From positions 1 through 33,992 of the forward strand of contig PJAB01000213.1 of assembly GCA_002887195.1 (NCBI GenBank): 33,992 nt of DNA. The letters run 5' to 3'. Below the pieces are notes generated by a model. It saw nothing but the letters and a program-made list of their open reading frames with translations. It was not told where the DNA came from and made no database searches. Made by a program: the position numbers and the translations under genes. Of this stretch, positions 1 to 33,992 are shown in pieces. Positions within the stretch are counted from its first letter, which is position 1, and each line of letters opens with the position of its first letter. This DNA is from Chrysochromulina parva (taxonomy: Eukaryota > Haptophyta > Prymnesiales > Chrysochromulinaceae).

Positions 1-314
1 AGAAGGTTGGATCAGCGTTGGGGCTGTATTCTTTTTTCACCTTTTCAAGCATCTCGCGCAGAACAGCGTCGAATTCCATGCAAGTCGTTTCAGTCGGATG
101 GCTGCCTTTTGCAGCTTCCCGCACAGCAAAAGGCATGTCTGTCAAACGGAATGATCGAGGCTCCTCCCGTTTCGTGGACTTGGGCCGGCTTCTGGTTCGG
201 ATCGTCTGTCGAACATGCAAATCCTCTGCAGTCTCCGAGTCCTGCGGCGAATGTAATGTGGCCTCCTCGGTTGCCTGCTGCTCGGCATCACTCATCACGT
301 GCGTGTCGGCCGCG

Positions 315-346
<32 letters not shown>

Positions 347-3300
347 CTCGCCCTCGCCCTCGCCCTCGCCCTCGCCCTCGCCCTCGCCCTCGCCCTCGCC
401 CTTGCCCTCGCCCTCGCCCGTGCCAAGCATGGGCGCGGGCGCGGGCGAGGGCTCGGGCGAGGGCGGAGACAATTCGACAGCTGATGATAGCACCGCTGAC
501 GCCGCCGCTCCGACCGCTGCGATTGCTTTCACTTTGCTGCAATCTCGGCGCACCGAATCACAATAGCTCTTCATCAACGCTCGATAAGTATGGGGGGGAA
601 GCTTGGCCGAGCTGCCGCCTACCGGCGCAAGTTTGTCAGACGCCTGGGACAGCGAGGATTCTGCCATCTGCGAGTGCGGCTCGCCATCTTCAAACTCGTC
701 GTCATCTGAGCTCGATCCGCATTGGGCAGAATGAAGCAGATCTGGCTCATTTCCGTGGCTCTCTCCGTCAGCGCGTCGCGTTGGTCTAACTGTACCTCTT
801 CGGACAGTTTGCGGTACGCCTGTTCGCACCTGCGCACGCTTCCGCAAGCCATGCACAAAGGCAGCGCGTGCCATTTGAAACCGGCGCCTACATGATAGTG
901 CCTCGTCGCCTTGAGGCCAATCTTCGTCGAATATTTCCTCTGAAACACCAGAAGCTCGTGTAAAGTTGAGGCACATGCCCAGGAACGCCCAAGCAATAGA
1001 GTACACGTTTGCCTTGGCCAGGAACTCGTCGCATAGTAGATAGTGCCGCGCAAGAGCCCCTGATAGCTGAAGGTTGATCAAATCAGCTGTGCTCCCACTC
1101 TGGGCTGCCTCGTCGCCTGAGTAAGACCACGCGTATTGCCTGACGCTCGCAGCGGCCACAAAGCTTTGCCGAGGCTGGTAGCTCCTGATCTGTGAAGGCG
1201 GGTCGGTGTACTCAAGTACACCCTTGCTACCCAACTTTTTCTCTACGCCCAGGTCAGCGAGGGCATTTGAAAGGCTGAAAGCCTCGACGAGATCAGTGAT
1301 CGAGCGCAGCTGCACAGATCCATAAGTCAGCTGGCACTCCTGCACGACGGGGGAGTACAACGCCTGCTTGCAAGCCGCCACACCGTCGAGGACCGAGCAC
1401 CACACATTGCCACCAAGATCACAGAGCAGGTCACCCAGCCGCAAGTGATTATGAGAGGGCGCAACTAAGACCTCAGGGTGTGGCAACCTCATCTCCGAAG
1501 ACGCCAAGATGGCCTCGGCTACATCTCTGAAACAGGCCCCATTGAAAAAGTCCCACGATATGAGGTTGAGCTTCTGGAGGGTGCTTCTGACCACGAAGCC
1601 CATGACCTCACCGCCTTGGATTCGTGTAGCTCGAAGAATGACTGAGGCCGCCTTTTCAAGCTTGCTACTGACCATAGGATCTTTCTTCGTCCGATGCGCC
1701 ACGGATTCGACTGCATTCCGTCGAGGACCACGCGGCGATTGCGTCATAGGGCTACCCAACAAGCTCGACCTGCGATCCTGACTCTTAAAGTCATCTGCAA
1801 TGCACCAGCCATGACTAAGCTTCTTTGGAGTCATGGGTTTGTGACAAGTGATCATGCTCCAGATTTCACCAAAGCAAGCGTTCCACAAGTTCTCAAGCAC
1901 TGCGTAGTTCTTGTGCATAATGTCACTACTCACTCGACACGTTGCATCGAGCCAGCTTTGCAGAAGGTACTCTTGCGCCTCGGCCGCCTCAGCAGCTCGC
2001 GCGGCCGCGGCGCTCAGCTCGTCCTCTTTGATTCTCAGGCTCTCGCGTAGGGTCTTCACCGAGGCAGCTGACGCGTTCAGCGATTCCTCTTTGACTATCA
2101 GGCTCTCGCGTAACGTCGCCGCTTCCTTGCGCAGCGTTGCCACCTGGTTCGTGTTTTTGATGTTTGATGAGGAGACAACTGCCGTGCGGATGATGTTGTA
2201 GTAGTGATGCGCAATCTCGCGGGCAATAGTATACGTGTGAAGTTGAAGCTTCAGCTCCGAGATGTGCCGCTCCTCATTCTCGAGGGGTACCTCGACAAGT
2301 AATGTCACGTCTCGCCAACCACACACAGTCGGCCTGCGAAATCGATTTTTGATGCGAACGCATTTGAAATGGGCCCGTAGCGCTTCGATGCCATGCAAAA
2401 GGCTCTCCGCGCTCTCATAGTAAAGGGCAAAGCGTGAGACGTCCTTCACCTGTGCAAGGTTGCCATTGTATTTGACCTTGGCTTTCACCTGGAGACGCTC
2501 CCTACTTTTAAGGCCAGGGTCGTAGCACTCGGCATTGCCCCAACGCTCCATGTTCAGCCCACCCGTTCGAGACTTAGTCGGCCAACGACGTTGCATCTCA
2601 GCATCCGAAATGGGTACCGGCAAACCGAGCAGGCGTTGCTTGATGTACAGCTGAGCGCTGGCTGCCTGCCGCATCAGATTATCGTAGCGACGACTTGCAG
2701 CGATGACGCCCTTGACTCCGCTGCGCCATTCGTCATCGTAACCGAGTGATGGCTGTTGAAGCTCGTGCCGACCATCACGCAACGGGTACTTCTCGCGTTG
2801 TAACTCCCACAGCTCCTCGTCAGCCATGGAGAGCAGCTTATCCAGCGCCGCAGGCTCCATCAGTTCTACGTGGCGGAACTCTACATCATACGCCCGGCAG
2901 CTCATGGCTACCAATTCGGCCAGATCATCAGTTTGGGAGAGGTTCCAATCGGAATTCGCCTTCAACAGTTTCTTTCGAAAGGTCAGTAGCGCTCCCTGCG
3001 CAAGACTTTTGTAACCGACGCATCGCGTGGGGTCGTTGTCCGTCATCATAGACGCGTAAATGCTTGAGAGAGGCTCTAATGAGAGTGCAAGTGCATACGA
3101 AGAAAACTCGGGGAACGAGGCCAGACCACCGTGAATGTCAGCCCGGGCACCCCAGAAATGATCGTCGACAACAACACCGCCATCCCTGTGCGACGCAGGG
3201 ACCGGTGGACCTGGGCCAATGAATCGTTCACTGCTCTGGCCGATCTTGTGAAGCTGCTCGACAATGGATCCGAAATCTTGAGCGCGACTCGTGAGCTCCT

Positions 3301-6300
3301 TCTGACTGCCAACAACCAGGATACTTGCTGCCATGTAATCTCGACCCGTGTGAACGACGAAGAACTTGAGCACGCCGTGACTTTGATGTAATGGAACCAG
3401 ATCCATTTTCTGAGCACCGTCGTAGAGCCGCGAGCACAGAGTGCGCAGCGTCCGAGCGCGATGGTCCACATCTCGTCGGCGCTCACCAGGCAGATTAAGC
3501 ATAGATGGATGCTTTCCAAGAAATACGGGCATCTCGCAGACGGGCTCGTCAAAGTGCTCCCGCATGCTAATGGCAAGCCACGACGATGCCGGATTCGGCG
3601 CGAGGTCAACACCTCGCTCATAGAGAAGCACTTCTTCCAGTGACTGCTGACGACGCTCCCTAAGCACGAGCTCGACGAGGCGACGCGGACGCCACGTAAA
3701 GAAGGCATCATGCTCGGGGCAGCTCACATAGAAGTCAAACTGGTCTATTGGATGAATGTTGACCTCCACTTGATGAATCACGAAGACTGACAGCAGATCT
3801 GGCAGCAGCTTCGAACGCATTCGTACGCATTCGGTGCGATACGTGGCCTGCTTGCAACTGATCTCTAGCTTGGTCATGTCGAGCTTGAGAACCTTCGCGA
3901 TCGCATCGTGGGCGGCGCAGATATGTGCTGGCGGGTCGTCACGCGTCGCCAAGTCTTCACCAGCTTGCGCCGACCCAACACCCAGCACCTTGGCCGCTTT
4001 TAGACGGATGTCTCGCACTCCATGCACCGTGCTCCACGATGCGTTGTGACCGAATTCGTGTGGCCCGAATTTGGAGGACACTACGCCAAGCCTGGGATCG
4101 TTCGACTGAACGGGCTGGCGGAGCATTCTCGCATATTCCATCAAGATGTTGGCCCCGCTGCTGTCTGAGATTAGCGCGTTTACAACGTGGAAGTATCTAG
4201 TTCTTTGTGTATCGCGTCCTGGAGCAGGTGGCTTCTGTACACATTGCACCAGACCGTCGCGCACTTCACGGCGAAGCTTGGCGAGGGCGGCAAATGTTCG
4301 CTCGCCGCAATCGGGCAGAGATCGAATGCGGTCGACAGTTATCCCGAAGTGAACTTGGCTAAGACCTTCTTCTCCCAAGATCTGTTCGTCGCCTGCCAAA
4401 ACGACCTGAATGCAGCTGTGCCCTTTCCTTAGCCGGCTCTTTTGCGCCTGCAGGCTGCCGATCTGGATGTACTCGCCCCAGTCATTGGTCCAGTTCACGA
4501 AAACATCCAAAATGGAGATAGTCTGCTCTGCCGGATGTAGCCAGGCTTCACCATTTTCCTTCTTCGCCCCTTCGCACCGCTTGAGCCAGCCGGAGTCGGA
4601 GTCCCGTAGCCTTCGCCTACGAGTATTGAGCGCGCTTCCCGAGGGCTCGATGACGCAAATCTCCACCGCTTGCGTCGTTTCCGAATGTCCAAGAAGCGGC
4701 TGCCGGAAGACTGTGTGTCCCGTTCGTCGACTATGGCATTCTAAATGGCACTTTCGAGGATCAAGCTCGACGGCATTTCCATAGGCATCCTCGGCACTCA
4801 GTGTCACTGATGCCTTGAAAAAGTGACCGTTGGCAACCGATGGAGGACACTCGATGTAAGCAGATGCGCCGTCTGCCTTGATTGGGCCAGGGACAACATG
4901 GAAGCCATGCTGCCAAATAATTGATCGCTGAGCGTCCAGCAAAGGTACAGGCGTCTCGTCGTCTAGTCGCACGGTGAGCTCGTATGCACCAGACTTGGTA
5001 ACAATCTGAGATATCTGAAACTGGAAGCTTTCCGTCGGCTCGAGGACGCCTTGTGCCACAAGCTCATAGCGCGAGCCATCCTCGGTCTCGGAATGTTCAG
5101 CCAGCTTTCGCGTGAGCCTCCACACCATACCTTTGGTGAGCCACACCTTCGGTGCCAGTGGCCGTCGGCGGTGGCCTTTAATACCTGGTTCAGGCCACTT
5201 GCGTCTGACAATTGTGTTGCCCATCAGGAGCCCTTCCTCGTCGTCGTCGTTTTTGCTCGCCAAGAATTCCTCTTCATGCGAGCTCTCGGGTGGTGGCACA
5301 TCCACTTTCTCGTCGGCTTCCGCTGATGCTGGAACCCAAACCACCTCGGTCATGACGAGATGGAGATGCTGACCGGCTTGCAATCTGGGCCGGTTGCCAT
5401 GCTCAATCAAGAGCCCCTGGACTACCAACGAAATCGGATTGCGCAGCTCGATCTCGTGTAGGTCACTTGTCCAAACGTCCTCCGTGTCCTTGTCCGAGCA
5501 GACGCTCACTTCGACGGCGAGCACACCCTCGGCGAACCCAACGAGCTTCACCAGGTCAGTGCGGCTGGGCAGCGAGGCATGCCATGTGCATCTCGACCAC
5601 TCAGGCGCCACCGGCGGCGGCCGGAACCCCCATTCACGTGTCGGATGCTGCTGATCCGGCGCCTCGACAGCTTGCTGAAAGTACTCATCGTCCACCTGAA
5701 TGAAACTGTCAACCTTGAGAAGCGGCACTTTGATGTTATCGAGCTCCTCTTTGGTGAACTCTTGCTTGTCGCGCAGTGCGTCCCTGAGCTCCTTGCAGAA
5801 GATTTCGGGACCCCTTGTCGGCCTATTGCGACCTAGATTCTTCCACATCAAGCCAAATGCCTTGATATCCCTTGTGGCATTGACTGTGAACACGATGGCA
5901 CCGTTCTCAAGCCGTATCAGGAGGTCAGTCGTCTCTGAAGGAAGGACACCCAAAGTCACCACGGTAAGGACGGGCGTCTCGTCTAGCGAAACTGAAACCG
6001 AAACCACTGATGGCGAGTTGTCCAAAGCGATCTCACCGACGTAAAAGGAACACATATCTCGCGGGAGTAGCAAAAAGCTTGATGTATTCAGAGAAATGAC
6101 AGCAGGTCGCTCCATCATCCGTCCAGGGTTCAGATCCTCGGGTGTTGGTCGCACGTAACTGGGACGTTCATCACGGCTGTCGAATAGCTGCACGCCAACC
6201 TCCTTACGTGACTTGTCCGTATCGCAGTAGCCGTGGATGAGGCCTCCCGCAATAATGTAGAGCGGACCGCACGCACAGCAACTGTGGGAGATGCGGCAGC

Positions 6301-8149
6301 TGCCACGACGATCAAAACCAGGTCGCACCTTGATGTGCTCACGCCACTCATTCTGCTGAAGGTCATAAGTCCAGACCTCCTTGCCGATGCTCAAGTGTGT
6401 GCCCGCGCCACCATCTAAGTACAGCTTGTCTGCAATACAGCACATTGTATGCAGAGTTCGCCCGCGAGGACATAGCTGGTTGGCTCCCCCTGGAGGTGAA
6501 AGCTTGGACCACGAAGCGACCACTACAGCGGAATCGCCCTGGCATTTGAGCTCCCAAAGCTCGGCAGACAAACTACCACTGTCGAGTGTACCGCCATGCA
6601 AGTAGCCCACCTCTCCACGGCTACACATGGCATGCCCAGCGCGCGCTGTCGGCGATCGGGCTCCATGTGTCTTGACGGTCGTCCATCTCCATGCAAGGTC
6701 GTGGCTAGGTAAAAACTCTGTCAGCGTGAGGCAAAACAGGTCGTTGGACAAACGACCACCATCGTCCGATCCACCAAACACGATGATCCGTGCAAGCCGC
6801 CGAAAGTGCGCGAGGCGGTCGAGATTATCTGGAGCAGGTGCAGAGTACATGGCAGCGTTACGCCGAACGGGTGGTGCGCCGCCAGCTTGTTGAAAGTACT
6901 CGCCATCCACGGTTATGTAGCTATCATCGGTTAGGTCCGGAACGTTGAGTGCGCTCACCTCAGCTTTGGTGAAGTCCTGCTTCCTGTGTAGGGCTTGTTG
7001 GAGCCTTTCACTAAAGACTTCGTTGCCGACCGTCGGTCTTTCGGAGCCAACCTTCTTCCACTTGCATCCAAGTGTTCCCTCCACAGGCGGCTCGCTCCAC
7101 TCCTTCGTCCGCAAGTTGTACGTGACGAGGCGAATGTGTGCCTCACCGGGCATGGCAAGGAGAAGAGCAATGGTGCGGTTAGATGCCCAGCCGATAGCTT
7201 CGGCGCCGAGCAGCTCGGAGTTTGCCAAGAGGTGTGTTGGAGGCATTGGCAGCCCTATGTCACCTTTTTCACCTGGGGCTGTGAAGGCCTTCCACCCTGT
7301 CACCCACGCCATCATCTGATCCTTTAGCAACTGTGGCTGCTCTGGCGGTGGCCCTTCCAGCTGTATGGTTGCTCCGAGCGTCGAGTCCGATGCTTGAAAG
7401 GCCTTTGGCGGAGGAGAAGGAATAGAAGTCGTGGTCGCAACACTTTGGACGAGCTGCCGTAACCGTGCAACCAGTTCGCTATGGCGCTGAAGAGGTGCTG
7501 TGGCCTCGACCGCTGATGATGCAGCTACATCCGATGACGGCAGGACCTCTGACGCTGATGCTTGCGGAGCTCCCACTAATGAAGTGGACTCGTCGGAGGC
7601 AACGCTTGCAGCTCTCAGTCGATGGCGAGGACTCGAGGATGGACGCAAATTGAGTGTTGCATTTCGGACTGATCGTGCCGACTGCGGTCGGCTCGCAGGT
7701 AACGATGATTCACGCGAGGCTTGCAAAATGGTGGCAGTCCGTGGCGATGACTCAACCCATGTCCTCATAGGCGCCACAGGCAGGGTGGTGCGTATTTGCG
7801 TGGCAGAGGGCGGCCGTGCGTGCACCGTCAGTTGCACGCCCGACAATGCACCTGAGTTGAGCGGCGCTGATGCATCCAGCGAGCTCGCGTCCGGAAATGC
7901 CGCGGTCGTGAGAAACACTGCAGTTGTGACATCATCACGCCACAACGGATCTGCTGTGATTTGCTGAGTCCATGTGGTTCGTGAGGATTGTATGAGCCTG
8001 AAGGACTCGTTGCCCTTTGTGTTTGCCTTAACGATCGCATGACGGCGAGGCGACGGCGTCGAGCGCTTGTTGCCCCGTGGAGAGCGGTCGGCATTCGCAG
8101 TCGCCGCAATCAACCAGCCTGCCCGTGCCAAGGCCGCGTTCTCGCTCAT
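1..8149 (-). CDS. Giant kelch / filamin-like / RelA-SpoT-like multidomain protein (3' end beyond window)
   Basis: I read every codon from the ATG at 8149 down to base 2 and found no stop: 2,716 codons without an intron, continuing past the left edge. An in-frame TAG at 8186-8188 lies 12 codons before the ATG. Residues 1-240 are Ser/Ala-rich and look disordered. Residues 430-660 carry kelch-type repeats (VFGGSDDGGRLSNDLF, GHAMCSRGEVGYLHGG, LYIIAGG). A ~63-residue module occurs twice, at 364-426 and 768-830, around the propeller. Residues 1047-1145 resemble a filamin/ABP280 repeat (SGAYELTVRLDDE, HVVPGPIKADGASAY, DAYGNAVELD). Residues 1885-1987 resemble a RelA/SpoT fold (KYNGNLAQVKDVSR, KNRF, GWRDV, ELKLQLHTY), followed by a coiled coil (1999-2073). 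Residues 2579-2610 are (Glu-Gly)16 with one Lys. The rest is unassigned. Kelch and filamin folds bind partners or actin, so a scaffold role is plausible; nucleotide synthesis is unproven. G+C is lower than in neighbouring genes. Confidence 0.85.
320..415. repeat. (GCCCTC)16 hexanucleotide microsatellite in coding sequence
   Basis: There are sixteen tandem 6-bp units, one of them GCCCTT. On the minus strand they encode a Glu-Gly run with a single Lys inside the giant protein. The unit length is a multiple of three, so copy-number change keeps the frame. All other frames are also open here, which creates spurious Pro-Ser, Pro-Arg and Ala-Leu frames. Confidence 0.95.
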
Positions 8150-8155
8150 CGCGTT

Positions 8156-8503
8156 TGCGCAATCCGCAAGACCGACCACTGGGACCTAATGAACAGAACC
8201 GTATAAGCGGCGAACAGATGGTTGTGCTGGTTAGCGCTGTGCGCTGTGTTGCTGTTCACTGCAGCTGCTCAACAGTGTTTCACACCGAAACGGCGCCGCG
8301 ATGTGAGTTTACAGTTTTGAAACGAGTCAAATACCAAAACCACGTTCACTTTCACACCGAGGGACCCCGGAAATCCTCTAAACTGAAACTCACATTGCGG
8401 CGCCGTATCACAAGGTGTGAAACAGCAAACACCCACACCGACGCTTCTCTTCGCCGCTACTGTACACAGGAGGTCCCTGGTGGTCGGTCTTGCGGATCAC
8501 GCA
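8156..8503. mobile_element. Degenerate long inverted repeat (fold-back / MITE-like element)
   Basis: The outer arms 8156-8186 and 8472-8503 are near-perfect reverse complements sharing the core ATCCGCAAGACCGACCA. The inner arms 8277-8317 and 8380-8423 also pair, sharing CGGCGCCGC and ATGTGAGTTT. Weaker pairing links the stretches between them (AGCGGCGAA). Together they form one palindrome with arms of about 120-160 bp and a 62-bp loop. The trinucleotide GTT flanks both ends and could be a target-site duplication, though 3 bp can match by chance. No transposase frame is present. A recombination-derived palindrome without transposition is the alternative. It abuts the start codon at 8149, so it would contribute the 5' leader of the giant gene. 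Confidence 0.6.
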
Positions 8504-8839
8504 GTTGTCTCTGTTTCACCGGCCCGTACCTAACGCGTCGGGCGACTATCGGGCGGCTAGACCCCCCCCGGTTCCCAACGCCCAAAAGGTCCTATAGTGC
8601 TTAGTATTTTAAGTTTTTGTCTCACATCACCGGTCCGTACCGAAAGGAGTCAATTAGTAAATGTTGCATATAGCATATAGGAATCGCCGCGCCGCGCCGC
8701 TGACACGTGCGTTTCGAAACATCGAAGAAGATGGCGGCCGCAATCATGCCGCCCTGCCGTTGCGCCGCCGCTAGGGACCTACTGGCTACTATCTACGGGT
8801 CTACGGCCTACGAAGACCAGGCCCTACGGCCTCTTCCTA
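8504..8839. other. Intergenic region between the fold-back element and the methyltransferase-DTW gene
   Basis: No gene is seen. It holds two related short motifs, CACCGGCCCGTACC near 8518 and CACCGGTCCGTACC near 8628, an A/T-rich patch around 8595-8685, and a (CGCCG)n patch near 8687-8700. It must contain the 3' untranslated region of the minus-strand gene to the right, and promoter sequence for the giant gene may also extend into it. Confidence 0.5.
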
Positions 8840-11644
8840 TTACGACCCCTCGCTGGGAACTTTCGATCTGCTTGCGAATGCCCACTGCAACGCCGCAAGG
8901 GCGACGTCGGGCGGCTCAGCCACCGACTCGCGTAGCACTGCGCTCGAGAGCGCCTCGAAGACGACCGCCGCCGCCGCGGCCGTTGCTTGCGCATCCGCAC
9001 CCTCAGCCCGTCCAACGTTGACAGCTTGCACTGCAGCGTCGACCTCGAGCTGGAGCAGGTGGCGGCGAGCGACCGCCTCGCAGTGCCTGCGACCCTCTAG
9101 GTGAGCGCGCATGTGGTGCGGCGTCCCCAAGCCACTCTGGCAGACGACACACTGGCGCAGCCCGAGCGCATGTGTGCGCCCCGGCACGGCAGTGAGCCTC
9201 GCCGTCGCCGCCCGCGCGGCCGCTTGCAGCTCCGACACCCACTCGTTCCACAGCGACTCATTCCAAAGCGGGCTCTCCACAGCATGGGCGCCGTGCTGGG
9301 CGCCGTGCTGGGCGCTCTGCTCGGCGCTCGCGCCGTCGTGGTTGCCGCTCACTGCTGCTGCTGCTGGGTCCGCTCCAGCTGCCCTGCGCAACTGGCCTGG
9401 AGGCGCCCTGCTGAGGGGTTGTACCCCCCCCTTAGCCCCACCGCTGGACGGGCAGCTCGGCGCTCGACTCGGCGTGCCGCTCGGGAGCCTCCTGACATAC
9501 GCTAGCAGAGGCTCCATGACGCAGCGGACTTCGGCGCCAATCGTGCCGTTGTCGCCCTCTGCCTCACCCTCTGGCTCGGCCTCGGCAGGCGCATCCCTCG
9601 GCGCATGCATGGCGCCGTCGTGGGCACGCCATCCAGGCAGCCGGCGTGCTTGGGTCACGCAGAGCGCGCACGCCTCGAGGGTCGTGAGGCGCCCCTTGCC
9701 GGAGCCCTGATGCAATGCCTCGATGAGCGGTGACGTGCACGCCCGCACGGCGACCTCATCGAGACCGACGTAGCGCAGGTCAACGGGCGCCGTGATGGGC
9801 GCCGTCGTGGGCGCCGCCGCATGCGCCGCCGTGGGCACCGCCTCGCGCGCCGTCGTGGGCGCTGCCACACGCGCCGCCAGAGTGCGAACGAGGGCGCGAG
9901 TACACTCCCACGAGCCATCGGGCACGATGAGCGTCAGAGCCGCCCGCGGCGAGCCACACGGCCTTGGGCGCGGCCTTGAGCACGGCGGCGCGCCCTCGTC
10001 ATCAGCGTCATCATCATCATCAGCGCCATTCGCGCCATCAACGTCTTCAGCGGTCCTTGCACGCCAGCTCGCTAGGGCGGCGCTGAACGCTTGCTCGACC
10101 GAGGTCGCCTCGGCTGCAGGCGTACCCGGCGGCGGCGGGAAGAGCAAGTACACGACACCCTCGGCTGGGTGGAGTAACGCCTCAAGCCGCGCAACGTCGC
10201 ACGACGCGCCGTAGACGAGTAGCTCGCTCGTGTCGAGTCCGCTCACGCCCCCAGCGTGCAGCAGCTGTGCAGCGAGCCGAGCAGTGGACGTGGATCGTAG
10301 GAGCTCAATGGGGTGCGCGAGGAAAGCCCAGTGCACGGTCGGGACGACGCGGGTGCGGCGGGCGGCATCGGGCTCCGCTCGGGACGACGCGGGTTCGGAC
10401 TTGCGGACCGCCTGCTCGCGCAGCAGGCGTGCCTTCTTGAGGCCCGTGTCGAAGGCGGCGCAGAGGCAGCGTGCGGTGCTCGAGCGGGGTGGATCGGGAG
10501 CCGGCCATGTGCCTCTGCCCTCCTCATCCTCCTCGCATGCGGACCCATATAAGGAGAGTGCGTCTTCCTCGCATGCGGACGAGGACGATGGTGATCGTCG
10601 CGGCGGCGGGGAGGAGGAGTTGGTGGAAGAGGAGGAGTTGGTGGAGGAGGAGGTGGTGGTGGTGGTGGTGATGGGCACCCAGCAGTAGCGGCACGTGTGG
10701 CTCCGTAGGGCCGCCTCGCATGCTATGCGGACGGCCGCCTCGGCACACGAGAGAAGTCGATCGGGCGGTGGCGACGGCTGTGCTAGAGCGTCTGCTACTG
10801 CCCTCTGCGCTAACTCGAGCGCCGTCTCGGCTCCGGGTCCCGCCGCTGCGACCGCACCGACGAGCCGGTCCATCGAGGCGCGAAAGGGCAACGGCGGAGG
10901 AGGAGCGACCTCAATCGTGGGTGGCCGAACGTTCGGCGGAAAACTCGGCGGCGTTGGCGGCAGTGCACTCGCTCTCGGGCTGCCGCCGCCGCCGGGCCGC
11001 CGGCCGACAAGCTGCGTCACGATGGCAGGCCCTCGGTGGAAGCGGCCCTCGTCTACCCGCCGAGCCACCTCCTCACATCGCACCATCTCCAGCACGCCTT
11101 GAAAGTCAGCCACTAGCTCGGCTGCACCGACGAGCAACGCGGCATCCGGTCCCGTGCGGCTCCACATCTTGCCGTGCTCTGCTGTGCCCAGCGACGCGTG
11201 CGCAGGCGCGAAGCATTCGATGACGAAGAGGCCACCAGGGCGCAGCGCCGTTGCGCACGCACGGTGGAGCCGACGGCGAGGCTCCGCTGGCAGTGCACAA
11301 AAGATCGAAAGCACCACATCCCAGCGAGCCTCCGCCGCGCCGCCCAGCGGGTCGTAATGGCACAGATCGGCATGGATCGTGGTCACCCGCGATCCGACGT
11401 GCCGTTCCGATGCGAGCGCCTCCGTCTTGGCGAGCCCGACGGCCGAGAGATCCACCGCCGTGCATTGGTGGCCGAGCGCGGCGAGGTGCACGACGTTGCG
11501 CCCTTGACCCTCGCCCAACGAGAGGACTTCGAGCGGCCGCGTCGCGGGTGGCAGGAGTGTCGACGCGATCACACGGACGAACTCGTTGGGTTCTTTGCCG
11601 TAGGCGTAGCCTTTGCGGTACCGCGCGTCGTAGTCGACTGCCAT
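8840..11644 (-). CDS. SAM methyltransferase - DTW domain - C2H2 zinc finger fusion protein
   Basis: This is a single 934-residue frame from the ATG at 11644; the frame extends upstream only to a GTG at 11725. Residues 1-220 form a class I SAM-dependent methyltransferase of TehB/thiopurine type: a YDARYRKGYAYG start, motif I VLSLGEGQGRN (40-50), an acidic strand TAVDLS and the post-motif RPGGLFVIECF. From about 315 a DTW domain begins: zinc-ligand-like CRYC and CLC pairs, AHPIELLRSTSTARL, VPDGSWECTR (~574, the degenerate DTW signature) and GRLTTLEAC (~655). DTW enzymes transfer the aminocarboxypropyl group of SAM to tRNA uridine (TapT, DTWD1/2). Residues 826-855 form a C2H2 finger of matrin/JAZ type (CVVC...HMRAHLEGRRH), a type that often binds RNA. 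Low-complexity Thr/Ser and Ala/Thr inserts interrupt the DTW part. I infer an RNA-modifying enzyme; the methyltransferase substrate is unknown. Confidence 0.85.
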   Translation of the reverse strand: MAVDYDARYRKGYAYGKEPNEFVRVIASTLLPPATRPLEVLSLGEGQGRNVVHLAALGHQCTAVDLSAVGLAKTEALASERHVGSRVTTIHADLCHYDPLGGAAEARWDVVLSIFCALPAEPRRRLHRACATALRPGGLFVIECFAPAHASLGTAEHGKMWSRTGPDAALLVGAAELVADFQGVLEMVRCEEVARRVDEGRFHRGPAIVTQLVGRRPGGGGSPRASALPPTPPSFPPNVRPPTIEVAPPPPLPFRASMDRLVGAVAAAGPGAETALELAQRAVADALAQPSPPPDRLLSCAEAAVRIACEAALRSHTCRYCWVPITTTTTTSSSTNSSSSTNSSSPPPRRSPSSSSACEEDALSLYGSACEEDEEGRGTWPAPDPPRSSTARCLCAAFDTGLKKARLLREQAVRKSEPASSRAEPDAARRTRVVPTVHWAFLAHPIELLRSTSTARLAAQLLHAGGVSGLDTSELLVYGASCDVARLEALLHPAEGVVYLLFPPPPGTPAAEATSVEQAFSAALASWRARTAEDVDGANGADDDDDADDEGAPPCSRPRPRPCGSPRAALTLIVPDGSWECTRALVRTLAARVAAPTTAREAVPTAAHAAAPTTAPITAPVDLRYVGLDEVAVRACTSPLIEALHQGSGKGRLTTLEACALCVTQARRLPGWRAHDGAMHAPRDAPAEAEPEGEAEGDNGTIGAEVRCVMEPLLAYVRRLPSGTPSRAPSCPSSGGAKGGVQPLSRAPPGQLRRAAGADPAAAAVSGNHDGASAEQSAQHGAQHGAHAVESPLWNESLWNEWVSELQAAARAATARLTAVPGRTHALGLRQCVVCQSGLGTPHHMRAHLEGRRHCEAVARRHLLQLEVDAAVQAVNVGRAEGADAQATAAAAAVVFEALSSAVLRESVAEPPDVALAALQWAFASRSKVPSEGS

Positions 11645-11900
11645 AGATAAGCTAAATTCCGGGATTCTGTGCCGTCCAAGGTGATTTGCATGAAAACATG
11701 TGACGCGAACACGGAGGTTTATCACGAGGGATTGCGGTTCATCATCGAAACCACCCCAGGGCTCGCCCCCAAACGACGGGAATAGGCTTCGTCAGAACTT
11801 TCATTAGCGTCGAAGAAGGTGCAGGTCAAGCGTCAACTGACGAGCTCGTCGCGCACAGTCATCCCTCCCGCCCATCGTCTCCATCGTCGAAACAGGAACC
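11645..11900. promoter_or_regulatory. Divergent intergenic region, putative shared promoter
   Basis: These 256 bp separate the start codons of the minus-strand methyltransferase-DTW gene and the plus-strand SHIPPO gene, so they must hold both promoters and 5' leaders. I see no clear TATA box or named ciliary X-box. The role is assigned from gene orientation only. Confidence 0.5.
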
Positions 11901-12716
11901 ATGAGCGACGCTGCGTCCCCGCGCGCTGCACTAGGGCTGGGCGACATGCCAACGTGGATGGGTCCGCAAGCGGAGTCGCGCAAAGCGAGCGCTCCCTCAT
12001 TCTCGATCACCGGCAAACCTACCTCCGCGCGGCCGGTGCAGCTCTCTCCCGGGCCGATTTACTTGCCTTCGCCTCAGGGCCCAGGACAAGCCGGTCGCAA
12101 TGGCCCACAATACTCCATGCGCGGCGGCCGCGAGGTCGGAGAGCTGAAACGGGGCGGTGCAACGCCCGGCCCAGGCGAGTACGAGGTTTGTGGCTCCGTC
12201 GGGATGACCCACGCGGCAAGCACGAGCCATACCGCGCCCCGCTACGGCTGGGGCGCAGGCACCCGTGACCAGGCGCCTATCGGCGCACCGCCGCAAAAGC
12301 CAGCCTGTAGCGAGTTTTACGAGAATGTACCCTCCGTCGGCTACCAGCCCGTCAAGAAGACTAATCCCATCTACGGCTTCAGCAAAGGCAAGCGCTTTGA
12401 CTTGAGCAACACAGCGACCAACCCGAATGCGCGCAACCCAGGTCCAGGCGCGTACAAGACGGTGCCGGCCTACGGCACGCAGGTCGACTCGACGCTCAAG
12501 AGCAATCCCATCTACGGCTTTTCACGCGCAGAACGCTTCCGTCGTCCGGCGACGAGCTCGTCGGGCGGCTCTGCGCCACTTCCGCGTCCAGCGTTTGGTC
12601 CGCAGGTGATCAGCGACTTTAGGAGCAAGCCATCCTTTGGCTTCGGTGGGGCGCCACGCTTCCCAGATCGGCCGCGCACGTCGGCCGAGCCAGGGCCGGG
12701 CACGTACAACGCATAG
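11901..12716 (+). CDS. SHIPPO-repeat (sperm-tail PG-rich) protein, ODF3/CIMAP-like
   Basis: The protein has 271 residues, starting at an ATG in good context (ACC before ATG). Sperm-tail PG-rich repeats recur: SPGPIYLP (~49), TPGPGEYEV (~88), NPGPGAYKTV (~179) and a final EPGPGTYNA (263-271). They alternate with the family's aromatic blocks TNPIYGFSKGKRFD, SNPIYGFSRAERF and KPSFGFGGAPRF. ODF3/CIMAP proteins of this length bind the lumen or surface of axonemal microtubules, so this is probably a flagellar axoneme component. It is intronless. It is divergent from the methyltransferase-DTW gene, and a second, distinct SHIPPO gene lies 1.5 kb downstream on the opposite strand. Confidence 0.85.
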   Translation: MSDAASPRAALGLGDMPTWMGPQAESRKASAPSFSITGKPTSARPVQLSPGPIYLPSPQGPGQAGRNGPQYSMRGGREVGELKRGGATPGPGEYEVCGSVGMTHAASTSHTAPRYGWGAGTRDQAPIGAPPQKPACSEFYENVPSVGYQPVKKTNPIYGFSKGKRFDLSNTATNPNARNPGPGAYKTVPAYGTQVDSTLKSNPIYGFSRAERFRRPATSSSGGSAPLPRPAFGPQVISDFRSKPSFGFGGAPRFPDRPRTSAEPGPGTYNA

Positions 12717-12920
12717 TTCCTAGTACAGACGGGTTGAGACTATCTAGGTTGTCGTCGCCCTGCCTATCATTTCGACAGCCGTTCAGCACGAAGACGATAC
12801 GGATTCACACCAAGGAGATTGTGAAAATGAACACCTCAAACTCGAAAATGGCGTCAACTTTGCGTGGTGGGCCCTAAGTGGCCGAGGCGTGACGTTCTCG
12901 GAGCGCCTTTTCGCAAAAAT

Positions 12921-13877
12921 ATGGACGACGAGGCGAGTCTCTTCGACGCGCTCTTTTCGGGCGACGCGTCCGCCAAGGAGTACTGCACCGCGCTCATCGA
13001 GGTCGGAGCGCAGCAGAGATCCAATCTCGCACACTCCATCATCCTCGCGACGCGGCCGACAGTCACCGCGGCGGCGGGCATTGAGCAGCGGGACGGCATC
13101 TTCACGCTTGTGAACGAGGCCATGCTTTCAGCCTTCAACGAGCGCAAGAACGAAGCTCGCGTCGATTTTCACGCGGCCAATCAAGCTAAGCTCGAAGCTC
13201 GTCTCGAGGATGCCCTTCGGGGCACGCAGCAGCTAGCCCAGCAATCCGCTTCGTCCACAGCAGACACGCCGCTTCTTGAGGTACGAATCGTGCCGCCTCG
13301 GCGAGCAACGAGCCCCGCACCGGGGGCGTCCCCCTCAGGTGGCACCGCTGCGCAGGGTGGCAACTTCGAGACAGCTCGCGTCGCATTGGCGCGCATGGCC
13401 ACGACGCATGGCCTCGTCGCCACTGCGTTGCTCCAGGGCTTGCGCGCTGCGCTGCTGCGGCAGGCGGCCGAGGGCAGTGCCGCGCACGTGCAATGGACGC
13501 TGAGCAAGGCGCACCTGATCAACGGCGGCGTCGCGTACGTGGACGACGCCGTCAGCCTGCTCCGTACCTGCGGCTATGAGGTCGTCGTACGCCCCGACGC
13601 TCTGGAGGCTGGTGAGAGCAGGGACAACGTCTGCTGGGCGATGCGCTCCTGCTGGTGGAGCCGCTCACAGCTGCGCGGCCTCGGTACGGCGGTGCGCCTG
13701 GATACGGATGTCGCGCCTGCCGGCCGCCTGAGCACGATTACCGTGACTGCCGGTGCCGCGCCCGTCACGGCGCCATCGGGTGGCCAAGCGACGGCAGCGG
13801 CAGCGGCGGCGCTCCGACCTGAGCCCATGTTCGAGCTTCGAGCCGAGGAATCTTGGTCGTGGTGTGCTGTGTTGTAG
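12921..13877 (+). CDS. Orphan protein with C-terminal CAAX box
   Basis: The protein has 318 residues from the ATG at 12921; the frame extends upstream only to a GTG at 12864. I do not recognise a family. The N-terminal third is predicted helical (DDEASLFDALFSGD, AFNERKNEARVDFHAANQAK). A Pro/Ser/Ala linker follows at about 125-155. Then comes a helical block (ARVALARMATTHGLVATALL) and a compact segment YVDDAVSLLRTCGYEVVVRP. The protein ends in Cys-Ala-Val-Leu, which fits a CAAX prenylation signal of the geranylgeranyl (Leu-ending) type and would give membrane attachment. No signal peptide or transmembrane helix is seen. It sits 204 bp after a SHIPPO gene on the same strand and converges with another, so a flagellar role is possible from position alone. 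Confidence 0.6.
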   Translation: MDDEASLFDALFSGDASAKEYCTALIEVGAQQRSNLAHSIILATRPTVTAAAGIEQRDGIFTLVNEAMLSAFNERKNEARVDFHAANQAKLEARLEDALRGTQQLAQQSASSTADTPLLEVRIVPPRRATSPAPGASPSGGTAAQGGNFETARVALARMATTHGLVATALLQGLRAALLRQAAEGSAAHVQWTLSKAHLINGGVAYVDDAVSLLRTCGYEVVVRPDALEAGESRDNVCWAMRSCWWSRSQLRGLGTAVRLDTDVAPAGRLSTITVTAGAAPVTAPSGGQATAAAAAALRPEPMFELRAEESWSWCAVL

Positions 13878-14254
13878 AATTTCGTGTTCAAGTGTGACGT
13901 ATAGCGGCCGGTGGCGCACCGCGCTGTGCTGTGTTTCGTTATTGCAGCTAATTCAGCTAAATCGAGGCGTGATTCCCGCGCCGGTGGCGGTCTATAATCG
14001 CTCACGGCCGACCGGCCCCTGATCGCTCACCATGTGCGCCCAACCCTACGCGTCCACCTACGTCTGCCGCACGCATGGCCGCACGGCAGCACAGCGCTCA
14101 CAGGAGCCGTGCCGCGTCGTCACGGCGCGACCTTGAGCGCCTTGCACCTTGGGACGGGACCACAGGCCAGTGGCCGCACCACAACACCATAGCCACACCA
14201 CGGTGCACAGACCCATGTGCCTTGAGTCTGTAATGAGTCTTCTGAGAGTCTCCT
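13878..14254. other. Convergent intergenic region
   Basis: These 377 bp lie between two 3' ends. I see no gene or strong repeat. It should contain both polyadenylation regions, but no consensus signal is evident. Confidence 0.5.
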
Positions 14255-15091
14255 TCAGAAGTAGGCCTCGTTCGGGAAAAAGGCGCCCTTCAGATCACGC
14301 ACGCCGGTCGTTCGGAAGGCAGTACTGCGGCCGAAGCTCTTGGAGCGACTCATCGTGCCCTCGATGGTCGCCTTCGCGCCGTTGGAGAGGGAGTCGGAGC
14401 TGTACGTACCCGGCCCTGTCTTCTCAGATGTGCTACCCGCCAGATTCATGTTGGAGCCCGAGCTATGGAAGCGCCGGTGCGCGCTCTTGGCGTGGAACAT
14501 CCCGTTCGGCACGAGCTTATCGATGCCGTCGAACTTGGGCGAGTACTTGCCAGGTCCCGGACAAACGGCCTTGATCGCAATCTCCGCCTCGGGCCTCTGC
14601 TTGCTCGTCGAGCTGAAGGCCGCCGATTTCATCTTGCTGGCATGCTGAGACATGCCCTTCATGGTCTCGTCGGCGTAAGTCGTCGGGCTCGGCGTATCCT
14701 CGCCAAGGATGTCGACTTTGAGGTTCCGCGCGGAAAGAGAACCAAAGGATCCAGCACCGCTTTTATTGGCCTTTCGGTAGAAGGTGCGCTCGCTCGTCGC
14801 CTTGAAGTTACGGTGCACGTCCGGATCGTAGGCCCCCGGATCGGTGTTCAGGCTGATGTCGCGGAGCATCGTGTCGGTCGTCTTTGCCGTGCCCCTCGGG
14901 GTTGCGCTCTTGAATGCCGACGAGCACGTCATGTTCAGGCGTGATGAGGAGACGCCGCGGGGCTCATACGACGCTGGTCCGACGCCGCCCATGCGCTCGA
15001 TCCGTTTCTCATCCTTCTCGCGTATGCGTTGCTCGTCGTATGCTTTGCGCTGCGACGGGCTCATCTTGTGCGTCGCGCGCGGTGTCGGCAT
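14255..15091 (-). CDS. SHIPPO-repeat (sperm-tail PG-rich) protein, STPG-like
   Basis: The protein has 278 residues from the ATG at 15091; the frame extends upstream only to a TTG. PG-rich repeat cores appear at intervals: GGVGPASYEP, TDPGAYDPD, DTPSPTTYAD, CPGPGKYSP and TGPGTYSS. The N-terminus is basic and helical (SPSQRKAYDEQRIREKDEKR). Repeat spacing and the KATSERTFYRK and GMFHAKSAHRRF blocks fit axonemal SHIPPO proteins. The sequence between cores differs from the other SHIPPO protein at 11901, so this is a separate gene, not a recent tandem copy. It shares a 176-bp intergenic region with the large scaffold gene on the plus strand, which would allow co-expression. Axonemal localisation is inferred from family. 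Confidence 0.8.
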   Translation of the reverse strand: MPTPRATHKMSPSQRKAYDEQRIREKDEKRIERMGGVGPASYEPRGVSSSRLNMTCSSAFKSATPRGTAKTTDTMLRDISLNTDPGAYDPDVHRNFKATSERTFYRKANKSGAGSFGSLSARNLKVDILGEDTPSPTTYADETMKGMSQHASKMKSAAFSSTSKQRPEAEIAIKAVCPGPGKYSPKFDGIDKLVPNGMFHAKSAHRRFHSSGSNMNLAGSTSEKTGPGTYSSDSLSNGAKATIEGTMSRSKSFGRSTAFRTTGVRDLKGAFFPNEAYF

Positions 15092-15267
15092 GTCAGGGAT
15101 CAGGGACGGACGCGCGCTCGGGTGACTGGCAAGGTGCACGAATTTTTGGGGGGGCGAGCTTTCGGAAATGCATGTCAAATTCAGCCTTCAAGTCATCTGT
15201 CAAAGGGTACCGGATAAGATAGACTCGACTCGCTTCGAGTGGGTATTAAAGGACAAGAAGGACTTGC
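15092..15267. promoter_or_regulatory. Short divergent intergenic region, putative bidirectional promoter
   Basis: Only 176 bp separate the two start codons. It contains a run of seven or more G after a T-rich stretch near 15142-15155. A GGTATTAAAGG stretch at about 15242, on the plus strand 26 bp before the ATG, could be TATA-like. Assignment rests on orientation and spacing. Confidence 0.45.
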
Positions 15268-18200
15268 ATGCGGCAACGTTTTTCCCAAAAAGGCAATCCT
15301 ACGAGAGCGGCTCTCGAGTCTCTGTCGCCCCTGGCAGGGCAACACATGCCGCTCCTGAAGGTGCTGTCGCTCACATATGGCACGAAAAAGAAAGAGCCAC
15401 CTGAAGAGCAGAAAAAGGCAGGCCAGGCCAGGACGACAACGACGCATCAGCGCCTTCAAAAGCAAATTTTGGATGAGATAGCGACTGAGAAGCAGGAGAC
15501 GGAGGCGAGGCGTGCCGCCGTAGCCGTTGAGCACACTCGCGCTCGGGCGGTGGCGGAGCGCCTCGAAGCCCAAGTCGCGGAGGCCGAGGAGGCGGAGGCC
15601 AGGGAGCCGGCAGGCAAGGCGGCCGAGGCACAGCTGCGCGAGATCGAGAGGGAGCTCGGCGAGGAGAAGATGAGGGAGCTCGAGGAGGTGCTTCGAGCCC
15701 AGAGGCTGGCCACGCAGAGTCTTTACAAATCGATCCTACCGCCCGGCGGCCCTCCTCCAGCTCCGCTGCAGGGTCCAGCCTCGCGCACAACGAAGCTCAC
15801 CCACGCCAAGAGCGTGGCTGGCACTAAGGCTGGCACTCCGGACCATGCCGTCGGGCCTGAGGTTGTTGAGCGGGGCGGTCGCAGCGGAACAACCTCCGTA
15901 CCGGTACCAATGACGAGAGTGGAGGAGAAGCAGGCGGCCAATGCGGCCAAAGCGGCGGCGAGTGCGGCGGCGAGTGCGGCCAAATCGGCGGCGAAGGCGA
16001 AGGCGGCCGAGGAGGCGGCCACGGCGCGTGCGCGAGCTGCCGCCAGCAAACAGGCTGCCGAGGCCGAGAGCGCGCGCGCCAAGGCGGAGTCGAAGGCGCA
16101 GAAGGTGGCGCAGAAGGCGGCGGCGCAGGCGGCAAAGAAGGCGCCGAAGATGAAGCAGGAGGTGAAGCCTGTGGCCGCCACGAGTGAGGAGGAGGAGCGC
16201 CTCGCAGCCGCGGCGGCCAGGGAAGCCGCGGCCGAGGCACAGCTGCGCGAGATCGAGAGGGAGCTCGGCGAGGAGAAGATGAGGGAGCTCGCGGAGGAGC
16301 TTCGAGCCCAGAGGCTGGCCACGCCATCGCCAGGCGGCTACGTGCTCACCGCCGGTGCGGCCGCCAAGGGGGCGCGCGAGAAAGCCGCGGCGGAGACGCC
16401 GGTTGCAGAGAAGGCGGCTGCGGAGAAGGCAGCAGCAGAGAAGGCCGAGAAGGCCGCGGCAGAGAAGGAGGCGGCCAAGACCAGCCATGCTGGCGTCGGC
16501 TTGGTCGCGAAGCCGGAGGAGCACCTCACAGGCGCGTCGCCGTCGGCCAAGGAGGCCGCCGCCGAGGCACAGCTGCGCAGGATCGAGATAGAGCTTGGAA
16601 CCGAGAAGATGCGCGAGCTTGAGAAGGCGCTCGGGCTCGAGAAGCTCCTCGAGCTCGGGGCCGAGATGGATCCCGAACCCGAGCCCGCTCCCGCCAAGGT
16701 CAAGGAAGAGGTCGTGAAGCTCAATCCAACGGCCGCTGCTACCGCCGCGCCTGCCGATTCCATCAACCAGGGCTTCCACCCGAGCTACAATTGCGACCGA
16801 TCGGGCATGAGCCCAATCAAGGGCATTCGCTACCACCTGCGCGGCCAGAATTACGATATTTGCCAGGCGGAGTACGATAAGCTGCACGCGAAAGAGCAGA
16901 AATTGTACGAGGCCATCCCTCCCCCCTCCACCGGCGGCGGCAGCGAGCTGCTCCGGGAGCTCGAGAGGGCGCAGGGGGGCCAGAAGGGCGGTTATGTGTT
17001 CACCGTCGATGGCGCTGCCGACGTGAGTGAGCAGCTTGGCGTGATGCTGTCCGTGGGCGATTTTCTGACGGTGCCGCTGCTGGACGCCATGCGTGAGGAG
17101 ATGCAAGTGCCGTCCAGCACGTCCAACGACCAGCTCAAAGACGCGTTGCGGTCCCAGGGCTTCCTCGAACGAACGTCGGCGGCGCCACAGTCCAGGGTAG
17201 ACGTGGCTGCACGCAAGGGGGCTGAGGACCCGGCTGCCATGGGGGGGCGTGAGAACGAGGCCACGATCGACCAGTCCGAGAACGCCACATTCTTTGCACC
17301 CGCCTTCGCGAATGCGGCGGAGAAGGCGCCATCCAAGACGGCGGGGGCGGAGAAGACGACTGCGGAGAAGGCGGCGGCGGCGGGAAAGGTGGCGGCTGAG
17401 AAAGCAGCTGCTGAAAAGGCGGGAGCCGAGAAGGCGGCGGCGGAGAAGGCGGTGAAAGTGGCGGCTGACAAAAAAGCGCGCGAGACGGCCGCGACTGAGC
17501 TGGCTGATGAGAACGCCCGGGCTTCCAAGGCCATCGGGCATCGATCCAAGAACCGATCGAAGAAGATGACGAGCCCTGAAGGACAGAGGAAAGCGCCAAG
17601 GGCGGGAGAGGCTGCGAAGGAGGAGACCACTGAGCCAGTGAAGGCAAAGATGGCCCCGCAGAATGATGAGGGTGCACCAGTGGCCCTCGGCACAGATGAG
17701 TTCGCGGCCACGCGCCACGACGGCCGAACGACCATCTATTGCGGGCGCAAATTCGTTCGAGATGCCAGGCTCTCTCCCCGATGCGGCCCCACATGCGGCC
17801 CTGCGTGTGCCTCATGCGAGCGCTTCCTTGCGAGCCTCGTCAACGACGAGGGCGACGCCGTCGCGTTTGGAACGAGTGACGGATGGCGTGAGACCCTCTA
17901 CTGCGGCAGACCCAAGGGTCTGAGCGAGATCCCGGGCTCCGACGGCACTTGTGGACCTGAAGACGGACCGTCATGCCCTTCGTGCCGCCGGCTCCTCAGT
18001 GAGCTCACCCCGCCTTACTGGTACAAGAACAGTCGGCAAACTACCGGCATCGACTCGGACGGGACCAGTGCTGCGTTTCCCGCGGATCTGCTACCCGAGG
18101 AAGGGGCCTTTCCTTGTGATGATTCCGACGCGAATCAGATCGAGAAAGCGATAGCCGAACTTCGCGCCATGCACCTGCCCCGGCCTCCTCGAGCACCCGC

Positions 18201-21200
18201 CCCTCCAAAAGCTGCGGAATCACGCCTTCACGGCCGCTGGTTTGACATGATTGTGCCCTCCTACTTTCGATCCAGTGTTGACACCGCCGTCGCGCCCGTG
18301 CCCGCCCCTGTCGCGCCCGTCGTCGCGTCGTCCTCGTCGCGTTCAAGGCGGCTGGAAGGTGGGCGGTTGGAAGAGACCTTTGTTCAGAGCGAGACAGACG
18401 AGGATGACGTTGAGCAGAGAATGATCGCACTGGGCGTGTCGCCGTCGAAAGCTGCGATACCCTTACCTCGCGAGGAGGGATATCTGCCCATAGCAGACCG
18501 ACCAGGAGGAAATGCGGTCGACTCTTGGCTCCTCGACGTCGCCTCGAACTTTGACGGGCAGCTCGATGTGAACAAGCTGTTTGGCACCCTTTGCTGCGCG
18601 CATCGCAAGGATCCGATTGACATTATCATTCAAAACACTCCCGCGAAGGGATCGCCGACGGTGATCACCACCAAGCTCGAAGAGCCGCAACCAGGCCCGC
18701 TGCCACCTCAGCCAGGCCCGCCGCAGCCAGGCCCGCCGCCGCCGCACCCAGGCCCGCCGCTGCGCCTCATCGACTTCTCCATTCTCGACGGGAGCCGCGC
18801 CGAGATCCCTGAGCCCGCCACGGCTGAGCAGACCGCGTCCGAACAAGAAGCCAGAGAGAGGGCAGCAGCCGAGATTGAAGAGATGGCCGTCCAGACTGGC
18901 AAGCAGCTCTGTGCATGGGAGACCGAGGTGGAGGCGGTCCGTCAACGCATAGCAGACCTGGAGCGCAAGATGGCCAAGGGCGATTCGACCGAGGATGAGC
19001 GGCTGGACCTTGCCGGCGCGCAGGAGACGCTCGCGGCTCTGGAGGCATCTGTCAGGACGGGCAGAGAATTGCAGCAGGCTCAGGCTGAGCTGGCGGCCGA
19101 GGCGGCGGCGATCAAGGAGGTTACGCGGCTGCGCGAAGCTGCACGGCAGCATGCAAAGGCCCAGGCGCTCTGTCGCGCCGCCATCCGCAAGCACGAGTCA
19201 GGCGACTGCAAGGGGGCTCTCGGACTGCTCGAGGAGGCAATCGGCCTCGACCCGCAGACGCCCAATTATCTCCTGAGGGCGGGCGACATGCATCTGAAGC
19301 TCGGGGCGCCCGAGATGGCGCTGGCGATGTACGAGCGCTGCCAAAAGCTCCTGCTCTCGCCGTACCAATCGACGAGACTCGACCAGAAGCTGACGCTCTC
19401 CCGCGCGGCCGCCCTCGGCGGCATGATCGGAAGCGAGGTCCTCTGCCGCCAAGATGTGAGGAGGGACGAGCTGCAGGAGCTTGCCAAGGTGGAGTCTGTA
19501 GAGGATGAGGAGCCTCACGAAGCGCCCGCCTCAATCGCAGATCAGATCGCGGATCTGATTGCTGCCACGACGCAGCATGCGGTACAAGTGGAGCGTTCGG
19601 CGATGGGGAGACATATCTCAGTCTCGATGATGGCGGCGGCACTCGTACTTGCTGCCGACGACGATGAGCCGCCGACCCCGCCACCACGGTCGGGGCGGCC
19701 GCCGCCGTCGCCGGCGCCACCACAGAGTGGCAATGGTGCAGCCCCTGCCACCGATCCGGCGGCCGAGCCGGCCGCTGTGCCCGAAGCTCCTTCGGGAAGT
19801 CAGACCTGGCTCGAATCCTCCTCAGCCGCTATCCTCGCTGCTTCCTCCTTCCTCGCTGGGGGACTCGCTGCGAACCTCTCACGAGAGCCATCGAAGCCAT
19901 TAGCAAACCTGAGTAGCCTCAGCTGCGACGGTTGCCATAGTGCCCTGCTGCTGGACGAGATGGTCCACTCCAATAGCGATTTCAACCTTGACTATTGCCG
20001 CGCGTGCTACGCGAGATTGCCCGTCGACATGAGGGAAGGCCTGTTCGTGCAGCCGGTCAACCAGAGGTGTGGGGTCTGGTTCCATCCCTCGACTGAGCAG
20101 GCAATGGAGGCTGAGATTGCCATGGAGGCCGAGTTGAACGCAGCGTCCAACGCCGCTCCTTACTCGACCGACCAGCCCGACAAGCCCGGCTTCACAGACT
20201 GGAGCAGGCTGCTTCCTCCCAGCCTGCTCGAGACGTTCGAAGATGATTCCGAGGAGCACGCCGAGATGAACGCCGAGACGAAGGGGATGGTGCGTGCGAA
20301 ACCGACCCGCGGACAGACGCCGGCACAAGCGGCGCTCGAGGCGGCGCAGGCCGAGGAGCACGCCGCGATGGAGGCGGTGGCGCGTGCGAAGGCGGCGCGG
20401 GAGCGCGCGCGCCAAATGGCCCTCGAGGCCGAGGAGGAGGAGCTCCGTGCCGAGCGAGCTCTGCGTGAGCAGCAGCAGGCGAAGGCATTGGCGCGCGCGC
20501 AGGCGGCGCGTGAGCGCGCGCGCCAGCTCGCTCTCGAGACCGAGGAGGCCCGGCATCACGAGGCGGTCAAGGATGCCGAGAGGCTTGCAGCCGAAGAGGC
20601 TGAGGTGCAGGAAAGTGCGCGCGTCGAAGCCGAACGGCAGCGTTCTGAGGCCGTAAAGGAGGCAGAGGCGGCCGAGCTGGCCAAGGCGGCGGCTGCGGCC
20701 GAGGCCGCGGCGGCTGCCGAGACGGCTGCGTCCGCGTCAGCCCCCATAGGCTCGTTGGCGCCCGCTGCTATGCATTCGCCGTGCCCTGCCTCAGCGGAGG
20801 CGACCTCGCCAATGGAGCCCTACGGCATGCAGATGCCCACCCCGAGTTCGTGTGGCAAAAGGCTGCAGCAGAAGTCGAAGCCGTTTTGGGAGCTCAAGGA
20901 GGAGGAGGCAGCTGAGAAGGTGGGCGCGGTGGCGCAGGACGCGTTGGAAGCGAGCCGGGTAGCACAGCTGGCCGAAGTCACAGCCGAGATCGAGAAGTCA
21001 GGCGTGCTGGACGGTCTCACATCTGTTGAGCGGCAGAGCATCATCCAGAAGTTGCACGCTGAGATGGATGAGGCCGACGATGACGACGACGAGTTTCTGG
21101 ATGAGCTGAAGATGCAGCTGCAGGCGAAGCACAAGTCGAAAGCGGAGGATCTGGCTCCATCATCGGCGCCGCCAGAGGCGCAAAAGTCGACGCGACGCTT

Positions 21201-21888
21201 CTCGGTGGTGGTACCTGCGAAGCTTCAAGCCGGCGCTACGATGAAGACCCTTCTTGATGGTCGAGTTATAAGGCTCATCGTCCCGAGGACGCTGCGTGCC
21301 GATCGCATGATCGTGGTTGATGAGACTGGGCAAGTCATTGGCAACGCATCCCCCGCATCCGCCGCGCCCATCGCGCCCATCGCGCCTGCCGCGACCACCA
21401 CGCCAGCCGCGCCCGCGCCCGCCGCACCCACAGCAACGCCCACAGCCGTAAGGGCGGCTGCAAGGGCGGCCACGGGCTACACCCCGGAGTCTCCGGCCAC
21501 GCGCCGCAAGCAGATGCGAGCGCCCGGGGCCGCGCGCCACTCGCAGATGCGTTGGCTCGAGAAGCGCCTCGAGCAGGTGGAGCTAGAAGTGTGGAAAGAC
21601 GCGCTTCTGGACAATCCGGAGAGCTTCGATGCGCTTCTGGAGGAGGCATATGGTGAGCAGCTGGGCTGGAGCGATATGAGTGGCACAGATATGTCCGACA
21701 CCGAAGGCATCCAAAGCGGTGGCACCAGCCAGCGGAGTAGAAGGCATCTGGACGATCTGGACGGCTCCGACTCGGAGGCGGAACTGGAGGCTATGCTCGC
21801 CGCGGCGATGGCACGCAAGTACGGCGGCGGAATTGCGCGCTCGAGATCGAGCACTAGAGGTATTCGTGGGCCCGACGTGCTTATCTGA
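15268..21888 (+). CDS. Large coiled-coil scaffold with ZZ-like motifs, Cys-rich modules and TPR
   Basis: This is a single 2,206-residue frame without introns, from the ATG at 15268 (a second Met lies at residue 27). Order of parts: a helical repeat AAEAQLREIERELGEEKMRE at 119, 322 and 432; long Ala/Lys/Glu helices (about 215-298 and 685-738); a ZZ-like motif at 504-550 (CDRSGMSPIKGIRYHLRGQN, then YDICQAEYDKL) lacking most Cys ligands; and two tandem Cys modules at about 811-905 (YCGR...CGPxxGPxCxSC). These are followed by a Pro-Gly tract (1142-1165), TPR-like helices (1301-1375, GALGLLEEAIGLDP), a second CxxC...CxxC motif (1553-1590), an Arg/Glu coiled coil (1685-1823) and a segment at 1978-2022 (FSVVVPAKLQAGATMKTLLD). 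No catalytic domain is visible. A structural or adaptor role is inferred, possibly ciliary from its SHIPPO neighbour. Confidence 0.75.
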   Translation: MRQRFSQKGNPTRAALESLSPLAGQHMPLLKVLSLTYGTKKKEPPEEQKKAGQARTTTTHQRLQKQILDEIATEKQETEARRAAVAVEHTRARAVAERLEAQVAEAEEAEAREPAGKAAEAQLREIERELGEEKMRELEEVLRAQRLATQSLYKSILPPGGPPPAPLQGPASRTTKLTHAKSVAGTKAGTPDHAVGPEVVERGGRSGTTSVPVPMTRVEEKQAANAAKAAASAAASAAKSAAKAKAAEEAATARARAAASKQAAEAESARAKAESKAQKVAQKAAAQAAKKAPKMKQEVKPVAATSEEEERLAAAAAREAAAEAQLREIERELGEEKMRELAEELRAQRLATPSPGGYVLTAGAAAKGAREKAAAETPVAEKAAAEKAAAEKAEKAAAEKEAAKTSHAGVGLVAKPEEHLTGASPSAKEAAAEAQLRRIEIELGTEKMRELEKALGLEKLLELGAEMDPEPEPAPAKVKEEVVKLNPTAAATAAPADSINQGFHPSYNCDRSGMSPIKGIRYHLRGQNYDICQAEYDKLHAKEQKLYEAIPPPSTGGGSELLRELERAQGGQKGGYVFTVDGAADVSEQLGVMLSVGDFLTVPLLDAMREEMQVPSSTSNDQLKDALRSQGFLERTSAAPQSRVDVAARKGAEDPAAMGGRENEATIDQSENATFFAPAFANAAEKAPSKTAGAEKTTAEKAAAAGKVAAEKAAAEKAGAEKAAAEKAVKVAADKKARETAATELADENARASKAIGHRSKNRSKKMTSPEGQRKAPRAGEAAKEETTEPVKAKMAPQNDEGAPVALGTDEFAATRHDGRTTIYCGRKFVRDARLSPRCGPTCGPACASCERFLASLVNDEGDAVAFGTSDGWRETLYCGRPKGLSEIPGSDGTCGPEDGPSCPSCRRLLSELTPPYWYKNSRQTTGIDSDGTSAAFPADLLPEEGAFPCDDSDANQIEKAIAELRAMHLPRPPRAPAPPKAAESRLHGRWFDMIVPSYFRSSVDTAVAPVPAPVAPVVASSSSRSRRLEGGRLEETFVQSETDEDDVEQRMIALGVSPSKAAIPLPREEGYLPIADRPGGNAVDSWLLDVASNFDGQLDVNKLFGTLCCAHRKDPIDIIIQNTPAKGSPTVITTKLEEPQPGPLPPQPGPPQPGPPPPHPGPPLRLIDFSILDGSRAEIPEPATAEQTASEQEARERAAAEIEEMAVQTGKQLCAWETEVEAVRQRIADLERKMAKGDSTEDERLDLAGAQETLAALEASVRTGRELQQAQAELAAEAAAIKEVTRLREAARQHAKAQALCRAAIRKHESGDCKGALGLLEEAIGLDPQTPNYLLRAGDMHLKLGAPEMALAMYERCQKLLLSPYQSTRLDQKLTLSRAAALGGMIGSEVLCRQDVRRDELQELAKVESVEDEEPHEAPASIADQIADLIAATTQHAVQVERSAMGRHISVSMMAAALVLAADDDEPPTPPPRSGRPPPSPAPPQSGNGAAPATDPAAEPAAVPEAPSGSQTWLESSSAAILAASSFLAGGLAANLSREPSKPLANLSSLSCDGCHSALLLDEMVHSNSDFNLDYCRACYARLPVDMREGLFVQPVNQRCGVWFHPSTEQAMEAEIAMEAELNAASNAAPYSTDQPDKPGFTDWSRLLPPSLLETFEDDSEEHAEMNAETKGMVRAKPTRGQTPAQAALEAAQAEEHAAMEAVARAKAARERARQMALEAEEEELRAERALREQQQAKALARAQAARERARQLALETEEARHHEAVKDAERLAAEEAEVQESARVEAERQRSEAVKEAEAAELAKAAAAAEAAAAAETAASASAPIGSLAPAAMHSPCPASAEATSPMEPYGMQMPTPSSCGKRLQQKSKPFWELKEEEAAEKVGAVAQDALEASRVAQLAEVTAEIEKSGVLDGLTSVERQSIIQKLHAEMDEADDDDDEFLDELKMQLQAKHKSKAEDLAPSSAPPEAQKSTRRFSVVVPAKLQAGATMKTLLDGRVIRLIVPRTLRADRMIVVDETGQVIGNASPASAAPIAPIAPAATTTPAAPAPAAPTATPTAVRAAARAATGYTPESPATRRKQMRAPGAARHSQMRWLEKRLEQVELEVWKDALLDNPESFDALLEEAYGEQLGWSDMSGTDMSDTEGIQSGGTSQRSRRHLDDLDGSDSEAELEAMLAAAMARKYGGGIARSRSSTRGIRGPDVLI
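15622..15715 (+). repeat. Intragenic direct repeat, copy 1
   Basis: This 94-bp stretch is almost identical to 16231-16324, differing in the reading GAGGAGGTG versus GCGGAGGAG near its 3' end. It encodes a Glu/Arg-rich helix. A more diverged third copy begins at 16561. Confidence 0.9.
16231..16324 (+). repeat. Intragenic direct repeat, copy 2
   Basis: This is the second copy of the 94-bp unit at 15622-15715. The high DNA identity, including third codon positions, indicates recent duplication or gene conversion. Confidence 0.9.
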
Positions 21889-22479
21889 GGTGGATTGGAT
21901 GATGGAGTGGACATCGTACATGCAAAGCGGACAGCTTCGTATCGGTGTGCGCTGAGTTCTGACTAAGTGATAGTCATGATTGTGGGTCCATTCGGTGTCG
22001 GTGTCGGTGTGCGTGAGCGTGTGCTGAAAAGTGAAGTGGATGTGTGTTGCTTCTGAAAATAATACTTAGGACGCGCGACGGTGTCGCTGTCCGGGTGAAG
22101 ACGCGTCGCCTCACGTCAGTGTCCACAGGGTCCTCTGCGTTCCGCAAAACCACAAAAGGTATCTTGTAACGGACGGGATCTACGGAACGGAATGCATGCA
22201 GGACGGGCGAACATGCCCAAGAATGCAATGCGACGCGAACGTCGAATTCTATAATTTGTACAGTGCACGCTCGGCGTGTGAGCGCGTAATAACATCACGA
22301 GAGCTGGCGTGGTCAGACGGGGTCGGAAACGTAACTATGTTGTGCTCTTTCTCAATATAGACTGAGGTGCTACAAGGCCAACGCCCGTGGCCCCACTGCA
22401 TGCTCACTCATGAAACGAAGAAGATAGCACACACCACAGACGTTGCTCGTTACCAACTTGGTACCATCGCCTGTAAATT
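21889..22479. other. Convergent intergenic region
   Basis: These 591 bp lie between two 3' ends. Its base composition is closer to even than that of the flanking genes. It has a GTGTCGGTGTCGGTGTGCGTG stretch near 21995. I see no convincing gene, RNA or transposon. Confidence 0.5.
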
Positions 22480-23671
22480 CTATTTAAAGCCTTCGTTCAA
22501 GCCTTCGAGTTCCGCAGTATCGCACTTGGGCGCCGACTGCGTGCTTCTGCACGCCAAGGGGGCGTTGCGACGTCGACGCACCTCCATCTCCGCCAGCGGA
22601 GCTATGATGGCAACTAAGATCAAAGCTGCACCAGAGATCGCCACAGGTGTGGTCGGCTGATCAAGCACAATGACCTGCAGCACGAAGCTCCACATAATCT
22701 CAATCGAGTGAGAGCGCGCTGGCAAACTCAGGGGAATCTCATGGCGATCTCACCTGCAGCACGTAACTCCACACAATCTCACTCGATGAGAGTAGCGCAG
22801 TGATCCCAGCCCTGCAACCTCTCATCATCTGACCGTAGCCGAGAAGGGTCTGGGCGACCACACCCCAGCCGCCCACTGCCAAGAGACATGGCAAGACCTT
22901 GGCCCATGGCGCAAACGAGGAAAAGCCCAGCTGATCAGCAGAGGGTTGAAGGCAGAGTGGGAGCGTGACGAGCAGGCCGAGCATCGAGTAGAGCAGCATC
23001 CATTGTAAAGCATCCATGGAAGTTCCTGCCTGGCGGACTGTCACGTAGCTCACACTGTTCAGGGCGGAGGACGCGAGCGCAGCCGCCAAACCCCAAACCG
23101 GCCGTACGACTGGCAGTGAGGCAGCGTCAATGCTCCCTTTGAGCGGTTCGTCCTGAACACCCGACGTGTCGCGGAAAAGACCGTTCCCAAGCGCGGTGGC
23201 CTCGCCTTGAGTGCCACTTGATATGAGGGTGACACCCGCAGCACTGAGGCAGATTGAGGGGATGCCAGCAATGCCGAGAGGTTCGTGGAGCCACAAGCGT
23301 GCAATTATCAGTGTACCGACCGGGTACAAGCCGGAGAGGGCACCGGCATCGCCAAGAGGTGCAAGAGCGGCTCCGATCATGTAAAGAGCAGTGGCGCTCG
23401 AAATCGTAGTCCCAGCTGCCAGCCAGAACAGTTGACCAGACCTCGTCACGGGACGTAATGGCATGCGCTTTGCTGCCATCTGGCAAGCAAACGCCGCAGT
23501 CTGCGCACCGAACCGCACGGCTAGCACCAGCATCAATGGCGCGCCAGAATCTGTGGCGATACGCACCGTGAGCACAAGAATGCTGTAAACAACGGCGGAC
23601 ACAGTAGTCATACCGTATCCGAGCAACGCCTCGCCATCGCCATCCCGAAAGGTGATCTGGCACAATGGCAT
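22480..23671 (-). CDS. EamA / drug-metabolite transporter family membrane protein (two exons)
   Basis: Exon 1 is 22754-23671 and exon 2 is 22480-22674, joined over a 79-bp GT-AG intron, giving 370 residues. The ATG at 23671 is the first in frame; the frame before it reaches only a TTG, so an upstream exon is possible. Around ten hydrophobic helices form the usual two EamA halves. The first contains GYGMTTVSAVVYSILVLTV and APLGDAGALSGLYPVGTLII followed by the family's (L/H)E pair. The second contains ALLSSSEIVWSYVLQ joined to VIVLDQPTTPVAISGAALIL. Without splicing the first exon ends four codons later. Such proteins export small metabolites or move sugar nucleotides or triose phosphates; the substrate is not predictable here. 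The basic tail lacks an obvious ER-retrieval signal. Confidence 0.8.
22675..22753 (-). other. 79-bp spliceosomal intron with duplicated exon end
   Basis: The donor is GTGAGA after GTGCTGCAG, and the acceptor is a second GTGCTGCAG. The intron's last ~38 bp (22675-22712) repeat the last ~38 bp of exon 1 (22754-22790) with only a few differences. Splicing restores the EamA frame exactly. Confidence 0.8.
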
Positions 23672-24249
23672 TGTGAGCGGCGCGGCGGAGACGCCCAACC
23701 CGGTAATCCGCTCGGCCGAACGTCAGGGACGCCGATCGTGTGCTCGTCTTGGCCGTCCGCTTCGTCAATTTGACACATGCCTGCACAACACGGCGTCTTC
23801 ACCTGCATTCACCCGCGAGACGCTCAAGATTGCGCTTTTCAAATGTGAGAAATCACCTTCTCAGCCAACTTCACGGCGCGTGCGTGTTCAGGCTGATTTC
23901 ATCTCCGGTGTTGTGGATTATATACCGTGGGTAACAGGCATGGGTATTGATGGGTCTGACTACTGTGCTGGGTTCGTCGGTTCGACCCCACTCGTATATA
24001 CCGAGACACAACTCACAAGTATTAGGAAGTATCAAGTTCGAAGTTGCGCGTGACTTTTTTAACGACTGGAACCACGTGCGCCGGTCCGCGACCGGACCAC
24101 GGGCACGGCTCACGTGATCGTGAAACATAAACCACCACACTAGCGCATTCTCTGTTTCATGACGCACAGCGCGAGCGGTGCCATGTGGCGACTTGCACAT
24201 GGTGAGCGCCACAAGATCTGGAAGACGCGAAACGACGGACTCGCGAATA
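23672..24249. other. Intergenic region upstream of the EamA gene
   Basis: These 578 bp should hold the EamA promoter, perhaps a short 5' exon, and the 3' region of the PAP2 gene. A dyad CCGGTCCGCGACCGG occurs near 24080. I see no supported gene. Confidence 0.45.
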
Positions 24250-25155
24250 TCACACGTGCTCGGGTGGCGAGGTGTGGGCGCGACGCTTGTCCGGCACCTC
24301 GCCGCCGTGAGCCGCATAAAGATGGTAATGCGGCACCAAGCCGGCCGACGGCGCCACGAAGCGCAGCCGGTAGGTCGTGTATGCGGCCACGTGCCCGAGG
24401 AGCGAGCCGACGAGCACATCCTCCCAGTGGTGCCAGTAGTCTGCCACGCGCGAGAGTGCCACGTGCAGCGCCAGCAGCCACGGCAGCGCGACGACGCACA
24501 GCTTCCACAGAGCTCCCGAGCGCCCTGGCGCCTGCACGAGGCGCGCGCCTAGGCAGAGGCTGACGAAACCGAGGCCTGCGAAGCTGAGGGCGGAGTGGCC
24601 CGAGGGGAAAGAGCGCCGTCCCTCCTCGACGACGCTCGCGACGCCCGTGCACACGCCGTTCACGGGCACGCAACGAGCGAGAAAGTCGGGGCGCAGCCGG
24701 CCTACCTGCGACTTGACGAGGCAGACGACAGTGAAGGCGAGGCCTACCGATGAGAGAAGCCCAAGCCACAGCTCAGCAACGAGCCGCATCCGCCCTGCCC
24801 CAAGCGCTCGTGGTGGCATGGCCAGAGCAAGTACGGCGAGCATGGCGAGCGGCAGGTAGAGGGAGACTCGCCACAGTTGGACGGACGGGTACATTTGGAC
24901 GTCTGCAGGGGTGTGATGGTAGGCGATGTTGGGATCTTTCAGCTGTGGCTTAAGCTCGCGCTCAAAGGGTGGCAGCTTATCGGCCCAGGATCCGATGGCC
25001 CAGATTCCGACGGTGCAGAGCCAGTCGCCGACACTCGAACCCCAGCCAGCAGTCTGAGCGCCGTCCGGTGGCTCGCGTTGTAGAAGCGTGCCATCGTCCG
25101 ATGAGAGCGAGCCATCGCGGTATTTCATCTCATCGTCCGATTCGCGTGAGCTCAT
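24250..25155 (-). CDS. PAP2-superfamily lipid phosphate phosphatase (LPP/DPP1-like)
   Basis: The protein has 301 residues from the ATG at 25155. All three catalytic motifs are intact: KX6RP (Lys148 to Arg155-Pro156), PSGH (184-187) and SRX5HX3D (Ser235-Arg236, His242, Asp246). Six hydrophobic segments surround them, as in the family. Members dephosphorylate phosphatidic acid, diacylglycerol pyrophosphate or related lipid phosphates in the ER or plasma membrane. His187 and His242 should be the phosphate acceptor or acid-base residues. The N-terminus is acidic and Ser-rich, so it may be phosphorylated. The short C-tail is hydrophilic. The frame is intronless and nothing looks broken. It lies between the EamA transporter and the BTB gene on the same strand; in a eukaryote this does not imply an operon. 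Confidence 0.92.
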   Translation of the reverse strand: MSSRESDDEMKYRDGSLSSDDGTLLQREPPDGAQTAGWGSSVGDWLCTVGIWAIGSWADKLPPFERELKPQLKDPNIAYHHTPADVQMYPSVQLWRVSLYLPLAMLAVLALAMPPRALGAGRMRLVAELWLGLLSSVGLAFTVVCLVKSQVGRLRPDFLARCVPVNGVCTGVASVVEEGRRSFPSGHSALSFAGLGFVSLCLGARLVQAPGRSGALWKLCVVALPWLLALHVALSRVADYWHHWEDVLVGSLLGHVAAYTTYRLRFVAPSAGLVPHYHLYAAHGGEVPDKRRAHTSPPEHV

Positions 25156-25948
25156 CGGATGGCAGAGGATCGTTTGCTCTCAATGTTTTGGTCCGTGCGC
25201 CGCGCTGCCGCCGCTGCTGGTGCCGCCACCGCCGCCGCGACTTGCCTCAGATGCGCCCATGACGACGCTAGGAAACTTCGCCACATAAGCAAGCAATTGA
25301 GCAAGCAAGCAAGTGTTGTTTCGACTAATTAGCTTGCTTGCTTCGCCACACGTCTCGACGCACGACCGTCGGTCCCGATTCACTATGTTGAAACACAATA
25401 GGTAATGTTTAGAGTGCTACCGGTACCGCCGGCTTCCCCGCCCCCGTTTGTCGTTTCGTTCGCGTCGGCGCACGCTGAGCTACCGGTACATGGTATTCAA
25501 GCACGCACATCTAAGAAACAACAGACCACGACACTTGTGACTTGAACTGCTCGCGCAGTCGACTTGACATAGTACCGGATACACTGCGCTCGAGGATACA
25601 CGCACACTCACGCGGAAGGAGGAGACGTGTGACGTGCGGTACCCCCGGCCCCGAGTCCGACGGGACGCCGTAGGTAGCACAAGAACCGCCCCACGACGAA
25701 AAGACAACACACGCTACTAGAGCCCCCAAAGTTAGTCGGACAGATCTAGACTCCGGCGTACACATGTAGTAACAGTACTTTCTTCGTCGCGTCTCTAACA
25801 TGAAAACTAATCGAAGCTCGCGTTACTACGCGCTAAGGAGGAACAGCAGCCGAGGCGCACGCCACCTGAGTTCCCGATGCACATACCGCTTCCGCTCCTC
25901 GTGCCCGTCGCTTGCCTGTGTACAGTGCGTGTCGCCCAATTGAATCAA
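25156..25948. other. Intergenic region upstream of the PAP2 gene
   Basis: These 793 bp contain a short-unit hairpin (25277-25350) and two TACCGGTA palindromic sites near 25420 and 25483. A 96-codon minus frame with an ATG (25511-25801) has a possible hydrophobic segment (LTLGALVACVVFSSWGG) but no other support, so I do not call it a gene. The promoter of the PAP2 gene should lie at the left. Confidence 0.45.
25277..25350. repeat. CAAG/CTTG short-unit hairpin flanked by direct repeats
   Basis: CAAG units around 25288-25312 pair with CTTG units at 25332-25343 across a ~20-bp loop. The decamer CTTCGCCACA occurs at both ends (25277 and 25341). It could be a replication-slippage product or a transcript hairpin. 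Confidence 0.6.
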
Positions 25949-27382
25949 TCAATCGAAGTAGTAGACCGCACACACCTTCTTTTCAAAACCCATCACCCCG
26001 CAGTTGAACTTGTAAACCCAGCCTTCATGTTCCAATGGCCTGTCAGTTGGCAGCTGTTTAGGCGCCTCTGACCCAAACTTTCGTCGTTCGTGCAATGCAT
26101 AATGATTGTACATCTCGATGCTGTCTGCCTTGATGCTGTACGTGACCTGCTCGAGCTTGCTCTCTTCGACGACACCCATCGTCTCAGTTATGGGGATGCG
26201 CTTGAACCGTCTGAGCTCAGCTCGCAGTTGCTCGCAATGTGTTACCGCTCCCTTCAGTTGAGCGGTAAGCTCGTTCTGCCTCTTTGCTGCGTCAGCCAAG
26301 AGCTCACGGTGGCTCAAGGTGGCGCGTGTGGCTTCGTCAGCAGCTACCTTGAGCGCCTCGGAGAGCAGCTTGACCTGTAGGGTGTCCGGGATGGTGCTGC
26401 CGAGGGCTGTGAATGTGAAGGTGCTGCCGAGGGCTGAGGCTGACTCGGGGGCGACGGCAATGACGGTTGGCTCTTCAGCGCGCCGACGTTTCTGCCGCTG
26501 CACTGTTGCGTTCGCATCCTCCGCCGCCTCTCTCGCCGCAGCCTTTTCGAGCGTCGGAAGCAGCGAGTCCCGCCAATGGGTGGCGCACGCGTGGGTACAG
26601 CGCTCGAACAATGACGACGCGTTCGGCGGCTTATGCTGCACGGTCAGTTCTATGAGCGTGAGCGCGCTGTCCGGGCTAATGGTGGGCATCATCTCAGGTT
26701 TCGTCACCTCGTCGAGGAAGGTACCGTTGACTGACGCCCCATTCGGGCCGCGGCAGTACTGTACGACGAGCGTGCTGAGCACCTCACTGGGGCACGTGCG
26801 ATCGGGCGAGCCGACGACACGGCAGAAGAGTGTCGGCGGCAGCGCCATCAAGTAGTCATCCTTGTCGATCGACGCGGCGCACACGGGGAGTGCAGCGGCT
26901 GCAACCTTCTCGAGCGAGTACCGCTCCGCCTCTGCCAAGTACAGCGATGCATTTGTGCCGCAGAGATCGCCTTGCATGAACTTCGTCACCGCGCAGTAGA
27001 GCTGGCGACAACGCAGGTAATTTGCGAGGTGCAGCAACGCAGTCGCCGTCAGGGAAGTAGCATTCAGCTCACCTGTGTAGGCAAAGTCCAGGTAATGCGG
27101 GAAGGCGTCGGCAGCCGTCTCCTCAAGCTCGAGTGTGGTAGTCTTGCTGATGCCCTCACGCAAATCTCGACCGCCCCCTGTGAAGACGCTCTTGAAATAC
27201 TCGCTCAGCTGCACGCCAGCAGCTAGCATGACCTTGTGCACATTAAAGGTCTGCGTCCGAGCTCCGCAGGTGACGATGATTGTCCAATCGGAGAGCGAGC
27301 GCTCCGGATCGTCTCGCCAGCTGAGCCGCTGCGGTTCGCCGTCTTCCGTGGGCACGGAGAACTCACCGAAGTCGAAAGACAT
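25949..27382 (-). CDS. BTB/POZ-BACK domain protein
   Basis: The protein has 477 residues from the ATG at 27382, intronless. A BTB/POZ fold lies at about 30-130: SDWTIIVTCGARTQTFNVHK, MLAAGVQLSEYFKSVF, LELEETAADAFPHYLDFAYTG. A BACK-like helical region follows (about 135-280): AEAERYSLEKVAAAALPVCA. A basic linker QRQKRRRAEEP could be a nuclear signal. A helical stretch (about 350-410) comes before a conserved-looking C-terminus of unknown fold (TYSIKADSIEMYNHYALHER, GWVYKFNCGVMGFEKK). BTB-BACK proteins commonly act as substrate adaptors for Cullin-3 ubiquitin ligases. The usual kelch propeller is absent, and the C-terminal segment could serve as the substrate-binding part. The Cullin role is inferred from the family. 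Confidence 0.85.
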   Translation of the reverse strand: MSFDFGEFSVPTEDGEPQRLSWRDDPERSLSDWTIIVTCGARTQTFNVHKVMLAAGVQLSEYFKSVFTGGGRDLREGISKTTTLELEETAADAFPHYLDFAYTGELNATSLTATALLHLANYLRCRQLYCAVTKFMQGDLCGTNASLYLAEAERYSLEKVAAAALPVCAASIDKDDYLMALPPTLFCRVVGSPDRTCPSEVLSTLVVQYCRGPNGASVNGTFLDEVTKPEMMPTISPDSALTLIELTVQHKPPNASSLFERCTHACATHWRDSLLPTLEKAAAREAAEDANATVQRQKRRRAEEPTVIAVAPESASALGSTFTFTALGSTIPDTLQVKLLSEALKVAADEATRATLSHRELLADAAKRQNELTAQLKGAVTHCEQLRAELRRFKRIPITETMGVVEESKLEQVTYSIKADSIEMYNHYALHERRKFGSEAPKQLPTDRPLEHEGWVYKFNCGVMGFEKKVCAVYYFD

Positions 27383-27683
27383 GGCAAAAATCGTTCGCGC
27401 GGACCCTCGATCCGCGGCCGCCGATCGCTCGCGGGGCCGACCCGCGCATTTGCCGAGTGTGAAAGGGCCTTAATTGCGCTCGTCATCACGTGCACGTGCC
27501 GGTAATTTGCCATCGCGGCAAGACGCACAGGCACCGGTCCCGTGGAGATACACCGTGGAGGGCGCAGACAAATGCTCTCGTCATCGAGGATAATCATCGA
27601 GGACATCCGTGCAGCGTACGCACGGCGAGGAGGACGGCCCCACTTCGTGCATCGAGGACGCTTTCATCAATCGCAACGACATC
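27383..27683. other. Intergenic region upstream of the BTB gene
   Basis: These 301 bp contain a G+C-rich leader with overlapping GATCCGCGG / CCGATCG dyads near 27408-27430. No gene is seen. Confidence 0.45.
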
Positions 27684-29057
27684 TCAAACCACACCCGCCC
27701 AGGGGACCATAGGTGCGCGATCCGCCTTTCGCAGGACGTGCCACTCCGCGCGCCTCCCGTTGAGCGACTCCCACGGCAGCCGCCCTGATGGGACCGCGCC
27801 AACATCCTCTGCTGCCGCCGCCTCGTCCAGCTGCACATTCTGAGCGAGCACGATGACCGCCTTTGTGAAACCCATAGGGCAAGGCCGCACACACAGCGCG
27901 CGCAGGTACGAGTGGCCTCCACGACCCGCATGCGGCGGCGCTTGTGCGGCAAGGTGTAGGGCTTCATACAAGGCAGGAAGCTGTGTTTGGCTCGTGAGCA
28001 GAACGGCGTGGCTGGAGCACTTGAGGACTCGCGCCCACTCGCGCATGCACGCCTCAAGGCTCGCACCTCGCGAGCCGTCCAGATGGTAGCCGAAGCGCGA
28101 GCTCACCTCAAACGGGAGATCGCACACCAAACCGTCGCACGAGCTCGATGGCAACGGAAGGGTTGCACAGTCGCCCTGCAACAGAGCGAGGCGCGGACGA
28201 AGGGGCGCGGGCAGCGCGGCACGGTTGGCGACCGCGCAGACGAGCTGGGCGCCATCGCAGTCGAGCCCGATGGCAACGGACGTCGGCCACAGATTCAAAG
28301 CCTCGAGAAGCAACGCCGCTTTCCCGCACATTGGGTCGATCACAATGGCGGGCTCGGGTAGTGCCCCGAGAGAGCGCACCATGGCCCACGAAGTGTGCGG
28401 GTCGAGGCCGCCGACCGTGCGGCAGTCGAATGAGTCGGCCCTGCGCAGTAACGCCACCGAGACGAAGAGACCCTCGTCATTGAGCGACGCGCTCACTTGG
28501 AGGTGCGGTCGGTTGAGGTCCACCTTCCACCCGAAATGTTCATGCAGCGCGCCGCCGATGAGCTCGCCGAACTGCAGGCTGCTGATGCTCGCCTTGAAGC
28601 GGGTGCCGCGGCGGTTGCCTACCACGGAAAACGTAGGCTCACTGCTCAAAGACGAGCCATGCACCGCCGCGTGCGCTTCTAAGGCTGCAGCCCAACCCTG
28701 TGCGTTCACGACGCGGGAAACCACTTCTAACAACGCCTCGTCCGACGGACTCGGAAGGCTCGTGGAAGCCACGTCCAATACGATGCAGTACACCTTTTCC
28801 GGCAACGTGAGGCGCGCGAGTGCAGGGGCCACCGCGGCAGGAGCGGAGCACATCACACCTCGAGCCGTCTTGTGAATGGTGTTTGCCACCGCGGCGCCGC
28901 ATTGCTGGAGCAGTAATGCGCGCAGCTCAGTTGCGCACTGTCGATGTGGCACATCGTTGGTCGTGAATAAGAAGGGTTTCCAGTCAGCGCTCGCGCCGTC
29001 GATCGATAAGGTACCAGTACGAGGAGCTGCAGAGCCGTCTCGCGGGGCAGGAGGCAT
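27684..29057 (-). CDS. THUMP-domain guanine-N2 RNA methyltransferase, THUMPD2/3-like
   Basis: The protein has 457 residues from the ATG at 29057. The N-terminal ~40-215 fits a THUMP/ferredoxin-like RNA-binding half, with FSVVGNRRGTRFKASISSLQ and FGWKVDLNRPHLQVSASL as in THUMPD2 and THUMPD3. The Rossmann half has LDPHTSWAMV, motif I VIDPMCGKAALLLEA (~243), an acidic end of strand 2 (GLDCDGAQL) and motif IV CDLPFEVS (~316). Family members usually have D-(L/I)-P-F-G; here Glu replaces Gly. Such enzymes make N2-methylguanosine in tRNA (THUMPD3) or U6 snRNA (THUMPD2), often with TRMT112. The WAM motif and GWKVDL favour THUMPD2, but I cannot decide. The frame is intronless and divergent from the membrane-protein gene. 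Confidence 0.85.
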   Translation of the reverse strand: MPPAPRDGSAAPRTGTLSIDGASADWKPFLFTTNDVPHRQCATELRALLLQQCGAAVANTIHKTARGVMCSAPAAVAPALARLTLPEKVYCIVLDVASTSLPSPSDEALLEVVSRVVNAQGWAAALEAHAAVHGSSLSSEPTFSVVGNRRGTRFKASISSLQFGELIGGALHEHFGWKVDLNRPHLQVSASLNDEGLFVSVALLRRADSFDCRTVGGLDPHTSWAMVRSLGALPEPAIVIDPMCGKAALLLEALNLWPTSVAIGLDCDGAQLVCAVANRAALPAPLRPRLALLQGDCATLPLPSSSCDGLVCDLPFEVSSRFGYHLDGSRGASLEACMREWARVLKCSSHAVLLTSQTQLPALYEALHLAAQAPPHAGRGGHSYLRALCVRPCPMGFTKAVIVLAQNVQLDEAAAAEDVGAVPSGRLPWESLNGRRAEWHVLRKADRAPMVPWAGVV

Positions 29058-29396
29058 GCGTGTTCCGAGCGTGAACGACCAGGTGTGAAGGCATGCCGCA
29101 AACTCTCGTCACGACGGCACATGCCAGACCCCGCACTTTCTCTCGTCAAAACTTTCACACAAAGTGCCGTAGCACACACCGGCCCAAGGCAACGCACGCG
29201 TGAGCGCGTGCACTTACTCAGTACTCCCCCACCCCTTTCCGACGTATGGTTGTCGGAGCACCGGTTGTCGCGTCTGTCGTGTTAACGTTCACACAAACCA
29301 AGCCGCGGCGTCGCCGACGTTCTTTCCGGAAATGCGTCGCCGAGCATTCGGGAGCCCCCCGGCCCCGCGTGCGACGGCCACAGCAGGCTCGTGACC
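29058..29396. promoter_or_regulatory. Divergent intergenic region, putative promoters
   Basis: These 339 bp separate the THUMP gene and the seven-helix gene. They contain the dyad GCACGCG-TGAG-CGCGTGC (29194-29211). Promoter function is assigned from orientation only. Confidence 0.45.
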
Positions 29397-30317
29397 ATGA
29401 CGGCCAAACCGTCCCGCTCAATCCTCTCGCGCGTGATCGGCCTTCACTGGCTCGATCCGTTCAAGGCGCTGCCGCACGGTGTCTCCGGGCTAGGTTGCGT
29501 AGGCATCGGCATGGTGCTCATCATCGCCGCTCTTGCCGGTGACATTCGCATTACATCCCATCCATTTCTGCAGGGACTGTATGCATACGCGACGTTCGCA
29601 AACGCGGCGGCCGGCCTGTTCATCACGGGACGTGCGCCCAAACACTTTCAAGGCGTATTCGCGCGCACTGCTGTCTTCCAGATGTGCCTCGTCTACTACG
29701 TGGCCCGCTTTATGCCGGGCTTCCCGGGCGGCGGCGCGCTGCTGATCACAGCGCTCGACATGGCAGTGGCGGCCTTCACCGTGCTCGCGATTGGCTCATT
29801 CGCGGTGTTCGGCATCCAGCACATGCCGCCAACCATCGCGGTCGCACTTCTGATGGGCTCCTTTGCGCTCGCGCTGCTTGCAGGCTACCCGCTGCAGTTG
29901 GCCATCCTCGGTGACGAGTGGTGGCAGTGCGTGCAGGTGGCGTACCCGATGCAGGCGATCGCGATGGTGGCGTACATCTACATCCCCGCCACGTGGGCCT
30001 TTGCCGTGATGCTCTTCGGCTCCACCCTGTGGAATCGCAAGATCATTGGCGACCTCGCACTCGGCCTAGGCTTCGCAGGCCTTGTCATCGTCACCCTCGT
30101 GAGCACGGTGCTGATGCAGGAGGTGCACCTGCCCGACGTCTCGACGCAGATGCTCTGGCTCCCGTGCCCCGCGCCGCCTCCTGGGTCGTGGAGCGCGTGG
30201 GTTGCCCGAAAGTTTGACACGTCAGCACTGGCGCGTTCCGTGCTCGCGATGCTGCGCGATCCGCCCACGCCGCCCCCACCTCCACCGCTGCGGCCAAAGT
30301 TCCTCGGTCTCTTTTGA
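29397..30317 (+). CDS. Orphan seven-helix membrane protein
   Basis: The protein has 306 residues from the ATG at 29397; a GTG six bases upstream is not a likely start. Seven hydrophobic segments are visible at about 29-49, 57-78, 88-108, 110-137, 139-166, 174-204 and 208-236. Examples are CVGIGMVLIIAALAG, TFANAAAGLFITG, LLMGSFALALLAGYPLQLAI and LGLGFAGLVIVTLVSTVLM. The N-terminus is basic (AKPSRSILSRVIG) and no cleavable signal is evident. The C-terminal ~70 residues are soluble, with a Pro-rich run near the end. I recognise no family signature: no retinal Lys motif, GPCR DRY motif or transporter motif. Function is unknown. The steady reading frame and hydrophobic periodicity make the gene itself credible. 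Confidence 0.75.
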   Translation: MTAKPSRSILSRVIGLHWLDPFKALPHGVSGLGCVGIGMVLIIAALAGDIRITSHPFLQGLYAYATFANAAAGLFITGRAPKHFQGVFARTAVFQMCLVYYVARFMPGFPGGGALLITALDMAVAAFTVLAIGSFAVFGIQHMPPTIAVALLMGSFALALLAGYPLQLAILGDEWWQCVQVAYPMQAIAMVAYIYIPATWAFAVMLFGSTLWNRKIIGDLALGLGFAGLVIVTLVSTVLMQEVHLPDVSTQMLWLPCPAPPPGSWSAWVARKFDTSALARSVLAMLRDPPTPPPPPPLRPKFLGLF

Positions 30318-31000
30318 AGCCTGTTGCGCGCACACGCGGGCTATGAGTGAGTAAGAAAGTGAGTAACTACGCCTGACGGCAGCGCATACGTGGCGAGGGG
30401 GGTACCCACGCTCAACAGGCGGTAACAAAGCGTGGCGGTGGTGGTATTGGTCATGTCATAGCCTCATAGCCAAGTGTCGGAACGCCGACTATGAACTGGT
30501 GCATCGTGTTCAATGATCGTGTTTGTGTGCGACGGGTCCGGATGGCCGATGGCGCCGGAGTGTTGGTGGTGTGGTGAGCGCGGGGGGACCGCGAAGAAAC
30601 TGACTGACTGAATGACTGCCACTGCGCACTGGTGTCGCCAATATGTGACCGGAGAGTACCGGTAGAGCGTACCGGTAGTACTGCGAAGCTCGCCTCCCTC
30701 ACGGGGGTGTGAAACGAGAAACGACACTCTGCACTTGACATTACTTGACTCGCGAAAGCCTTGTCGGCGCGCATCGTGCGGAGCGGCGTCTTTCCGGGGG
30801 GGGGGGGAAATTCATTTCCGAAAGACTTGAACGAGCCAAGTCAAGTCAAGTCTATACATAAACAACAGACAACCATACTTGACTTGACTTGACTTGACTT
30901 GAACGAGCCAAACTCCGCACAACTCCGCACAACTCCGCATGCGGTTCTTCTCGCGGCCGTTCGTTCAGAAGCGTGAGTCATATTGAAGGTGCAGGCGTAG
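30318..31000. other. Intergenic region before the surface-protein gene
   Basis: These 683 bp contain TACCGGTA sites near 30658 and 30669, a run of 12 G (30796-30807), and the TTGAC repeat cluster described separately. An upstream exon of the surface-protein gene may lie here, but I cannot place it. Confidence 0.45.
30824..30940. repeat. TTGAC/GTCAA inverted pentamer repeats with flanking direct repeats
   Basis: (CAAGT)n at 30837-30852 faces (TTGAC)n at 30877-30901 across a 24-bp loop, so the arms can pair. The 16-mer GACTTGAACGAGCCAA occurs exactly at 30824-30839 and 30896-30911. Three tandem AACTCCGCAC-type decamers follow (30911-30940). Confidence 0.85.
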
Positions 31001-33310
31001 ATGCTATGCTGGGACAGCTGCGCATTTCAGTTGAACGGCATCTGTGATGACGGTGGCGCTGGCACTGAATACTCCTACTGCGCGCTTGGCACTGATTGTT
31101 CAGACTGTGGACCACGAGCGGGACCGAGTTGCTACGATGCCCAGCGGACATGGTTTGTGTCGCCGACGGACCAGCCGCTAACATGCAGCGTGCTAGGTGC
31201 CGCGTCCATGTGTCAGGACGCGACGCACGGCCTGCACGTACGCTTGCAGTGCCCTGTTACGTGTGGCCTATCACCACCGTGCTCGCCGCCCCCGCTGCCC
31301 CCTCGACCTCCGCCGCGGCCGCCGCCGCCTCCTAGGCCTCCGCGAGAACCACCATGGCCAGTCGAACCGCCAGAGCCGGCCCCGTCCCGACCTCCACCGC
31401 CACCGCCGTCGCCGTCACGGCCGCCGCCGCCGCCCAGGCCTCCAAGAGCGCCGCCACCACCGCCGCCGCCACCCCCGATGCAGCCGGGGGAGTCACAGCA
31501 ATGGCGCGATGGGTTGATGATTCGCCTCGTGTGCGCGGGCACATTAGCGGACTACCCGCCTTCGGTCACCCAAGACATCGGGCAGCGCGTCACAACAGCC
31601 GTCACAGCCATCGAGCACAGCTCCCAGCCGACCATCTACGCCGTGATCCCTACCGAAGACACTGCTGGTGGTTACACTCAGGTCATAGTGTACCTTCACA
31701 TCGACGACAACGAGAGCGCCGAGGTGCATGTAAACCACTTACAGCAGGCGCTGAGCACCGCCGCGGCCGCTTCAGCCCAATTTGGCATCCCCGTCCTGGC
31801 TCCGCCGTGGATTCACACTGCACGCGTCTACGTCCCCGCGCCGCCCTATCCGCCGCCCCCGAGGCCGCCGCCCTCGCCGCCGGCGAGCGTCGTCGGATTC
31901 ACCCTCGAGCTTGCCGGCGACGTCTCCTCGTTCACCCCGAGCGTGCAAGCTCAGATGCAGAGCGCGATCGCGGCTCAGGCGAGCGTCGACCCATCGGCGG
32001 TGGAGTTGACCATATCGCCGGGCAGCGTCATCGTCGATGTGAGCATCCAGACGACCACAGCAGCGGTGGCCTCGGTGCAGTCGACGATGGCCATCGCGAC
32101 GAGCAGCCCGAGCAGCGCGACCGCCATGCTCGCAAGTGTCACCGGCATCCCGATCGCCGTGCTTGCAATCGTGACGCCACCCACCGTCGCGGACGTCCCA
32201 CCGCCGCCCCCGAGGCCACCCGCTCCGCCGCAGCGCCCACAGCCGCCGCGCCCGCCGCCGCGCCCAGTGCCCTTACCGCCCGCGCCGCCCAGGCTGCCGC
32301 GCGTCGCGGCCACCGACTCCAACCTTCAACTGGGTAACAACGACGCCACTGTGCTCATCATTTGCTTGGTAGTGGCTTGTGGTCTGCTGGTGGCGTGCGC
32401 GTGCTACCTCGCGCTCTGTGCGGTGGCTCGCCGTGTGCGAGGCGGCGCGCCCGCACGCGTGATCCCACCCGCCGGTGTCGAGATGAAGGACGACGCCTCT
32501 CCTACGGCGCCGCAGCCGCAGCGGCATCGAACCTCCACTTCGTCCCCCCAGGCTCCACTGCCCCAGCCGCCGTCTCCGAGTGAGTGGGTCGGGCGGTATG
32601 TGACCCTGGGCGGCCTCGTGTCGCGTGCCGACCTCAATGGCAGGTTCGGCACCGTGCTCAGCTACGAGGCACAGCACGGCCGGTACACGGTAGAGGTGCA
32701 GGGTGCTGGCCCAGTGTCGCTCTCTGTATCGAAGCTGCTACTGATCCCTGCAGCAGCGGCGGCCGCCGCCGGTTGGCCGCCGCCGCCGCAGCAGCAGCCG
32801 CAGCCGCCGCAGCCGCCCCCAGCGACGCCGCCACGACGCGGTGCGAGCACGTTCGAAACGCCACAACCATCGTGTCGCGGTGCCAGCACAGCGTCGGCGA
32901 CACCACCACGGGCTCCGGCGGCCTTGCCTGAGCTCTTGAGCCTCGACGAGCTGCAGCGCGAGATCGAGGCTCGTCAGGCCAACGTGCAGCTGCAGCCGCC
33001 AGCGTGGCAGTTCTTTCTGCTAGCCGCCTACGCGCACTACCCGCCGCCCGCGCTCACGCCGCAGGAGCTCCTCGCCGAGCAGGCGGCCTTGCGCGAGATC
33101 GCGCCCATGAGTGCGGGGGTGACCAGGGCGTTGCGCCGCGCCCTCATCCTGTACCACCCCGATAAGAACATGTCCTCAGCACACGGGGACGAGTGGCCGG
33201 CTGCCGCGGGCCAGCTAAGCCGCATGGCGACCAACCTCCGCGAGTATTACCGCGCACGCATCCGGCTTGCCAGCACCGACGTGCTCGCGGAAGAAACGGC
33301 GGATAGTTAG
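31001..33310 (+). CDS. Pro-rich type I surface protein with cytosolic J-like domain
   Basis: The protein has 769 residues from the ATG at 31001. Residues 1-93 are Cys-rich: a CxxxC...DDGGAGTEYSYCALGTDC module and a CPVTCGL segment. Pro-Arg-rich, pherophorin-like spacers (about 94-160, 285-300, 400-435) separate two alpha/beta segments. The second (about 300-400: FTLELAGDVSSF, SIQTTTAAVASVQSTM) resembles a SEA-like fold repeated in algal surface proteins. A transmembrane helix lies at 449-477, followed by Arg residues. The cytosolic part has a segment at about 528-585 (LNGRFGTVLSYEAQHGRYTV), poly-Ala/Gln/Pro, and a J-like helix pair with HPD (RALRRALILYHPDKN, ~718). The intact HPD suggests Hsp70 contact. 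No signal peptide precedes the Cys-rich part, so a 5' exon is probably missing. Confidence 0.78.
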   Translation: MLCWDSCAFQLNGICDDGGAGTEYSYCALGTDCSDCGPRAGPSCYDAQRTWFVSPTDQPLTCSVLGAASMCQDATHGLHVRLQCPVTCGLSPPCSPPPLPPRPPPRPPPPPRPPREPPWPVEPPEPAPSRPPPPPPSPSRPPPPPRPPRAPPPPPPPPPMQPGESQQWRDGLMIRLVCAGTLADYPPSVTQDIGQRVTTAVTAIEHSSQPTIYAVIPTEDTAGGYTQVIVYLHIDDNESAEVHVNHLQQALSTAAAASAQFGIPVLAPPWIHTARVYVPAPPYPPPPRPPPSPPASVVGFTLELAGDVSSFTPSVQAQMQSAIAAQASVDPSAVELTISPGSVIVDVSIQTTTAAVASVQSTMAIATSSPSSATAMLASVTGIPIAVLAIVTPPTVADVPPPPPRPPAPPQRPQPPRPPPRPVPLPPAPPRLPRVAATDSNLQLGNNDATVLIICLVVACGLLVACACYLALCAVARRVRGGAPARVIPPAGVEMKDDASPTAPQPQRHRTSTSSPQAPLPQPPSPSEWVGRYVTLGGLVSRADLNGRFGTVLSYEAQHGRYTVEVQGAGPVSLSVSKLLLIPAAAAAAAGWPPPPQQQPQPPQPPPATPPRRGASTFETPQPSCRGASTASATPPRAPAALPELLSLDELQREIEARQANVQLQPPAWQFFLLAAYAHYPPPALTPQELLAEQAALREIAPMSAGVTRALRRALILYHPDKNMSSAHGDEWPAAAGQLSRMATNLREYYRARIRLASTDVLAEETADS

Positions 33311-33683
33311 ATTTGATGTCACTTCGAATCCATTCAACTCGACACTTGTCGAAGAGAAGCGTCGAGGTGACAGATGCATCTCAAACCTTCTGTGAGGTCC
33401 TCGAGGCGCGCGCGCCGCAAGCGCAACAAACAAAAAGTAAATACAAGATTAAGAGAAACGAAACATACCGCGCAGCGCAGAGCCGCCTGCCACGACCCCC
33501 AGGGCTTTCAATGCGGCTGTCCTGAGCTTCGCCGCGCTCTTCCGTTCTGGAGCCTGTGCCGCATCAGCCGTCACACCTAGTCCTCTCACCTCGGCCGTGT
33601 GCGCAGCGTGCGTGCGTGGCTGATGTTGTGCGTGTTCGTTCGTGACATCTCGAATGGCAGGCAAGCAAACCACGCTGTCGAGC
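33311..33683. other. Convergent intergenic region
   Basis: These 373 bp lie between two 3' ends. An A-rich patch (33425-33475) is the only notable feature. No gene is seen. Confidence 0.45.
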
Positions 33684-33992
33684 TCATTCAGCCTTGCCAA
33701 GTTGGTCGAGGAGCCACGCGTACTCGAAGGCTCTCTCGCGGAGCTTCTTGTACCGGTCGGAGGCCGAGAAGTGGCCAGCTGCCATATCCATCTTGAGCAG
33801 GACCTCATCGCCATTGGGTACGCGCTCACGCAGCACCTGTGCCCACTTCGTGGGTTCCCAGTAAGCCACGCGCGGGTCATTCAGCCCCGACACGAGCAGC
33901 ATGGACGGGTAGGTGACGCCTCGGCGCACCTGCTGGATGGGCGAATAAGACAGCATGTACTGGTGGTAGCGCTCATCATTCGGATTGCCCCA
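33684..33992 (-). CDS. Prolyl oligopeptidase family (oligopeptidase B-like), C-terminal end only
   Basis: The frame runs from the right edge (WGNPNDERYHQYMLSYSPIQ) to a TGA-type end at 33684, giving 103 codons. The segment WGNP...YMxSYSP is typical of S9A oligopeptidase B. The catalytic Asp lies in SGLNDPRVAYWEP and the catalytic His in AAGHFSASDRYKKLRE. The catalytic Ser motif and the propeller lie outside the window, so only the last part of the alpha/beta-hydrolase domain is seen. These serine peptidases cut short peptides after basic residues or Pro. The start codon is not in the window, and the ATG at 33956 is internal. Confidence 0.93.
   Translation of the reverse strand, partial: WGNPNDERYHQYMLSYSPIQQVRRGVTYPSMLLVSGLNDPRVAYWEPTKWAQVLRERVPNGDEVLLKMDMAAGHFSASDRYKKLRERAFEYAWLLDQLGKAE

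Follow-up and report, generated by a model that had tools for sequence, protein, structure and literature searches.

The minus strand of the window, that is, of the whole 33,992-base stretch analysed here, carries one conserved gene for a giant protein (referred to as P0001). The likeliest reading of this protein is a signalling scaffold of STAND ancestry with an RSH-type nucleotidyltransferase at its core, the catalysis of which is predicted. Its chain joins a kelch propeller, a pair of β-sandwiches and a RelA/SpoT-like (RSH-like) domain, and it looks as if it belongs to a genuine family of conserved proteins that has yet to be characterised. All coordinates below refer to the minus strand of the window.

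The giant open frame belongs to a single gene

Because the window is the entire contig C213 (from an assembly of 45.07 Mb in 2,199 contigs), its left edge is the end of the contig. The minus frame has a GTG at 8179 and an ATG at 8149 and contains no stop codon down to base 2, in agreement with the initial annotation, which had read it as open from this ATG to the left edge. At the base composition of the window, the 2,716 codons concerned (2..8149) would be stop-free by chance with a probability of approximately 10^-46. GC contents at codon positions 1/2/3 are coding-like over the whole frame (0.62/0.47/0.61), with codons 1–200 deviating from this pattern (0.565/0.645/0.575).

A protein search with the giant protein, in which the 7,987 candidates sharing most words were scored, returned one match, a metagenome protein of 3,167 residues (P0002) in which 2,220 of 2,453 aligned positions are identical (91%). 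P0002 spans the giant protein uninterrupted from residue 280 to the window edge, and then continues for another 725 residues. Searching with residues 1800–2095 yielded P0002 and P0003 from 3,590 candidates, and searching with residues 1040–1500 of P0003 yielded P0003 itself, P0002, P0004 and P0005 from 7,466 candidates. P0003 aligned with the giant protein in blocks 684–918, 921–1389 and 1420–2404 (26%, 30% and 38% identity) and P0004 over residues 988–2404 (37% identity), the stretch common to P0004 and the giant protein starting at about residue 920 or 988. Both proteins keep the block order of the giant protein, and neither covers its kelch part.

Because P0002 stays open past the window edge, and P0003 and P0004 share the order of the chain, the frame is, as judged from these alignments, one gene of about 3,160–3,440 residues with an uncertain start. 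Its last codons in the window (residues 2711–2716; 2..19) lie directly ahead of the contig end, where P0002–P0004 run on. Extending the contig leftward to the stop, as had been proposed initially, did not succeed: the remainder of the gene was not found in the assembly, where the one match to the extra 725 residues of P0002 (among three scored candidates) was a NACHT paralogue.

That several separate genes share this frame by chance, or that it is an assembly artefact, could be argued from the single genome assembly, in which the contig stops within the gene, and from a GC3 that is lower than that of seven other frames in the window. However, P0002 runs without interruption from residue 280 through residue 2716 and past the edge at the high identity given above, while P0003 and P0004 hold the order in separate blocks at 26–38%. 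We consider such an origin exceedingly improbable and reject it on the strength of these three homologues.

The gene had also been described as intronless, which holds over the stretch common to the frame and P0002. P0002 begins at residue 280, and the first 279 codons (7313..8149) are therefore uncertain, their coding status being doubtful; within the P0002–P0004 alignments, no relative was found to cover residues 1–279 convincingly. Single-frame genes are not unusual in this genome: the actin gene on contig C85 likewise lies in one frame, and other actin-family matches, e.g. on C1397, fall in pieces. Actin matches are also the ground on which the genome is taken to be eukaryotic. The same-strand upstream neighbour of the giant gene has its end at 8840.

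A kelch propeller, W domains and a pair of β-sandwiches

The kelch propeller named in the initial annotation was recovered by a PF24681 match to residues 453–636 (6242..6793) with an E-value of 4.2e-21 and 75.7 bits, above the curated cut-off of 50; by eye, the propeller may start near residue 305. A propeller above the curated cut-off is common to the giant protein and to kelch proteins (KLHDC2/KLHL20/DRC7 propeller model), but Pfam scans of P0001 and P0002 revealed neither a BTB domain nor any of the other common kelch partners, and a W domain appears by eye to be inserted by the first blade. This W domain is an uncharacterised domain of approximately 65 residues, sequence matches to which occur at 30 places in the genome. 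Two of these are within the window, i.e. residues 364–422 (6884..7060), by eye within the propeller, and residues 769–827 (5669..5845). Comparison of the W domain with Pfam and PDB gave nothing convincing, and NCBIfam returned three weak rows on the whole protein (E 0.048 to 0.29), far under their cut-offs.

Residues 1001–1255 (4385..5149), initially called a filamin-type repeat, look like two Ig/macroglobulin-like β-sandwiches in the predicted model, with complement C3, C5, TEP and A2M as the best rows of the fold search. Filamin was absent among the best 50 rows, an absence that excludes nothing, and the filamin model gave no match up to an E-value of 10 on the whole protein or the segment (HMMER, the filters of which drop most matches above ~0.1). 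Of the earlier claim, the general fold class is supported, and no filamin model scored; of the proposed union of kelch, filamin and RelA/SpoT parts, the first is right and the last right in kind. Kinship to filamin finds no support past the fold class.

With a kelch propeller and Ig-like sandwiches both present, the protein might instead be read as a cytoskeletal kelch/filamin-type cross-linker that acquired an RSH-like domain. However, Pfam scans of the whole protein and of its segments matched no actin-binding model, whether filamin, calponin-homology or any other, and the sandwiches are just 35–36% identical to P0003 and P0004 (the propeller, being covered by neither, allows no such comparison), so that we deem this cross-linker very unlikely.

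The sandwiches are followed by residues 1256–1863 (2561..4384), to which no fold could be assigned; the pair and this region are 35–43% identical to P0003 and P0004. Most of the region had no Pfam match in a segment scan (E to 10), and its low-confidence predicted model was too poor for interpretation. Structure prediction, as recommended at the outset, provided fold matches for the sandwich pair and the RSH-like domain, but poor models for residues 1256–1863 and 2060–2440 (the AF2 model of the latter having a pLDDT of 36).

NACHT-like segments past the contig end and a possible TCAD9-like segment

Past the contig end, P0002–P0004 continue into NACHT-like, fn3-like and C-terminal segments. The NACHT-like segment is homologous to the NACHT domains of contigs C1122 and C317 (hhalign score 52.5 versus a shuffle maximum of 21.4, n=200; probability 94.5%), and the genome as a whole has 17 NACHT matches, of which 13 are over the cut-off. 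The fn3 matches fall below the cut-off (4.3e-5 in P0002, 0.0012 in P0003 and 0.0024 in P0004). A Walker A motif (GxxxxGK[ST]) was found in none of the four proteins P0001–P0004.

Within the window, residues 2216–2410 (920..1504), which are 48–49% identical to P0003 and P0004, form a possible TCAD9-like (degenerate phosphotransferase-like) segment. Aligned with TCAD9 by hhalign, they scored 26.0, higher than any of 200 column shuffles (maximum 24.3), with a P of 0.0075 and a probability of 5%; leaving out P0004 gave a P of 0.02 and a probability of 2.3%. Because the hhalign probability is 5%, we treat this likeness as a lead only. In the alignment, the stretch HNHLRLGDLLCDLGGNVWCSVLDGV falls on the loop that reads HGDL....N...D.....WLID in the TCAD9 domains of four genome frames, and the kinase-like HGDxxxxN loop is missing in the window protein, where residues 2233–2257 (1379..1453) read HNHLRLGDLLCD. 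Pfam gave no TCAD9 (PF19974) match on the segment (E to 10). Upstream of it, residues 2003–2069 (1943..2143) appear coiled-coil-like by eye and were helical in neither test.

On both C1122 and C317, TCAD9 is followed by NACHT in one frame, and the possible TCAD9-like and NACHT-like segments of P0002–P0004 stand in the same order as in these STAND NTPases. P0001–P0004 differ from them in the missing Walker A motif and kinase-like HGD loop, and in that their TCAD9-like and NACHT-like segments are undetected by Pfam. Descent from TCAD9 would be conceivable; that TCAD9 is connected with STAND systems is itself suggested by the name that Pfam gives it and by this genome, and the main text of PMC7159879 mentions neither 'TCAD9' nor 'TCAD'. 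The initial annotation had missed this segment and the two W domains, as well as the NACHT-like and fn3 segments beyond the edge.

A divergent RSH-like domain retains its acidic pair

Residues 1864–1990 (2180..2560) are supported, by sequence profile and predicted model, as a divergent RSH synthetase-fold domain, and the RelA/SpoT-like segment of the initial annotation was right in kind. PF04607 gave no score on the giant protein itself (Pfam scans of the whole chain and of separate segments, E to 10). It did match a genome paralogue of the domain above the cut-off (L006, 1.3e-7) and two of the seven members of alignment A4 (best 5.3e-9). The profile of the seven RSH-like sequences found Tas1 (7.2e-8) and YwaC (1.7e-6), and the predicted model, although weak in this part, matched RelP/SAS2, SpoT and RelSeq in the fold search, so that the synthetase fold of RSH is indicated by profile and fold matches alike.

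Twelve columns are invariant in the seven RSH-like sequences, including an Asp and a Glu that share their alignment columns with the corresponding residues of YwaC and Tas1. This acidic pair (D1903 and E1965, which we take to be the metal-binding Asp and the catalytic Glu) is kept in all seven, and in 15/15 rows when canonical RSH are included. Fold, motif order and acidic pair are common to the domain, RelP/RelQ (YwaC) and Tas1. In contrast to RSH of the YwaC/Tas1 type, the domain is embedded in a giant chain that has no hydrolase, TGS or ACT part (Pfam scans of P0001 and P0002), and at the canonical KDY..PKPNGYx[SG][LM]H stretch the window protein reads KNRFRRPTVCGWRDV, with PKPNGYx[SG][LM]H missing. 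PKPNGY..H was found in 0/11 RSH-like rows versus 4/4 canonical rows, and the canonical Lys is replaced by Glu in three of the four family members. With identities of 57% to P0003 and 54% to P0004, the domain is, in these alignments, the best conserved of the parts that both proteins cover.

The domain clusters with RSH-like domains from bacteria and with those that this genome encodes in a NACHT protein (L004, with a sub-threshold WD40 match), an LRR protein (L005) and a MORN protein (L006); four canonical RSH domains of the genome fall apart from this group. Canonical RSH matches occur on six contigs, which may hint at a plastid.

The same gene and domains would also fit a pseudoenzyme, in which the RSH-like part would have lost catalysis, as its neighbours have, and would serve as a nucleotide- or protein-binding module within the scaffold. 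The PKPNGY..H and Lys losses point in this direction, as do the missing Walker A motif throughout P0001–P0004 and the missing HGD loop, whereas the retained Asp and Glu and the conservation of the whole domain argue for an enzyme. Moreover, Tas1 is an active enzyme. A pseudoenzyme is a serious contender, only a little less probable than an enzyme, although we would give it less than an even chance. Judged from sequence, the choice between enzyme and pseudoenzyme is close to even. Two points tip the balance slightly towards an enzyme: nothing else that was compared is as constrained as the acidic pair and the whole domain, and in the seven-sequence profile alignment the SLH motif is likewise missing from Tas1, which matches best among the solved structures.

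Proposed mode of action and wider context

The best reading of the chain appears to be that the switch parts of the scaffold have decayed and the RSH-like domain has been kept. The giant protein would have arisen within the set of STAND/NLR-like proteins that this eukaryote possesses, with the RSH-like core followed by the possible TCAD9-like and then the NACHT-like segment, both devoid of the motifs that normally serve catalysis or ATP binding. Docking and sensing could fall to the kelch propeller, the two Ig/macroglobulin-like sandwiches, the W domains and the cyclic-nucleotide-binding domain of P0003 (Pfam cNMP-binding match, 7.8e-18). A ligand or partner bound there would rearrange the chain and thereby switch the RSH-like domain, which would move pyrophosphate from ATP onto a nucleotide or an RNA end, the product presumably serving as an alarm signal in the cytosol. 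As a whole, this account of a single-frame gene for a giant STAND/NLR-derived protein with a switched, signal-making RSH-type domain is plausible, and we place it somewhat short of an even chance.

As to novelty, the initial annotation knew of no described protein with this combination. Our searches of one paper library did not contradict this: no paper was found there that combined kelch, NACHT and 'RelA SpoT' (an under-count, since 'RelA/SpoT' with a slash is missed), kelch, NACHT and ppGpp, or SpoT, NACHT domain, leucine-rich repeat and protist. Homologues without names do, however, exist in public sequence collections and environmental DNA. According to a 2011 survey, most eukaryote RSH proteins are either plant and algal RSH or the hydrolase Mesh1, and a few divergent synthetases are scattered beside them; its main text mentions neither kelch nor NACHT (PMC3153485).

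If giant STAND-type proteins do carry a domain of the RSH kind, this would point to another use of alarmone-type nucleotides. The clade supplies a defined, assayable core (residues 1864–1990), and the family exposes the recurrent W domain. It is a doubtful but attractive further step to see here a new eukaryotic NLR-like family with a dead NACHT switch, in which an RSH-type nucleotidyltransferase is the conserved effector, its domain sharing its origin with Myxococcota; some single-celled eukaryotes would then employ alarmone-type nucleotides as a cytosolic immune or stress signal. P0005, a giant protein from Myxococcota, has an RSH-like domain that is 33.6% identical over 119 residues (E 1.5e-17); it differs in bearing an annexin and in having no kelch or NACHT match in a Pfam scan. 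The same RSH-like stretch as in P0005 is present at 100% in L048.

Domains of the giant frame elsewhere

In the C. parva assembly, an RSH-like domain (divergent RelA/SpoT synthetase fold) was also located within an LRR frame on contig C436, with a canonical RSH gene next to it in the opposite orientation (1831–2217, minus, and 4490–4974, plus). In a Myxococcales MAG, a protein of 4,329 residues (P0005; locus L048) combines annexin repeats with an RSH-like domain, and additionally yields a sub-threshold APH match close to its C-terminus.

The uncharacterised W domain of ca. 65 residues, present twice in the giant frame, matched 30 places in the C. parva assembly, many of them hosted by very long frames, and co-occurred with a NACHT domain in a single frame on contig C26. 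The TCAD9 domain, a possible relative of one segment of the giant frame, shares one frame with an RNA 2′-phosphotransferase (Tpt1/KptA, 1.2e-49) on contig C558, and another with NACHT and a NUDIX match slightly below the cut-off on contig C317.

Composition and surroundings of the giant frame

With a GC3 of 0.61, the giant frame (2–8149, minus strand) was lower than the seven other frames measured (0.64–0.77). The gap upstream of it contains two pairs of 24-nt inverted repeats (92% complementary), at 8156–8503 and, nested inside it, at 8287–8409. Among the neighbouring frames, that of 961 residues at 8840–11725 (minus strand) has a methyltransferase at its N-terminus in addition to a DTW domain, and is an apparent fusion. 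A second giant frame, encoding 2,206 residues, spans 15268–21888 (plus strand), with a ZZ zinc finger as its sole domain match above the cut-off.
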